From Mucilaginibacter agri (GTDB lineage: Bacteria; Bacteroidota; Bacteroidia; Sphingobacteriales; Sphingobacteriaceae): a stretch of 64,000 nt of DNA. The notes beneath the pieces were generated by a model that saw only the letters and a list, made by a program, of their open reading frames with translations, did no database searches and had not been told where the DNA came from. Below are positions 1 through 64,000 of this stretch, piece by piece. The translations under genes and the position numbers were made by a program. Within the stretch, counting starts at the first letter, position 1; each line of letters begins with the position of its first letter. The DNA lies in assembly GCF_009928685.1 (NCBI RefSeq), contig NZ_WWEO01000043.1, forward strand, positions 248,001 to 312,000. The letters are read 5' to 3'.

Positions 1-3000
1 GTACCTCGTTTACAACCGGTGATTAACGCATTTGACAATAACGAAAGCTCGCGCGCCTTACAAGATGTAGGTTTGGACGGTTTAAATGATGCCGATGAGC
101 GTGCAAAATTTGCACCTTACGTACAACAAGTAAAGAGTGTGTTAGCGGCTCCGGCTGCAACTGCTGCAACCGCCGACCCTTCATCAGATAACTATCAATA
201 CTATCGCGGCCCGGCGCTGGATCAGGCTAACGCGGGTATCTTACAGCGTTATAGCAAGTACAATAACGTTGAAGGTAACTCTAAAACAGCGGCACAGTCA
301 CAAGCCGAGCTTGGGTTAGAAACTTCGGCCTCTACCTCTTTGCCAGATGGCGAAGACATCAACAGGGATAATAACATGAGCCAGGCCGATGAGTACTTCC
401 AATATAAGGTATCTATGCGCCCACAAGATTTGTTAGTTGGCCAAAATTATATTACGGATAAGATCACCTCGCAGGTAAAACTGGCCGACGGCACAACCCA
501 ATCTGTTACCTGGTACCAGTTTAGAATACCGATTACGGATTACACCTCCAAGGTTGGTAACATCGAAGATTTTAAAGCCATCCGTTTTGTGCGGATGTTT
601 ATGACCAACTTTGCAGATACTGCCGTACTGCGTTTCGCCAGTTTACAGTTTGAACGTGGTGAGTGGCGTAACTATAATACAGAGAATAGCACCACTAAGG
701 TAATAGCCGATCCGGCGTTGATCAATCCGCCGCTCGATGGTTCTACCCTCGATGTAAGTACGGTGAATATAGAAGAGAACGGTACCCGTACACCGATCCC
801 TTACGTAGTGCCGCCCGGTATTACCCGCCAGCGCGACTACAATAACCTGCGTACAGACACCAGGCTGAATGAGCAGTCGCTTTCGGTAACGGTGAATAAC
901 CTGCGCGACGGTTACTCGAGGGCAGCCTACCGTACGTTTTATAACGACTTGCGATCGTACAAAAACATTAACATGTTTATCCACGCAGAGGGTGCGCAGT
1001 TGAAAGATAAAGACCTGAGCGCGTTTATCCGTTTGGGGGTAGATTACCAGGATAACTACTACGAGTATGAGATTCCGCTAAAGGTAACATTGCCAAATAC
1101 CAGCGACCCCAATGCGATATGGCCCGAGGAAAATAACCTCGACCTGCAACTCGAACTATTAACCAATGCTAAACTGGCGCGTAACCATGCGCGGCTTAAC
1201 GGGCAGCCCTGGCCACTAACCGAGCCATATACTTTGATAGATGGTAATAATAAGATTACGATTAAGGGCCAGCCGGATCTAAGCCGCCTGCGAACGATTA
1301 TGCTTGGGGTGCGTAACCCTTACAAAGGTGCCAGTACCAATACTGCGGATGATGGAGCCGACAAGAGCGCCATTGTGTGGTTTAACGAGTTGCGCTTAAC
1401 AGACTTTGACCAGCGCGGAGGTTGGGCTGCTACCGCGCGCCTTAATGCCAAGCTTGCTGATTTTGCCGACGTATCACTCGCGGGTAGTAAAAGCACCATC
1501 GGTTTCGGTGCGATAGATCAGGGCGTGAGCGATAGGAGCCGGAGCGATAACCAGGCATATGATATTGCTACCAACGTTGAGCTCGGCAAGTTTTTTCCGG
1601 ATAGGAGCGGTATCCACATCCCGATGTTTGTAAACGTATCTAACCAAACCGCCATGCCGCAGTATGACCCTGGTTCGCCGGATATATTGCTCAAATCGTC
1701 ATTGGCGGCGGCCACAACATCGCAGGAGCGCGACTCGATAAAGAGCGTGAGCCAGGATTATACCATGCGGAAGAGTATAAACTTTACCAATATTCATAAA
1801 GTTAAAACCGACCCTGCGGCTAAGAATCATGTGTGGGATATAGAGAACTTTAACGCAACATACGCTTATAGCCAGTACCAGCACCACGATTTTATTACCC
1901 AGAGTGATTTGCAGAAAACCTATAGGGTAGCACTGGCTTATAACTATAACAATCAGCCTAAATATTATGCCCCTTTTGATAAGGTGATCAAAAGTAACCT
2001 GCTGGCTTTGCTTAAGGATTTTAACTACAGTTTGCTGCCTTCGCGGTTAAATTTTAGTATCAACTTCGATCGTTTTTATTCGGAAAATACGCTGCGTAAT
2101 AACGACCCGAATAACTACATCCCGATACCGACCACTTTTAACAAAAACTTCCTGATTACCCGGGTTTACGGCATAGGCTGGAACCTTACCAAAAACCTGC
2201 AGATGGATATCGACGCTACCAACCTCTCGGTAGTTGACGAACCTGCAGGCCGCGTTAACGGATTAAAACGTGATACGCTTTGGGATAACCTCCTGAAACT
2301 GGGCCGTACCACCAACTATAACCACACGCTCAACTTTAATTACAATGTGCCGTTTAACAAAATACCAGGGCTGGATTTTGTGAGTATGGTAGCACGGTAT
2401 AGCACCCACTTTAACTGGCAAAGCCAGCCAGAGTTTGCTTTAAATAGTTCGGAATACGATGTGGGTAACAGCATCCAAAACTCGCGCACCATACAGTTGA
2501 ACCCAACCTTGAACATGATGACCCTGTACAACAAGTTTGGTTTTATTCGTAAAAGCGGTGCCGATCAAAACGCTAAGAATGGAAGCGGGGTGAGCAGGTT
2601 CTTTATCGGGTTGTTAACCAGTATAAAAAATCTGGGTGGTAACTATACCCGTACAGAGGGTACATTTTTACCTGGTTATTTACCAAACTCAAACTTTGGA
2701 GGGCAGGATTTTACGTACAATGCGCCAGGGTTGGGTTTCTTATTGGGTAGCCAGGCCGATCTGCGACCTAAGGCTGCGGCAAATGGATGGATTTCAACAG
2801 ATACGCTGCAAAATCAGCTTTATGTAAATACGTTGAATGAAGATATGCACTTCAGGGGTGTGATAGAACCGTTCCGTGATCTGCGTATAGAACTTACTGC
2901 TTTTAGAACGCGGGATCGTAACTACCAAACCAACTTTAAATACCTGGCTACTACCAATAGTTTCGAAAACCTGAGCCCGATAACTACTGGCGATTACAGT

Positions 3001-3948
3001 ATCTCGTACATGTCTATTGCAACAGCGTTCTCTAAGGTTTCGGGTGTTGACAATACCTCAACCACTTTCCAGAAAATGCTGGATAACCGTACTATTATTT
3101 CGCAAAGATTGGCTAAGCAAAACCCTAATTCACAAGGAACGACTGATGGCTACGGCGATGGTTACAGCGCCAATCAACAAAACGTACTGGTCTCATCTTT
3201 CCTGGCTGCTTATACGGGTAAAAATGCGGCGAATGCCAGCCTTAATAGTTTCCCGAGTTTCCCGATTCCGAACTGGCAGATCACTTACAACGGACTAAGC
3301 CGTATCCCATGGTTCCAGGATTTGTTCGATTCGTTCGACCTGCGGCATGGCTATCGTTCAACGTATACTATTAATAGTTATAATACCCTGCTGCAATACA
3401 AAGAGCAAAGCGGCGCTTCGTTTGCCCGCGACGTTAATAACGACTTCCTGCCCTTCTATCAGTTTTCGCAGGTTACCATTTTCGAGCAGTTTGTACCGCT
3501 GCTGGGCATGGATATTAGGTTTAAGAATAGTGTTACTACTAATTTTGAGTACCGCAAAAGCCGTACGCTTAGCATGAGTTTATTGAACAGCCAGCTAGCC
3601 CAGCAAAACGAAAATATAGTGGTATTGGGCTTCGGTTATCGTACCAAAAATTTCAGGTTCCCGTTTGGTTGGTTTAGTGATGTAAAGCTAAATAACGACA
3701 TGAACTTTAAGCTGGATGTAGCTATCAGGGATAATAAAACCCTGATATACCGTGCCGATGTGGAGAGTGCGGAAATATCATCGGGAGCCAAGAACATCAC
3801 CTATAGGCCGTCTATTGATTATGTGATCAATCAGCGGTTTAACATGAGTATCTTCTTCGACTCTAACATCACCAAACCTTATACCTCGCAGGCATTTAAC
3901 ACCGCTTTCAGCAACTTCGGTGTTAACCTTAAACTATTGCTTCAATAA
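1..3948 (+). CDS. sprA: SprA, type IX secretion / gliding motility outer-membrane protein (3' part only)
   Basis: The reading frame is open from base 1, so the gene begins before the window; 1315 residues of the C-terminal part are visible. Full SprA proteins are usually about 2300-2500 residues. SprA forms the very large outer-membrane translocon barrel of the Bacteroidota type IX secretion system and is needed for secretion of proteins with C-terminal signals and for gliding in gliding species. The visible part is rich in alternating polar/aromatic beta-strand patterns, Asn and Tyr, with family-like stretches such as YQYYRGPALDQ near residue 65 and WFNELRLTDFDQRGGWAAT near residue 460. It ends in a short hydrophobic LKLLLQ tail typical of barrel proteins. 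No adjacent T9SS partner genes are seen in the window. Identification is by recognition of the family sequence. Confidence 0.93.
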   Translation, partial: VPRLQPVINAFDNNESSRALQDVGLDGLNDADERAKFAPYVQQVKSVLAAPAATAATADPSSDNYQYYRGPALDQANAGILQRYSKYNNVEGNSKTAAQSQAELGLETSASTSLPDGEDINRDNNMSQADEYFQYKVSMRPQDLLVGQNYITDKITSQVKLADGTTQSVTWYQFRIPITDYTSKVGNIEDFKAIRFVRMFMTNFADTAVLRFASLQFERGEWRNYNTENSTTKVIADPALINPPLDGSTLDVSTVNIEENGTRTPIPYVVPPGITRQRDYNNLRTDTRLNEQSLSVTVNNLRDGYSRAAYRTFYNDLRSYKNINMFIHAEGAQLKDKDLSAFIRLGVDYQDNYYEYEIPLKVTLPNTSDPNAIWPEENNLDLQLELLTNAKLARNHARLNGQPWPLTEPYTLIDGNNKITIKGQPDLSRLRTIMLGVRNPYKGASTNTADDGADKSAIVWFNELRLTDFDQRGGWAATARLNAKLADFADVSLAGSKSTIGFGAIDQGVSDRSRSDNQAYDIATNVELGKFFPDRSGIHIPMFVNVSNQTAMPQYDPGSPDILLKSSLAAATTSQERDSIKSVSQDYTMRKSINFTNIHKVKTDPAAKNHVWDIENFNATYAYSQYQHHDFITQSDLQKTYRVALAYNYNNQPKYYAPFDKVIKSNLLALLKDFNYSLLPSRLNFSINFDRFYSENTLRNNDPNNYIPIPTTFNKNFLITRVYGIGWNLTKNLQMDIDATNLSVVDEPAGRVNGLKRDTLWDNLLKLGRTTNYNHTLNFNYNVPFNKIPGLDFVSMVARYSTHFNWQSQPEFALNSSEYDVGNSIQNSRTIQLNPTLNMMTLYNKFGFIRKSGADQNAKNGSGVSRFFIGLLTSIKNLGGNYTRTEGTFLPGYLPNSNFGGQDFTYNAPGLGFLLGSQADLRPKAAANGWISTDTLQNQLYVNTLNEDMHFRGVIEPFRDLRIELTAFRTRDRNYQTNFKYLATTNSFENLSPITTGDYSISYMSIATAFSKVSGVDNTSTTFQKMLDNRTIISQRLAKQNPNSQGTTDGYGDGYSANQQNVLVSSFLAAYTGKNAANASLNSFPSFPIPNWQITYNGLSRIPWFQDLFDSFDLRHGYRSTYTINSYNTLLQYKEQSGASFARDVNNDFLPFYQFSQVTIFEQFVPLLGMDIRFKNSVTTNFEYRKSRTLSMSLLNSQLAQQNENIVVLGFGYRTKNFRFPFGWFSDVKLNNDMNFKLDVAIRDNKTLIYRADVESAEISSGAKNITYRPSIDYVINQRFNMSIFFDSNITKPYTSQAFNTAFSNFGVNLKLLLQ

Positions 3949-4010
3949 AAAAAGCACCGCCGTTGCCAGCGATGCTTTAGATATATATTCAGTTAATAGT
4001 TAACGAAGAA

Positions 4011-4727
4011 TTACATCTTTTGTACGGTGCCCGAGCCCACTTTATGTGAGTTTACCTGTGCGTTGCCAGAGTAAAATACGCTTCCCGAACCTACTAGTGT
4101 TGCGTTAATTTGCTTGTCTGCCTTTAAGTATACATTACCCGAACCACTGATGGTAACGCTGGCATTTTGGGTGCTGAATTCTTTAGCCTTGATCTCGCCC
4201 GAACCGCTGATTACCGCGCTTACAGATGGGGCGCTACCAGCAATGGTGATACTGCCAGAACCACTAATGGTCGTTTTAAATTCGCCGGTTGCTTTAACCG
4301 TTGGAATGTTAATAGAACCAGAACCGCTTAATGCCAGGGCGAAATCTGGGGATGAGATAGCGCCTTCTACAGTTACCGAGCCAGAGCCACTGTTAGCCAA
4401 ACCAGATAGAGATTTAGCGTAGATAGTAACGTTGGCGGTTTTTATATTATAGCTTTGCGACCAGTTGAAAGTTGATTTTTTGAATTGAACTTTCAATGCG
4501 CCGTTCTCAACCACGGTTTCTACCTTGTCTATATAATCTGCGTCGATGTTAAGTACAACACCTTCTTTATCGCCCATTATGATACGTGTTTTAAAAGGGC
4601 CGCCTATACCTATTTTGCTATAGCCCGATACATTGCGTGTTTGTTGTGAAGCGTCTTGTGCCGAAGCCTTTAAGGTTGCTGCCATCACTAACACCGCGGC
4701 AAACAAGCCAAAGATTGATTTTTTCAT
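4011..4727 (-). CDS. Secreted head-GIN (DUF2807) domain protein
   Basis: 238 residues with a clear N-terminal signal peptide ending near ASAQ|D (residue 24), so it is exported. The rest is one head-GIN/DUF2807 domain: short beta-strand repeats, each punctuated by a SGSGS or GSGN turn about every 20 residues (at least seven copies), which predicts a right-handed beta-solenoid. The family is widespread in Bacteroidota and is called putative auto-transporter adhesin, but its function is not established. It lies convergent to sprA with a 62-base gap. The region upstream (4728-4837) shows no clear -7 box. The fold call is firm; the adhesion role is only a family label. Confidence 0.88.
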   Translation of the reverse strand: MKKSIFGLFAAVLVMAATLKASAQDASQQTRNVSGYSKIGIGGPFKTRIIMGDKEGVVLNIDADYIDKVETVVENGALKVQFKKSTFNWSQSYNIKTANVTIYAKSLSGLANSGSGSVTVEGAISSPDFALALSGSGSINIPTVKATGEFKTTISGSGSITIAGSAPSVSAVISGSGEIKAKEFSTQNASVTISGSGNVYLKADKQINATLVGSGSVFYSGNAQVNSHKVGSGTVQKM

Positions 4728-4837
4728 AGTTTATAATTTTATTGCGTTTTTATAATAGACAAAATAAATAGTTTAAACGTTGCATCTCCAACCAATATTT
4801 TTCTCGGCGGGTTAAAGAGAGGGGTGGAAATAAAATA

Positions 4838-6667
4838 CTAAATATTCTGATTTCGGGCTTTCTGAGCTTCGTAAGCGGCTTTTATTCTTCGTTTTCTTTC
4901 ACGCGTCTCTATCCGCTGTTGCTTTTTCTGCTGATGAATGAGTTTGTCTTTTTGATGCTCGTCCAGTCGGTTTTTCATATCCTGTTGAAGTTTCTCATCA
5001 AAAAAACTTGGTTTAATGCCACTGTACATGGTTTTCCACACGGTTTTAAAGAAAGGGAAATTAGCCGGGCGTTTGTAGTTTACAGAAATTGTTCGCGGTT
5101 GCTCACCCGCTACATCGGGGTTATTATGTTTAATGATGAACGAATTTGCGAAAAATGAGGCGATGGTCATTCGTTTCATTTTTTGTTGAACGGTATCGGC
5201 CTTTAGCAATTTGATCTTAAGGTTGTTATAAAGTAAGGTAACATTGCCTGTTGCTGCTTCGCTGTTGCCATGTATGTCGAACGTTAATCCATTCAGTTGC
5301 CCCGATTTGATCAACACCGAACCCAAGGGAACTGCCGCCGGATTGATGGCCTGCATATTTATCGGGCCCATATTACCTTTATAACTATAAGAGCGGAGTT
5401 TATCGGTAAGATTAAAGCTGAACCTGATATCCAGATTCCCTTTATTCATAAACATGCTGTGAAGATTAATTCGGCACATATTGTTTTTTAATAACGAGGC
5501 AGAATCATTTGTAGCGTTGTAAACATGCCCGTTAATATGATTAAAGGTAATAAAGCCGGCTCTCTTAGTTTTTTTGTTAAACTCTTCATATTTCAAATTA
5601 ATATGATTGAGGCTTATGGTATCGATCTTGAGGTTTGGAATGCGATGGATGGCCTCATTGGGGAAACTTCCGATCTTATCTTCGGTTAACTTAGCCGAAT
5701 CAGTACGCGGGTTACCAAATATGTTGATGTTGCCGTCTTTAAGTATCAGGTTTGAACCCCTGATGGTATGGTATTTATTATATATCTCGAAGTCGAAATT
5801 ATTAAGCTGCAGCGAGTCGAGATGCGATACAAAACGATCGCGATAAGTCTTTTCAAAAAACTCATTGGGGCCGTATGTTGCTATCAGCGAGCAATTGTAA
5901 GCGTTAAGCTGTGCCGTGCGGGTGGAGAACTTAATGAGTTCTGCTTTATAACTGTATAAGCCATTGGCCGACTTACCGCTGTAATTGTTGAGCTCTGCAG
6001 CCATTTCGCGGCAATACAGAAAGCGGCTTTTATCAAATTGGGTTGCCGAATCTATCAACAGGTCGGTAGCGCTAAGATTAAGGTCTTTCAATTCCGACAC
6101 GGCAACCTTGGCACCTTTATGGTCTTCGTATCGCAGCTTTACATCGTTAAGCATCACTGTGCCGATGTGAATCATTTTTAACGATTTGGAGATCTGCTGG
6201 TATAAAGTGCGCCTGTCTTTTACAACAGTATCTTTGGCGTGGTTAAGTTGATATGATACACGGAGCATGGGTGCGCTTAAAATAACTTCACCAAGATCCA
6301 GTTTGTGCGAATAGTAAAGTCTAAAAGGATGAATATGGTTTAATACCAGCTTTTTTACATGCAGCTCGTATAAGTTGTTGGGAGCAAGGTGTGCACTCTT
6401 TAAGCGATTATAAACAGCGGTGTCGGGTTTTAAGGTGATGTTATGAATAACGATTTTGCCTTGCAATACGTGTAATTGCGCATCATCAAAATTAACCTCG
6501 TACAGGCTATCTGTACTTTGTGCAACCGTGCTTTTCAGCTTATCAGATAAAATGGGCGACCAATACCGGTTTACCAGCATAGCCAATACCAAAATCACAA
6601 CTGCAAAAACCAGGATAACGATAAATAGTACTTTTTGCCACCTTTGCTTTAAAAACTTTAACGCCAT
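4838..6667 (-). CDS. AsmA-like membrane-anchored periplasmic protein (paralogue 1)
   Basis: 609 residues: short basic N-terminus, one transmembrane helix at about residues 12-33, then a long beta-rich region that would lie in the periplasm, and a very basic C-terminal tail (KKQQRIETRERKRRIKAAYE). The layout and the block STDSLYEVNFDDAQLHVLQG resemble AsmA/DUF748-type proteins, which span the periplasm and are linked to lipid or outer-membrane protein homeostasis. It is clearly paralogous to the gene just upstream (6671-8497): both share TDSLY/SDSLY, PDT.VYN.L, F.F.LTDK and a TRP-like final block. The two genes are 3 bases apart and surely co-transcribed. The exact function is unknown; AsmA-like is an inference from architecture. 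Confidence 0.75.
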   Translation of the reverse strand: MALKFLKQRWQKVLFIVILVFAVVILVLAMLVNRYWSPILSDKLKSTVAQSTDSLYEVNFDDAQLHVLQGKIVIHNITLKPDTAVYNRLKSAHLAPNNLYELHVKKLVLNHIHPFRLYYSHKLDLGEVILSAPMLRVSYQLNHAKDTVVKDRRTLYQQISKSLKMIHIGTVMLNDVKLRYEDHKGAKVAVSELKDLNLSATDLLIDSATQFDKSRFLYCREMAAELNNYSGKSANGLYSYKAELIKFSTRTAQLNAYNCSLIATYGPNEFFEKTYRDRFVSHLDSLQLNNFDFEIYNKYHTIRGSNLILKDGNINIFGNPRTDSAKLTEDKIGSFPNEAIHRIPNLKIDTISLNHINLKYEEFNKKTKRAGFITFNHINGHVYNATNDSASLLKNNMCRINLHSMFMNKGNLDIRFSFNLTDKLRSYSYKGNMGPINMQAINPAAVPLGSVLIKSGQLNGLTFDIHGNSEAATGNVTLLYNNLKIKLLKADTVQQKMKRMTIASFFANSFIIKHNNPDVAGEQPRTISVNYKRPANFPFFKTVWKTMYSGIKPSFFDEKLQQDMKNRLDEHQKDKLIHQQKKQQRIETRERKRRIKAAYEAQKARNQNI

Positions 6668-6670
6668 TAA

Positions 6671-8497
6671 TTAATCAGGTTTTTGGGTTGGGTCATCTGG
6701 TTTCTTAGGCGATTCGTCGTTTTTCTTTTTGTCTTTATCAGCCCCTTTAAACTTATGAAATATATGCAGAATATTACTAACCTTACTTTCGGTTTTGGCA
6801 TCGAAACCAACGCTGGGCTTTAAACCGGTTAATAAAGCTTTGTACAGTAAGCTGAAAAACGAAAGCGTAGCCGGGCGTGTAAAGCTTATTGGCCCCGGTC
6901 TGAAAGCGCCCTTTTTGTCCGGGTTGCTGTCCTCAATTACAAAAGAGTTAGCCAGTTTAGATACCATGCCTTTTTTCTTCAATGTATCTGCATCTTCGTC
7001 TTTTTTCAAAAAATCAACCTGGAGGTTTTTGTAATAAAACTGCAGCATCCCTTTTGCGCCGTAGTTATTAGCATCAACGTTAAATTTCAGCTGATCTATA
7101 TCTGCAGATTGCACATGGATCATGGCCAGTGGTTTCACCAGTTTATCTAATACCTGCCCGTTAAATTGCCCCAGTCTGCCCGAGTAATTAAACGCACCAG
7201 CCTTATCCGTAAGATTAAACTTAAAATTGATGTTCATATTGCCGGCATTCATAAAGCGGGTATCCAGGTGGGCAACCATATACGGATTAGTCTTTTTAGC
7301 ATCGGCATCGTTAGTTACGTTGCTGAAATATCCATTAGTGTTGTTAAACGTAATCATGCCGGTATAGTTGCTTTTGGCATCATGTTCTGCATAAGTTATA
7401 TCGGTGTTGGATATATTAAGCCGCTTAAGTCGCAGGTCTACAGCCACCTTTTGCAGTGCCTGGTGTGGGTCTTTACCAATTTTTGATTTTTTGGTGCGCC
7501 CTTTATAAACGTTATCATTATAGATTTCTACATTGGCGTTGCTTACATCCATGGTGTTGGCATAAATCTTCTGGTTGCGTAGAAACTGTTGCAGGTCTAT
7601 ATCATTAATAGCAATGCGTTTAAAGTCGAGCGTAAAGCGGTCTTGCGAATGGCCTAATTTTTCGTAAAATCCCTTACGACTAAAACGCGGGTGCAGACCG
7701 ACTTTCTCTAATATAATTTTTCGCTGGGCGGTAGAAAAATAGATCTGTTTGAGCTTGATATAATACAGGCTATCCGGCGTGGCCAAACGATAATCGTGCA
7801 GTGTAAGTTGAACGCCTTTGGTATAATAAAACCGGCTGGTATCCTTTGCCGACAGCGAATCGAGATAAATATCTGATATGTTAATATCGAGGTGCTTAAA
7901 GGCGTTCTTTTTAACTACCGGGTTGCTTTTGTTAATGTAGTTTACGCTGATATCCTTTAAGGCAATAGAATCTATCTTAACCTGTTTAAACACCTTCCTA
8001 ATCATGTCGTAAGGTGTTTTAGGCTTGCCCACTTTAACGGTATCATTAAAAGGCAATCGCTTATTCACTATGGTTAGGTCGGGTTGGTCTATGCTGATTT
8101 GGCTTATCGTGAGGATTTTATCCTGATATGCCCTGCGCGCACCAACGTTTTTAATAGTGAGTTGCTTTACGCCAAGGGTAAAAAGGTTATCGGGCGCCTT
8201 GTGTAGCGCAACCAGTTTGTTATACACATTGGTATCGGGTATCAGCTTAAAATTAGTCATCACGGCATCGCCCGATTTAAGGTTAAGATCGAAATTAGAG
8301 TATTCGATATGGTATAAACTATCGCTCGAATTGGTGACCAATTCTTTGAGTTTAGCTTGTAAGATAGGCTTCCAGCGGTTGCTTGCAATGTATTTGTGAT
8401 AGTAGAAGTAGCTTGTGCCGGCTATGAGTAGCAGGATAATAAGTACGATATAAGGCCATCTGCGTGGGGCTTTTGGCGTGGTATGTTTTTCGGGCAT
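6671..8497 (-). CDS. AsmA-like membrane-anchored periplasmic protein (paralogue 2)
   Basis: 608 residues, first gene of a two-gene operon with its paralogue at 4838-6667. A transmembrane helix at about residues 13-32 is followed by an extended periplasmic beta-rich region and a C-terminal tail of Lys, Asp and Pro (KDKKKNDESPKKPDDPTQ) that is probably disordered. Conserved blocks shared with the paralogue include SSDSLYHIEYSNFDLNLKSG near residue 55 and MNINFKFNLTDK near residue 420. It is divergent from miaB, with 115 bases between the two start codons. I know of no assigned function; a role in envelope lipid traffic, as for AsmA/TamB proteins, is only an analogy. Confidence 0.74.
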   Translation of the reverse strand: MPEKHTTPKAPRRWPYIVLIILLLIAGTSYFYYHKYIASNRWKPILQAKLKELVTNSSDSLYHIEYSNFDLNLKSGDAVMTNFKLIPDTNVYNKLVALHKAPDNLFTLGVKQLTIKNVGARRAYQDKILTISQISIDQPDLTIVNKRLPFNDTVKVGKPKTPYDMIRKVFKQVKIDSIALKDISVNYINKSNPVVKKNAFKHLDINISDIYLDSLSAKDTSRFYYTKGVQLTLHDYRLATPDSLYYIKLKQIYFSTAQRKIILEKVGLHPRFSRKGFYEKLGHSQDRFTLDFKRIAINDIDLQQFLRNQKIYANTMDVSNANVEIYNDNVYKGRTKKSKIGKDPHQALQKVAVDLRLKRLNISNTDITYAEHDAKSNYTGMITFNNTNGYFSNVTNDADAKKTNPYMVAHLDTRFMNAGNMNINFKFNLTDKAGAFNYSGRLGQFNGQVLDKLVKPLAMIHVQSADIDQLKFNVDANNYGAKGMLQFYYKNLQVDFLKKDEDADTLKKKGMVSKLANSFVIEDSNPDKKGAFRPGPISFTRPATLSFFSLLYKALLTGLKPSVGFDAKTESKVSNILHIFHKFKGADKDKKKNDESPKKPDDPTQKPD

Positions 8498-8545
8498 CGG
8501 ATAGAAGTTTATTTTACAACAGTAAAATCATGATTTTGTTAAAAG

Positions 8546-8562
8546 CTGACAAACTGTCATTG
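8546..8562. promoter_or_regulatory. TGACA-aac-TGTCA palindrome in the miaB divergent region
   Basis: The sequence TGACAAACTGTCA is a perfect 5-bp dyad around a 3-base centre, just upstream of the -7 box of miaB and overlapping its -33 region. It looks like a binding site for a dimeric regulator. Related TGACA/TGTCA half-sites lie upstream of groES at 14463-14487, and TGACA-N6-TGTCA lies at about 22507-22522 before dcd. The binding factor is unknown. Confidence 0.4.
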
Positions 8563-8587
8563 CGTATTTGTTTTTTATGTATTTTTG
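8560..8587 (+). promoter_or_regulatory. Bacteroidota-type promoter of miaB
   Basis: TTG at 8560-8562, a 17-base spacer and TATTTTTG at 8580-8587 match the Bacteroidota primary sigma consensus (TTTG at -33, TAnnTTTG at -7). It points towards miaB, whose ATG at 8613 lies 25 bases downstream. Confidence 0.65.
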
Positions 8588-8612
8588 CAAACATTTTTAA
8601 TTGATAATACTG

Positions 8613-10097
8613 ATGATGGATTTGGTACTTCCGGATAAAGCACATGACGAGAGCAGACAGGGTGAAGCTTTAATGCTGGAAACTAAGGCTGATAAAAATG
8701 GCCGTAAGCTGTACATTGAGAGCTATGGCTGCGCCATGAATTTCTCCGACAGCGAGATCGTAGCATCTATCCTTTTGGATAAAGGTTTCGAAACCACCAA
8801 TGATTTTACAATTGCAGATGCAATTTTTATAAATACATGTTCTATTCGCGAAAATGCGGAAGTGCGCGTACGTAACCGCCTGAAAGAATTTAAGGTTGCC
8901 AAACAACGTAACCCGGGTATGGTGGTAGGTGTATTGGGCTGCATGGCCGAACGCCTGAAATCGAAATTTTTAGAAGAGGAAAAGCTGGTTGACATTGTAG
9001 TAGGCCCCGATGCTTATCGCGATTTGCCTAACCTGATAGAGCAAGCCGACGGCGGCCAGCGTTCTGTAAACGTGTTGCTGTCGCGCGAAGAAACATATGC
9101 CGATATTAATCCGGTTAGGTTAAATACCAATGGTATCAACGCCTTTGTATCTATTATGCGTGGCTGCGATAACATGTGCTCGTTCTGTGTAGTACCTTTT
9201 ACCCGCGGCCGCGAGCGCAGTCGCGATGCCATATCTATTGTAAAAGAATGTACCGATCTGTTTAACGAAGGTTACCGCGAGGTTACTTTATTAGGGCAGA
9301 ATGTGGATTCATATAAATGGAAGGCTGCGGCCTCACCCCAGCCCTCTCCGGAGGAGAGGGAGTTACCTGTTGAGGGCGCTTCTTCTGAAGATTTAGGTGA
9401 GGCTTCTGTTGTTAACTTTGCCAACCTGCTCGAAATGGTAGCCCAAATCAACCCCGATTTGCGGGTTAGGTTTTCTACCTCGCACCCAAAAGATATTACC
9501 GACGAGGTCTTATATACCATGAAAAAGTATGATAACATCTGTAAATACATACACCTGCCGGTACAATCTGGCAACACCCGCGTGTTGGACATTATGAACC
9601 GTACATACACCCGCGAGTGGTATATGAACCGAATCGATGCTATCAGGGAAATACTTCCGGGTTGCGCCGTGTCAACCGATGTGATTACTGGTTTTTGTAC
9701 CGAAACGGAGGAAGAGCACGCCGAAACGTTAAGCATGATGGATTATGTGAAATATGATTTTGCCTATATGTTTATGTACTCTGAGCGTCCCGGAACTTTG
9801 GCAGCAAAACGCTACGCTGATGATATTCCAGAGGATGTGAAAGCTCGTCGCTTAAACGAAGTCATTGCTAAACAAAGGGAGCACGCGCATTTGCGCTTGT
9901 TAGAAAAAATTGGTAAGGTACAAAAGGTGCTGATTGAAGGTTATTCAAAAAAATCGGCTAACGACTATTGCGGAAGAAGCGACGAGAACTCGATGGTTAT
10001 TTTCCCGGTCGACGAACGCTTTAAACCCGGTCAATACGTAAATGTGCTTGCTGAACGCTGTACCACAGCTACTTTGATGGGTAAGATTGTTGATTAG
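8613..10097 (+). CDS. miaB: MiaB, tRNA-2-methylthio-N6-dimethylallyladenosine synthase
   Basis: Radical-SAM methylthiotransferase that adds a 2-methylthio group to i6A37 of tRNAs reading UNN codons. The N-terminal UPF0004 domain carries its three cluster Cys ([25 protein letters not shown]). The radical-SAM motif CDNMCSFC follows near residue 190, and a C-terminal TRAM region ends the protein. I chose ATG 8613 (494 residues); a TTG 12 bases upstream in frame is also possible, as is ATG 8616. A linker of about 30 residues ([13 protein letters not shown] and onwards) between DSYKWK and NFANLLEMV is not normal for MiaB. It is encoded by a palindromic repeat at 9330-9403, and the frame stays open through it. 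Confidence 0.96.
9330..9403 (+). repeat. Palindromic element inserted in frame within miaB
   Basis: A 74-base stretch starts with GCCTCACC (9330-9337) and ends with its reverse complement GGTGAGGC (9396-9403). An inner dyad, CCCTCTCC-gga-GGAGAGGG, spans 9342-9360. The same words occur as an intergenic half-element at 38388-38420. The stretch encodes a low-complexity Pro/Ser/Glu peptide in MiaB, where relatives have only a short linker, so it looks like a repeat insertion tolerated in a surface loop. Confidence 0.75.
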
Positions 10098-10099
10098 TT

Positions 10100-10580
10100 G
10101 AGGGAATCAGGAATCGAGAATCAAGAATCGGGACAGAAAAATGCCAGTAAGACACAATTTCAAGAATCTGAAGGTTTGGCAAAAGGCAATGGATCTGGCT
10201 GATTTGGTATTCGAGTTTTCTAAAGGATTGCCCGTGATGGAAAAGTATAATTTAATCGATCAGATTAACAGATGTTCGGTATCAATTCCTTCAAATATTG
10301 CTGAAGGGAGCGGAAAACGGACAAACGTACATTTTGCAGAATTTTTGTCTACATCGATCTCGTCATCGTATGAATTGGAAACCCCGTTGATTATTTGCGA
10401 GCGTAGAGGTTACGGTTCCGTGGATGTGCTGAGAAGCGTATTCGAATTGTTAGGTGAAGTTCAAAAGATGCTTTTCAACTTTCGTGAATATATAGTAAAC
10501 GACAAAGAGTTATCTGAAGTCAAATCTTAATTGTTATTGAACAGAGTCCCGATTCTTGATTCCCGACTCTTGATTCTCTC
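10100..10580 (+). mobile_element. Intervening-sequence-like element: terminal inverted repeats around a four-helix-bundle gene
   Basis: Bases 10100-10135 and 10544-10580 are near-perfect inverted repeats about 36 bases long; the inner 18 bases (GAATCAAGAATCGGGAC on the left) match exactly. They enclose only the gene at 10141-10530. The transcript would fold into a long stem closed over the gene, as in intervening sequences of bacterial 23S rRNA. The right end stops 2 bases before the ATG of the sigma-54 activator, and the left end begins 2 bases after the miaB stop. Solo copies of the repeat words occur elsewhere in the window. Confidence 0.65.
10141..10530 (+). CDS. Four-helix-bundle protein (23S rRNA intervening-sequence protein family)
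   Basis: 129 residues, nearly all helical. It begins with the family signature FKNLKVWQKAMDLA, and the hallmark SIPSNIAEGSGK is near residue 55. This is the S23/IVP family of small pentameric four-helix bundles, found in intervening sequences of 23S rRNA and related to Avd of diversity-generating retroelements. The molecular role of most members is unknown. Here it sits inside a pair of long inverted repeats between miaB and a sigma-54 activator, an interval that elsewhere in the block is tight, so it looks inserted. No reverse transcriptase or variable-repeat pair is seen, so an Avd role is not supported. Confidence 0.88.
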   Translation: MPVRHNFKNLKVWQKAMDLADLVFEFSKGLPVMEKYNLIDQINRCSVSIPSNIAEGSGKRTNVHFAEFLSTSISSSYELETPLIICERRGYGSVDVLRSVFELLGEVQKMLFNFREYIVNDKELSEVKS

Positions 10581-10582
10581 TT

Positions 10583-11827
10583 ATGGACGTACAAGAAATA
10601 AAACAACGCTTCGGTATCATTGGCAATTCGCCATTGCTTAACCGGGCTATAAGCATAGCCAGCCAGGTGGCGCCTACGGATATATCAGTACTGATAACCG
10701 GCGAGAGCGGCAGTGGTAAAGAGGCTTTTTCGCATATTATACACCAGCTTAGTCCGCGTAAGCATGGGCCGTTTATTGCGGTAAACTGCGGCGCGATACC
10801 TGAAGGTACTATAGATTCAGAGCTTTTCGGTCACGAAAAGGGAGCCTATACTGGAGCCATCGGCGAACGTAAAGGTTACTTTGAGACGGTGAATGGCGGT
10901 ACTATATTTTTAGATGAGATAGGTGAGATGCCATTAGGTACTCAAGCCCGTTTGCTGAGGGTATTGGAATCAGGCCAGTTTATCCGTGTGGGTTCATCAA
11001 AAGTAGAGAAAACTAACGTGCGGGTAATTGCTGCCACCAATGTGGATGTTTATGACGCCGTTAAAGCAGGTAAATTTCGCGAAGACTTGTACTATCGATT
11101 AAATACTGTGCCGTTGCGTATACCGCCTTTGCGCGATAGAAAAGAAGATGTTTACCTGCTGTTCCGCAAGTTCGCATCAGATTTTACTGATAAATACCGC
11201 ACTCCCCCAATGCAGTTGGATGACGATGCACAACGTGTGCTCTCCAATTACTCGTGGCCGGGAAACGTGCGTCAGCTTAAAAATATTGCAGAGCAACTGG
11301 CCGTGTTAGAGCGCGACCGTACCATCACCGGTGCAACGCTGTTGAACTATATCCCCCAGGAGGGAAGCGGCTCAAACCTGCCGATGCGCATAGGAAATCA
11401 GCCTAAAGAAGATTTCTCCGAAAGAGACATTCTATACAAGGTGCTTTTTGACATGAAGCGCGATATGGTTGAACTAAAAAAACTGGTGGCAGATATGATG
11501 GAGCATGGTGGTAGTTCGCCAAACTATGCCAACCATTCGCAGACTATCAGTCAGTTGTACAGGGATATCGAAATTCCTAACAATCAGGATGCACAATTTA
11601 CTTTGCAGCAGCCCGTTACTGTAAATAACAGCAGCAACGGCAGTAACGAATCTTTTATAACCACGCATGCCGAGGAGGTAGAAGAGTCTTTATCGTTAAT
11701 AGAAAAAGAGTCGGACCTGATACGCAAGGCATTAAAGAAACATAAGGGTAAACGTAAACTGGCCGCCAATGAACTGGGTATATCAGAACGTACCTTATAC
11801 CGAAAAATTAAAGAACTAAATTTATAA
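10583..11827 (+). CDS. Sigma-54-dependent transcriptional activator without receiver domain
   Basis: 414 residues. The AAA+ domain starts almost at the N-terminus: Walker A GESGSGKE at residues 40-47, the sigma-54 contact loop GAYTGA at 87-92 (Tyr in place of the usual Phe), Walker B FLDEIGE near 109-115, and the R-finger region FREDLYYRL. A Fis-type helix-turn-helix closes the protein (RKLAANELGISERTLYRKIK). There is no phosphoacceptor or GAF domain, so activity must be set by the linker (residues 270-370) or by expression. It overlaps nothing but is followed after 2 bases by lptE. A sigma-54-like promoter before groES makes groESL a candidate target. Confidence 0.92.
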   Translation: MDVQEIKQRFGIIGNSPLLNRAISIASQVAPTDISVLITGESGSGKEAFSHIIHQLSPRKHGPFIAVNCGAIPEGTIDSELFGHEKGAYTGAIGERKGYFETVNGGTIFLDEIGEMPLGTQARLLRVLESGQFIRVGSSKVEKTNVRVIAATNVDVYDAVKAGKFREDLYYRLNTVPLRIPPLRDRKEDVYLLFRKFASDFTDKYRTPPMQLDDDAQRVLSNYSWPGNVRQLKNIAEQLAVLERDRTITGATLLNYIPQEGSGSNLPMRIGNQPKEDFSERDILYKVLFDMKRDMVELKKLVADMMEHGGSSPNYANHSQTISQLYRDIEIPNNQDAQFTLQQPVTVNNSSNGSNESFITTHAEEVEESLSLIEKESDLIRKALKKHKGKRKLAANELGISERTLYRKIKELNL

Positions 11828-11829
11828 GC

Positions 11830-12354
11830 ATGTTCAAAGCAAGGGCACTATTTTCTATTGTCGCCATCGTTATATTGTGTTGTATAAGCCAATCGTGCGC
11901 ATACCGGTTGGATGGGATATCTATACCAGCGGGATTAAAAACCATCAACGTAGAGTATTTCGAAAATAATGCGCCGTATGTACTAACCAGCCTTAGTCAA
12001 TCGGTTACGGAGGCAATAAAAACCCGCATACGTTCTCAAACCAGTTTAAGTATAGTAAGAGGTGAAGGCAATGCCACCATGTCTGGCAGTATTGTGGGTT
12101 ATAGCATTGGTCCGGTTGCTGTGCAGGCTACCAATACCAATACTGCGCCGCCTATTGCAAGCAAAAGCCGTTTAACTATTACGGTAAACGTTAAGTATGT
12201 AAATGATATTGATAAGAAGCTAAACTTCGAGCAATCTTTTTCACGTTGGGCCGATTTTTCGGGCGATATAGGAAGCCAGGAACAGAAGCTTGTAGCGCAG
12301 ATATTACCCGAGATAACCGAAGATATTTTTAACAAAGCCTTTGCCAATTGGTAG
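11830..12354 (+). CDS. lptE: LptE-like LPS assembly lipoprotein
   Basis: 174 residues with a lipoprotein-type signal whose Cys is residue 23 (ISQSC). The mature part has the LptE-family opening YRLDGISIPAGLKTINVEYF followed by a conserved pattern of short helix and strands (SLSQSVTEAIKTRIRSQTSL). LptE plugs the LptD barrel and helps insert LPS in the outer leaflet. The start lies 2 bases after the activator gene, so the two are co-transcribed. Bacteroidota LptE proteins are divergent, but this arrangement and sequence match that family well. The lipobox is loose at the -3 position, as is common in the phylum. Confidence 0.85.
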   Translation: MFKARALFSIVAIVILCCISQSCAYRLDGISIPAGLKTINVEYFENNAPYVLTSLSQSVTEAIKTRIRSQTSLSIVRGEGNATMSGSIVGYSIGPVAVQATNTNTAPPIASKSRLTITVNVKYVNDIDKKLNFEQSFSRWADFSGDIGSQEQKLVAQILPEITEDIFNKAFANW

Positions 12355-12375
12355 GCAATTAGTACTTTCAACCAC

Positions 12376-13989
12376 GTGGAGCAGCAGGTAAATGATAATT
12401 TGGCGGAAGCCTTGTGGGATGTATTAGCCAACCGGACTGATAGTGAGCTGCATGCGCAGGAATTAAAAAAGATACTTAGTCAGTACCCGCAGAGTAACCT
12501 GTTACATGTGTTACTTGCTCGTGGCGGCGATAAGCAATTAGTAAGCAATGCGTCGGTATATTACAACGGGCAATCCTTATACAGATTGGTAAACGTAAAG
12601 GAACGACTGCCCGTGGTTGCGCCAAGCCAGATTATAAATCTGGATGAGGTTGCTTTTAATACCGCACCGCTTCCAAACCCGTTGAGCGAAAAAACTTTTG
12701 CAGAATACGATCCTGCCCTAGAAGATATTGCTTTGGCCGAAGCTAATCGCCGTAAATTGGGCAGCGAGACCAACTGGGCACAGTTTACAGACGAAGAAAC
12801 TGTAAGCCAGCCAGAGGATATTGCCGCCGCGCCTAAGGTGCAAGTAAATGCAGAGCCCGAAGCTGAATCAGAAACAATAGTTGAACCCGAAATAACTGAG
12901 CAAGAAGTTGTAGCTGAAGCCGAAGCTCATATAGATGTACCGGAACAAGTTGAACCGGAGAACACCATTGAGCCCGAAGCAGAGATAAAACCTGTTGAAT
13001 CGGAATCGGTATGGAGTGATTGGCAACCAACGCCTGCCAATATCAACCCGCCGGCCGAGCCTTTGTATTATACCAATACGCAGTTAGAAGAAGTGCCCAT
13101 TGCGCACGAAAACGCACCGGCCGATCCTGTTTTATCTTCTTTGCCGGATGATCCCGAATGGCAGGCTATTCGTTACGAAGAAGAGTTTAGCGAAGGTGGT
13201 CACAGTAGCAATGGTCATCACGTGGCAGATCAACCAGCTGCAGAGGATGAAGTTTATGACGAGATTGTAGGAATCGACGATATACAGATTGCTCCGGTGC
13301 CTACGGCGAGTGATGAACCTATAGCTTCCATTACCGCAGATGAGCCTTATTATACAAATTACACCGAGCAGTTAAATACCGAAACTCCGGCTGTTCAGGA
13401 AACAGAAGAGCATCAAAAACCGGCCTTTAATCTCGAAACTCATATTACCGAAAATATTTACGCCGCTGATTACTTTGCATTTAGAGATGCGCTGGTAAAC
13501 GAGCCGGCTGCTTTACCCGAGGCAACAACTGCCGAAGACGACAAGCAAACTATGGCAAAGTATCATGATGATAATATGCCGTATTCGTTTTTGTGGTGGT
13601 TGGATAAAACGCGCAGGGAGCATTCAAATATTTATCAACCGTATGCCAAGCCTTCGGCCTTGCCAACTATTGACGAGTTAACCGAGGAGAAAGCAGAGCC
13701 TGTTTTTATCGATCCAAAGAAAAAGGAAGAGGCCATTATCGATCGCTTTATACAGGAAGAACCGCAAATAAAGCCGCCAAGCAGCGATAAACTGGATAAC
13801 GAAAACAAAGCCCGTAACAGCGCCGAAGACAGTGAAGAACTGGTAACCGAAACATTAGCCCGTATTTATATAGATCAAATGCTTTTTCACAAGGCCATAG
13901 CAACTTATAAAAAGTTAATGTTGAGATATCCGGAAAAAAGTAGTTACTTTGCGGGTCAGATTGAAAAATTAGAAAACAGAACAAACTAG
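12376..13989 (+). CDS. Acidic low-complexity protein with C-terminal TPR-like segment
   Basis: 537 residues from a GTG start (no in-frame ATG lies near the natural N-terminus). Residues 1-75 form a helical region ([20 protein letters not shown]). Residues about 130-400 are a long Glu/Pro/Ala-rich disordered linker (many EPEAE-type words). The last 50 residues ([20 protein letters not shown], then [11 protein letters not shown]) look like one TPR hairpin. No signal peptide or membrane helix is visible, so it is probably cytoplasmic. It lies between lptE (21 bases) and secG (7 bases) in the same operon. I do not recognise a functional family; a scaffold role is conceivable but not shown. Confidence 0.8.
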
Positions 13990-13996
13990 TTATAAA

Positions 13997-14332
13997 ATGT
14001 ATTTTATTTTAATTATCGTAGCCATCCTTGTATGTATCCTGTTAGGATTTATTGTACTTATTCAAAACCCTAAGGGCGGTGGCTTATCTTCAAACTTTTC
14101 TTCATCGTCTCAACTAATGGGCGTGCAAAAAACCGGTGACATCCTTGAAAAAGGTACATGGGTATTAGCAATCACTTTAATGGTATTATCATTAGCCATT
14201 AACGTAGCCGTAAAAAGCAGCTCAGTAAAAGCAGGCGGTGCTAATGAGTATCAAAATCAGATCGAAAAAGCATCAAAACCAACAGCACCAGTTAGCACCC
14301 CGGTTTTACCTCCGGCACCTGCTAAAAAGTAA
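13997..14332 (+). CDS. secG: SecG, protein translocase subunit
   Basis: 111 residues with two membrane helices (about 2-22 and 52-72) flanking the conserved cytoplasmic loop, IVLIQNPKGGGLSSNF then QLMGVQKTGDILEKGTW. SecG is the small accessory subunit of the SecYEG channel and aids the SecA cycle. The Ala/Pro-rich C-terminal tail is a common extension in Bacteroidota. It follows the acidic protein gene by 7 bases and is followed by a strong terminator at 14353, which ends this transcription unit. Confidence 0.95.
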   Translation: MYFILIIVAILVCILLGFIVLIQNPKGGGLSSNFSSSSQLMGVQKTGDILEKGTWVLAITLMVLSLAINVAVKSSSVKAGGANEYQNQIEKASKPTAPVSTPVLPPAPAKK

Positions 14333-14352
14333 GCTGAACAAAATATCAGACA

Positions 14353-14385
14353 AAAGGCTTTGGAAATTTTCCAAAGCCTTTTTTG
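14353..14385 (+). terminator. Rho-independent terminator after secG
   Basis: AAAGGCTTTGGAAATTTTCCAAAGCCTTTTTT: a GC-containing stem with complementary A and T tracts, directly after the secG stop. Confidence 0.9.
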
Positions 14386-14508
14386 TTAGGTAACATAACT
14401 GCCATGCTGGCATTGTCATGTTTTTGTAATGTGACTGCGGGATAAACCTATTGTTAAAAGTATGACAATTGTACAGCCCGAGGTGTCAATTTTTAACAAA
14501 ACGTTCAC

Positions 14509-14524
14509 TTGGCATTATTGATGC
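14509..14524 (+). promoter_or_regulatory. Candidate sigma-54 (-24/-12) promoter of groESL
   Basis: TTGGCATTATTGATGC has GG and GC exactly 12 bases apart, as required for sigma-54 (-24 TTGGCA, -12 TGC), 46 bases before the groES ATG. TGACA (14463) and TGTCA (14484) half-sites lie just upstream, where an activator could bind. No CIRCE element is present. The match is by eye only. Confidence 0.5.
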
Positions 14525-14570
14525 TGCACAAGGTGCAATAGAACTAATAAAATAAATTATAAATATAATT

Positions 14571-14861
14571 ATGTCAATTAACATTAAGCCTATTGCTGGC
14601 ACGGCCAACCGAGTGATTGTGGAGCCTGCACCAGCTGAAACAAGAACCGCATCTGGTATTTACATCCCCGAAACTGCACAGGAGAAACCTCAGAGAGGTA
14701 CTGTTGTAGCTGTATCTGAAGAAGATGGCGATGGAAAAAAATCGACCGTTAAAGTAGGTGACGTGGTATTATACGGAAAATATGGTGGCCAGGAATTACC
14801 TCACGAAGGTAAAGACTACCTGATCATGAGAGAGTCTGATATAATCGGCGTAGTATTGTAA
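14571..14861 (+). CDS. groES: GroES co-chaperonin
   Basis: 96 residues with the full Hsp10 pattern: NRVIVEPAPAETRTASGIYI (mobile loop region), the KPQRGTVVAV strand, VGDVVLYGKYGG and the final LIMRESDIIGVV. It forms the seven-membered lid of the GroEL folding chamber. It is the first gene of groESL, with 86 bases to groEL. The leader carries a sigma-54-like promoter rather than a CIRCE site, and the unit is separated from secG by a terminator. Confidence 0.98.
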   Translation: MSINIKPIAGTANRVIVEPAPAETRTASGIYIPETAQEKPQRGTVVAVSEEDGDGKKSTVKVGDVVLYGKYGGQELPHEGKDYLIMRESDIIGVVL

Positions 14862-14902
14862 TTTAATGATAGAAGGGCGGGTACTATTACTCTTATTTAT
14901 AG

Positions 14903-16585
<1,683 letters not shown>

Positions 16586-16605
16586 TCATCTCCAAACTAA
16601 TATAT

Positions 16606-16641
16606 AAAAAGGCTTGTCTGGATAACAGACAGGCCTTTTTT
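16606..16641 (+). terminator. Rho-independent terminator after groEL
   Basis: AAAAAGGCtTGTCTG-gataa-CAGACAgGCCTTTTTT: long stem with T tract just after the groEL stop. Confidence 0.9.
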
Positions 16642-16735
16642 GTTTTGCGGCCTTGTTTGCTGAGAATCAGGAGGTTCGATAAATATTTTTTGGATTGAAC
16701 TATTGATTTTTCGAATAATAATATCAACTTTGTAT

Positions 16736-16770
16736 TATCTTAAATATTAAGATACTTAAATATTAAGATA
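16736..16770. promoter_or_regulatory. Tandem palindromic operator-like site
   Basis: The 16-base unit CTTAAATATTAAGATA occurs twice in direct succession (16739-16754, 16755-16770). Each unit contains the dyad CTTAA-ata-TTAAG, and the first is extended to TATCTTAA-ata-TTAAGATA. The second copy ends 14 bases before the ATG at 16785, so a bound protein would block the start region. No regulator gene lies next to it. Confidence 0.5.
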
Positions 16771-16784
16771 TAATTGAAAGTATT

Positions 16785-17801
16785 ATGAACCGATTGCAGA
16801 AAATGGCGCCAGCGCTTACTTTGGTATTCATGGCACCTATGCTTACAGAAGTGCTGCCAGGGGCAACCCGCTTTAGTTCGATATTTGTATTGCCTATCGA
16901 AATGTGCGTTTGGGGCGGCGGTGCATTGCTCATCAGGGCCGCAGTGCGTAAATGGAATTTGGGTTGGATAAGCATGTTGCTCATGGCCATTGGCTTATCA
17001 ATAGCCGAAGAATGCCTGATACAACAAACTTCATTCGCGCCACTGGTTATACGGCTTAAAGGGGTAACCTATGCCCGCAGCTTTAGTATTAACTATGTTT
17101 ATTTAACCTGGGCGCTAATCTATGAATCCGTATTCGTTGTCTTTCTGCCGGTGTATCTGGTCGAACTGATATTTTCCGATCGTGCCGGGGAAACCTGGGT
17201 AAGTAAAGCGGGTTTGATCATCACTTCTATATTCTTTGTTTTAGGCAGCTATCTCGCCTGGTTCTCGTGGACCCGCATTGCCCGTCCGAAAGTGTTTCAT
17301 TTGCCAATCTACACCCCACCGGCGCCCGCTATTATTACAGCGTTTGTAGTTATACTTATTTTAGTTTTTATAGCCATTAGCGTGCTTAAGAATAAGCAGT
17401 ACGCCACCACGCCACTTACGCCGCCATTACCCTGGCTACTAGGTTTAGTTGGCGCTGTGTGGGCGGTATTACTATACGGAATTGTATTATTAGCTTTTGG
17501 TATTGCACCTAATGTGTCACCGCTAATTTCGGTGGGAATTGGTTTGCTGTTAGCCGTCTTTGCTTTGATCTTTATTCCTCGTTTTGTGGTCGCCCCGCAG
17601 TGGCAAAGTAACTATCGGTTTGCCCTTATTTTTGGTGTGCTGCTTGGCTCGTGGGCTATAAGTTTTGTAGGCTTTATGGGGCCCGCTACAAAAGATCTTT
17701 ATTTTAAAATTATCACCAACATTATAGCTGTTGTATTGATGCTTGTGCTCGGATCAAATGTGGCTAAGCGCAGGGCTGCGAGCAGCGTATCTATCGCATA
17801 A
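16785..17801 (+). CDS. Polytopic membrane protein of unknown function
   Basis: 338 residues, mostly hydrophobic, with roughly nine to ten membrane-spanning stretches separated by short loops. EECLIQQTSFAP in the third hydrophobic region recalls the EExxxR motif of CPBP/Abi membrane proteases, but the other CPBP motifs are not evident, so I do not assign that family. The gene stands alone between the groEL terminator and a hairpin-rich region, and its start is covered by a tandem palindrome (16736-16770) that suggests control by a dimeric repressor. Confidence 0.75.
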   Translation: MNRLQKMAPALTLVFMAPMLTEVLPGATRFSSIFVLPIEMCVWGGGALLIRAAVRKWNLGWISMLLMAIGLSIAEECLIQQTSFAPLVIRLKGVTYARSFSINYVYLTWALIYESVFVVFLPVYLVELIFSDRAGETWVSKAGLIITSIFFVLGSYLAWFSWTRIARPKVFHLPIYTPPAPAIITAFVVILILVFIAISVLKNKQYATTPLTPPLPWLLGLVGAVWAVLLYGIVLLAFGIAPNVSPLISVGIGLLLAVFALIFIPRFVVAPQWQSNYRFALIFGVLLGSWAISFVGFMGPATKDLYFKIITNIIAVVLMLVLGSNVAKRRAASSVSIA

Positions 17802-17843
17802 TCTGTGTACTGCAGTGTGTATTTTAACATACACAAATTAGGA

Positions 17844-17887
17844 GTGTACTATTTATACTACTTTCCGTTTTAGTATAAATAGTACAC
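17844..17887. repeat. Perfect 17-bp hairpin
   Basis: GTGTACTATTTATACTA, a 10-base loop, then the exact reverse complement. There is no T tract, so it is not a typical terminator. It could be a protein-binding dyad, a transcript-stabilising hairpin or part of a small RNA. Confidence 0.7.
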
Positions 17888-18077
17888 CTAAGGCCCTCAA
17901 TGTTAAGAATATCTAACTTCTTTGTCATCAATATATTTATTTGCACATTTTTAGGCTGATGTGATAATCTGGGCATAGGCTTTGATTATATCTCGATGTT
18001 ATGAGAAACATCGTTAGCAAACGCAGACATATACCAAGCCGAATTTTTGAATGGGTAATATTCAAAGGTCCAGCCGT

Positions 18078-18113
18078 TTTGGCAAGTTTCATTTAATAAA
18101 AGTCTTATTTTTG
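18078..18113 (+). promoter_or_regulatory. Promoter of the MscS-family gene
   Basis: TTTG at 18078-18081 and TATTTTTG at 18106-18113 (spacer 24, longer than ideal). The ATG at 18123 is only 9 bases after the box, so the 5' leader should be a few bases at most. Confidence 0.5.
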
Positions 18114-18122
18114 TATCCTTAA

Positions 18123-18908
18123 ATGGATATACACATCTTCTACACCAAAGCATACGATTGGATCTTCGCTAATGGTCCCCGGGTTATCGTCGGCATCATC
18201 ATTTTCTTTATTGGGTTATGGATTATTAAGCTGATCCGTGCGGCCATTCAAAAGCGGATGAGCCAAAATGAGGTGCATTCATCCTTACAACCCTTCTTTC
18301 TAAGCCTTTCTATTACCTCGCTCTACCTGATGCTGGTTATACTGGTGATGGAGATTATGGGTATCGAGCTTACCATTTTCACCACAGTAATTGGTGCTGC
18401 TACTGTTGCCGCAGGTTTGGCGTTATCTGGAACATTACAAAACTTCGCAGGCGGGATTCTGATATTGTTACTCAAACCGTTTGAGCTGGACGATAATATC
18501 ATTGCACAGGGACAGGACGGTCGGGTTACGTCCATCCAAATATTTTATACGGTAATCATAACACCTGATAACAAAACGGTTATTATCCCCAACGGAAAGT
18601 TATTTAACGAAGTAATTGTTAATGTTACCCGCGAAGGGAAAAGAAGGCTTGATATAAATATTAAACTGGGGTATGCGGCAGATCCGGAACAGGTGAAAAG
18701 CATTATAGAAAATGCAATCAGCCAAACTCCTAATATTCTTAAAACGCCCGGTACTACAGTAGGTGTATTAGCCTTAGAAATAGACGGTATAAAATACGTA
18801 GTTAATGTATGGGTTGACCCCAAAAATTTCCTTAAAACTAAGCTGAGCCTACAAGAGCGAATCATCGTTGATCTTCGCGCAGCGGGTGTAAAATTGCCTG
18901 GTACCTGA
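18123..18908 (+). CDS. Small mechanosensitive channel, MscS family
   Basis: 261 residues: three membrane helices (about 17-37, 54-75, 85-112), the last being the Ala/Gly-rich pore helix (GAATVAAGLALSGTLQNFAG). The cytoplasmic beta domain follows (LLKPFELDDNIIAQGQDG; VIIPNGKLFNEVI) and then an alpha/beta C-terminal part. MscS channels open under membrane tension and release osmolytes during hypo-osmotic shock. The length is that of a minimal MscS. The start is fixed by the promoter box and by the lack of another early Met. Confidence 0.94.
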   Translation: MDIHIFYTKAYDWIFANGPRVIVGIIIFFIGLWIIKLIRAAIQKRMSQNEVHSSLQPFFLSLSITSLYLMLVILVMEIMGIELTIFTTVIGAATVAAGLALSGTLQNFAGGILILLLKPFELDDNIIAQGQDGRVTSIQIFYTVIITPDNKTVIIPNGKLFNEVIVNVTREGKRRLDINIKLGYAADPEQVKSIIENAISQTPNILKTPGTTVGVLALEIDGIKYVVNVWVDPKNFLKTKLSLQERIIVDLRAAGVKLPGT

Positions 18909-18954
18909 TCTGGTGTCCAGCGTTTAAATCAGCCGAATCCGTTTAAAACTTCTA

Positions 18955-18962
18955 TATCTTTG
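18955..18962 (+). promoter_or_regulatory. TAnnTTTG box abutting the serine dehydratase start
   Basis: TATCTTTG ends 4 bases before the ATG at 18967. With the usual 4-6 base distance from box to transcription start, the mRNA would begin at or next to the start codon. A good -33 element is not visible. Confidence 0.45.
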
Positions 18963-18966
18963 TTTG

Positions 18967-20394
18967 ATGCAAAAAGAACAGATCTCTGTTTTCAATATGT
19001 TTAAAATAGGTATCGGGCCATCCAGCTCGCATACTTTAGGTCCTTGGCGTGCCGCTCAACAATTTGTTGCTTTGTTGGAGGAGCGTGAAGTTGTAGCTGC
19101 TGTAGAGCAGGTTAAAATACTACTTTACGGCTCATTGGCAAAAACTGGTAAGGGCCATGGTACAGATATCGCCATACTGCTTGGGCTTAGTGGCGACGAC
19201 CCTGTAACATTTGATGTAACACAGATCAACACCAAAGTAGATAAGATTAAACGTGATCATCAGCTAACGCTTGGCGGCAAAAATCAAATTAGCTTTAGTT
19301 TTGATGATGACCTGATGTTCTTGTTTAACGAAAGTCTGCCTTTTCACCCCAATGCAGTAACTTTTCAGGCATTTTTGAACGATGGTAAAGCTGTGTCAGA
19401 AACCTATTATTCGATAGGTGGCGGCTTTGTGGTTAAAGAGAACGAGCAATCCGATGCCTCAAAAGAAGTTGACTTGCCCTTCCCGATAGATACTGCCGGC
19501 GACCTGCTGCACTGGTGTCGCAAAACCGGTTTAAAGATCTCGGAAGTGGTAATGGAGAACGAATTGGCCTGGCGCAGCGAAGACGAAACAAAGTCGCGAA
19601 CGCTGGATATTTTTAATACCATTAAAGAGTGTATTTATCGTGGCTGCCACACCACAGGTTATTTGCCAGGTGGCTTAAACGTAGCCCGTCGTGCAGCTTC
19701 GCTCAATAAAAAGTTGATAGGGGCTAACCCATACCAAAATTTTGACGAATGGGTAACTGCTATTCGTGAAACAGGCTATGGTTTTAAAAATATATTAGAT
19801 TGGGTAAGTTGCTTTGCACTGGCCGTTAATGAAGAGAACGCTTCGTTCGGTCGTGTGGTAACGGCGCCAACCAATGGTGCTGCCGGAGTTATACCTGCAG
19901 TGCTGCAATATTATTTGGTTTTTTGCGATGGCTATACTGAGCAAAAGATCATTCAGTTTTTATTTACGGCATCGGAGATTGGAAGCATCTTTAAAAAGGG
20001 CGCAACCATATCTGCGGCTATGGGCGGTTGCCAGGCCGAGATAGGTGTGTCATCAGCAATGGCGGCAGCGGCGCTTACAGAGTGTTTAGGGGGCTCACAG
20101 CGACAAGCGATGATGGCCGCAGAGATTGCCATGGAACACCACTTAGGTTTAACCTGCGACCCGATAGGTGGCCTTGTACAGGTGCCATGTATCGAACGTA
20201 ATACCATGGGTGCTATTAAAGCCATCACAGCGTCGCAGCTGGCTTTGCAAACTAACCCCGATAACGCCAAAGTGAGTTTAGATGCCGTGGTAAAAACGAT
20301 GTGGCAAACCGCACTGGATATGAATTCGAAGTACAAGGAAACATCCGACGGTGGGCTAGCCATCAACATTCCTCTGAGTTTACCGGAATGTTAA
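18967..20394 (+). CDS. sdaA: L-serine dehydratase, iron-sulfur type
   Basis: 475 residues, alpha and beta parts in a single chain. It deaminates L-serine to pyruvate and ammonia with a [4Fe-4S] cluster. The N-terminal domain opens with [18 protein letters not shown], the signature of the family. The catalytic domain carries the Cys-containing blocks [37 protein letters not shown] and [19 protein letters not shown] use ATG 18967; a TTG directly before it is part of the promoter zone. The stop codon overlaps the stop of the convergent GDSL gene in a shared TTAA. Confidence 0.96.
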
Positions 20395-21125
20395 GGCTTT
20401 GCGTTAAGACCGCTGGCAACCTGTTTTACTAATTGGTCAACCCATAACTTGTACATCAGCGCAGACGGGTGGAGGCCATCTCCGGCAATAAGCGTAGCAT
20501 CGGTAGCTGCCGTGCGTGAAATGCCGGTAATGTTAAGGTAGTTTACGCCCGCTTTATCGCTTTCGGCCTGGTTGATGTTGTTATAAACATTCAGTTGATC
20601 AGCAATCTGTTGCTTCATACTGGTTGCCGCAAAAGGTGTTACCGAATAATCAGGTATTGATAGCACAAATACATGTCGTTTATTGCCACCAGCAAATTGG
20701 ATAGCGGTGTTTAGCAATTCAACAAAATCGGGTCTGTAGGTATTGATGTCGAAATTCTGGTATTGGTTGTTTACACCAATCAAGAGGGTAACAAAGGTAA
20801 AGGTCTTATTTAAATTGGCAGCCTGAATAGCATACTTCAGATCGTTAGTTGTCCATCCGGTCTTCGCAATAATCACTGGGTCACTTGCCTTAAATTTATT
20901 AAGCTTTAGCTGACCAGTTAACTGGTATGGGAATGACTGTGCTTGTGGTACAGATTCGCCGATGGTGTAGGAATCGCCCAGCGCTAAATAGGTAACGGTA
21001 GTGGCGGTATCTGTAGCAGGTATTGACGCAGTAGCTGCGGGTAAATTATTAACAGTATCCATTTGTTGTTTGCTGCAACCGGCAACGGTTGAAAGTGCAA
21101 TTAATATACTTCCTAATATCTTCAT
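20391..21125 (-). CDS. SGNH/GDSL-type esterase lipoprotein
   Basis: 244 residues with a good lipobox (TVAGC, Cys17), so a lipid-anchored envelope protein. The SGNH blocks are visible: [11 protein letters not shown] with nucleophile Ser52, Gly/Asn positions in KTGWTTNDL and [10 protein letters not shown], and the C-terminal DGLHPS with Asp216 and His219. It should hydrolyse ester bonds of carbohydrates or lipids; the substrate is unknown. It is last in an operon with lipB and a phosphopantetheinyl transferase, joined by 4-base ATGA overlaps. The stop is shared with the convergent serine dehydratase gene. Confidence 0.92.
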
Positions 21126-21844
21126 CCAGCTATCTCCATATCAAACAATACGGAAATATGGTGTTTAAGGATTTTTTTAACTTCTCCTAGATTAACCTCT
21201 TCGCCCAGTTCCTGCTTCATGGAGGCTACTGCTTTATCATCTATGCCGCAAGGCACTATGTTTTTAAAATAGTCCAGATCGGGGTTTACATTTAGGGCCA
21301 AACCATGCATAGTTACCCAGCGGCTGCAGCGCACGCCCATGGCACAAATTTTACGGGCACGCTCATTATCGGCATCTAGCCAAACGCCTGTATAGCCCGG
21401 ATAACGCTCGCCTTTAAGGCCAAATTCGCCAATGGTATTAATTACGGCCTGCTCTAGTGTGCGCAGGTATAAATGTATGTCGGTAAAAAAATTATCAAGA
21501 TCTAATATCGGGTAACTCACCAACTGGCCCGGGCCATGATAGGTAATATCACCACCACGGTTAATAGGATAATAAGCCGCGTGTTTTTCTTTCAATCCCT
21601 GCTCGTCGAGCAATAGGTTATCTATTTTGCCGCTTTTGCCCAACGTATAAACGTGCGGGTGTTCGCAAAATATGAGATAGTTTTTAGTAGCCAGATCTTC
21701 TGGTGCTTCATCGCCTGCTACCTGCAAATTGCGAATGGCAATTTTGGTGTTTACGGTATCGGCAAAAATGGCTTCCTGCCTGTCCCATGCTTCTTTATAA
21801 TCTATCAGGCCCCAGTCCTGGTATTCAACCTGCTTATTTTTCAT
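21122..21844 (-). CDS. lipB: LipB, octanoyl-[ACP]:protein octanoyltransferase
   Basis: 240 residues. It moves octanoate from acyl carrier protein to the lipoyl domains of 2-oxoacid dehydrogenases and GcvH, the first step of lipoate synthesis. Family motifs are INRGGDITYHGPGQLVSYPI near residue 75, KICAMGVRCSRWVTMHGLAL with the catalytic Lys, and NIVPCGI with the catalytic Cys. Both ends overlap neighbours by 4 bases (ATGA), linking it with the upstream phosphopantetheinyl transferase, which makes the ACP cofactor, and the downstream GDSL lipoprotein. Confidence 0.97.
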   Translation of the reverse strand: MKNKQVEYQDWGLIDYKEAWDRQEAIFADTVNTKIAIRNLQVAGDEAPEDLATKNYLIFCEHPHVYTLGKSGKIDNLLLDEQGLKEKHAAYYPINRGGDITYHGPGQLVSYPILDLDNFFTDIHLYLRTLEQAVINTIGEFGLKGERYPGYTGVWLDADNERARKICAMGVRCSRWVTMHGLALNVNPDLDYFKNIVPCGIDDKAVASMKQELGEEVNLGEVKKILKHHISVLFDMEIAG

Positions 21845-22485
21845 TGTTGTCCTTTTACGTAACCTACCATGTAATCTTCGTACTGCATGTACTGAACCTG
21901 GTACGGTATATCTATTTCACCTTTTAATAGTCGTGCAGAAACTGTTCCCTGGTTTTGAGGGGGGAAAGGCTGCAGTAGTATATTGTCGGCAAATGAAACT
22001 TCTTTTTGCCCATAGCACTTGTAAACAGCTTCTTTAGCGCACCAACATACATATAGTTGCTGTATTTTATTTGCGGGATCTATAAACGCCATTTCTTCGG
22101 GGCGCATAAACTTGTGGGCAATGCGCTCTACTTTTTCTTTCACTTGTTCTATATCAATGCCTACCGGGCCGCTTTTGCTTACCATTACGGCTGCATAGTC
22201 AAAAGAGTGGCTTAGCGAAATGTGGTAAGGCATGTTTACCAGGTAAGGTTTGCCGTGTATATCAACTTGGCTATCTATATATTCGTCGGTGTGCAGCATT
22301 TTACGTAGCAAAACCCTCGTACCTAACCAATGCAGGTTTCTTTTTCCTTTGCTCAGCTTTTCAATATAAGCCTTCTCTTTGTTGTTGAGTTGCAGCTGAC
22401 TGTAAAGGTCATCCGCCTCTTCTTCAATCTTCCAGAGAGCAAATTCAGTATCCGGGTCCACCTGATGGCGGTACGCTATAGCCAT
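21841..22485 (-). CDS. 4'-phosphopantetheinyl transferase superfamily protein
   Basis: 214 residues, Sfp/AcpT-like. It attaches the phosphopantetheine arm to carrier proteins. Visible motifs are YHISLSHSFDYAAVMVSKSG, the Mg-binding GIDIEQVKEKVERIAHKF, and FIDPANKIQQLYVCWCAKEA followed by VYK, with the Glu and Lys typical of the third motif. It is the first gene of the three-gene operon ending at 20391. A functional tie to lipB is plausible because both act on carrier-protein-bound acyl chains, but that is inference. Confidence 0.93.
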   Translation of the reverse strand: MAIAYRHQVDPDTEFALWKIEEEADDLYSQLQLNNKEKAYIEKLSKGKRNLHWLGTRVLLRKMLHTDEYIDSQVDIHGKPYLVNMPYHISLSHSFDYAAVMVSKSGPVGIDIEQVKEKVERIAHKFMRPEEMAFIDPANKIQQLYVCWCAKEAVYKCYGQKEVSFADNILLQPFPPQNQGTVSARLLKGEIDIPYQVQYMQYEDYMVGYVKGQQ

Positions 22486-22561
22486 AAAAGTAAAATTGCA
22501 AAATCAGTGACAAACTTATGTCAAATAATTATAAATTAGTCGTGCTAACTAGTACTTACAT

Positions 22562-23098
22562 ATGATTTTATCGGACAAGCGCATTTTAGAAGAGATTGAG
22601 AAAGGGCATATCATTATAGAACCCTTTTACCGAGAGAATCTGGGTACCAATTCATACGACGTGCATTTGGGCAAACATTTGGCAACTTACCGTAGCCGTG
22701 TGCTTGATGCTAAAGCGCATAACGAGATAGATCATTTCGAAATACCTAAAGATGGTTTTGTGCTGCAGCCCAATACACTTTATCTGGGAGTAACAGTAGA
22801 ATACACCGAAACACATAAGCACGTTCCTTTTCTGGAAGGTAAGTCGAGCACAGGCAGATTAGGTATTGATATACACGCCACGGCCGGTAAAGGCGACGTT
22901 GGTTTCTGCAATACCTGGACACTGGAGATCTCGTGCGCACAGCCTGTTAAAATTTATCCCGGCATGCCTATCGGCCAGCTGATTTACTTTAGCGTAGAGG
23001 GTGATATTGAAACCCTGTACAATACCAAAGGGAATGCCAAATACAATAACCCAACCACCCGCCCGGTTGAAAGCATGATGTGGAAGAATAGCTTTTAG
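22562..23098 (+). CDS. dcd: dCTP deaminase
   Basis: 178 residues. It converts dCTP to dUTP in thymidylate supply. The core motif EGKSSTGRLGIDIHATAGKG with catalytic Glu/Ser/Arg region is near residue 95, followed by GFCNTWTLEISCAQPVKIYP and GMPIGQLIYF. Length is near the usual 180-195. It is divergent from the phosphopantetheinyl transferase, with 76 bases between the starts, and a TGACA-N6-TGTCA dyad lies in that space. No clear -7 box was found. Confidence 0.95.
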   Translation: MILSDKRILEEIEKGHIIIEPFYRENLGTNSYDVHLGKHLATYRSRVLDAKAHNEIDHFEIPKDGFVLQPNTLYLGVTVEYTETHKHVPFLEGKSSTGRLGIDIHATAGKGDVGFCNTWTLEISCAQPVKIYPGMPIGQLIYFSVEGDIETLYNTKGNAKYNNPTTRPVESMMWKNSF

Positions 23099-23150
23099 CG
23101 CACAACATTTTACGCTTCCTGAGCGTTTAATAGGAATACCCCCTTACCTT

Positions 23151-25862
23151 ATGACCTTCAAGAAGATACCCCTTTATTTGCTTGCCTTTATTACCAGTGC
23201 AATTGTTTTTGGTTTTGTTAAAGCCGATGACGACCCGATAAAAAAAGCAACTACCCAATTACAGAAATGGCTTGATACCTATCCGCAGGAGAAAGTATAT
23301 CTGCATTTTGATAAACCTTATTATGCCGTTGGCGATGATATTTGGTTTAAGGCTTACATTACCGTTGGACCAAAGCACGAGCTATCGGCTCTAAGCGGTG
23401 CTTTAAATGTAGAACTTATAGACGACCGTGACTCGATATTACAAGCTATCAAACTGCCGGTTGTTTCGGGTCTCGCTAATGGCGATTTTGCGCTGCCAGA
23501 CACGCTTAACGAAGGTAACTACCGCGTTCGTGCGTATACAAATTGGATGCGAAATGCCGGACCCGATTATTTTTTCGATAAAACTATCCATATAGGCAAG
23601 GCGCTGAATAACAATGTTTTTACGCATACTGCTTTTACTTATACCACGCAAAACGGCCAGCCGGTTGTAAATGCAACAATAACTTATATGGATTTAGCAG
23701 GTGCGCCATTTGCCAATAAAGAAGTATCGTACCAAATTGTGGCTGGCTCAAAAAATATTGCGAGAGGTAAGGGTATAACCAATAGTAAAGGTGAATTGAC
23801 ATTGTCATTTGCCGGGATGGCGCAAACGCAAAACAAACAGGCGCGTATAGTCAGCAAAATTAAAATAGACGAAAAAAACACTGTTACGAAAGTGCTCCCT
23901 GTTACGGCACTATCTGGCAAAGTTGATGTTCAATTTTTTCCAGAGAGTGGTAATCTCGTTAATGGGCTCCCAACTAAGGTTGCTTTTAAGGCTGTTGGTG
24001 CTGATGGTTTAGGGAAGAATATAAATGGTGTATTAATCGACAACAATAATCAGGAGATATCAACTATAACAACCCAACACTTGGGTATGGGCATTTTTAT
24101 GGTAGTGCCGGAGGCCGGTAAAACTTACACTGCTCAAATAACTTTCGAGGATGGCTCTAAAGGTACATTTGCCTTACCAAAAGCTTTGGAGCAGGGCTAC
24201 ACTTTGAGCGTCAACAATACTTATGATCCCGACAATATTTCGGTACGTATAGCAGCCAGCCCTGGCCTTGTTGGTACAGAGGTAAATTTAGTAGCGCAAT
24301 CGGGAGGGAATGTATATTACGCAGCTAAGAGTAAAGTAGAAAACGGCATAATTGCCACCAAAGTAACCAAAAATAGATTTCCAACTGGTGTTACACAGCT
24401 TACGTTGTTTAACGCAGCTGGTGAAGCCGTTAATGAGCGTTTGATTTTTACCACCGGTGCTGATGACCTGAAGCTGGATCTCATCTCTCCTCAGCAAACT
24501 TATGCGCAACGTGAGAAAATGAATTTACAGATAGCTGCCAATACACCGGATAACAAACCCGCCGTAGCCAGTTTATCAGCAGCAGTAATAGATGAAACTA
24601 AGGTGCCGGTTGATGAGTCGGATGAAACAACTATCCTATCCAGTATTTTGTTGAGTTCGGATATTAAGGGTTATATCGAAAAACCAAATTATTACTTCGC
24701 CCACAAGGATGATAAGCAGGAGAAAGCTGACCTCGATGTGTTGATGCTTACACAAGGCTATCGCAGGTTTGAGTGGAAACAGCTAATGAGCGACTCGTTT
24801 GCACGGCCGATATATACGCCCGAGACTACTCTGAAAGTATCGGGTCGGGTGCATAACGGCAACAAACCGGTTGTAGGTGGCAAGGTTACTTTGTTTACTA
24901 CCGCGGGCGGTGCTTTTGTGTTAGATACGCTTACAGATGCTAACGGGCGTTTCGAATTTAAGAACCTGATTTTTAAGGATAGCCTTAAATTTGTTATCCA
25001 GGCACGCGATGCCAAGGGTAAAAAGTTTGTAGACATTGATCTGGACAATGTTACCCGGCAGCAACTCACAGCGAATGTTAACGCACCAGATATCGATGTA
25101 AATTTTGATAGTAAGATAGTTCCTTACCTGCAAAGCAGTCGCTCATTATATCAAACACAGGTGAAGTACGGGGTGGGTAGCCATAACATATTGCTTAAAG
25201 AAGTTACTATTCGCGAGAAGAAAAAGCCGCCGGTTGATCATTCGTCAAATCTTAACGGTGCTGGTAATGCAGATCAGGTGATTAAAGCAGAAGATATTGC
25301 GCTGATGGGAGGTTGCCCAGATATAACACAATGCTTGCAGGGCCGTTTATTGGGTGTAACGTTTCGGCAGGGAAATGCTTACACTACTCGTGGCGGCGGC
25401 CAAATGCAAATAATTGTAGATGGTATTTACGTTGAAGGAGACTTTTTGACCCAAATTAATTACACCGATATTAGTAGTATTGAAGTACTGAGAAGCGGAG
25501 CTTATACGTCGTTGTATGGCAGTAGAGGAGGCAACGGAGTAATTATAGTAAACACCAAACGAGGCAACGAGGGCAATAGCTACCAACGTTTTTCGCCTGG
25601 GGTAATTACCTATTCGCCTAAAGGCTTTTACCTTGCCCGTACTTTTTATTCGCCTCAATATGATGATCCTAAAGTAAACGCTACGCTTGCCGACATGCGC
25701 AGCACGATATATTGGGCACCTAATTTAGTGACTGATAAGGATGGGAAAGCCAGTTTAGGGTTTTTTAATGCTGGAAGTAAGGGCTCTTACCGGATAGTGA
25801 TTGAGGGTATAGATAGTGACGGCCATATAGGCCGCCATGTGTATCATTATAAGGTTGAGTAA
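23151..25862 (+). CDS. Exported MG2-like protein with TonB-receptor plug domain but no barrel
   Basis: 903 residues with an N-terminal signal peptide (about residues 1-25). An alpha-2-macroglobulin MG2-like region begins near residue 40 (QEKVYLHFDKPYYAVGDDIW, a stretch also common in Bacteroidota carboxypeptidase-regulatory-like proteins). Several beta-sandwich repeats follow, then a CarboxypepD-reg-like module near 560-620 (VSGRVHNGNKPVVGGKVTLF). A TonB plug is at about 710-810 (IIVDGIYVEG; SSIEVLRSGAYTSLYGSRGG). No 22-strand barrel follows; the protein ends about 90 residues later. The function is unknown; presumably periplasmic or outer-membrane. It lies 52 bases after dcd. Confidence 0.87.
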   Translation: MTFKKIPLYLLAFITSAIVFGFVKADDDPIKKATTQLQKWLDTYPQEKVYLHFDKPYYAVGDDIWFKAYITVGPKHELSALSGALNVELIDDRDSILQAIKLPVVSGLANGDFALPDTLNEGNYRVRAYTNWMRNAGPDYFFDKTIHIGKALNNNVFTHTAFTYTTQNGQPVVNATITYMDLAGAPFANKEVSYQIVAGSKNIARGKGITNSKGELTLSFAGMAQTQNKQARIVSKIKIDEKNTVTKVLPVTALSGKVDVQFFPESGNLVNGLPTKVAFKAVGADGLGKNINGVLIDNNNQEISTITTQHLGMGIFMVVPEAGKTYTAQITFEDGSKGTFALPKALEQGYTLSVNNTYDPDNISVRIAASPGLVGTEVNLVAQSGGNVYYAAKSKVENGIIATKVTKNRFPTGVTQLTLFNAAGEAVNERLIFTTGADDLKLDLISPQQTYAQREKMNLQIAANTPDNKPAVASLSAAVIDETKVPVDESDETTILSSILLSSDIKGYIEKPNYYFAHKDDKQEKADLDVLMLTQGYRRFEWKQLMSDSFARPIYTPETTLKVSGRVHNGNKPVVGGKVTLFTTAGGAFVLDTLTDANGRFEFKNLIFKDSLKFVIQARDAKGKKFVDIDLDNVTRQQLTANVNAPDIDVNFDSKIVPYLQSSRSLYQTQVKYGVGSHNILLKEVTIREKKKPPVDHSSNLNGAGNADQVIKAEDIALMGGCPDITQCLQGRLLGVTFRQGNAYTTRGGGQMQIIVDGIYVEGDFLTQINYTDISSIEVLRSGAYTSLYGSRGGNGVIIVNTKRGNEGNSYQRFSPGVITYSPKGFYLARTFYSPQYDDPKVNATLADMRSTIYWAPNLVTDKDGKASLGFFNAGSKGSYRIVIEGIDSDGHIGRHVYHYKVE

Positions 25863-25871
25863 CGTAATCCG

Positions 25872-26780
25872 TTAGTTTTTGCCGAGGTAGAATTTCTCCC
25901 AGAAATCCACAGACTTGGACATCTCTGAGTGGTCGGTGCTGCCCTGTGCACCGCCGCCCATACCGCCGCGGCCGCCGCCCATGCCACCACCGCCGTGACG
26001 GCCGCCGCCCATGCCGCCGCCACCCATTCCGCCGCGACCGCCTCCGCCGCCCATGCCTCCATGGCCACCGCCCATACCGCCATCGGGTGAGCCTGCTGTT
26101 TTGTTAGCGTTGGGATGAGTTACTCCGTTTATTTTGATATTAAATGCCCATTCGCTTTTATCTGGCGCATCCGCATGGAAGAATTTTAGGGGTATAGCAG
26201 CTTCGTAAACTAATTGGCCGCTTTCGTCAAGATTAAGGGCTACTTTAATACCGTAGGTATTGGCTGTAGTAATGATATCGCTTTCAATATCCGGAAACCC
26301 GGTTACCTGTATGTTGCGCAGCTTGGTCATTCTGGCGCGCATCATTTCCTCGCGATCCTGCTTGTCTAGCTCGTCGGGGTTGGGTTGTTTATCGCCGCCA
26401 TTGCTGCCCGCACCACCAAAAGCAGGCTGATTATCGGTGCCCCCAACCGGAAAGGTAATGCTGTACTGTTCTTTCTTTTTGCCTTTGGGGTTAACGCTTA
26501 AAGTTAGGCCTGCACCAATAATACGGATCTGCTCTGTACGGTCGTTAACGCGGATGGCCATGTATAGATTGTCCTTGTCGTTGGCCAGCGTATAGTATAT
26601 TTTTTTGTCTTCGTTGTAATAACGCAGGCTATCACCCCAGTCTTTCAGACTGCCGTCAATAGTAATTTCGGTTGGTGGGGCTTTTAGTGTGTTGTCTGTT
26701 TTGGCTTGTGCTTTTGCATGTGCCGAGAATAGCAGGGGTGCTGCCGCAACCAAGGCAAATGCGGTTAAACGCGATCTCAT
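25872..26780 (-). CDS. Exported CBM9-like domain protein with glycine-rich tail
   Basis: 302 residues with a signal peptide cleaved near AKAQA|K (residue 24). Residues 38-200 resemble a carbohydrate-binding family 9/DOMON-like sandwich (EITIDGSLKDWGDSLRYYNE; DKDNLYMAIRVNDRTEQ). The segment around 237-282 is almost only Gly with Met, His and Arg (GGGMGGG-type repeats), then a non-repetitive tail ends SVDFWEKFYLGKN. The Gly-rich part is GC-rich compared with its surroundings. It is convergent with the plug protein (9-base gap) and divergent from clpS. Function unknown. Confidence 0.82.
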   Translation of the reverse strand: MRSRLTAFALVAAAPLLFSAHAKAQAKTDNTLKAPPTEITIDGSLKDWGDSLRYYNEDKKIYYTLANDKDNLYMAIRVNDRTEQIRIIGAGLTLSVNPKGKKKEQYSITFPVGGTDNQPAFGGAGSNGGDKQPNPDELDKQDREEMMRARMTKLRNIQVTGFPDIESDIITTANTYGIKVALNLDESGQLVYEAAIPLKFFHADAPDKSEWAFNIKINGVTHPNANKTAGSPDGGMGGGHGGMGGGGGRGGMGGGGMGGGRHGGGGMGGGRGGMGGGAQGSTDHSEMSKSVDFWEKFYLGKN

Positions 26781-26859
26781 TTGTAATAGGGGTTTTTGTT
26801 AAAATGTTCTAATGCGCATGTATAACACATTTTTAGTGTGTTTATTATGGGTTTTTAAG

Positions 26860-26867
26860 TAAATTTG
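26860..26867 (+). promoter_or_regulatory. TAnnTTTG box of clpS
   Basis: TAAATTTG lies 16 bases before the clpS ATG, with a T-rich -33 region about 17 bases further up. Confidence 0.45.
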
Positions 26868-26883
26868 TAATTACAATACAATT

Positions 26884-27165
26884 ATGCCAACCGAAGTACA
26901 GGAAGAGACCCTCACCCTTGAAGAAATATTGGCCGGGCTGAAAGAAGTGCACCGTCTTATTTTGTGGAACGATGATGTGAATACGTTTGATCATGTAATT
27001 TACTGCATGATGAAGTACCTGGATTATTCAGAATCGCAATCAGAAAAAATAGCCTGGAAGGTACACAACGAAGGTAAATGTGCCGTGCTGGAAGGATCTT
27101 TTACGGAGATGGAAGTTTACCGAAAAATATTACAACAAGAAGGATTAACAGTAAGTGTTGAATAA
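26884..27165 (+). CDS. clpS: ClpS, ATP-dependent Clp protease adaptor
   Basis: 93 residues. It binds N-degron substrates and delivers them to ClpAP/ClpCP. The core LILWNDDVNTFDHVIYCMMK includes the Asn-Asp pair of the N-end pocket, followed by KIAWKVHNEGKCAVLEGSF with the His/Gly/Ala-Val pattern of the family. The N-terminal extension is short. It is convergent with ilvE; a terminator nested in an inverted repeat separates them. Confidence 0.96.
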   Translation: MPTEVQEETLTLEEILAGLKEVHRLILWNDDVNTFDHVIYCMMKYLDYSESQSEKIAWKVHNEGKCAVLEGSFTEMEVYRKILQQEGLTVSVE

Positions 27166-27169
27166 GGGT

Positions 27170-27294
27170 AGTATCAAGTAACGAGTATTAAGTAGCAAGA
27201 TAAAGAAAGCGCCGTAGATATGTGATCTAAGGCGCTTTCTTTATGTAAGCTTGAGTATTGCGGTCTTGTTACTTGATACTCTCTACTTGATACT
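27170..27294. repeat. Inverted repeat enclosing a terminator, between clpS and ilvE
   Basis: The left arm (27170-27200) and right arm (27264-27294) are imperfect inverted copies built from words such as AGTATCAAGTA and TACTTGATACT. The words also repeat within each arm. They frame the terminator at 27202-27242. Confidence 0.6.
27202..27242. terminator. Bidirectional terminator between clpS and ilvE
   Basis: AAAGAAAGCGCC and its exact reverse complement GGCGCTTTCTTT flank a 17-base loop. The A and T tracts allow use from both sides. Confidence 0.85.
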
Positions 27295-27299
27295 AAAAA

Positions 27300-28364
27300 T
27301 TACACCATATAGTTCCAGCCGAAAGTATCGGTGGCTTTTCCGTAGCGGATATCGTCTAAAGTTTTTAATACCTTTTGAGAGAATTCGCGGGTTGAAGGAT
27401 CACTTAAGGTGTATTCTTCGCCCTCGTGATTTAATGAACCTACTGGTGCAATAGTTGCAGCAGTACCAGCGCCGAAAGCATCTGTTAATTTACCGCTTTT
27501 TGCACCTTCAACAACCTCGGCTATAGATACGCGGCGTTCTTCAACAGGTACGCCCCATGATCTTGCCAATGCAAGAACGGTGTCGCGGGTTACGCCATCT
27601 AAAATAGTATCGCGGGTTGATGGGGTTACCAGTTTGCCGTCCAACATAAACATTACGTTTGCCGCACCCATTTCCTCAACGTATAAATGCTCTTTTGCAT
27701 CTGTCCAGATCAATTGGTCGAAACCTTCTTCGGCCGCCTTTTTAAATGGCAGCATAGAGCCACCGTAGTTACCTGCAGCTTTGGCATAACCAAAACCACC
27801 TTCGGCAGCACGGGTATAGTTTGTTTCGAATTTAACACGCAGTGGTTTGGTGAAATAAGGACCAACGGGACCGGTTAAAACCATAAATTTATAGGTTTTA
27901 GATGGTGTTACACCTAAATATGGATCCGTAGCAAACATAAACGGACGGATATATAAAGAGTGGCCTGCTTGTGCAGGAATCCAGTCGCGGTCGATATCTA
28001 CCAAAGCGGCAATGCTCTGTACAAAAAGATCTTCAGGCAGTTCGGCCATGCATAAACGCTCTGCAGATTTGTTGAAACGCGCAGCATTTTTATCCGGACG
28101 GAAGACGGAGACCTGGCCATCAGCATGTTTATAAGCTTTCATTCCTTCGAAAAATGCTTGTCCGTAGTGCAGCGCAGAAATGGCTGGGCTAAGGGCAATT
28201 TCGCCATAAGGTAAAATTTCGAAGTTCTTCCATTCGCCGTCTTCGTAATCAGCGACCAGCATGTGATCGGCAAAGGTACGGCCAAATACCAGGTTAGTAA
28301 AGTCCGTTTCTTGTAAACGGGAATGGGTGGTTTTAGTAATTTTGATGTCCAGTGTGTCTGTCAT
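27300..28364 (-). CDS. ilvE: Branched-chain amino acid aminotransferase
   Basis: 354 residues, class IV PLP fold, larger (class II BCAT) type. It interconverts Leu/Ile/Val and their 2-oxo acids. Motifs are SALHYGQAFFEGMKAYK near residue 65, LYIRPFMFATDPYLG, the PLP-lysine block GGFGYAKAAGNYGGS, and EEMGAANVMFML. The length matches BCATs of Bacteroidota and eukaryotes. It is convergent with clpS and divergent from a small membrane protein gene. Confidence 0.96.
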   Translation of the reverse strand: MTDTLDIKITKTTHSRLQETDFTNLVFGRTFADHMLVADYEDGEWKNFEILPYGEIALSPAISALHYGQAFFEGMKAYKHADGQVSVFRPDKNAARFNKSAERLCMAELPEDLFVQSIAALVDIDRDWIPAQAGHSLYIRPFMFATDPYLGVTPSKTYKFMVLTGPVGPYFTKPLRVKFETNYTRAAEGGFGYAKAAGNYGGSMLPFKKAAEEGFDQLIWTDAKEHLYVEEMGAANVMFMLDGKLVTPSTRDTILDGVTRDTVLALARSWGVPVEERRVSIAEVVEGAKSGKLTDAFGAGTAATIAPVGSLNHEGEEYTLSDPSTREFSQKVLKTLDDIRYGKATDTFGWNYMV

Positions 28365-28454
28365 GGCCCAATAGATTTGAAAAGTGGCAATTTATGAATT
28401 TTATAAGCCAAATCTGAAATTATAGCCCGAAAAGTTGGACATTAGCGGCATATT

Positions 28455-28910
28455 ATGGCAACAGCAGTACATACCTATCGGGTAGATCCGAAAAAAGCCG
28501 ACGCATTTAAACGCCAGTCGAATATCAGTTTATTGGTTCCTTATTTATTCCCAATAGGATTGGTTGTCTATCAATTGGTTAGAACCGGGTACGATTATCG
28601 TTTTATTATTCTAAGTGCGGGTGTGACTGTATTAGCTGTTGCACTATTGATTATGAGTATCATAAGATCGAACAAGCGTATCGACACGATGAAACTGGAA
28701 GTAAGCGATACCGCCGTTACGTTAACCGAATCAGGGAAACCAAAGCAGGTTTCAATTGCCAATATTACATCAATTGAAACCCACGTAAAAGGCATCGAGC
28801 TTAAAACCCAACCCAAGTCGCGAAACGCTTTTGTTGTCTACAACGAATTTGAAAAGTTCGATCAGATCAAAAAACTGATAGAAGCGAAGGTGGCTAAGAA
28901 TAAACGTTAA
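28455..28910 (+). CDS. Small membrane protein with C-terminal PH-like domain
   Basis: 151 residues. Two membrane helices (about 23-42 and 48-70) precede a soluble beta-rich C-terminal half (LEVSDTAVTLTESGKPKQVS; SIETHVKGIELKT). The layout is like YcxB/bacterial PH-domain proteins, which I regard as a structural guess. No motif gives a function. Its TAA stop overlaps the stop of the convergent tryptophan dioxygenase gene in a shared TTAA at 28907-28910, so no terminator separates the pair. Confidence 0.72.
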   Translation: MATAVHTYRVDPKKADAFKRQSNISLLVPYLFPIGLVVYQLVRTGYDYRFIILSAGVTVLAVALLIMSIIRSNKRIDTMKLEVSDTAVTLTESGKPKQVSIANITSIETHVKGIELKTQPKSRNAFVVYNEFEKFDQIKKLIEAKVAKNKR

Positions 28911-29854
28911 CTCAACGCTCCTTCAACCCATGCTTTTCCCCAATTTTCAATCTGCTCGGCAGTCCATAACTCCGGGTAAAAGATGCGTTTTTGAAAACGC
29001 GGAGGCAGGTATTTTTGCCAGTTGGTACCACCGGTAGCTTTAATTTCTTCGGGCTCGCGGTGTAGGTATTTTACAGCAGATTTATAGTGGGCCAATGGCC
29101 AGTTTACGTTAACATGGGTATCCAGTTGACGTAGCTGATCCGCCAATTGTGGAGTAGCCTGTCCGGCAGCTTCTAAATTATGATAGAGCTTATTGAAATT
29201 AACATCAGCACAGTTTTTTCCTACCTCGATAAAGGTTGCTGCATACTTTTTCTCGAACTGTTTAAGCGTCAGTGTCTTTTTACCAGTCGATAATTCGGTG
29301 GCGCCAAACTTCCAATAAATTTCTTCGAACTGCTGCTCAACGGTTGCGCCTCTTAGCTCTTCGCGTTTATCTTTAGCAACCAGGTTTACAAAATCTGTGG
29401 CATAAATCTCGATCATACGGTACTGTCCCGATTGGAAACCACTGGCAGGTAGCAGTGACATGCGGAATTTAAGGAATTGCTCCTTTTCCATCCCCTCAAC
29501 CATCACCTCGAAGGAGTTAACCAGGGCATTAAAATAGCTGTTGATGCGTTTTAATCGAGCTGTGAAGAACTCCGCGGTAAGGTTTTGTTTAGCAGCAATT
29601 TGTTTACATTCGTGCAGGGTAAGTTTAAAATATAGCTCGGTGATCTGGTGGTACATAATGAAGATCTCCTCATCAGGGAACGGCGTTTTGGGGCTTTGCA
29701 GGCTCAATAACGTATCTAGGTGGATATAGTCCCAGTAGGTAAGGAAATCAGCATATAGTAACCCATCAAGATATGAAGACATGTCTTGCCCCATGGCTTC
29801 ATACTTCTGCTGTAACAGCTCTAACCGGTCTGTAATTTCGGGTGTAAAGTGCAT
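28907..29854 (-). CDS. kynA: Tryptophan 2,3-dioxygenase family protein
   Basis: 315 residues from ATG 29854 (a TTG 6 bases upstream belongs to the promoter box). Heme enzyme that opens the indole ring of tryptophan to N-formylkynurenine. Visible are the distal-site region FIMYHQITELYFKLTLHE with the conserved His, the SGFQSGQYRMIE substrate region, WPLAHYKSAVKYL with the likely axial His, and ATGGTNWQKYLPPRF. The last stretch differs from classical TDO (which has GTGGSSG and YLR) but is common in this bacterial group. No other kynurenine-pathway gene is nearby. Confidence 0.9.
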   Translation of the reverse strand: MHFTPEITDRLELLQQKYEAMGQDMSSYLDGLLYADFLTYWDYIHLDTLLSLQSPKTPFPDEEIFIMYHQITELYFKLTLHECKQIAAKQNLTAEFFTARLKRINSYFNALVNSFEVMVEGMEKEQFLKFRMSLLPASGFQSGQYRMIEIYATDFVNLVAKDKREELRGATVEQQFEEIYWKFGATELSTGKKTLTLKQFEKKYAATFIEVGKNCADVNFNKLYHNLEAAGQATPQLADQLRQLDTHVNVNWPLAHYKSAVKYLHREPEEIKATGGTNWQKYLPPRFQKRIFYPELWTAEQIENWGKAWVEGALS

Positions 29855-29857
29855 GTA

Positions 29858-29865
29858 CAAAAATA
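29858..29865 (-). promoter_or_regulatory. TAnnTTTG box abutting the tryptophan dioxygenase start
   Basis: On the minus strand TATTTTTG ends 3 bases before the ATG. Transcription would start on or next to the start codon, giving a leaderless mRNA. Confidence 0.5.
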
Positions 29866-30010
29866 GAAAAAGAAATAAGCTATTGCAGCCAATGCTTTTT
29901 TAACCCATATTTGTATTGTACTTAAAGGCAATGGTGAGCTGCCTATTTGAACCGCCCTAAAAAGCTGATGACGCCTACTCAGATAATTTTATTTATTTGC
30001 ATGTAGGTTT

Positions 30011-31327
30011 ATGAAAAAATTTCTCAATTCCCAGCTTTCAACAATCATTTACAGTTTTCGTTGTACCGTTATTGCTTTGCCTGTGGCTATTGCTATTGGC
30101 AGTATGGTGGCGCTATTTTTATGGCTTTTAAACTGGGCCATTCATTATAGGTTTGCGCACCCATGGTTGCTTTATTTGTTACCGCTGACGGGTGTTGCCA
30201 TTCATTTCTTATACAAACTTTACGGCCGCTCTGCCGAGCGTGGAAATAACCTCATTATCGACGAAATTCATGAACCGGGCGGGGGCGTGCCCAAACGTAT
30301 GGCACCGCTTATTTTAATTACCACGGTAATTACGCACCTTTTTGGCGGTTCTGCAGGCCGCGAGGGCACCGCAGTGCAGATAGGTGGCAGCATAGCCAAC
30401 TTCTTCGTATCTCTTTTTAAATTAAACGAAGCTGATAAAAAGATGCTACTCACCGCCGGTATTGCAGCAGGTTTTGGAGCGGTGTTCGGAACGCCATTAA
30501 CCGGGGCCATTTTTGCGCTAGAAGTTATCACCATCGGCCGTATTCAATATAATGCCTTACTGCCCTGCCTTATCGCCGGTTTTGTGGGCGACGCAACAGT
30601 TGCCCTCTGGGGAATTCACCACACTGTATATCATATAGACGTGGTTAAAACCAGCGCCGAATATTATCATCGCCATCTCCCGCTCGATCTGTTGTTGCTT
30701 ATGAAGGTGATATTCGCTTCAGCTATTTTTGGGTTGGCAAGCTGGTTATTCGCTAACACCACGCATGCAGTGAAGAACTTCTCTTTAAAAATGATTAAGA
30801 TTGATTGGCTGGTGCCTGTTTGCGGAGGGATTGTGATTATTGCTCTTACATTTTTAATAGGCAAGTCCGATTACCTGAGTTTAGGTGTAGAACCAGAACA
30901 TCCCGGCGCAGTAACCATTGTATCAGCATTTCAGCAAAATGGCGCCGATTTATTTAGTTGGTTGTGGAAACTTATTTATACCGCAATAACTTTAGGTACC
31001 GGCTTTAAAGGAGGGGAGGTAACGCCTCTGTTTTACGTAGGTGCAACTTTAGGTAACACACTGGCAGATTTCTTAAACGCACCAGTAAGCCTGTTTGCTG
31101 CATTAGGATTTATCGCTGTATTTGCCGGTGCTACCAACACGCCACTGGCTTGTACTTTAATGGGTATTGAATTATTCGGCGGTGAACATGCCATGTTGTT
31201 TGCCATAGCCTGTTTTACCGCCTATTTTTTTAGCGGAGATTCAGGAATTTATAGTGCCCAACGTAAAGATGGGGAAAAAGTGATGAGCGACTACTGGCAA
31301 AGGATGTTTGAAAAATATAGGCGGTAA
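30011..31327 (+). CDS. ClC-family chloride channel/transporter
   Basis: 438 residues with about ten or more membrane helices and no CBS domains. The anion-path motifs are GGGVPKR in place of the usual GSGIP, GSAGREGTAVQIGG with the gating Glu of GREGP retained, and GTGFKGGEVTPLFYVGA. The pair of Glu in E. coli ClC (FIIEEM) reads FALEVI here, so the residue at the proton-glutamate position is Val. This fits the EriC-like subgroup often called voltage-gated chloride channel family protein. Whether it is a channel or an exchanger, and for which anion, cannot be told. Confidence 0.9.
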   Translation: MKKFLNSQLSTIIYSFRCTVIALPVAIAIGSMVALFLWLLNWAIHYRFAHPWLLYLLPLTGVAIHFLYKLYGRSAERGNNLIIDEIHEPGGGVPKRMAPLILITTVITHLFGGSAGREGTAVQIGGSIANFFVSLFKLNEADKKMLLTAGIAAGFGAVFGTPLTGAIFALEVITIGRIQYNALLPCLIAGFVGDATVALWGIHHTVYHIDVVKTSAEYYHRHLPLDLLLLMKVIFASAIFGLASWLFANTTHAVKNFSLKMIKIDWLVPVCGGIVIIALTFLIGKSDYLSLGVEPEHPGAVTIVSAFQQNGADLFSWLWKLIYTAITLGTGFKGGEVTPLFYVGATLGNTLADFLNAPVSLFAALGFIAVFAGATNTPLACTLMGIELFGGEHAMLFAIACFTAYFFSGDSGIYSAQRKDGEKVMSDYWQRMFEKYRR

Positions 31328-31399
31328 AATTTCTGCCTTTAACATTAAAATCAAACATATTTTTCTTTCAGCGTTTATATAGCTATAACATAAACCATC

Positions 31400-31876
31400 A
31401 TGACAGCATTTAATAAAATACTTATAGGCATCGACAATAGCAAGTTCTCTGAACATGCCACCAAAACAGGGTTCGATCTGGCTAAGCAGTTTGGGGCAGC
31501 AGTTGGTCTGGTGCATATTATAGAACCCGCTTTTATACAGTCGCCCGTTAACGATACTGGTTTAGGAATGCCTATGGATACTAGCGCCGACCTGGTTAGT
31601 ATGGAGGTTTTAGACGTTCAGAACAAAATCTCAGAAAATATCATTGATGCTACGATTGAAAAATATGGAGAAGGCCTTGAGGTGACCCATTTTACCGATT
31701 ACGGTTCTACTGCCGACGGTATTATCAATTGTAGTAAAGAATTTGGAGCAGATCTGATTGTTATTGGCACCCACAGCCGATCTGGCTTAGACCGCTTGCT
31801 GATGGGTAGCGTTGCTGAACACGTAGTACGCCACTCGGATGTACCGGTACTAGTTGTACCACTCCTAGAGAAGTAG
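31400..31876 (+). CDS. Universal stress protein, UspA family
   Basis: 158 residues, one Usp domain. It opens with KILIGIDNSKFSEHATKTGF and ends with the ATP-binding pattern GTHSRSGLDRLLMGSVAEHV (Gly-2x-Gly-9x-Gly-Ser), followed by SDVPVLVVP. This predicts an ATP-binding rather than a UspA-like non-binding member. It follows the ClC gene by 72 bases, possibly in one unit. Such proteins help survival under stress; the exact action is unknown. Confidence 0.94.
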   Translation: MTAFNKILIGIDNSKFSEHATKTGFDLAKQFGAAVGLVHIIEPAFIQSPVNDTGLGMPMDTSADLVSMEVLDVQNKISENIIDATIEKYGEGLEVTHFTDYGSTADGIINCSKEFGADLIVIGTHSRSGLDRLLMGSVAEHVVRHSDVPVLVVPLLEK

Positions 31877-31916
31877 TTTAGTTATTAAGTAAAACAATAA
31901 GGCTAGGCGGGAACTC

Positions 31917-31966
31917 CCTAATAACCTAATAACCTAATAACCTAATAACCTAATAACCTAATAACC
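31917..31966. repeat. 8-bp tandem repeat
   Basis: ATAACCTA is repeated five times in full from 31921, with a partial unit on each side. The array abuts the stop codon of the minus-strand serB-like gene at 31968. It is a simple-sequence tract prone to slippage, lying in the space between two convergent genes. Confidence 0.9.
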
Positions 31967-31967
31967 A

Positions 31968-33260
31968 CTAGTAAAGCAGTCTGAATTTAATAGTATGAGG
32001 GATAGCCTTAAGCTGGTCTAATACCTCGGTATCATAACCCTTGTTTACGTCGGTAATTACGTAGCCTATCTGGTTGTTGGTTACCAGAAATTCACCCACA
32101 ATGTTAATGTTGTGCTGGGCAAATACATCATTTATTTTGGCCAGGATACCCGGTACGTTTTCGTGAATGTGGATAAGCCTGTGAGCGTTACTTACGCGCG
32201 GTGGTTGCAGATCTGGGAAATTAATGCTGGTGTGCGTTTTACCTTCGTTCATAAACGCAATTACCCGTTTAGGGATAAAGTCAACATTACGAGGGTTGTA
32301 CTTGGCATCGTCGAAAATAATTACACCGTTTTCGCAGGCCGTGTCGGCCAGTTTGCGGCTGGCTACTTTACCAAAACAACCAATAACCTTTAACCTGGGC
32401 GCACTGGCCACCTCCTCGGGTGTTGGCTGCACATCTTCGGCGCAAAGGAGCACACCGGCTTCTTCCAGATATTTTTCTTCAATACTATCGCGCTGACGCA
32501 CGTTGTAGCCTTCCTTTTGCATTTGGGCAATTGCCTCTTCATCAACATTACCGGCTATCAGGCATTTGATCCTGTTTTTGGGGTATGAGATTGCACGGGG
32601 CAGGCGGTTGATATATAAAAACTCGTCGAAGCTTGGGGTAATATGGTCGGCTTTTTCGGTTACCGATTTACGTTCTATGTTTTCGGTATAAGCAAAAAAC
32701 TTTTTGATCATGCCCGATTCTTTCAGCTGAAAATCTGAATAGCCATCGCCAATACCGAATATATCACCCTGAAGATTGAGCTCTTTCAGGAGTTTTACTT
32801 TGCCCCCTTCTTGCGATAGCGGGTTGGTACGGTCATATCCAACAATGTTATCGTTATCGTCAAAAATAAAGGTGTTGGCATAGATGTTTTCTTTTTTAAT
32901 ATGATAGTCGCTCACTACCGGAATGATAAATTCTTTAAACCCGCCAGACACGATGAGCACCTCATCCTGGTGGTTTTTAAAGAAAATGCTGTTGCGTGAA
33001 AACGAGGTTGATACCTTTTTGCGCAAGTGGCGAACCAGTTGTTTCAAATGGTCGCGGGTGGCTTCGAGTAGTTTTACACGTTGCTCAAGGCTATCGGTAA
33101 ATGATAGGCGGCCTTCCATTGAGGCGTTTGTCAGATCTTCAATTTTTTTGTAGATCAGCTCACGGTCCGGGTGGTCCTTGAGCGAAATTCGAGCCAGTTC
33201 ATCGAGGGCTTCTACTTGGGTAAACGTGCTGTCGAAATCGATGATATAATACTGACTCAT
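31968..33260 (-). CDS. Phosphoserine phosphatase fused to a truncated 3-phosphoglycerate dehydrogenase with ACT domain
   Basis: 430 residues. Residues 1-215 are a HAD phosphoserine phosphatase: DFDST nucleophile motif at 8-12, SGGFKEF (motif II) and GDGYSDFQ (motif IV). From about 225 the chain follows the N-terminal part of SerA (CLIAGNVDEEAI; LKVIGCFGKVASRKLADTAC). It then jumps straight to the SerA C-terminus (FIPKRVIAFMNEG; INFPDLQPPR) and its serine-binding ACT domain (HIHENVPGILAKINDVFAQH). The NAD-binding Rossmann domain and the catalytic residues of the dehydrogenase are missing. It should therefore make serine from phosphoserine and may sense serine through the ACT part. Confidence 0.88.
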   Translation of the reverse strand: MSQYYIIDFDSTFTQVEALDELARISLKDHPDRELIYKKIEDLTNASMEGRLSFTDSLEQRVKLLEATRDHLKQLVRHLRKKVSTSFSRNSIFFKNHQDEVLIVSGGFKEFIIPVVSDYHIKKENIYANTFIFDDNDNIVGYDRTNPLSQEGGKVKLLKELNLQGDIFGIGDGYSDFQLKESGMIKKFFAYTENIERKSVTEKADHITPSFDEFLYINRLPRAISYPKNRIKCLIAGNVDEEAIAQMQKEGYNVRQRDSIEEKYLEEAGVLLCAEDVQPTPEEVASAPRLKVIGCFGKVASRKLADTACENGVIIFDDAKYNPRNVDFIPKRVIAFMNEGKTHTSINFPDLQPPRVSNAHRLIHIHENVPGILAKINDVFAQHNINIVGEFLVTNNQIGYVITDVNKGYDTEVLDQLKAIPHTIKFRLLY

Positions 33261-33563
33261 AATACCTGGTAAATTTTATTGCGCAAAAATGCAAAATTTA
33301 ACTTGAGCAAAAAGATTAAAATGAAATTAGGAGGGGGGATGATCTTGTACTTAATGCGATTTACCAGAGGTGGTGCAGTGGTGCAAAATTCCACACGCAC
33401 CACTGTGTTCCTACTTAAAAGTCATTTTCATTTATTTGTTATCAATTATCCAGAATAAGCACAAGCGGGACGCTTGCGGTAGCGAAGGTAATCGGGAGGG
33501 TAGCAGAGTGTTTTAAATCGTGTCATTGCTTCGTACCTCGCAATGACATGGTGAAGGGCAAAG
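33261..33563. other. 303-base intergenic region with a shortened GTCATT repeat
   Basis: It lies between the SerB-like gene start and the stop of an epimerase gene. It holds the short hairpin repeat at 33521-33548 and nothing else recognisable. No promoter box for the SerB-like gene is clear. Confidence 0.5.
33521..33548. repeat. Short GTCATTGC hairpin repeat (deleted copy)
   Basis: TGTCATTGC-TTCGTACCTC-GCAATGACA. The right side equals the right arm of the full element at 54867-54950. The left arm has lost its GAGGTACGAAG part, so this looks like an internally deleted derivative. Confidence 0.7.
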
Positions 33564-34532
33564 CTAACCTTTCAAGGCGCCTACTACTTCATCAATCGTC
33601 TTGCTCAAAGGCTTAAACTCAATGCCGATAGCTTGTTTAATCTTACTGTTATCGTAATTAAGCACCTGGCTACCCGATTGCGCGGATATTTTATCTAAAG
33701 AGGGGTCTTTGCCTGTTAATTTGCCAACAAGGGCAGCGCCACGCCAGGCTAGTTCCAGCAGCCAGGGTTTGGCTTCGCGGGATGGAGGTTTTATGCCGAA
33801 GCGGGTAGCAATGGTGGTAAAAAGATCTTTATAATACCAGTTTTCAGAATTGAGGATATAGCGTTCGGCGGTAATGTTGGTATTCATCAGGGCAATCATG
33901 CAACGCGCTACATCGGCTACGTCAACAAAGCCCATAGCGCCGCCGCTATAAAAACTGATGCCTTTGCGTATGGTCTCAAAAATTTGTCCGCTGCCATCGG
34001 TGCCTGCGCTGGCGCCGATAATTACAGATGGGTTAACCACTACGGCATCCAGACCTTCGGCAATGCCGCGCCACACTTCCATCTCGCTTTCCAGTTTCGA
34101 TATCGCGTAGATGTTGTTAACGGGAGTTTCTTCAATAAAATGCTTCTCGGTAATCAGTTCGCCGGTTTTGGCTGTGCCTACGGCGGCAATAGAACTTACG
34201 TGTACCAAACGGGCACCGGCATCAATACAAGCGTTAACCACATTGGCTGTTCCGTTAACGTTGGTACTTATCATGGGGTCTTTATCGGCCTGCTTAAAAG
34301 ATACCCATGCAGCGCAATGATATACTTGCGTAACCCCTTCCATGGCGTTTTCAAGTGCAAAAATATCGCATATATCAGCCTCAACCCAGGTTATGAGATG
34401 GCTATAGGGAAGTAGTGTTTGGGGGGTAGCAGAATTGCTACGCCGGGTACAACGTACGGCTAATCCTTGTTCGGCAAGCTGTTTAACCAGCTCAGCACCC
34501 AAAAAACCTGTTGCACCGGTTACCAGTATCAT
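33564..34532 (-). CDS. NAD(P)-dependent epimerase/dehydratase-like protein
   Basis: 322 residues, extended short-chain dehydrogenase fold. The cofactor motif GATGFLGAELVKQL is near residue 6 and the catalytic YAISK near residue 145, with a conserved Ser a little upstream (VSSIAAVG). The pattern VYHCAAWVSF and VNVNGT-like region place it with dihydroflavonol reductase/3-beta-hydroxysteroid dehydrogenase-like NAD epimerases. Substrate unknown. It is divergent from the arginase-fold gene with 74 bases between starts. Confidence 0.9.
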   Translation of the reverse strand: MILVTGATGFLGAELVKQLAEQGLAVRCTRRSNSATPQTLLPYSHLITWVEADICDIFALENAMEGVTQVYHCAAWVSFKQADKDPMISTNVNGTANVVNACIDAGARLVHVSSIAAVGTAKTGELITEKHFIEETPVNNIYAISKLESEMEVWRGIAEGLDAVVVNPSVIIGASAGTDGSGQIFETIRKGISFYSGGAMGFVDVADVARCMIALMNTNITAERYILNSENWYYKDLFTTIATRFGIKPPSREAKPWLLELAWRGAALVGKLTGKDPSLDKISAQSGSQVLNYDNSKIKQAIGIEFKPLSKTIDEVVGALKG

Positions 34533-34606
34533 GCTTGTAATTTTATTATAAAACAGTGCAAATTAATCGAATTAAATTGATATTTGAGCTTTTGTAAAGC
34601 ATCCCT

Positions 34607-35791
34607 ATGTCATTAACAGATTTTCTGTCGCCCGTTGATCTAAGCAATATTACACCTAAAGACGGTTTTAATACCAGTCAGTTGGGTCGCAAGATTGACG
34701 TGTTTACCGACCAGTTTCCTGATCTGGAAGAACAGCAGTATGATATGGTTATCATCGGCGTAATGGAAGACCGCTATGCCATTAACAACGAGGGCTGTTC
34801 TACAGCACCCAATTACGTGCGCGAACGCCTGTACCAACTACACGAAGGTAGTTTTGCCGTTAAGATAGCCGATTTGGGCAACATACGTCGCGGTGCTACT
34901 GTTGTTGATACGTACGTGGCGCTTAAAACAGTGGTTAATGAGCTCATCCGCGCTAATATCCTGCCGATCATTATCGGCGGGGGCCAAGATCTTACCTACG
35001 CCCAGTTTATGGCATACGAAGACCTGGAGCAGCGGGTTGACCTGGTAGTGATAGACCAGGCGTTTGACTTAGACGATGATTTTGAGCGCGGCGATATTGA
35101 AACTACATCGGCTTCGTTTCTAAGTAAAATATTCCTGCACGAACCTAATTACCTGTTTAACTTCAGCAACCTGGGTTATCAAACTTATTTTACCAGTCAG
35201 GAAAGTTTGCGTGTGATGGATAAGCTGCTGTTTGATGTACACCGTTTGGGCGAACTGAGCGGGCAGATTAAGGTTGCTGAACCGGTAATCCGCAATGCAA
35301 GCATGATCAGCTTTGATATCGGCGCTATTCGCGGTGCCGATGCTATGGGTAACGCTAATGCATCGCCCAATGGTTTTTATGGCGAAGAGGCTTGCCAGAT
35401 TTGCCGTTACGCAGGTTTTAATGATAAACTAACCTCAATTGGTTTTTACGAGTTTAACCCGGCTTATGATGTAAACGGACAAACCGCTATGCTGATAGCG
35501 CAAATGATATGGTATTTTGTAGAAGGCTTTTATAACCGCAAGGCCGATTTTCCGCTCAATCCAAAATCGCAATACCTTATTTATAAAACCACCCTCACGC
35601 ACGACGATCACGAACTGGTGTTTGTAAAAAGCAAAAAGTCCGACCGCTGGTGGATGCAGGTACCTTACCCGGCCAGCGGCTCGCTTAACGAGCGTTTTCA
35701 TTTAGTGCCCTGCCGTTACGAAGATTACCAGCTGGCAGTATCCGGCGAAATGCCCGACCTGTGGTGGCGTACTTACCAGAAATTAAACTAA
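34607..35791 (+). CDS. Arginase/formimidoylglutamase-fold protein with degenerate metal site
   Basis: 394 residues. The fold is that of the ureohydrolases (IIGVMEDRYAINNEGCSTAP at 48-67; IIIGGGQDLTYAQF; MISFDIGAIRGADA). The di-manganese ligands are mostly lost. The usual GGGHD is GGGQD, DAHxD is DQAFD, and the SxDxDxxDP motif reads SFDIGAIRG. A C-terminal part of about 90 residues (HDDHELVFVKSKKSDRWWMQ) extends beyond the enzyme core. It is therefore doubtful that it hydrolyses a guanidino or formimino group; a structural or binding role is possible. It stands alone, divergent from an epimerase gene. Confidence 0.85.
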   Translation: MSLTDFLSPVDLSNITPKDGFNTSQLGRKIDVFTDQFPDLEEQQYDMVIIGVMEDRYAINNEGCSTAPNYVRERLYQLHEGSFAVKIADLGNIRRGATVVDTYVALKTVVNELIRANILPIIIGGGQDLTYAQFMAYEDLEQRVDLVVIDQAFDLDDDFERGDIETTSASFLSKIFLHEPNYLFNFSNLGYQTYFTSQESLRVMDKLLFDVHRLGELSGQIKVAEPVIRNASMISFDIGAIRGADAMGNANASPNGFYGEEACQICRYAGFNDKLTSIGFYEFNPAYDVNGQTAMLIAQMIWYFVEGFYNRKADFPLNPKSQYLIYKTTLTHDDHELVFVKSKKSDRWWMQVPYPASGSLNERFHLVPCRYEDYQLAVSGEMPDLWWRTYQKLN

Positions 35792-35850
35792 GAACTGTAT
35801 ATATCTATTCGAGGCCTTTTTACGTTTAACTCCCTGATATTATTTAATTA

Positions 35851-36996
35851 ATGAGAAAACTATTTTTATATATAGCCCTGTTTGTACCGGCATTAAGCAT
35901 GGCACAATCTCCGCAAGCTTTTACTATTAAAGGTAAAATTGCCAATGCAACGCCTCCTGCCAAAGCTTACTTGTTTTACTCGCTTGGTGCTAACAGGTAT
36001 GTAGATTCATCTAACGTTAGCCTGGGCGCTTTTGAAATTACAGGTACTGTATTAAACCCGGTGAATGCTGTTTTGGTGCTCGACCATAAGGGCGTTGGCG
36101 TACAGCGTTTAGATAATACTGCCGATGCTTTAATGATGTATGTAGAGCCAGGAACCATTAATGTGAGCGCCATGGATTCTGTTAAGAAGGCTGAAATAAC
36201 TGGCTCGCAGATTAATGATGACAATAAAAAGTTAATGGCGCAGCTTACGCCCATCAACGAAAAAAGTAAAAAGATATACCAGGAAGCACAGCGCGCAACG
36301 CTGGCCCAACAACAATCGGCAGAGTATCAGAACATGATGCAAGCTCGGTTTAAAGCGGCCCAATCTGAGCAGGAAGGTATATTGATGAACTTTGTAAAAG
36401 CTAATCCTAAAAGCTATTTAAGCCTGTTGGCACTAAGTTCGCTTGGCGGCCCATCTGCCGACCCTGCACCGCTGCTGCCGCTATACAATGCCTTAGACCT
36501 AAGCCTGAAAGAAACTGAAGCAGGTAAACAACTCGAAACCTCTTTAAATGGGTTAAAAGCTACTGCTATAGGCGCTATGGCTCCCGATTTTACCCAACCC
36601 GATGCTGATGGTAAGCCAGTAAAGCTATCATCTTTCCGTGGCAAATATGTGCTGGTTGATTTTTGGGCATCATGGTGCGGCCCTTGCCGCCAAGAGAACC
36701 CTAACGTGGTAAAAGCATTTAACAAATACAAAGACAAAAACTTCACCATATTGGGGGTGTCTTTAGATAAACCTGGTGCTAAAGACGCCTGGCAGTCGGC
36801 CATCAAAAGCGACGGCCTGGCCTGGACACAGGTATCCGATCTTAAATTTTGGGATAACGAAGCCGCTGCATTATACTTTGTACGCGCCATCCCGCAAAAT
36901 TTTTTGATAGACCCGCAAGGTAAAATAATCGGCAAAAACCTAAGAGGAGCTGATTTAGATAATAAGCTGGCTAAGCTGTTTCCTGCCTCCATGTAG
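35851..36996 (+). CDS. TlpA-like periplasmic thioredoxin with DUF4369-type domain (copy 1)
   Basis: 381 residues with a signal peptide (cleavage near SMAQ|S, residue 19). Residues 20-130 match a DUF4369-like domain (FTIKGKIANATPPAKAYLFY). A helical linker follows, then a thioredoxin domain from about 240 with FRGKYVLVDFWASWCGPCRQ; the redox pair is C-G-P-C. It ends with a conserved AIPQNFLIDPQGKIIGKNLR block that includes the cis-Pro. Likely a periplasmic or membrane-facing thiol reductase. A paralogue follows after a terminator, so this is a tandem duplication with separate transcription. Confidence 0.93.
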   Translation: MRKLFLYIALFVPALSMAQSPQAFTIKGKIANATPPAKAYLFYSLGANRYVDSSNVSLGAFEITGTVLNPVNAVLVLDHKGVGVQRLDNTADALMMYVEPGTINVSAMDSVKKAEITGSQINDDNKKLMAQLTPINEKSKKIYQEAQRATLAQQQSAEYQNMMQARFKAAQSEQEGILMNFVKANPKSYLSLLALSSLGGPSADPAPLLPLYNALDLSLKETEAGKQLETSLNGLKATAIGAMAPDFTQPDADGKPVKLSSFRGKYVLVDFWASWCGPCRQENPNVVKAFNKYKDKNFTILGVSLDKPGAKDAWQSAIKSDGLAWTQVSDLKFWDNEAAALYFVRAIPQNFLIDPQGKIIGKNLRGADLDNKLAKLFPASM

Positions 36997-37012
36997 TTGA
37001 GGCAAGCAAGAT

Positions 37013-37054
37013 AAACGAGCAAGGCTGCGGGTAATCGCGGCCTTGCTCGTTTTA
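37013..37054 (+). terminator. Terminator after the first TlpA-like gene
   Basis: AAACGAGCAAGGC, a 14-base loop, and GCCTTGCTCGTTT form a perfect 13-bp stem with A/T tracts. Confidence 0.85.
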
Positions 37055-37066
37055 TATGCCCTTGCC

Positions 37067-37093
37067 GTCATGCCGAACTTGTTTCGGCACCCC
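37067..37093. repeat. GTCATGCCGAA-type short repeat
   Basis: GTCATGCCGAACTTGTTTCGGCAC contains the dyad TGCCGAA/TTCGGCA. It resembles other GTCAT-started hairpins in the window; only one half of a longer element seems present. Confidence 0.5.
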
Positions 37094-37187
37094 ACGGGAA
37101 GGGGGCGATTGGGCAGTTTGTTTCAGTACAGTTCATTCATTGCAACCTTGAAACGAAGAAGTTACTTTTTTTAAAAGATGTATTTTA

Positions 37188-37195
37188 TATATTTG
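37188..37195 (+). promoter_or_regulatory. TAnnTTTG box of the second TlpA-like gene
   Basis: TATATTTG lies 32 bases before the ATG at 37228 in an AT-rich leader. Confidence 0.45.
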
Positions 37196-37227
37196 AATTT
37201 AACCACCTTATTAAAACTCAAATTAGC

Positions 37228-38379
37228 ATGATCAGAAAAACATTATACGCCGCAATGATTGCCTTACCGGCATTAAGCTTTGCGCAAACAAGCCCCAACT
37301 TTGTAGTTAAAGGAAAGATAGGTACCTATAATGCACCGGCTAAAGTTTACTTAAGCTACCGTGCTGGTACTAAAAGTGTAACCGACTCGGCCGTGTTGGT
37401 AAACGGCGCTTTCGAATTTAAAGGTACATTAACAGACCCAGCACAGGGCGCGTTATACTTTAATGCCAAGGGAGATGGTATCCACTCTCCGGCAGATTAC
37501 ACTGAACTGTATATCGATAACAAAGGAACAACCCTGGTAAACAGCCCCGATCTGGCTAAAAACGCTGTGGTTAGCGGTACCAAACTTGCCGAAGAAAGCG
37601 CCAAATATCAAGCCGCTTTAAAACCAACCGACGCAGAATATGAAGCGCTCAGTGCTAAAGAAAAGGCATTGGGTAACGATATAACTCCAGACCAAAAGAA
37701 AGAGTTTGATGCGTTAGAAAAAGCTATTGATAACCGCGAAAAAGCAGCCACCAGAAAATTTATTGAGGATAATCCATCGTCGCTGGTAAGCTTAAATGCG
37801 TTGCGTAACTATACTTACAGCGCAGATTATAAAGATTTGGAACCACTGTTTCATCACATGAGCGCTGATATACAAAACAGTACTTCGGGTAAAAAATATG
37901 CCGACCAGTTAGATAAACTTAAAGGCGTAGCTTATGGTGCAACCGCTCCGGAGTTTGCTATGGCTGATACCAATGGTGTGACGGTAAAACTATCATCATT
38001 CCGCGGTAAATATGTTCTGGTTGATTTTTGGGCTTCATGGTGCGGCCCTTGCCGCCGCGAAAACCCTAACGTGGTTAAGGCTTACAACCAGTTTAAAGAC
38101 AAAAACTTTACCATCCTGAGCGTATCGTTAGATCGCCCGAATGCTAAGGATAAATGGATGGCCGCTATCCACAAAGATGGCCTTGCCTGGACCCATGTTT
38201 CTGACCTGAAATTCTGGGATAACGATGCCGCCAAATTATACGGCGTACAAGCAATCCCTCAAAACTTCTTGTTAGATCCCAAAGGGAAAATTGTAGGCAA
38301 GAACCTGCGCGGCGACGACCTGGCAGCGAAGTTAAGCGAGCTATTAGGCGGTGTTAAAGGAAGCGATAAAACAGAGTAA
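37228..38379 (+). CDS. TlpA-like periplasmic thioredoxin with DUF4369-type domain (copy 2)
   Basis: 383 residues with a signal peptide (cleavage near SFAQ|T, residue 20). Same domain order as its upstream paralogue: DUF4369-like part (FVVKGKIGTYNAPAKVYLSY), Lys/Glu-rich helical linker (about 130-190), thioredoxin domain with FRGKYVLVDFWASWCGPCRR. The C-terminal third is nearly identical between the copies while the N-terminal halves differ, so substrate specificity may have diverged after duplication. It has its own promoter box and a strong terminator. Confidence 0.93.
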   Translation: MIRKTLYAAMIALPALSFAQTSPNFVVKGKIGTYNAPAKVYLSYRAGTKSVTDSAVLVNGAFEFKGTLTDPAQGALYFNAKGDGIHSPADYTELYIDNKGTTLVNSPDLAKNAVVSGTKLAEESAKYQAALKPTDAEYEALSAKEKALGNDITPDQKKEFDALEKAIDNREKAATRKFIEDNPSSLVSLNALRNYTYSADYKDLEPLFHHMSADIQNSTSGKKYADQLDKLKGVAYGATAPEFAMADTNGVTVKLSSFRGKYVLVDFWASWCGPCRRENPNVVKAYNQFKDKNFTILSVSLDRPNAKDKWMAAIHKDGLAWTHVSDLKFWDNDAAKLYGVQAIPQNFLLDPKGKIVGKNLRGDDLAAKLSELLGGVKGSDKTE

Positions 38380-38387
38380 GGCGTAGA

Positions 38388-38420
38388 GCCTCACCCCCAA
38401 CCCTCCAAAGGAGAGGGGGT
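38388..38420. repeat. Half copy of the CCTCACCCC palindromic repeat
   Basis: GCCTCACCCCCAACCCTC then AAAGGAGAGGGGG. It shares the opening GCCTCACCCC and the CCCTC/GAGAGGG dyad with the element inside miaB. Confidence 0.65.
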
Positions 38421-38430
38421 ACGATATAGA

Positions 38431-38467
38431 ACAAGAAAGGCCTTCGATTATCGAAGGCCTTTCTTGT
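38431..38467 (+). terminator. Strong terminator-like hairpin after the second TlpA-like gene
   Basis: ACAAGAAAGGCCTTCGA, a 3-base loop TTA, then the exact reverse complement: a perfect 17-bp stem. Only a short T-rich tail follows. Confidence 0.75.
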
Positions 38468-38488
38468 CTATTGTAACTTGTGTTATTT

Positions 38489-38575
38489 ATTGCGAGCTAT
38501 AGCGTGGCAACCTCGTCGCTTTTTGTTCTATCTGTATGGCTACGGGGTTGTTTCGTTCCTCAATGAAACATTTTT
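38489..38575. repeat. Degenerate GTCATTGCGAG inverted repeat
   Basis: The left part (ATTGCGAGCTATAGCGTGG and on) closely matches the left arm at 44392-44473. The right part (GGGGTTGTTTCGTTCCTCAA) is decayed. Confidence 0.6.
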
Positions 38576-38579
38576 TAAT

Positions 38580-38614
38580 GTCTCGATTCCTGATTTTCGA
38601 TTCCCGACTCTCTC
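38580..38614. repeat. Solo GATTCCCGACTCTC repeat
   Basis: The words CTCGATTCCTGATT and GATTCCCGACTCTCTCTT match the right terminal repeat of the element at 10100-10580. The copy abuts the stop codon of purD. Confidence 0.55.
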
Positions 38615-39889
38615 TTACAAAAGGTCAAACCCAATATCTTTTCTGAAATACTTACCATCATAATAAATACGGCTGGCATCCAGAGTAGCTTGTTGCAGGG
38701 CGGTAAACATATCGTCTTGCAGAGATGTAATGGCTAATACGCGGCCACCTGAAGTCTTGATCTCTTCACCATCGGCATAAGTACCAGCATGGAACGCGAT
38801 GGAACCGCGCACATTTTCCAAGCCAGTAATTACCTTATCTTTCAGGTACTCGCCAGGGTAGCCGCCTGCTACGCAAACTACGGTAGCGGCAACTTTGTCG
38901 GAAATTTTCAATTCTTTGGTGTGCAGATTGCCTTCGGCTACGCCTTTAAGCAGGTCGGCCAGGTCAGATTCTATACGTGGTAAAACGCTCTCTGTCTCCG
39001 GGTCTCCCATGCGGCAGTTGTATTCGATAACGTACGGTTCGCCATTGCAATTCATTAGTCCGATGAAAATGAATCCTTTGTAAGGTATGTTATCCTGCTT
39101 TAAACCATTTACGGTCGGAATAATCACGCGTTCGTGTACCTTATCCATAAAATCCTTACCTGCAAATGGAACCGGCGAAACCGACCCCATGCCGCCGGTA
39201 TTTAAACCGGTGTCGCCCTCGCCAATGCGTTTATAATCTTTGGCTTCGGGTAATACTTTATAGTTGGTACCATCGCTCAGTACAAATACCGAGAGCTCGA
39301 TGCCTTGTAAAAACTGTTCGATAACCACTTTCGAGCTTGCCTCGCCAAATTTGGCTTCGGTAAGCATTTCGGTAAGTTCTTGTTTGGCTTCTTCAAGCGT
39401 GGTGCAAATTAATACGCCTTTACCGGCAGCCAGTCCGTCGGCTTTTAACACGATAGGCAGGCCTGCTGTTTCCAGGTAGGTTAAACCTTGCTGCAATGTA
39501 TCAGCGGTAAAAGTTTCTGAAGCTGCCGTTGGGATGTTGTGGCGGTTCATAAACTGTTTAGAGAAATCTTTGCTACCCTCTAACTGAGCACCCTCTTGCT
39601 GCGGGCCGATAACCGGGATATGGCGCAGCTGCTCATCGTTCAAAAAGAAATCGTGGATGCCTTTAACCAGGGGTTCTTCGGGGCCAACTAAAACCATGTC
39701 GATATTATTAGCCAGGGCAAATGCCTTGTGGCCTTCAAAATCGGTGACTTTTAAGTTTACGTTGGTGCCAAACTGGGCCGTACCGGGGTTGCCCGGTGCA
39801 ATAAATAATTGCTGGCATAATGGACTCTGAGATAATTTCCAGGCGAAGGCACTTTCCCTACCGCCAGAACCAATGAGCAGGATGTTCAT
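38615..39889 (-). CDS. purD: PurD, phosphoribosylamine-glycine ligase (GARS)
   Basis: 424 residues from ATG 39889. A longer frame from 39967 is open, but its extra 26 residues come from repeat-like sequence and precede the canonical MNILLIGSGGRESAFAWKLS. The ATP-grasp blocks are VLKADGLAAGKGVLI near residue 147 and NTGGMGSVSPVPF near 220, and EYNCRMGDPETESVLPRIE carries the metal ligands. It joins phosphoribosylamine to glycine in purine synthesis. A TATCTTTG box sits 6 bases before the start, supporting this choice. Confidence 0.97.
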   Translation of the reverse strand: MNILLIGSGGRESAFAWKLSQSPLCQQLFIAPGNPGTAQFGTNVNLKVTDFEGHKAFALANNIDMVLVGPEEPLVKGIHDFFLNDEQLRHIPVIGPQQEGAQLEGSKDFSKQFMNRHNIPTAASETFTADTLQQGLTYLETAGLPIVLKADGLAAGKGVLICTTLEEAKQELTEMLTEAKFGEASSKVVIEQFLQGIELSVFVLSDGTNYKVLPEAKDYKRIGEGDTGLNTGGMGSVSPVPFAGKDFMDKVHERVIIPTVNGLKQDNIPYKGFIFIGLMNCNGEPYVIEYNCRMGDPETESVLPRIESDLADLLKGVAEGNLHTKELKISDKVAATVVCVAGGYPGEYLKDKVITGLENVRGSIAFHAGTYADGEEIKTSGGRVLAITSLQDDMFTALQQATLDASRIYYDGKYFRKDIGFDLL

Positions 39890-39895
39890 GGGGGT

Positions 39896-39903
39896 CAAAG
39901 ATA
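39896..39903 (-). promoter_or_regulatory. TAnnTTTG box abutting the purD start
   Basis: TATCTTTG on the minus strand ends 6 bases before the ATG, which predicts a leader of about 0-2 bases. Confidence 0.45.
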
Positions 39904-39916
39904 GATGTTTGAATTG

Positions 39917-39950
39917 AGTTTTCGGTTGTCGGTTATCAGTTGTCGCTAGA
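39917..39950. repeat. GTTGTCGGTTATCAGTTGTC-type repeat (left copy)
   Basis: Short run of related words TTGTCGG/TTATCAG/TTGTCGC. A similar run lies at 40762-40797 and a reversed, degraded one near 40847-40876, so the gene at 40007-40759 is framed by this family. Confidence 0.5.
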
Positions 39951-40006
39951 GCAATACCGCTTTTCAATTTGCCCTAACACTTAAACAATCGTAATTTGCC
40001 TTTAGC

Positions 40007-40759
40007 ATGAAAGCCTGTTTACTATTAATATGTATTTGCCTGCTGGGTAAAGTGGGTTTCGCTCAGAAAATAAAGAGCGATCTCGAAAAAGAAAACCTGA
40101 AAGGCAATGTAGACTCTGTAATTACGGAGAGCGTAGTGAATTACAGCGATAGTAGTTTAAAGAAGCCGAAGGTTGTTGTTAGACTAATATCAAAATATAA
40201 TCAAAACGGTAATCTCATCTCAACTGTTTTGTATGCCGAAGCTGCCTCAAATCAGCAGCCTGTAAAGGTATCCTATTTTTATGATGGAAGGCAGAGGTTG
40301 CTTAAGAAGATTGCCTATTATGAAAACGGGTTGGTACACCTGCAATCCTTATATAAATACGACGAGACCAGCAGCAGAGTTGAAATTCGCAACTATGATA
40401 ACACCCAGAAACTGATAAACTTTATTATTTCTTATTACAACAGTTCGGGCAATGTGACAGAAAGTGCCGGATTTAGCGCTGATAGAAAAGAGATATGGCG
40501 GCAACGTTACAAATACGATAAAGGAAATACGGTTGGTATCGAATATCTTAATCCTTCGGGGGCAATACTATCTACTAATACCATGGCTTATGATGCATTA
40601 GATAATATGATCATCAATACGGAAAAGCAGCCTGATGGAAAAAGTACCTCCAAAATATATCACTACTTTAATTACGATAAAAAGTTTAACTGGCTATCGA
40701 TGGACGAAACCGATAACAACGGGATCGTTACCCAACGAAGAATAACCTACTTTAAGTAA
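40007..40759 (+). CDS. Exported protein with YD-like repeats
   Basis: 250 residues with a signal peptide (cleavage near GFAQ|K, residue 20). The mature part has repeated Tyr/Asn/Gly strands of the RHS/YD type (KYNQNGNLISTVLYAE; RYKYDKGNTVGIEYL; AYDALDNMIINTEKQPDG), often seen in small Bacteroidota secreted proteins. No catalytic motif is visible. It stands alone between purD and secA and is framed by TTGTCGG repeats, so it may be part of an accessory insertion. Function unknown. Confidence 0.75.
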   Translation: MKACLLLICICLLGKVGFAQKIKSDLEKENLKGNVDSVITESVVNYSDSSLKKPKVVVRLISKYNQNGNLISTVLYAEAASNQQPVKVSYFYDGRQRLLKKIAYYENGLVHLQSLYKYDETSSRVEIRNYDNTQKLINFIISYYNSSGNVTESAGFSADRKEIWRQRYKYDKGNTVGIEYLNPSGAILSTNTMAYDALDNMIINTEKQPDGKSTSKIYHYFNYDKKFNWLSMDETDNNGIVTQRRITYFK

Positions 40760-40761
40760 AG

Positions 40762-40797
40762 TTGTCGGTTGTCAGCTATTAGTTGTCAGTTGTCAAT
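40762..40797. repeat. GTTGTCGGTTGTCAG-type repeat (right copy)
   Basis: GTTGTCGGTTGTCAG and a second AGTTGTCAGTTGTCAATA lie directly after the stop of the YD-like gene, same family as 39917-39950. Confidence 0.5.
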
Positions 40798-40966
40798 AAA
40801 AGAGCGTTTTTGCCATATAATCAAGGTGTTTGGGTAAGGAGTGTAATACCGAAAACCGATAACAGGCCACAGAAAACAGAAATTTTCCTAACTTTACCTG
40901 CCATTATGACTTTTACACTTCTATGGCGTAATTGTTGATTGGTAGTGAATATATATTATAAACAGC

Positions 40967-43900
40967 ATGTTGGGATTTATCAGTAAGCTTTTCGGTAATA
41001 AATCGGAAAGAGACTTAAAAAGTATACAACCTTTAGTTGAAAAAATAAAAGCTGAGTTTGCGAAACTCGAAAACATCAGCAATGACGAACTGCGCGCCAT
41101 GACGCTCGATTTTAAAGAGCGGATTGCACAAGGCCTTGCAGATATCGATAATGACATCCAGTCGGCAAAAGAACAGGCAGAAGATCCTGAACTTGCTGTT
41201 GACGCTAAGGTTGACCTTTATACCCAGATAGACAAGTTAGAAAAGGACCGCAACAAAGCACTCGAAGAGTTACTGATGAGCATCCTGCCCGAAGCTTTTG
41301 CTGTGGTTAAAGAAACCGCCCGCCGTTTTGCCGGTAATAAAACCATTGAGGTTACTGCCTGGGAAAGCGACCGCGAGCTGGCTGCTAAAAAAGCAAACGT
41401 TATTATTAAAGGCGATAAAGCCATACACCACAATACCTGGATAGCTGCCGGAAACGAAGTTACCTGGGATATGGTGCACTATGATGTACAGCTGATTGGC
41501 GGTATTGTATTGCACCAGGGTAAAATTGCCGAGATGACCACGGGTGAGGGTAAAACCTTGGTGGCTACCTTGCCGGCTTACCTTAATGCTATTGCAGGCC
41601 AGGGTGTACACATTGTAACCGTGAATGATTACCTGGCACGCCGTGACTCGGAGTGGATGGGCCCATTGTACGAGTTCCATGGTTTAACTGTTGATTGTAT
41701 CGACAAGCACGAGCCAAACTCTGAAGAGCGCCGTAAAGCCTACATGGCCGATATCACCTTCGGTACCAACAACGAATTCGGTTTCGACTACCTGCGCGAT
41801 AACATGACCCGCACACCGGAAGAATTAGTGCAGCGCAAACTGCATTTTGCGATGGTGGATGAGGTTGACTCCGTGTTAATTGACGATGCCCGTACACCAT
41901 TAATTATTTCTGGCCCGATCCCTCGTGGTGATGAGCATGAGTTTTATCAGTTGAAACCACGCATCCAGCGTTTGGTTGATGCGCAAAAAGCATATATCAA
42001 CGGTGTATTAAACGAAGCTAAAAAAGGCATTAACGAAGGTAAAGCCGGTATTGATAATGGCGGTTTAGCTTTATTACGTGCACACCGTGGTTTGCCTAAG
42101 AGCAAGGCGCTGATCAAATTCCTGAGCGAAGGTGGTAACCGTACCATCCTGCAAAAAACAGAAAATTACTACATGCAAGATCAGGGCAAGGAAATGCCTA
42201 AGGTAGATGCCGACCTGTTCTTCGTAATAGATGAAAAAAATAACTCGGTTGAACTAACCGAAAAAGGTATCGAGTTAATCACAGCTTCGGGCGAAGACCC
42301 TCACTTCTTTGTAATGCCTGATGTAGGTGGTGAAGTTGCTGAGATTGAAAAATCTAACCTGAGCGCCGACGAAAAAGTTCATCGTAAGGATGAATTGATG
42401 CGCGATTTTTCTATCAAATCTGAGCGTATCCACTCGGTTAACCAATTGTTAAAGGCTTATACTTTGTTCGAAAAAGATACCGAGTATATCCTTGATGAAG
42501 GAAAAGTTAAAATTGTAGACGAGCAAACCGGCCGTGTATTAGATGGTCGCCGTTACTCTGATGGTTTACACCAGGCTATAGAGGCTAAAGAGAACGTTAA
42601 GGTTGAAGATGCTACCCAAACTTTTGCTACAGTAACACTGCAAAACTACTTCCGTATGTATCACAAACTTTGCGGTATGACGGGTACTGCGGTTACAGAA
42701 GCAGGTGAGTTCTGGGAGATTTATAAACTCGACGTAGTGGAGATCCCTGCTAACAGAGGTATCCAACGCGATGACCGTCAGGATCTGGTATACCGTACCG
42801 TTCGTGAAAAATACAACGCCGTTGCCGACGAGATTGTTAAGCTTACACAAGCCGGTCGCCCGGTGCTGGTGGGTACAACATCTGTTGAGATATCTGAATT
42901 AGTGAGCCGTATGCTTAAGCTGCGCGGCATTAAGCATAACGTACTGAACGCCAAATTGCACCAGAAAGAGGCTGATATTGTGGCCGAAGCTGGTAAAGCG
43001 GGTACCGTAACCATTGCTACCAACATGGCCGGTCGTGGTACGGATATTAAACTGGGCGAGGGTGTTAAAGAAGCCGGCGGTTTAGCTATCGTTGGTACCG
43101 AGCGCCATGAGTCTCGTCGTGTCGATCGCCAGTTACGCGGTCGTGCCGGTCGTCAGGGCGATCCGGGTTCTTCACAGTTCTTCGTGTCATTAGAGGATAA
43201 CCTGATGCGTTTATTCGGATCAGAGCGTATCTCTAACCTGATGGTGCGTATGGGTATCGAAGAGGGCGAAGTAATTCAGCACTCGATGATCACCAAATCA
43301 ATAGAGCGTGCACAGAAGAAAGTAGAAGAAAACAACTTTGGTATCCGTAAGCGTTTGTTAGAGTATGATGATGTGATGAACTCGCAACGTACTGTAATTT
43401 ATGCAAAACGTAAAAACGCCCTGTTTGGCGAGCGTTTGGATGTAGATTTGAGCAACACCATTTTTGATGTAATTGAAGATGTGGTTACCGAATACAAAGA
43501 AGCTGCAAACTACGATGGCCTTCAGTTAGAATTGATCCGCCTGTTCTCTTTAGATGTAGAACTTAGCGCAGATGAATTTGCAGGCGCTAACATTGCTAAA
43601 TTAACCGATAAAATATTCGCCGAGGTAACCGAGTTTTACCACCGCAAACAACATGCTATTGCAGAGCAGGCTTTCCCAGTATTGAAAGATGTATTTGATA
43701 CCCGCGGCCAGTATGTAGAAAATATTGTAGTGCCGTTTACAGATGGTATCCACGGTATACAAGTTGCAGTGCCACTTAAAAAGGCAGTTGAAAATCACGG
43801 TTTGGAAGTGTTTAAATCTTTCGAGAAAAACGTAACCCTGTCGCTGATTGATGATGCCTGGAAAGAGCATCTGCGCGAAATGGACGAGTTAAAGCAATCG

Positions 43901-44272
43901 GTACAAAACGCCGTTTACGAACAAAAAGATCCGTTATTGGTTTACAAATTCGAAGCGTTTGAATTGTTCCGCTCTATGTTGGCTAATGTGAATAAAGAGA
44001 TGGTAAGTTTCTTATTCAGAGGTGGTATCCCGCAACAGCAGGAGCCAGATGAGATTCAGGAAGCAAGGCCTCAGCCTAAAACCGATATGCGTAACATGCG
44101 CACCTCGAAACCAGAGCTGATGCAGGATGCAAGCGGTATCGAACTAGCTGATATGCCAGACATGCCAAAAGCAACTCCTATACGCGTTGACCCTAAAATA
44201 GGCCGTAACGACCCTTGCCCTTGCGGTAGCGGTAAAAAGTATAAAAACTGCCACGGCGTAGGCGAAGCGTAA
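40967..44272 (+). CDS. secA: SecA, preprotein translocase ATPase
   Basis: 1101 residues, the longer type usual in Bacteroidota (E. coli has 901). It drives protein export through SecYEG. Visible are Walker [20 protein letters not shown], the nucleotide-fold [19 protein letters not shown], the [19 protein letters not shown] block with [20 protein letters not shown] and the [19 protein letters not shown] motif. An insertion around residues 320-420 and 455-510 accounts for the length. The C-terminus keeps the zinc/SecB-binding motif [14 protein letters not shown]. Confidence 0.98.
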
Positions 44273-44281
44273 TTCGTTTAC

Positions 44282-44365
44282 TTTGTCATTCTGAGTGCTA
44301 ACGAAGAATCTTCTGCGCTAGTTTAATCGCTTTAAGAAGATTCTTCACTACGTTCAGAATGACAA
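44282..44365. repeat. TTTGTCATTCTGAG inverted repeat
   Basis: TTTGTCATTCTG at the left end and CAGAATGACAAA at the right end, with an inner dyad AGAATCTTCT/AGAAGATTCT. The stem is imperfect in between. It lies after secA. Confidence 0.8.
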
Positions 44366-44391
44366 ATCATTGTTGTAGGAAATTGAATAAC

Positions 44392-44473
44392 ATGTCATTG
44401 CGAGCGATAGCGTGGCAACCTCGTCGAATACAGAGCTACGAGGTTGCTTCGTAGTCCCTCCTCGCAATGACAT
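44392..44473. repeat. ATGTCATTGCGAG inverted repeat
   Basis: ATGTCATTGCGAG and CTCGCAATGACAT form the ends, with GGCAACCTCGT/ACGAGGTTGC inside. The ATG at 44467, which opens a longer frame for the next gene, is part of this repeat. Confidence 0.85.
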
Positions 44474-44496
44474 ACTTTTTTAGACATTATTTACAA

Positions 44497-44946
44497 ATGA
44501 AAAACACAGTATCCCCTTACAAAACCCTTTTGTATATCACCGGATGCTGTTTTTTTATGCTTTTATCAGCCACCACATTTGCCCAAACCCGGGGCAAAGT
44601 AGAGGTGATAAAAGATCCCCGAGTGGATACGCTGATTGCACGTAAATTAACCGCTAACAGCGGCAGTGCGCAAAGCGGTTTCTCCTCATCGGGCTATCGG
44701 GTGCAAATCTACACCGGTTCCGACCGTGCTGCTGCTTACAAAGCCCAAACCAAATTTGTACAGAACTATCCCGACGTACAGTCGTATATTACTTACCTCG
44801 AGCCCAACTTTAAAGTAAGGGTAGGCGATTTTCGTACCCGGTTGGAAGCCACCAAAATGATGGAACAACTGCGGCCATGGTTTCCGTTGATGTTCATTAT
44901 CCCAGAGAAAATTAATCCTCCAAAACTGGAGTCAGATACACAGTAA
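44497..44946 (+). CDS. Exported SPOR-domain protein
   Basis: 149 residues from ATG 44497; an upstream ATG at 44467 lies inside a repeat and would spoil the signal peptide, so I reject it. The signal peptide ends near TFAQ|T. Residues about 65-146 are a SPOR domain (GYRVQIYTGSDRAAAYKAQT; YLEPNFKVRVGDFRTRLEAT), a fold that binds denuded peptidoglycan glycans. It is followed after 2 bases by an amidohydrolase gene and then by another exported protein, forming a three-gene operon. A role at the cell wall is likely; the partner relation is inference. Confidence 0.88.
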   Translation: MKNTVSPYKTLLYITGCCFFMLLSATTFAQTRGKVEVIKDPRVDTLIARKLTANSGSAQSGFSSSGYRVQIYTGSDRAAAYKAQTKFVQNYPDVQSYITYLEPNFKVRVGDFRTRLEATKMMEQLRPWFPLMFIIPEKINPPKLESDTQ

Positions 44947-44948
44947 CA

Positions 44949-46133
44949 ATGATTAAAGAACGTATACAGCTTATAGCTGAAGAAATTTTTAATAACGTGG
45001 TCGATTATCGTCGCCACCTGCATACTAACCCCGAGCTTTCTTTTGAGGAGGTTGCTACCTCGGCTTTTGTATCCGCTAAGTTAGATGAGCTGGAAATACC
45101 CTACGTGCGCATGGCCGATAACGGAATTGTTGGATTAATTACCGGAACAAAACCGTCGGACAAGGTAGTTGCCCTGCGAGCCGATATGGACGCGTTGCCA
45201 ATTACCGAGGCTAACGATGTACCTTACAAATCGAAAAACGTAGGTGTAATGCATGCCTGCGGGCACGATGCGCATACGTCGTCGTTGTTAGGAACGGCTA
45301 CTATTCTTTCTAAATTACGTAACGAGTTTGCAGGTACTGTAAAATTGATATTTCAACCCGCAGAAGAAAAACTGCCCGGAGGTGCTAACCTGATGATACA
45401 GGAAGGCGTGTTGGAAAATCCGAAACCGCAGGCGGTTATTGGTCAGCACGTAATGCCTTTTATTGATGCCGGTAAAGTGGGGTTCCGCGCTGGTAAATAT
45501 ATGGCTTCTACTGATGAGATCTATGTAAAAGTTATTGGTAAAGGCGGCCACGGCGCCCAGCCTCAGCAAAATATAGATCCCGTCATTATCACCGCGCATA
45601 TGCTAACCGGATTGCAACAGGTGATCAGCCGTTTTGCTGATCCTAAAAATCCGTCGGTACTATCGTTCGGTAAAGTAATTGCCAACGGTGCAACCAACGT
45701 TATCCCTAATGAGGTTTACCTGGAGGGTACTTTCCGCACTATGGACGAAAAATGGCGCGCCGATGCGCATATCCGCATGAAGAAACTGGCTGAAGGTTTA
45801 TGCGAAAGCATGGGGGCTAAATGCGAGTTTACTATTATGAAGGGTTATCCATACCTTATTAATGAAGAAAAGCTGACCGCCAATGTTAAAGGCTTTGCGG
45901 TTGATTATTTAGGTAAAGACAACGTGCTCGATCTGGATATCTGGATGGCTGGCGAAGATTTTGCTTACTACTCGCAAGTGGCCGATAGCTGTTTCTACCG
46001 TTTAGGTACCCGTAATGAGGCCCGCGGAATCACCTCTTCGGTACATACGCCAACATTTGATATCGAAGAGTCGGCCTTAATGGGTAGCACTGGTTTAATG
46101 GCTTACATTGCGTTGAAACAGTTAGGGAACTAA
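44949..46133 (+). CDS. M20-family amidohydrolase
   Basis: 394 residues, M20D type (N-acyl-L-amino acid amidohydrolase / IAA-amino acid hydrolase). Metal-binding blocks: MHACGHDAHTSSLLG near residue 103, FQPAEEKLPGGANLMIQEGV near 140, GQHVMPF, and the C-terminal MAGEDFAYYSQ. The dimerisation/lid domain is at about 185-300. It should cleave an acyl or peptide group from an amino acid; substrate unknown. It has no signal peptide although its neighbours do. Confidence 0.94.
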   Translation: MIKERIQLIAEEIFNNVVDYRRHLHTNPELSFEEVATSAFVSAKLDELEIPYVRMADNGIVGLITGTKPSDKVVALRADMDALPITEANDVPYKSKNVGVMHACGHDAHTSSLLGTATILSKLRNEFAGTVKLIFQPAEEKLPGGANLMIQEGVLENPKPQAVIGQHVMPFIDAGKVGFRAGKYMASTDEIYVKVIGKGGHGAQPQQNIDPVIITAHMLTGLQQVISRFADPKNPSVLSFGKVIANGATNVIPNEVYLEGTFRTMDEKWRADAHIRMKKLAEGLCESMGAKCEFTIMKGYPYLINEEKLTANVKGFAVDYLGKDNVLDLDIWMAGEDFAYYSQVADSCFYRLGTRNEARGITSSVHTPTFDIEESALMGSTGLMAYIALKQLGN

Positions 46134-46142
46134 CCCCATTAC

Positions 46143-47072
46143 ATGAAGAAACTACTTTTAAGCATAGCTTTTATGCTGACGGGGTTCTGCGCTTTGCATG
46201 CCCAGGAGATTAAGCGCTTTAACCCCGATACCATCAAATCGGTAGTGATCGATACGGCGGTGGTTAATATTAAATCGCACAAGCTAAACGCGCAGGATTT
46301 TATTGACGCGGTATTGGCCGATACCAGCTTTTATAAAGCCTTTCATAACATGAAAGGCTACGACTTTATTGCGGAGAACAGGATCTATACCTTCGACAAG
46401 AAGAACAAAGTTGATGGTAAGATCTACCGCAAAATCCATCACGGCGATGTTAACGGTAAACACGTAATTGAAACACTCGCCAAGCGCGATAGCGGTAACG
46501 TTTACAAAAAGAATGGCAAATACCAGCTGTATACGGTAGAGATGTTCGACTACATCTTCCAGAATGCCTACAATTCGGATTTCTCAGCGGGCGAAGGCTT
46601 GCCTGGAGGGGGTAAGAACGAATCGTATAAGGACAAGCTGAAAACACTGATCTTCCGTCCGGGTACAAAGGTTACAGGCATTCCGTTCCTGAGCAGCAAA
46701 ACAGAGATTTTCGGCAAGGATATGCGCGAGTACTATCTCTATCAGTTTGCACGTGGTACCTACCTCGACTCAATTCCCGTATACCGCTTTAAAGTGATCC
46801 GTAAGCCCAGCACCAGCGACGATGATGTGATGATAAACGAGATGACCACCATCTTTGATACCCGCACTTTCCAGATCCTGGGCCGTTACATCGATATGAA
46901 GTTCAGCAACATGTTCTTCGATTTTAACGTGCAAATGAATCTCGAGCTTAACAGTTACAATGGTACGCTATTGCCAGCCAAAATAAGCTATCAGGGCAAC
47001 TGGAACGTGCCTTTTCATAAAGAAGAGCGGGCTGCGTTTTTGATTTTGCATAAGGGTTATAAGAAGGAATAG
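46143..47072 (+). CDS. Exported protein of unknown function
   Basis: 309 residues with a signal peptide (cleavage near LHAQ|E, residue 21). The mature protein is beta-rich with many Lys/Tyr/Phe; notable stretches are FYKAFHNMKGYDFIAENRIY and FDTRTFQILGRYIDMKFSNM. The latter is like the strands of outer-membrane lipoprotein-carrier-type or DUF-type periplasmic proteins. I do not recognise the family. It is third in the SPOR/amidohydrolase operon (9-base gap), so probably an envelope protein. Confidence 0.75.
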   Translation: MKKLLLSIAFMLTGFCALHAQEIKRFNPDTIKSVVIDTAVVNIKSHKLNAQDFIDAVLADTSFYKAFHNMKGYDFIAENRIYTFDKKNKVDGKIYRKIHHGDVNGKHVIETLAKRDSGNVYKKNGKYQLYTVEMFDYIFQNAYNSDFSAGEGLPGGGKNESYKDKLKTLIFRPGTKVTGIPFLSSKTEIFGKDMREYYLYQFARGTYLDSIPVYRFKVIRKPSTSDDDVMINEMTTIFDTRTFQILGRYIDMKFSNMFFDFNVQMNLELNSYNGTLLPAKISYQGNWNVPFHKEERAAFLILHKGYKKE

Positions 47073-47112
47073 AATCAGGATTCAAGAGACAAGAATTGAG
47101 ACGAGAGACAGC
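47072..47112. repeat. Solo GAATCAGGATTCAAGAGAC repeat
   Basis: Words GAATCAGGATTCAAGAGAC and AAGAATTGAGACGAGAGAC directly after a stop codon resemble the left terminal repeat of the element at 10100-10580. Confidence 0.5.
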
Positions 47113-47162
47113 ATACCGCAGAGACACAAAAGGTTGTGTCTCTTTTTGTTTAGCTATAAATT

Positions 47163-47240
47163 TTTGTCATCCAGAGCGATAGCGAAGGATCTTCTTCATT
47201 AAGCATTCGCAGAAGATTCTTCCTTCGTCAGAATGACAAA
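47163..47240. repeat. TTTGTCAT inverted repeat
   Basis: TTTGTCAT at the left and ATGACAAA at the right end, with GAAGGATCTTCTT and AGAAGATTCTTCCTTC inside. Same family as 44282-44365. Confidence 0.75.
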
Positions 47241-47275
47241 TTGGAGGAGATAACCGCTACTGCCACTCACCACAG

Positions 47276-47650
47276 TTACTTACTTTCCGCCAGCGATAAC
47301 AAATTGCCATCCGGGTCTTTAAACCAGGCTACTTTGGTGGTGCTGTCAGCCGTCCAAATCCCTAACTCATCCTGACCGGGCAGGCCGAAGTGCTCAAACT
47401 TTATACCTTTTGCTGATAAGATTTCGATAGTCTTTTTAATATCATCAACACCCCAACCCAGTACCGTAAAAGGATGCGGTGTAAATGACTGCACTTTGCT
47501 AACGCGGAGCAGCGTGCCGTTGGCATCGAACTCCAAGGCATACGGATTGGCCGATACCTGCGGCAGGCCGAGAATTTGTCCGTAGAATTCTGAGGCTTTT
47601 TCAAAGTCCAGGGTGGGCACAAATGCGTGCAGCGGTTGATTAGCAAGCAT
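47276..47650 (-). CDS. VOC (glyoxalase/bleomycin-resistance) family protein
   Basis: 124 residues, a single vicinal-oxygen-chelate domain of two beta-alpha-beta-beta-beta units: FVPTLDFEKASEFYGQILGL near the start and AWFKDPDGNLLSLAES at the end, which carries the final metal-ligand Glu position. The family includes dioxygenases, isomerases and antibiotic-binding proteins; the substrate cannot be told. It is a single gene between repeat clusters. Confidence 0.9.
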   Translation of the reverse strand: MLANQPLHAFVPTLDFEKASEFYGQILGLPQVSANPYALEFDANGTLLRVSKVQSFTPHPFTVLGWGVDDIKKTIEILSAKGIKFEHFGLPGQDELGIWTADSTTKVAWFKDPDGNLLSLAESK

Positions 47651-47696
47651 GGTTAATGTGTTGGTTTATATAAAGATAAGAACAAAACTTCGCGAG

Positions 47697-47822
47697 TTAA
47701 AATTCCCTCCTTGGGGAGAGGTGCGGGCGATTGTGCGTAAAGGCGGAGAGGGGTTTCAGTAAGCCAAAGAATAGCATTCAACGCTTACCCCTCCCTAACC
47801 CTCCCGGGGGAGGGAACTTTAT
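47697..47822. repeat. Large CCCTCC-type inverted repeat
   Basis: AAATTCCCTCCTTGGGGAG on the left and GGGGGAGGGAACTTT on the right frame inner ACCCCTCCCTAACCCTCCC and GGAGAGGGGTTTCAG words. The whole 126 bases fold back on themselves imperfectly. Related to the copy at 53036-53166. Confidence 0.7.
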
Positions 47823-47835
47823 GCTTAGAAACAAA

Positions 47836-47862
47836 AAAAGCCGCTCATAAAGCGGCTTTTGT
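47836..47862. terminator. Terminator downstream of asnS
   Basis: AAAAGCCGCT-cataa-AGCGGCTTTT: perfect 10-bp stem with A and T tracts on both sides, usable on either strand. Confidence 0.85.
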
Positions 47863-47867
47863 ATCTT

Positions 47868-47899
47868 AAAGCCTCCCCTTCGGGGAGGTTTGGAGAGGT
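47868..47899. repeat. Short CCTCCCC/GGGGAGG hairpin
   Basis: GCCTCCCC-ttc-GGGGAGGTTT, abutting the asnS stop codon. Same word family as 47697-47822. Confidence 0.6.
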
Positions 47900-49336
47900 T
47901 TAAAACTCTGCGTTTTTCGGGAACCTTGGGAAAGGGATCACGTCGCGGATGTTACCCATGCCGGTAACAAATAGTACCAAACGCTCAAAGCCTAAACCAA
48001 AACCAGCATGCGGACAAGCGCCAAAACGGCGGGTATCCAGGTACCACCAAAGCTCTTCTTTAGGGATGCCAATTTCATCCATGCGTTGCTCCAGTTTATC
48101 CAAACGCTCTTCACGCTGCGAACCACCTACAATTTCGCCAATACCCGGGAACAGGATGTCCATAGCGGCAACGGTTTTGCCATCGTCGTTCTGGCGCATG
48201 TAAAAAGATTTGATCTCTTTCGGATAATCAGTAAGGATCACCGGTTTTTTAAAATGTTTTTCAACCAGGTAACGCTCATGCTCCGATTGCAGGTCTGTTC
48301 CCCAACCTTCTACCAGGTAAGTGAACTTTTTCTTCTTATTCGGGGTCGATTCCTTTAAAATTTCGATAGCCTCGGTATAAGTCAGGCGTTGGAAATCATT
48401 GTCTAAACAGAATTGAAGTTTATCAAGCAGGCTCATTTCAGCACGCTCGTTCTGCGGTTTTTGTTTGTCTTCGTCGGCTAAACGCTGGTCTAAAAATTCG
48501 AGGTCTTCATTGTTGTTTTCAAGCGCGTAGCTAATTACATATTTCAATAAAGCCTCGGCTAAGTCCATGTTATCAGCCAGGTCATAAAAAGCCATTTCAG
48601 GCTCGATCATCCAGAACTCAGCTAAATGACGGGTGGTGTTTGAGTTCTCGGCACGGAAAGTTGGGCCGAAAGTGTAAATATCACTCAAAGCCATCGCACC
48701 AAGTTCACCTTCCAGCTGACCAGATACGGTTAAGTTGGTCGATTTTCCGAAGAAATCTTGTTTGTAATCAATCTCGCCATCTTCGGTACGTGGCAAGTTA
48801 TTCAGATCGAGGTTGGTTACACGGAATGCTTCACCGGCACCTTCGGCATCCGACTGGGTAATTACAGGGGTGTGCAGGTAAACAAACCCACGCTCCTGGA
48901 AAAACTTGTGCACTGCAAACGACAGACTGTTACGCACACGGAATATCGCGCCGAATGTGTTGGTACGGAAACGCAGGTGTGCAATCTCGCGTAAAAACTC
49001 CAGGCTGTGTTTTTTAGGCTGCAGCGGGTATTTCTCCGGATCGCTGTCGCCCAGTACCTCAATTGCAGTTGCTTTGATATCGAATTTCTGGCCTTTACCT
49101 AACGATTCAACCAATGTACCGGTAACGCTAAGTGCTGCGCCGGTAGTAATGCGTTTAAGTAGGGCTTCGTCGGTGTTTTGAAAGTCAACTACAATCTGGA
49201 TATTATTATTAGTAGAGCCATCATTTAAAGCGATAAACTGATTGTTACGGAATGTACGTACCCAACCCTTAACTGTAACCTCAATGTTTGTTTCTGTGCT
49301 TTCCAGCAGTGCTTTAATTTTAATGCGCTTACTCAT
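47900..49336 (-). CDS. asnS: Asparagine-tRNA ligase
   Basis: 478 residues from ATG 49336 ([13 protein letters not shown]). The frame is open for 37 further codons upstream, but that part is not aaRS-like and overlaps the promoter zone. An OB-fold anticodon-binding domain ([20 protein letters not shown]) is followed by the class II core: motif 2 region [20 protein letters not shown] and motif 3 [20 protein letters not shown] ending [10 protein letters not shown], which separates AsnRS from AspRS. It charges tRNA-Asn directly. Confidence 0.97.
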
Positions 49337-49357
49337 ATCCAATAAAAATGTGAATGG

Positions 49358-49365
49358 CAAAAGTA
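49358..49365 (-). promoter_or_regulatory. TAnnTTTG box of asnS
   Basis: TACTTTTG on the minus strand, 21 bases before the chosen ATG; it supports the shorter start. Confidence 0.45.
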
Positions 49366-49493
49366 ATGTTTTGCCATGTGATTTCACAGATTTACGTTTG
49401 ATTGCTGTTATGTTAGTAATCGCATTATTAACAGGTTGATACATCAATCGAAAAAAATATTAAATTACACACAGGGTTCAATCTTCAATTGCA

Positions 49494-49501
49494 TATTTTT
49501 G
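49494..49501 (+). promoter_or_regulatory. TAnnTTTG box of dnaG
   Basis: TATTTTTG lies 32 bases before the dnaG ATG. Confidence 0.45.
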
Positions 49502-49533
49502 TTGTCCCTTAAAAGAGCCGTTTCTAAAAAAGC

Positions 49534-51501
49534 ATGATCACTAAACTCACCGTCGACAAAATAATGGAAGCTACCGACATTGTGGAGGTAGTGGGCGAGT
49601 TTGTAAACCTTAAAAAACGCGGCTCCAACTACGTTGGCCTTTCTCCCTTTGTAAACGAGAAAACACCTTCTTTTACCGTGTCGCCTGCGAAGGGAATCTT
49701 TAAAGATTTCTCTTCTGGTAAAGGCGGTTCGGCGGTTACCTTTTTAATGGAACTGGAGAAGTTTACCTATCCGGAAGCTCTAAAATGGCTGGCAAAAAAG
49801 TACGGCATCGATGTTGAAGAAACTATAGAGTCTACCGAAAACAAGGAGGCCGATAACCGCCGCGAGAGCTTAATGATCGTGTCGGGTTTTGCGGCTAAGT
49901 TTTTTCAGGAAGCCATGTGGGATACCGAAGAAGGGCGAAACATTGGCTTGAGTTATTTTAAAGAGCGTGCCTTTACACCCGAGATCATGCGCAAGTTTGA
50001 GCTCGGCTACTCGCCCGATCAATGGGAAGCATTTACCGGCGCAGCCCTCAGTGCAGGTTATCAGGAAGAATTTTTAGTAGAAAGCGGCTTATCCGTAAAA
50101 CGTGATAACGGAACCTTGTACGACCGTTACCGTGGCCGGGTAATGTTCCCTATACATAGTTTTACCGGCCGGGTTATTGCCTTCGGTGGGCGTACACTCA
50201 AAAGCGATAAAAACGTACCCAAATACGTTAACTCGCCCGAGTCGGAGATCTACCATAAATCGAACGTACTTTACGGATTGTTTTTTGCCAAAAAGGCTAT
50301 TCGCGATCAGGATATCTGCTATCTGGTAGAAGGCTACGCCGATGTGCTTTCGGTGCATCAGGCTGGTATCGAAAACGTGGTGGCATCGTCTGGTACATCG
50401 CTTACCGTAGAGCAGATTCGTTTAATTGGGCGTTTAACCCAAAACATTACCATTTTATACGATGGCGATGCGGCGGGTATCAAGGCATCACTTCGTGGAT
50501 TAGACTTGATCCTGGAAGAAGGTCTAAACGTAAAAGTGGTGTTGTTCCCCGACGGGCACGATCCCGATTCGTATGTACGTAGCGTAGGCAGCAGCGCCTT
50601 TAAACAGTACATCGACCAAAATAAGAAAGACTTTATTTTCTATAAAACCAGCATCCTGCTTAAAGATGCCGGTAACGATCCGCTTCGCCGTGCAGAGGTG
50701 ATACGCGAGGTAGTAGAGAGTATTGCCAAAATTCCAGATCAGATCAAAGCTTCCATCTTTATTAAAGAGTGTAGCTATCAGATGCAGATTGAAGAGCGGG
50801 TGTTGCTATCCGAACTGAACAAAATGCGGATGGCCAAGGCCAAAAAGGCTGGTCAGGGGTCGGGGCAACAACGCGATCAGCAATACCAGCCGCAGGAAGA
50901 AAGCCCCGAGCCGGATGATTATTATGCTATTGAAGCAGCGCAAGCCAAAGAAGCGGCTGCCAAAGAGGCTGATAATGGCTTAAACCAGGAGCGCGAGATT
51001 GTACGACTGTTATTACTTTATGGTAACCGGATGATTGACTGGGATGGCATTACCAACACCTATATCGGTCCGTTTATGATAGCCGAATTGAGCGATGTTA
51101 CGTTTGATAACCCGGTATGTAAGGAGTTTACCGATATATACCGCGGTAAGGTGGAAAATGGTGAACTGCCAGATGATCAATTCTTTATCCACCACGAGAA
51201 CAAGCAGATAGTTGACTTAACTATCGATATGTTAACCACTAAATACACGCTAAGCGAAAACTGGTACGAGATGCACAAGATATTGATCAGCGATGAGGTT
51301 GATCATTTGCGTGCGGCTATCCTTGGCGCAATTTTTCACCTCAAGAAACAAAAGGTGGGCAAACTGCTCGAGGGTATTCGTAAAGAACTCCAAACCACCC
51401 AAAGCCCCGAAGACCAGGATATATTGATGAGCCGCTATCTGCAGCTTAAAAAAGTAGAAAAACACATTTCCGATTACCTGGGCTCTGTTATTATTAAATA
51501 A
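49534..51501 (+). CDS. dnaG: DnaG, DNA primase, with degenerate zinc-binding domain
   Basis: 655 residues. It makes RNA primers for replication. The N-terminal domain aligns with the CHC2 zinc ribbon, but the ligands are gone: the usual CPFHxEKTPSF reads SPFVNEKTPSF, and the later CxxC region reads FKDFSSGKGG. The catalytic TOPRIM part is intact (LVEGYADVLSVHQAG near residue 270, ILYDGDAAGIKAS near 312, HDPDSYV). A Gln-rich linker (430-460) leads to the C-terminal helicase-binding domain. Loss of zinc ligands appears usual in this bacterial group, judged from memory. First gene of dnaG-yraN. Confidence 0.96.
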   Translation: MITKLTVDKIMEATDIVEVVGEFVNLKKRGSNYVGLSPFVNEKTPSFTVSPAKGIFKDFSSGKGGSAVTFLMELEKFTYPEALKWLAKKYGIDVEETIESTENKEADNRRESLMIVSGFAAKFFQEAMWDTEEGRNIGLSYFKERAFTPEIMRKFELGYSPDQWEAFTGAALSAGYQEEFLVESGLSVKRDNGTLYDRYRGRVMFPIHSFTGRVIAFGGRTLKSDKNVPKYVNSPESEIYHKSNVLYGLFFAKKAIRDQDICYLVEGYADVLSVHQAGIENVVASSGTSLTVEQIRLIGRLTQNITILYDGDAAGIKASLRGLDLILEEGLNVKVVLFPDGHDPDSYVRSVGSSAFKQYIDQNKKDFIFYKTSILLKDAGNDPLRRAEVIREVVESIAKIPDQIKASIFIKECSYQMQIEERVLLSELNKMRMAKAKKAGQGSGQQRDQQYQPQEESPEPDDYYAIEAAQAKEAAAKEADNGLNQEREIVRLLLLYGNRMIDWDGITNTYIGPFMIAELSDVTFDNPVCKEFTDIYRGKVENGELPDDQFFIHHENKQIVDLTIDMLTTKYTLSENWYEMHKILISDEVDHLRAAILGAIFHLKKQKVGKLLEGIRKELQTTQSPEDQDILMSRYLQLKKVEKHISDYLGSVIIK

Positions 51502-51504
51502 GAA

Positions 51505-51867
51505 ATGGCGCAACACCTCGACTTAGGACGAAAAGGTGAACTGATGGCCAAAACACATCTGCTAAATCTGGGTTATGAAATTCTGGACGAGAATTGGACC
51601 CATGGTAAAGCAGAAATTGATATTATTGCCTGGAAAAACAGCGTTATTATATTTATAGAAGTGAAAGCCCGCACGGGTACCGGCTTTGGGCAGCCCGAAG
51701 ATTTTGTGGATGCAAGGAAACAAAAATTACTGTCGGATGCTGCAGATGAATATATTTACCTGATGAACCACCAGGGCGAAGTACGTTTCGATATTATTTC
51801 GGTACTTTTCCGCGGTGAAACTCACACGTTAAAACACATAGAAGATGCATTTTGGCCCACGGCCTGA
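51505..51867 (+). CDS. yraN: YraN family (UPF0102) nuclease-like protein
   Basis: 120 residues, 3 bases after dnaG, so co-transcribed. Restriction-endonuclease-like fold: KGELMAKTHLLNLGYEILDE, then KAEIDIIAWKNSVIIFIEVK with the D-x(n)-E-V-K catalytic pattern, and VDARKQKLLSDAADEYI. The family is linked to Holliday-junction or recombination functions in some bacteria but is largely uncharacterised. Length is typical. Confidence 0.93.
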   Translation: MAQHLDLGRKGELMAKTHLLNLGYEILDENWTHGKAEIDIIAWKNSVIIFIEVKARTGTGFGQPEDFVDARKQKLLSDAADEYIYLMNHQGEVRFDIISVLFRGETHTLKHIEDAFWPTA

Positions 51868-51880
51868 TAATATATCATTA

Positions 51881-52951
51881 ATGAAAATTGCTAAAATATT
51901 AGTTATCGCAGCAGCTGTTTCTGTAATAGTTAGCTGTAAAAACAAAAGCGCCGACACTGGCTTCAATGTAATGATTAGCCCTGATGCGGGGTCATCATAT
52001 AAGGCAGGTACCGATGTACCCATTAAAATAAGCTACAGCGCTTCCGTTAAACCCGACTCGGTGGTATATCTTTTAGATTCAGTGCATCTGGCAGTGAAGA
52101 AAGACTCGTCGGTAGTTACGCTGAAAACTGACACCCTAAAAATGGGTATCAAAACCATTACGGTTAAAGTTTACCAGGGAGGTAAGGACGAGGATGCTGC
52201 TACCAATATTATAGTATTAGCACCCAAAGAACCTGAGATATTAACCTATAAGGTAGAGCGCGAGTTTCCGCACGATACCACCAGCTATACCGAAGGCTTG
52301 ATTTATCACAATGGTTTCCTGTACGAAAGTGATGGCGGCCGTGTGGCGGAAGGACTAGGCCAATCGAGCTTGCGCAAAACCGACCTCAATGGCAAGGTGC
52401 TGCAAAAGGTTGATATCGACCCTAAGATTTTTGCGGAGGGTATTGCCATTGTAAACGATAAAATCGTTCAGCTTACCTATACCGAAAAGATTGGCTACGT
52501 GTACGATCTCAATACCTTCAAATTGGAGAAAACCTTCACCAACAATGTTGGTGTGGAAGGCTGGGGTATGACCTCGGACGATAAAAAGCTTTACATGGAC
52601 GATAGTACCAACCGTATCTGGTTCCTCGATAAAACTAATTATCGCCAGATTGGCTACATTGATGTTTATGATGATAAAGGCCCTATAAATCAGATTAACG
52701 AATTGGAATATATAGATGGTAAAATTTACGCCAACATCTATACAACCGATACCATGATCGTGATCGACCCTAAAACCGGGGCCGTATTACAACGCGCAGA
52801 TTTCTCGACACTGTACCCCGGCAAAAACGACCGCAACCCAAGCGCCGATGTATTTAACGGCATTGCCTGGGACGCCGCCGGCAAAAGAATGTTTGTAACC
52901 GGTAAGAAATGGGATAAGTTGTTTCAGGTGAAAATGAGTGACGGCAAGTAG
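51881..52951 (+). CDS. Glutaminyl-peptide cyclotransferase (beta-propeller type), lipoprotein
   Basis: 356 residues from ATG 51881; a start at 51845 would overlap yraN and push the signal peptide inwards. Lipobox VIVSC gives Cys near residue 19, so the protein is lipid-anchored in the envelope. An N-terminal Ig-like region (about 25-110) is followed by the plant-type glutamine cyclotransferase propeller (FPHDTTSYTEGLIYHNGFLY; VGVEGWGMTSDDKKLYMDDS; NELEYIDGKIYANIY). It forms N-terminal pyroglutamate on exported proteins. Many T9SS cargo have N-terminal Gln after signal cleavage, a plausible substrate set (inference). Confidence 0.92.
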   Translation: MKIAKILVIAAAVSVIVSCKNKSADTGFNVMISPDAGSSYKAGTDVPIKISYSASVKPDSVVYLLDSVHLAVKKDSSVVTLKTDTLKMGIKTITVKVYQGGKDEDAATNIIVLAPKEPEILTYKVEREFPHDTTSYTEGLIYHNGFLYESDGGRVAEGLGQSSLRKTDLNGKVLQKVDIDPKIFAEGIAIVNDKIVQLTYTEKIGYVYDLNTFKLEKTFTNNVGVEGWGMTSDDKKLYMDDSTNRIWFLDKTNYRQIGYIDVYDDKGPINQINELEYIDGKIYANIYTTDTMIVIDPKTGAVLQRADFSTLYPGKNDRNPSADVFNGIAWDAAGKRMFVTGKKWDKLFQVKMSDGK

Positions 52952-52990
52952 TCAATAAAAACTGTCGCATAGGATGACAAAAGATAAATA

Positions 52991-53030
52991 ACGAAAAGAG
53001 GCTGCATGAAAATGCAGCCTCTTTTCGTTA
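52991..53030. terminator. Strong terminator after the cyclotransferase gene
   Basis: AACGAAAAGAGGCTGCAT-gaaa-ATGCAGCCTCTTTTCGTT: perfect 18-bp stem with a GAAA tetraloop. Confidence 0.85.
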
Positions 53031-53035
53031 ATGGC

Positions 53036-53166
53036 GTTCATCCCTCCTTGGGGAGGGGTGCGGTTGCCATGAGCGAAAGCAGGGAGGGGTAAAGTTTGCT
53101 AAGCCAATTATATAACCCCTCCCTGCTACTACACGATTCCACCCCGCCCCTCCCCGAGGAGGGATA
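53036..53166. repeat. Large CCCTCC-type inverted repeat
   Basis: CATCCCTCCTTGGGGAGGGG at the left and CCCCTCCCCGAGGAGGGAT at the right end, with GCAGGGAGGGGTAAAG and ACCCCTCCCTGC inside. It makes up most of the 307-base gap between the cyclotransferase and sigma factor genes; nothing else is seen there except the terminator. Confidence 0.75.
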
Positions 53167-53258
53167 TAACATTATCTTCTAAATATTTTCTAACTTCCTT
53201 TGTAACATAATTCAATTCCTTACACTAACTCTGTGTAATTATTAAAAGCAAAGTTTAA

Positions 53259-53768
53259 GTGGAATCCAAAGAAACCCGGTTTATGCAACTGATTGAAGAG
53301 CACAAAGGAATGCTCTTTAAGATCAGCCGTATTTACCAGGATGACGAGGCCGACCGCGACGACCTGATGCAAGAAATGATATTGCAGTTGTGGCTTGCTT
53401 TCGATTCGTTTAAAGGTAACAGCAAATTCAGCTCCTGGATGTATAGGGTTGCTTTAAATACGGCTATCCAGTTCTTCAAAAAGCAAAAACGCAGGCCTGA
53501 TAGCGAGCAACTTCCTGAAAAACTGGATCACCTTGAAGCACTACCAACCGACACAGAAAAAGACGAACAGTTGGCCTTGTTTTTTAAGGCTGTGCAACAA
53601 TTGAGCAAAGTGGAAAAAGCGCTGATTTTCCTCTACATGGAAGATCAACCCTATGAAGATATTGCCCAAAGCCTCGGCATTAGCGAAGGGAACGTAAGAG
53701 TGCGCTTAAACCGTACTAAAAGCAAATTAAAGGACATTGTAAAAAGCATGAATTATGAATATAGATGA
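53259..53768 (+). CDS. ECF-type RNA polymerase sigma factor
   Basis: 169 residues from GTG 53259; ATG 53283 (161 residues) is also possible because conserved sequence begins at QLIEEHKGMLFKISRIYQDD. Region 2 includes DRDDLMQEMILQLWLAFDSF and the -10-melting KFSSWMYRVALNTAIQFFKK; region 4 includes ALIFLYMEDQPYEDIAQSLG and ISEGNVRVRLNRTKSKLKDI. It belongs to the ECF class. The next gene overlaps by 14 bases and encodes a membrane protein, the usual place for a partner or anti-sigma factor. Confidence 0.95.
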   Translation: MESKETRFMQLIEEHKGMLFKISRIYQDDEADRDDLMQEMILQLWLAFDSFKGNSKFSSWMYRVALNTAIQFFKKQKRRPDSEQLPEKLDHLEALPTDTEKDEQLALFFKAVQQLSKVEKALIFLYMEDQPYEDIAQSLGISEGNVRVRLNRTKSKLKDIVKSMNYEYR

Positions 53769-54372
53769 TTTAAAGGATGCCTGGAAAGAAGATTGCCCAG
53801 GCAAAATAAATTCATTGCATGATGCTATAAGTGGTAAAACATCGTCGGCAATTCAACGGGTGCGCCGCAATATGCGCAACGAATTGATCGGTACCATAAT
53901 ATCTTATGCTATAATGGCCGGGTTTTTATTCAGGCACCCGCAGGTGCCGCTATTTTTTAACATAGCCTGCATTATGCTTTTTGCACTCACGGTTTTGCTG
54001 TGTTATTATTTTACCCGTTTCTACATATTTTATAAAGCCATCAGTAGATATGATACCAATCTAAGAGATAGTGCGGGCAAAGCAGCTTACGAGTTAGAAC
54101 TTAACATGGAGTTGTATAAAGCCTTTAATCTATGTACCACACCCCTTGCAGTTGCAGTGGCTTTAGGGATAGTTTGGGGCAAAGGCGCATCCGATTTTTT
54201 GGTAGCAATATTTAGTGTTGGCTTTACACCACTAAGTGCGCTAACCACTTTTGGCTCTATATTGATCTCTTTTCTGGCGACATATTTTTTTATCAATTTG
54301 CATGTTAACCGCACTTATGGAAGACCGCTTAAAGAGTTAAAAGCAATCATGGCCGATTTGCAGGCGGAATAA
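53755..54372 (+). CDS. Membrane protein coupled to the ECF sigma factor (possible anti-sigma factor)
   Basis: 205 residues. The N-terminal cytoplasmic part (about 1-40) starts NIDDLKDAWKEDCPGKINSL, a beginning common to small sigma-linked membrane proteins in Bacteroidota. Four hydrophobic helices follow (about 45-62, 66-86, 125-142, 148-178). It overlaps the sigma factor by 14 bases, so translation is probably coupled. No zinc-anti-sigma motif is seen; the role as anti-sigma is inferred from context only. Confidence 0.75.
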   Translation: MNIDDLKDAWKEDCPGKINSLHDAISGKTSSAIQRVRRNMRNELIGTIISYAIMAGFLFRHPQVPLFFNIACIMLFALTVLLCYYFTRFYIFYKAISRYDTNLRDSAGKAAYELELNMELYKAFNLCTTPLAVAVALGIVWGKGASDFLVAIFSVGFTPLSALTTFGSILISFLATYFFINLHVNRTYGRPLKELKAIMADLQAE

Positions 54373-54405
54373 AAAAGGGGAGCAATCATAAGCTCCCCCG
54401 TCTTT
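54371..54405. terminator. Terminator between convergent genes
   Basis: AAAAAAGGGGAGC-aatcataa-GCTCCCC followed by a T-rich stretch. It serves the sigma-linked gene and perhaps the small lipoprotein gene on the other strand. Confidence 0.75.
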
Positions 54406-54411
54406 CAATAG

Positions 54412-54735
54412 TTAAATTACAGGTCTGTGCCCGGGGCGTGCCAATTCCCATCGCTCCAGTTTATCGTTGGCAAAATACAGCCAATAGCTTTCCAAGGGAC
54501 CATTGTCGTCAAATTGGGTATATTGTACAACCTCTACCAAGGTGTTGCTGTCGGGGATGCGTTCGGCCTGTACCGTGTTGTAAGGTTTTTTGTGCATAGC
54601 TTTAGTAACATCGGCTTTGCTCATACCGATAGCCAATACTGAGGTGTTTACTTTAGATACAAGATCTACTTGTTGGTGAATAGCTCCGCACGAAGTTAAT
54701 ACAGCAGCAAATAAAGCCGCCAATAAGGTTTTCAT
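54412..54735 (-). CDS. Small lipoprotein, BamE/SmpA-like
   Basis: 107 residues from ATG 54735 (a second ATG at 54747 gives 111). Lipobox VLTSC puts the lipid Cys near residue 16. The mature domain has the pattern seen in BamE/SmpA-like small lipoproteins: IGMSKADVTKAMHKKPYNTV, a loop, then strands ending ESYWLYFANDKLERWELARP. BamE supports outer-membrane protein assembly, but many proteins share this small fold, so the functional call is open. Confidence 0.78.
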   Translation of the reverse strand: MKTLLAALFAAVLTSCGAIHQQVDLVSKVNTSVLAIGMSKADVTKAMHKKPYNTVQAERIPDSNTLVEVVQYTQFDDNGPLESYWLYFANDKLERWELARPGHRPVI

Positions 54736-54866
54736 AGGTTTAGTCATGGTTGAAAAGTGTTATAAAGTTTATAATACTATGATGACTAAGCGATACAAAG
54801 GTTTAGTATGTTGGTGGTATTTTATTGTGCAGAAAATGAGACGGTTGGCGTTACATAAATAAAAAA

Positions 54867-54950
54867 GCGTCATTGCGAGGTACGAAGCAATCACGAACTA
54901 TACAGAGCGGCTCTGCTTATCGGGGATTGCTTCGTACCTCGCAATGACGC
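54867..54950. repeat. Perfect GCGTCATTGCGAGG inverted repeat
   Basis: A 26-bp left arm (54867-54892, beginning GCGTCATTGCGAGGTACGAA) and its exact reverse complement (54925-54950) are separated by 32 bases containing a smaller hairpin (AGAGC/GCTCT). It is the best-preserved member of the GTCATTGCGAG family in the window. Confidence 0.92.
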
Positions 54951-54961
54951 GTAGAGAGGAA

Positions 54962-54988
54962 AGTCTTGTCTCTCGATTCTCGACGCTA
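54962..54988. repeat. Solo CTCTCGATTCTCGAC repeat
   Basis: GTCTTGTCTCTCGATTCTCGAC lies just before the pgi stop codon and matches the terminal repeat words of 10544-10580. Confidence 0.5.
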
Positions 54989-54993
54989 TGAAA

Positions 54994-56655
<1,662 letters not shown>

Positions 56656-56656
56656 T

Positions 56657-56664
56657 CAAAAATA
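56657..56664 (-). promoter_or_regulatory. TAnnTTTG box of pgi
   Basis: TATTTTTG on the minus strand, 16 bases before the pgi ATG. Confidence 0.45.
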
Positions 56665-56861
56665 GCAGTAAATGTTTAAAGCAGTATTTAAAATAAATCT
56701 GTTTTTTGGTTAGATAACGCCAAATACCGCAAGTTGTGCTGCGCGGAAATCATTTCAATGCAATTATTTTTTCCAATCCGTTTTCAGTGATACAAAGCCG
56801 ATAAAAAGGCGCGACATTTAGTTCTGTACGCGTAAATAATTTATCTTAAAAATTTAATATT

Positions 56862-57296
56862 ATGTTCGAGAAATTATTCCTGCTTGTAAAAAGTAATGCC
56901 GGCAACGCCGTGATCAACAACCCGGATATTCCGGCCGAAAAAAGCGAAGCAATTATGAATGATGCTTCAAGTTCTATTATAGAGGTATTAAAAGGCCAGC
57001 TGGAAAGCGGCCGACTTAAAGACCTGGTGAAAATGTTTCAGTTTCCAGATATTAAAAATAGCGCTATGGTAACCAGTATCGTAAACCGGTTTGCCAATAA
57101 GCTTAACAAGTTTTATAGTATAGATCCTAAGGCTGCCCTAATTGCCGCAACGGCACTGATTATGCCCGTAATGCAGCAAATGGTAGAGCAATCTAACGGC
57201 GATAAAAACAGCGAGTTTGCGGTACAAAACTTTATATCGAAACTTAGCGGAGGCGCCGATCTCACCATGCTGGTGAACAACTACCTTGCTGCGTAA
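56862..57296 (+). CDS. Conserved-looking small helical protein, function unknown
   Basis: 144 residues, all-helical by pattern. No signal peptide; one mildly hydrophobic stretch (AALIAATALIMPVMQQMVEQ) near 100-118 is possibly amphipathic rather than membrane-spanning. Periodic hydrophobic residues (SSIIEVLKGQLESGRLKDLV) recall DUF937-like or bacterial protein-surface repeats, but no motif supports a name. It stands alone between pgi (divergent) and a terminator followed by prfB. Confidence 0.72.
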   Translation: MFEKLFLLVKSNAGNAVINNPDIPAEKSEAIMNDASSSIIEVLKGQLESGRLKDLVKMFQFPDIKNSAMVTSIVNRFANKLNKFYSIDPKAALIAATALIMPVMQQMVEQSNGDKNSEFAVQNFISKLSGGADLTMLVNNYLAA

Positions 57297-57323
57297 GTAG
57301 CCGGGGTGCCGAAACATAATATT

Positions 57324-57356
57324 AAAAAGGCTTGCTAATTCTAGCAGGCCTTTTTT
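57324..57356 (+). terminator. Terminator before prfB
   Basis: AAAAAGGCtTGCTA-attc-TAGCAgGCCTTTTTT: stem with a T tract, ending the unknown small gene. Confidence 0.88.
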
Positions 57357-57381
57357 GTGAGAATGCTGACCGAGTATTTTA

Positions 57382-57389
57382 TATCTTTG
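57382..57389 (+). promoter_or_regulatory. TAnnTTTG box abutting the prfB start
   Basis: TATCTTTG ends 5 bases before the prfB ATG (57395). The predicted transcript has almost no leader. Confidence 0.5.
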
Positions 57390-57394
57390 CTACT

Positions 57395-58487
57395 ATGACT
57401 AAAGAACAGATCCAGGATTTGAGGGATAGAACAGCTTCCCTGAGGAGGCATCTTTGACATCGATAAAAAGCTGACCGAACTGCAAGCTGAGCAGGAAATA
57501 ACCATAGGCCCACATTTTTGGGACCATCCAAAAGAAGCTGAAAAAGTACTCGCTTCTATCAAAGCCAAAAAAGTATGGACGGACGCCTATCAACGTGTAG
57601 CTTCTACGGTTGATGATACAGGTGTACTGTTTGAATTTTACCAGGGTGGCGATGCTACCGAAGCCGAAATGAAAGAGCAGTTTGACCTGGCTACCAAAGC
57701 CATGGAAGAGCTGGAGTTTAAGAATATGCTCTCGGCCGAAGAAGACCAGCTGAATGCCGTTCTACAGATTACAGCGGGTGCAGGTGGTACCGAAAGTTGC
57801 GACTGGGCCGGTATGCTGATGCGGATGTACATTATGTGGGGCGAGAAGAATGGCTACAAAGTAACCGAGCAAGATTACCAGGAAGGCGACGTGGCCGGTG
57901 TTAAAACCGTTACCCTGCAACTGGAGGGCGAGTTTGCGTACGGGTATCTTAAAGGCGAGAATGGTGTACACCGCCTGGTGCGCGTATCGCCGTTTGATGC
58001 TAATGCGAAACGCCATACATCATTTGCCTCGGTATATGTATATCCATTGGTGGACGATACTATTGAAATAGACATTAACCCCGCCGATGTGGAGTTTGAA
58101 ACATTCCGCTCGGGTGGTGCCGGTGGGCAAAACGTAAACAAGGTAGAAACTGCCGTACGTTTATATCACAAACCTTCGGGTATTATTATCAAAAACCAGG
58201 AGTCGCGCTCGCAATTGCAGAATAAGGAAAACGCCATGCGTTTACTAAAATCGCAGTTGTATGAAATTGAAATGCGCAAGCGTATGGAAACAACCAACGC
58301 CATTGAGGGTAACAAGAAAAAGATAGAGTGGGGGTCGCAGATCCGCAACTACGTGCTGCACCCTTATAAGCTGGTAAAAGACCTGCGCACCGATTATGAA
58401 ACATCAAACGCCCAGGCAGTGCTCGACGGCGAGCTCGACGAGTTCCTGAAAGCTTACCTGATGGAGTTTGGCGGAGATAAAGGATAA
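57395..58487 (+). CDS. prfB: Peptide chain release factor 2 with programmed +1 frameshift
   Basis: Translation starts at ATG 57395 and runs 20 codons to CTT-TGA (TGA at 57455-57457). A +1 shift at CTT puts the ribosome on GAC (57456), and the frame stays open to 58487, giving 363 residues. The site AGGAGG-cat-CTT-TGA-C is the classic autoregulatory signal: an internal Shine-Dalgarno-like AGGAGG 3 bases before CTT, and a stop read by RF2 itself. The protein has the UGA-specific SPF motif ([11 protein letters not shown]) and the GGQ loop ([20 protein letters not shown]). A frame beginning at ATG 57669 would lack the N-terminal domain and is not the real start. Confidence 0.97.
57441..57458 (+). 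promoter_or_regulatory. RF2 programmed frameshift site
   Basis: TGAGGAGGCATCTTTGAC: AGGAGG stimulator, CTT slippery codon, TGA stop and C context. It senses low RF2 levels and then allows +1 slippage. Confidence 0.95.
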
Positions 58488-58526
58488 TAATTCGTTTCTC
58501 CGTTATTGGTTAATATTTAAAAGGTT

Positions 58527-58795
58527 GTGAACAGAACAGCTCAAATAACATCAGCTTTTTATGTGGTGATTTTATTAGCGCTTGTATCATGTTTCGCTGT
58601 ACAAGGCATTCTCAACTAAGGGTAATCGCTGTTTGTTGCCTTGTTATAATTGGGGGTATATTTTCATCAATATTGACGTTAATATATGCTTTTAAAAGTT
58701 TGATAGGTCATGGAGGTAAAGCGATGCTCTTAATAAATAGCATCGCTTGCTTTATATTTTGGATAGGGGTATTTATTTTCTTTAAAACTGTTTAG
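58527..58795 (+). pseudogene. Frameshifted first copy of a small membrane protein family
   Basis: From GTG 58527 the frame encodes VNRTAQITSAFYVVILLALV and stops after 30 residues (TAA 58617-58619). This matches the N-terminus of the two intact paralogues downstream (MNRKAW..., MNSKAW...). A different frame, open from ATG 58589 to 58795, encodes the rest: a hydrophobic helix, then GHGGKAMLLINSIAC, which matches GK...LLIINL and GKVNILINLIA of the paralogues. Joined, the two parts have the family length (about 88). The simplest reading is an indel near 58590-58615. A separate 68-residue protein from ATG 58589 cannot be excluded. Confidence 0.6.
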
Positions 58796-58851
58796 AAGTA
58801 CTGATTTGCAATTCAATATAGTGTGAGAAAATCTTTGGCGCTTTAAAGAAT

Positions 58852-59121
58852 ATGAATAGAAAGGCTTGGCAATTATTGGGCTTGTATTTGTTTTTACTTG
58901 GAGTTATTGCTTTCTTCAATCATTCACCAGCCTTTAAAAGTGGCCCATGTTCGCCTAATCTTGATTTTCTATCAAGCTTTTTATTCGGGCCGTTGGCAAT
59001 GGTATTATTAGTTGTCAGCATAAATAGCTTTAGAACCAAAAGGATGGGTAAAGTAAATATCTTAATAAACCTAATAGCGTTGTTAGGTTGGGGTAGTTTT
59101 CTGATTTATAATTCTATTTAA
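58852..59121 (+). CDS. Small membrane protein (triplicated family, copy 2)
   Basis: 89 residues with about three hydrophobic helices (8-23, 39-58, 68-86). It begins NRKAWQLLGLYLFLLGVIAF, has a PCSPN turn and ends with KRMGKVNILINLIALLGWG. Copies 1 and 3 share this plan, so the three arose by tandem duplication. AT-rich relative to prfB. No known function; no link to the neighbours can be shown. Confidence 0.7.
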   Translation: MNRKAWQLLGLYLFLLGVIAFFNHSPAFKSGPCSPNLDFLSSFLFGPLAMVLLVVSINSFRTKRMGKVNILINLIALLGWGSFLIYNSI

Positions 59122-59149
59122 CATCAAAATATTAACAGCTTTATAAGGC

Positions 59150-59401
59150 ATGAATAGTAAAGCCTGGCTTTTAACGGCGTTTTACATAGTGCTTGGGATA
59201 TTGATAATATTGTCTCCCATGACCGATGGACCTTGTAATCCAGGAATAGGAATGCTTTTCTTCTTTGTTTTTTTCTTAGTGTCTCTCACAATGCTGTGCA
59301 TTAGTATTTATAATGTGAGCTATAAGCAAAAGGGTAAAGCATTGCTGATTATTAACCTGTGTGCGATAACATTTTGTATTCTTACTTTGTTTCTACGCTG
59401 A
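59150..59401 (+). CDS. Small membrane protein (triplicated family, copy 3)
   Basis: 83 residues, three hydrophobic segments. NSKAWLLTAFYIVLGILIIL at the start, GPCNPG turn, then KQKGKALLIINLCAITFCI. Same plan as copy 2, 28 bases downstream of it. Function unknown. The Gly-Pro-Cys turn and the GKA/V-x-LLIIN motif are the only features held by all intact members. Confidence 0.7.
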   Translation: MNSKAWLLTAFYIVLGILIILSPMTDGPCNPGIGMLFFFVFFLVSLTMLCISIYNVSYKQKGKALLIINLCAITFCILTLFLR

Positions 59402-59433
59402 TATTTACCACATTTAGCCTAAGCAATCTTACA

Positions 59434-60351
59434 ATGAAAAAACTACTTGCCGCGCTCATGTTATTATCCGCTGCCACAACTTTCGCCTACGCCCAACGGG
59501 CAGAGCCTATCGCCTTATATCCGAACGGTGTGCCTAACAGCAAACCGGCACCCGGTGTTTACCGGGAAAAGCTCGATACGGCAAGTATGTGGGTAACCCT
59601 GGTAACTAATCCGCAGCTAACTCCGTTTTTCCCGGCTAAGGGCACTGCCAATGGCACTGCTGTTGTAATTTGTCCAGGTGGTGGCTATGCGGGTTTGGCT
59701 ATAGATAAGGAAGGCTACAAAGTTGCAGAGAAGTTTAATCAACTTGGCATCACTGCTTTCGTGCTTAAAAACCGATTGCCAAGCGATTATATAATGGTTG
59801 ATAAAACTATTGGCCCATTGCAGGATGCCCAACGCGCCATACAAATGGTAAGGCAAAATGCGGCTAAGTGGGGGATCGATCCTTCAAAAGTGGGTATTAT
59901 GGGTTTTTCTGCAGGGGGGCATTTAGCCTCTACCGAACTTACTCACTATGCAAAGGCAGTAATTGCCAACCCGGATAATATCAGCCTCCGTCCCGATTTT
60001 GCGATGTTGATTTACCCTGTAATTACCATGGGCCCACTTACGCATCAGGGTTCGCGCGATAACCTCTTGGGTACAACGCCACCGCAAGAACTTACCGACC
60101 TGTATTCCAACGAAAAGCAGGTAACTAAGGATACCCCGCCAACCTTCATCATCCACGCAGAAGACGATGACGTAGTGCCGATCCAAAATACCCTGATGTT
60201 TTACGACGCGCTACAGAAAGCAGGCGTTAAAGCCGAAATGCACGTTTACCAAAGCGGTGGCCATGGCTTCGGGCTCCACAACCCTCGCTCGCACGAAGAT
60301 TGGTTTGTAAGCCTAACCGGCTGGCTACAGGCTAATGGATGGGCTAAATAA
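59434..60351 (+). CDS. Exported alpha/beta hydrolase (acetyl-xylan-esterase-like)
   Basis: 305 residues from ATG 59434; an open frame from 59359 would overlap the previous gene and bury the signal peptide. The signal peptide ends near AYAQ|R. Hydrolase blocks: VVICPGGGYAGLAIDKEGY (oxyanion region), KVGIMGFSAGGHLAST with the nucleophile Ser, HAEDDDVVPIQN with the Asp, and QSGGHGFGLHNPRSH with the His. This is the Axe/BD-FAE-like esterase group acting on acyl esters of plant polysaccharides; the exact substrate is unknown. Confidence 0.92.
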   Translation: MKKLLAALMLLSAATTFAYAQRAEPIALYPNGVPNSKPAPGVYREKLDTASMWVTLVTNPQLTPFFPAKGTANGTAVVICPGGGYAGLAIDKEGYKVAEKFNQLGITAFVLKNRLPSDYIMVDKTIGPLQDAQRAIQMVRQNAAKWGIDPSKVGIMGFSAGGHLASTELTHYAKAVIANPDNISLRPDFAMLIYPVITMGPLTHQGSRDNLLGTTPPQELTDLYSNEKQVTKDTPPTFIIHAEDDDVVPIQNTLMFYDALQKAGVKAEMHVYQSGGHGFGLHNPRSHEDWFVSLTGWLQANGWAK

Positions 60352-60353
60352 AA

Positions 60354-60378
60354 GAGTCAGGAATCGAGAATTAGGACA
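60354..60378. repeat. Solo GAGTCAGGAATCGAGAATT repeat
   Basis: AGAGTCAGGAATCGAGAATTAGGAC directly after the esterase stop; matches the left terminal repeat words of 10100-10135. Confidence 0.55.
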
Positions 60379-60400
60379 AAATAGTACTTCATTTAATTTT

Positions 60401-60476
60401 GTCATTTCGACGATAGGAGAAATCTTCTGCTTAATACTTTAACGATGTACAAGATTTCTCCTATCGTCGAAATGAC
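60401..60476. repeat. Perfect GTCATTTCGACG inverted repeat
   Basis: A 26-bp left arm (60401-60426, beginning GTCATTTCGACGATAGGA) and its exact reverse complement (60451-60476) flank a 24-base loop. Different inner sequence from the GTCATTGCGAG family but the same GTCATT ends. Confidence 0.92.
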
Positions 60477-60532
60477 AACAGCATTTACGAATGCACGAAA
60501 CTCACTAATTCACTCCCTCTTTCAGTCAATCA

Positions 60533-61402
60533 TTATTCCAACACAATCTCCAGCAACTCATTCAACTCATTAACCTTATCGGTAGATCCTAAGGCCTCAT
60601 AGGAGCTGATGAGGTTGCGTAATATGCGGCGAACAATGTCAGCGTTAGAGCAGGGTTCGTAGAACTGCTTGTCGGGGGTAACACCTAACTGTTTCAAAAA
60701 CATGTCAACATCGCGGCGGCCAAACACCAAGCCCTTGTTAAAGGCGTTAATGTAAAACAGGATGCCGCTTTCAAACTCGCTTTCTTTACTTTCGTCGAGG
60801 TAGGCCAGTATAAAGTGCTGGGGCAGGTTTACACCATAAACGGGGATGTCGAGTTTTTGGGCAACGATAGAATAGATAATAGCCAATGAGATCTGGTTCC
60901 CTTTGTGCGATTCGAGCACCTGGCTCAGATAGCTGTTCTGCGGATCCTGGTGGCTGGTTGTATTGCCGCTAAAGCCATGGATGTTATAAAATATATGGTT
61001 TATCAGCCTGATCTGTTCTACGGGGCTGCCTTCGTGCTGCATTTGTATCCAGATATCACGTTTGATGTCTTCGATCTGATTAATGATCTTTTGATCGTCG
61101 AGATCGGGATACTGGTATTTGTTAACAATAAGGGCTCCTTGTAAAAGATCGAAACTGCCTCCATGATACCAAAGTTTCAAATCGTTTTTTACCATGTTGA
61201 ACTGGATCTCGTGTACCAGGTTGGCTATTCGTTCCTGTAGGATAGGATCAAAAGCTTCTTCAAAAGCCGATTCGAGGTATGAGATGGCAACATCGCCGTA
61301 TTCAAATAATTTATCGTGTACATGGTCGAATATTTCCCTGTCAGGGTCGTCCAGTAATTTTATGAGTGAGTTTATTTCTGAAGGGTTAATCATTGATGAC
61401 AT
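60533..61402 (-). CDS. SirB1-like transglutaminase-fold protein
   Basis: 289 residues from ATG 61402 (ATG 61393 is possible too). A helical N-terminal part (SLIKLLDDPDREIFDHVHDK, HEAT-like) leads to the SirB1/transglutaminase-like region: NSYLSQVLESHKGNQISLAI, then YSIVAQKLDIPVYGVNLPQH and FILAYLD. The Cys of a true transglutaminase is not present at GNQISL, as in other SirB1 members, which are not thought to be active. The C-terminal helices follow. Function unknown. It is divergent from a methyltransferase gene with only 31 bases between start codons. Confidence 0.88.
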   Translation of the reverse strand: MSSMINPSEINSLIKLLDDPDREIFDHVHDKLFEYGDVAISYLESAFEEAFDPILQERIANLVHEIQFNMVKNDLKLWYHGGSFDLLQGALIVNKYQYPDLDDQKIINQIEDIKRDIWIQMQHEGSPVEQIRLINHIFYNIHGFSGNTTSHQDPQNSYLSQVLESHKGNQISLAIIYSIVAQKLDIPVYGVNLPQHFILAYLDESKESEFESGILFYINAFNKGLVFGRRDVDMFLKQLGVTPDKQFYEPCSNADIVRRILRNLISSYEALGSTDKVNELNELLEIVLE

Positions 61403-61433
61403 AAATATTAATCCTTTGTATAATTTTACAGCC

Positions 61434-62219
61434 ATGTTTAAATGGCAATTCGCTAAAGATTATTTGCTGCACCAGTTCAACGCAAAAACCAGGCATGGGT
61501 TACATTCACCCTTTGTCTACCGGCTGGTAGATGAAGTAATTTACGATTTTAAGGACAAAAAAGTGTATGCCGAAGTCGAAAATTTCAGAAAAAAACTTTT
61601 GGCTGACGATAGTACCATCACCGTAACCGACCTTGGCGCGGGTTCGCACGTTAATAATAACAAGCAAAAAAAGGTACGTCAGATTGCCAAAAACGCGCTT
61701 AAGCCCCGCAAACTTGCACAGTTGCTTTATCGCTTAGCCGCCGATAATAAACCCGATACCATTATAGAATTAGGCACCTGTTTAGGTATCACCTCGCTGT
61801 ATCTGCAATATGCGGCACCGCAGGCAAAGATCTATACTTTAGAAGGTTGCCCCGAAACTGCCGGCGTAGCTCAGCAAGGTTTTAACAATGCAGGCGCTAA
61901 AGACATTACGCTAATTGTCGGTAATTTCAACGATACTCTGCCGGGACTAATTAATGAACTACCCAAACTAGATTTTGTATTTATAGACGGCAACCACCAA
62001 AAGCAAGCCACCCTCGACTATTTCCATTGGGCATTACCTAAAGTTCACGAGAGTTCGATGCTCATCTTCGACGATATTTACTGGAGCGAGGGCATGAAGC
62101 AAGCCTGGGCCGAAATTAAAGCCCACCCAGATGTTACCATTACGGTAGATCTGTTCTGGATAGGATTGGTGTTTTTCAGAAAAGGTAAGCCGAAGGAAGA
62201 TTTTAAGATAAGGTTTTAA
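61434..62219 (+). CDS. Class I SAM-dependent methyltransferase
   Basis: 261 residues from ATG 61434, the Met that begins conserved sequence (FKWQFAKDYLLHQFNAKTRH); an in-frame extension back to 61194 overlaps the divergent gene and is rejected. The SAM-binding core is TIIELGTCLGITSLYLQYAA near residue 115, then YTLEGCPETAGVAQ (motif II acid) and LDFVFIDGNHQKQATLDYFH. The family is O-methyltransferase type 3-like (caffeoyl-CoA/catechol OMT-like core). Substrate unknown. The HGLHSPFVYRLVDEV opening is common in Bacteroidota members. Confidence 0.9.
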   Translation: MFKWQFAKDYLLHQFNAKTRHGLHSPFVYRLVDEVIYDFKDKKVYAEVENFRKKLLADDSTITVTDLGAGSHVNNNKQKKVRQIAKNALKPRKLAQLLYRLAADNKPDTIIELGTCLGITSLYLQYAAPQAKIYTLEGCPETAGVAQQGFNNAGAKDITLIVGNFNDTLPGLINELPKLDFVFIDGNHQKQATLDYFHWALPKVHESSMLIFDDIYWSEGMKQAWAEIKAHPDVTITVDLFWIGLVFFRKGKPKEDFKIRF

Positions 62220-62253
62220 TTTGTCGATTTGTTAATTAGCTAATTTGTCAATG
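62218..62253. repeat. TTTGTCGATTTGTTAATTAG repeat (left arm)
   Basis: Left member of an inverted pair with 62780-62818. The start codon of the enclosed gene (ATG 62251) lies at its inner end. Confidence 0.6.
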
Positions 62254-62772
62254 AAAGCAATTGGAATAGCTTTATTAATTGTAGGTTTTAATTTAAAAGC
62301 ATGTGCTGAGACTAATAATCTTCCACAATGGTTTCTACAATCATTTAGTTCTTTAAAATTAGAGAAGCAATACAAGGTTATTCAACCCTGTAAGCCCGCC
62401 TTTCTTGAAGCTGACTTTAATGGAGATAAACAAAATGATATTGCTGTACAGATAATTGATTTAAAAAGCAAAAAGAGAGGGCTTTTAATTATTAACGGTG
62501 GACAAAATAATTACTTCATTTTCGGTTGTGGAAAAAAGTTTGCCGATGAAACTTTTTCCGATACTAATTGGCTCAATGGTTGGAGAGTATTTAAAAGTAG
62601 ATATGCTTATAAGCCAACCTTTAATACCGATGGAGATATAACAGGTAGCAAAAGAGTAAACCTTAAATTTCCCGCTATTAGTATTTATAGTAGGGAAGAT
62701 GGAGATGAAATTGCAGGTCAATATATTTATTGGAATAACAATAAATATATTTCTACGCACCAAGGGGAGTAG
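62251..62772 (+). CDS. AT-rich exported protein of unknown function, bounded by inverted repeats
   Basis: 173 residues from ATG 62251 (a TTG two codons earlier is less likely). A signal peptide is probable (MKAIGIALLIVGFNLKACAE). The mature part has one FG-GAP-like calcium-loop stretch (FLEADFNGDKQNDIAVQIID), which suggests a beta-propeller blade, then KRGLLIINGGQNNYFIFGCG. Base composition is clearly more AT-rich than the flanking genes. Inverted repeats flank it closely on both sides, so it may have been acquired with them. Confidence 0.7.
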   Translation: MKAIGIALLIVGFNLKACAETNNLPQWFLQSFSSLKLEKQYKVIQPCKPAFLEADFNGDKQNDIAVQIIDLKSKKRGLLIINGGQNNYFIFGCGKKFADETFSDTNWLNGWRVFKSRYAYKPTFNTDGDITGSKRVNLKFPAISIYSREDGDEIAGQYIYWNNNKYISTHQGE

Positions 62773-62779
62773 TTTTCAT

Positions 62780-62818
62780 TTCATTGACAAATCGACAAAT
62801 TGTCTAATTAATAAATTG
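62780..62818. repeat. TTTGTCGATTTGTC repeat (right arm, inverted)
   Basis: TCATTGACAAATCGACAAATTG and the following TCTAATTAATAAATT are the reverse complement of words in the left arm at 62218-62253. It ends at the stop codon of the outer-membrane gene. Confidence 0.6.
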
Positions 62819-63955
62819 CTAAAAAGATTCTCCCAAACTCAAGTACAATCCGCTCTGCCTGTTTTCACCCGGGCGTTTTTCGCCGAAGCCGTAGTCTACA
62901 CGCATAGATAGGCCTTTTTCTACGTCGAAGAAATAGCGAAGGCCGCCACCGTAGTTAGGTTTCAGGTCGTCGAAGCTTAAAGATTTGTTGTAAACCGTAC
63001 CCGTACCTACAAAACCAACCACGCCGATGCGGTCGCTTAAGCGGTAACGGAGTTCGGTTTGGCCGGCAATGAGGTTACGGTCGCGGTAACGGCCATTGTA
63101 GTAGCCGCGCATCATTTCGTCGCTGCCCAGGGCAGGCATCAGGTAAAACGGCGAACGCGAGCCAGTCAGGTTTTGATCCTGTATATCCAATCCTAAAACA
63201 AAGCGCTTACTTAGTTTAAAGAACTGTGCATACTCGATATTGAAAAATCCACCAGTATAACTGTTGTTACCAAATATTCCCTTCATCAGGTTAAAATAGC
63301 TGGTGATCACCATACCTTTAGTGGTATAAGTGTTATTGTTTCGGGTGTCATAAATTAAGCTTGGGCCGATGAAAACACTGGCACCGCCGCTTGGATCTTC
63401 CATGCGCGGGTCGGTTTCGTAAATGCCGCCGGGTTCCTTATCGTTAAAGCTGTAGTTGAAGCCACCGGCTACTACGCCTAAATAAATATTGCTGCCGAGG
63501 TGCTTGTCGGCCTCAAAGTTTACTTTGAAACGTTTTTGGCCAATATGATCCTGATTGGCTTTAAGCGTATTATTACCTATACCATAAAAATCATTGGGGA
63601 AATTAATAAAGCTAGCCGCAGCGATGTAGTGCCAGGCATTTTGCGGTGCCCAGTAGCTGGTGCTCAGGCTTACACGTTCTTGGCCTTTGGTAGTAATGGT
63701 GGCATAAGCGAAAACATTAGACACACGCGTGCCCGGGTGGATGGTATCGGTGTAAAACGAATAAAGAGCGGATCCGCCGACTTCAACACCCGTTTCCGGT
63801 GCTGAGCCTAATACGGGCAATAAAAAGAAACTGCTTTTGCGGGTACTGTCCTTCTCAAACAACATACGGCGCACAAAGCCGGGCAGTAATTTCTTTTGAG
63901 CAATAGCAGGGGTAAGTATAGTAAGTAGAAATAGTAAAGTAAATAGTCGTTTCAT
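62819..63955 (-). CDS. Omp85/BamA-like outer-membrane beta-barrel protein (short)
   Basis: 378 residues with a signal peptide (cleavage near AIAQ|K, residue 20). After a short N-terminal segment there is only a barrel domain resembling the bacterial surface antigen family: LGSAPETGVEVGGSALYSFY at the start, alternating strands, LSDRIGVVGFVGTGTVYNKS with a VGFVGTG turn, and GGGLRYFFDVEKGLSMRVDY near the end, finishing in Phe (LSLGESF). No POTRA domains, so not BamA itself. It may be a patatin- or phosphodiesterase-type barrel homologue without an enzyme. Transport role not known. Confidence 0.85.
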   Translation of the reverse strand: MKRLFTLLFLLTILTPAIAQKKLLPGFVRRMLFEKDSTRKSSFFLLPVLGSAPETGVEVGGSALYSFYTDTIHPGTRVSNVFAYATITTKGQERVSLSTSYWAPQNAWHYIAAASFINFPNDFYGIGNNTLKANQDHIGQKRFKVNFEADKHLGSNIYLGVVAGGFNYSFNDKEPGGIYETDPRMEDPSGGASVFIGPSLIYDTRNNNTYTTKGMVITSYFNLMKGIFGNNSYTGGFFNIEYAQFFKLSKRFVLGLDIQDQNLTGSRSPFYLMPALGSDEMMRGYYNGRYRDRNLIAGQTELRYRLSDRIGVVGFVGTGTVYNKSLSFDDLKPNYGGGLRYFFDVEKGLSMRVDYGFGEKRPGENRQSGLYLSLGESF

Positions 63956-64000
63956 GTACGAGGTTGAATGTGCAAAGAAAGGAAAATAGAGTCAAGAATT
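63956..64000. other. Right window edge
   Basis: Leader of the outer-membrane gene with no clear -7 box (TTTCTTTG on the minus strand is a near match). The last bases, GAGTCAAGAATT, resemble the start of another solo GAGTC repeat that runs out of the window. Confidence 0.4.

Follow-up and report, generated by a model that had tools for sequence, protein, structure and literature searches.

Transcription of the chaperonin operon groESL in Mucilaginibacter agri probably starts at an RpoN (sigma-54) promoter served by a receiver-less bEBP on an upstream array of TGNCA half-sites, as part of a regulon shared with other chaperone genes. With a little less confidence, we favour extending this picture to the whole class Bacteroidia: a class-wide chaperone regulon under sigma-54 and a single dedicated bEBP without a receiver, acting through a phased TGNCA array, with the master activator encoded beside lptE, secG and groESL. 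The groESL promoter is genuine and conserved, and belongs to a kind described before. What appears new is the phased array, which is well supported by comparison of sequences, and the assignment of an activator, which is likely. The window analysed is a stretch of 64,000 nucleotides, and its relevant features are the following.

8601-10097: miaB, first in the gene order up to groESL
10141-10530: 23S-rRNA-intervening-type protein (PF05635)
10583-11827, + strand: candidate activator, a sigma-54 bEBP without a receiver domain, recognized by its AAA+ domain with GAYTGA, its Fis-type HTH and synteny
11830-12354, + strand: lptE, conserved neighbour of the activator gene
12376-13989: protein without family assignment, between lptE and secG
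13997-14332, + strand: secG, conserved neighbour upstream of groES
14352-14385 (about), + strand: intrinsic terminator after secG, fold -21.4 kcal/mol, z -4.7
14400-14412, + strand: upstream box TGNCA-N3-TGNCA (TGCCATGCTGGCA), a putative site for the activator; the T of the -24 TGGCA lies 110 bp downstream
14463-14467, + strand: half-site TGACA, 47 bp before the -24
14484-14488, + strand: half-site TGTCA, 26 bp before the -24
14509-14524, + strand: TTGGCATTATTGATGC, the -24/-12 (sigma-54) promoter of groESL, with transcription predicted to start near 14535
14571-14861, + strand: groES (Cpn10)
14948-16585, + strand: groEL (Cpn60_TCP1)

The genes run in the order miaB, the 23S-rRNA-intervening-type protein, the bEBP, lptE, a 537-aa protein, secG, groES and groEL. 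An earlier note on this DNA had pointed to a match with exact GG-to-GC sigma-54 spacing before groES, and the window sequence bears this out: in TTGGCATTATTGATGC, GG (14511-14512) and GC (14523-14524) are separated by ten bases, the canonical -24/-12 distance. An element of this TGGCAC-N5-TTGC-like form at a fixed GG-N10-G, together with rpoN in the same genome (G000:C13:58933-59409, E 3e-56), fits a promoter of the sigma-54 class. The strong terminator behind secG ends the secG transcript and divides the activator/lptE/secG operon from groESL, so that groESL requires a promoter of its own. The earlier note had placed the activator in a block running into groESL; this holds for the gene order, but the terminator stands before the groES promoter. 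No TAnnTTTG box lies between secG and groES. The claimed lack of CIRCE also held: the repeat TTAGCACTC-N9-GAGTGCTAA is absent from the window's groES upstream, and HrcA was not found in the window's own genome.

Among the neighbouring genes, the 23S-rRNA-intervening-sequence-type protein sits between miaB and the activator gene, and miaB has an internal stretch, at approximately 9350-9450, that resembles an in-frame insertion. The 537-aa protein gave no Pfam or NCBIfam match; its position is conserved, and its distant relatives are alignable over a short stretch only.

Judged from one genome, the groES site is weak: the M. agri genome contains 104 copies of TTGGCAYN6TG and 109 of a reversed-pattern control, and a looser sigma-54 consensus stands at chance level in the 64-kb window. 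Such counts would suit a fortuitous match, with groESL expressed from a housekeeping promoter or through transcripts that continue from secG. It is conservation across relatives that makes the site more than chance. Upstreams of groES were taken from whole genomes in many families of the class, which gave 105 distinct regions; the search zone reached up to 150 bp from the groES start codon, and expected counts came from dinucleotide shuffles. In this search of related genomes, which the earlier note had proposed, TGGCAYN7G, a form picked after inspecting the sequences, was found in 100/105 regions vs 1.9 expected. The stricter TGGCAYN6TG was present in 79/105 (0.8 expected) and TTGGCAY in 87/105 (4.4 expected). 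When 57 regions were aligned on the motif, the -24 core and the G of the -12 were nearly invariant, a conservation that is overstated because the alignment scored these same positions. The base after that G was not conserved, so the -12 'GC' of the earlier note is present in the window, but across the class its G alone is kept. A second set comprised 45 organism-named groES loci found via the activator gene (Flavobacterium, Hymenobacter, Pedobacter and others), and 43 of them had a slightly relaxed form (any base, then TGGYAYN7G). Some species are possibly common to both sets, and the second is a replicate that is not fully independent.

Other kinds of promoter gave chance counts in the same 105 groES upstreams: TAnnTTTG was found in 11 (11.1 expected) and the sigma-32-type CTTGAA, as a box count alone, in six (6.8 expected). 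A housekeeping promoter was ruled out for groES in the class on the former count. RpoN was detected in 294/296 class genomes and HrcA in 1/99, and a single region, that of genome G070, has a CIRCE-like groES site; CIRCE was ruled out as groES control in the class on the latter two counts. The conservation in both sets, the chance level of TAnnTTTG, the terminator after secG and a sigma-54-type start mapped at groES in Flavobacterium psychrophilum (PMC9723704) leave a fortuitous match extremely unlikely. Sigma-54 control of groESL, as the earlier note had proposed, is strongly supported by the class-wide conservation and that mapped start.

As natural knock-outs, genomes without detected rpoN were of little use, being two among 296. 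In G053 no rpoN was detected; a good -24/-12 is still present, so that rpoN is probably missing from the fragmented assembly. G070, one of two class genomes without detected rpoN, keeps the bEBP orthologue. It carries hrcA, grpE and the CIRCE-like groES upstream on one contig (G070:C139; L093, L418, L419), which may reflect a real regulatory switch or a foreign contig, and it was left out as proof.

Related predicted promoters precede dnaK, grpE and, less often, clpB. Across 28 genomes, with a few unusable upstreams left out, TGGYA-N6-TTG lies before dnaK in 22/25, grpE in 20/24 and clpB in 8/24, against at most 0.2 expected, for a pattern (TGG[CT]A-N6-TTG) that was relaxed after the sequences had been seen. 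The strict groES form TGGCAYN7G occurs mostly at dnaK only (20/27, against 2/28 at grpE and 3/26 at clpB). In the M. agri genome, the three sites at dnaK, grpE and clpB read TGGCACATGCATTGA, TGGCAGGATACTTGA and TGGCAAGTAAATTGA.

The promoter is accompanied by an array of half-sites. The earlier note had seen TGACA and TGTCA just upstream, and both are present (14463-14467 and 14484-14488); its coordinates (14463-14524) do not take in TGCCATGCTGGCA at 14400-14412, which is the upstream element with the best conservation. The box, TGACA and TGTCA are separated by six and two helical turns in the window, and the groES upstream holds the sole combination of box and -24/-12 on either strand of the 64 kb. 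Across the class, TGACA or TGTCA (TGWCA) was found upstream of the groES -24 in 99/100 sequences vs about 28 expected. TGNCA-N3-TGNCA, a spacing spotted by eye and counted afterwards in the same sequences, was found at 68/100 groES upstreams vs 0.2 expected, none of the other spacings between 0 and 8 being found in more than 10. The box was also found at dnaK (16/22) and grpE (6/24), and in 23/45 loci of the second set, which was examined later. Points that weigh against the preferred reading are the 32/100 groES upstreams without the exact N3 box, the more frequent use of other half-site spacings at grpE, and the choice of the box and of the relaxed promoter patterns after the sequences had been viewed.

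The array is phased with respect to the promoter. Distances from the box to the -24 cluster at 45-48, 55-57, 66-70, 77-78, 87-89, 97-101 and 108-111 bp. The Rayleigh R was 0.85 for 94 boxes, a value not reached in 2000 uniform draws, 0.78 outside the window's own family (n=25) and, for dnaK boxes, 0.84 at 10.45 bp (n=17), all of these statistics being inflated by relatedness and set against a uniform null. Single half-sites cluster at 15-19, 25-28, 36-39, 45-50 and 57-59 bp with almost none between, and such clustering is also seen in the second set and in families other than the window's own. A period of ~10.5 bp is shared by several families and by two genes, which is expected if one protein must keep a fixed helix face relative to the polymerase. 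In L034, L057, L131 and other loci, the stem of the secG terminator is often made of TGTCAG...CTGACA half-sites; there, a single element may be both the terminator and the putative site of the activator.

Alternatively, a repressor or an architectural protein distinct from the activator might occupy the TGNCA array and shape or silence the sigma-54 promoter, with the activator acting from solution or from another site. Half-sites as close as 15-18 bp before the -24, nearer than the usual enhancer, would fit such a protein, as would the groES upstream of genome G217, where the array is absent and the -24 kept. We regard this as quite unlikely, since the array recurs with the same period at sigma-54-type promoters of two genes, as expected of an activator, and no other class-wide candidate protein came up, albeit without a systematic search.

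The candidate activator is the bEBP encoded at 10583-11827, whose gene ends 2.74 kb before groES. The earlier note's description of a receiver-less sigma-54 activator with a Fis-type HTH some 2.7 kb upstream was accurate. The protein consists of Sigma54_activat (PF00158, 228.5 bits), an AAA lid and a C-terminal Fis-type HTH (PF02954, residues 376-412), and carries the Walker A motif GESGSGKE and the GAFTGA-type loop GAYTGA in the AAA+ domain, as a bEBP should; the domain search found no receiver or other sensor domain. Its closest named match, from Pedobacter, is 72% identical. Many families keep the gene between miaB and lptE, and secG and groESL usually follow it; in several genomes groESL has been relocated while the bEBP stays in place. 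Every position of SERTLYRK, in the recognition helix of the protein, reaches 95% conservation or more among 105 aligned orthologues; other retrieved bEBPs have different recognition helices. In the 2.0 Mb genome G217 (estimated 100% complete), the orthologue (L118) is the only PF00158 protein, which leaves this assembly with no alternative bEBP for sigma-54 transcription, and the dnaK upstream there has the sigma-54-type TCGGCACGGTGATTG. The G217 groES upstream keeps TTGGCAT with a weakened -12 and no box, which counts against the neighbour acting through the array.

It is also conceivable that a different bEBP, such as a two-component response regulator, activates the sigma-54 promoter, in which case the neighbour would serve other genes and the synteny would be incidental. 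In favour are the roughly 12 bEBPs of the M. agri genome, each a possible activator, the terminator between the activator operon and groESL, and the separation of groESL from the bEBP in several genomes. Against this stand G217, where the neighbour is alone and a sigma-54-type dnaK promoter persists, and the helix, whose near-invariance would suit a site conserved throughout the class and which is unlike those of other retrieved bEBPs. Activation by a different bEBP is thus unlikely. Synteny, the near-invariant helix, the single-activator genome and the phased operator-like sites together make the neighbouring bEBP the likely occupant of the array, a candidate upstream activating sequence. The link between activator and promoter drawn in the earlier note is supported indirectly, by the same four lines of evidence.

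Under the preferred reading, RpoN (sigma-54) polymerase would transcribe groESL from 14509-14524, with a start near 14535. The bEBP (10583-11827) would bind the TGNCA array via its Fis-type HTH at the box (14400-14412) and the half-sites at 14463 and 14484, all on one helix face, and its AAA+ ring would then open the promoter. The same sigma-54 system would serve dnaK, grpE-dnaJ and part of clpB, replacing sigma-32 or HrcA/CIRCE in the class. We infer that the bEBP activates in response to protein-folding stress. Having no sensory domain, it would presumably be held back by a partner protein, in the way that PspF is restrained by PspA.

Beyond the class, 30 groES loci belonging to other classes in the phylum were compared: CIRCE was found in 14/30, and another 12/30, all of family f78, have TGGTA[CT]-N5-TTG, a sigma-54-like promoter. 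The f78 loci (L308-L324) carry this groES promoter and other families outside the class mostly CIRCE; inspection of seven f78 loci revealed no evident N3 box. Tentatively, sigma-54 control of groESL may be older than the class, with the array added within it.

Bacteroidota make up a major part of communities in gut, soil and sea, and the system described here offers them a candidate route to chaperone induction without HrcA. Sigma-54-type starts had previously come from one species; a candidate activator and an array are now proposed. If correct, this would place another general scheme for controlling chaperones next to sigma-32 and HrcA/CIRCE, one that, unlike the textbook heat-shock schemes, would tie folding capacity to an ATP-driven activator.

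Among known systems, the activator resembles PspF in being a receiver-less bEBP with AAA+ followed by a Fis-type HTH, and it matches NCBIfam and PDB sequences over the AAA+ domain. It differs in scoring 266.8 bits where the TIGR02974 equivalog cut-off is 443.55, which places it outside PspF proper, and in its proposed targets, chaperone genes here and psp genes for PspF. HrcA/CIRCE is a negative control of groESL, with no HrcA found in the M. agri genome or in 98/99 class genomes. In Bradyrhizobium, a nitrogen-fixing symbiont, groESL3 is under NifA/sigma-54 and is one of several paralogues. Both cases would combine a sigma-54 promoter with a bEBP; here it is the usually single groESL of a whole class that would be so controlled.

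Closer parallels come from the phylum itself. In F. psychrophilum, the available text of PMC9723704 gives mapped sigma-54-type starts for groES-groEL, dnaK, grpE-dnaJ, clpB, htpG and lon. Its SM4 (sigma-54) chaperone promoters have the same -24/-12 motifs, and, judging by locus tags, a sigma-54 regulator-lptE pair is encoded close by. In that portion of the source, the pair is listed under another promoter class, activators are left unassigned and no upstream array is described; the present analysis contributes an array seen across the class, together with a candidate activator. Computed sigma-54 regulons, as presented in the available part of PMC12316311, show chaperones including GroES/GroEL enriched in Bacteroidota and cite Bacteroides thetaiotaomicron GroES as sigma-54-dependent; unlike the present work, they give no dedicated activator or operator there. 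Other B. thetaiotaomicron literature, in the text accessible to the search, yielded no sigma-54 data, and the open-licence literature searched yielded no paper assigning the activator or describing the array. The sigma-54 promoter class at chaperone genes is already known in the phylum; the upstream array and the assignment of an activator appear new.
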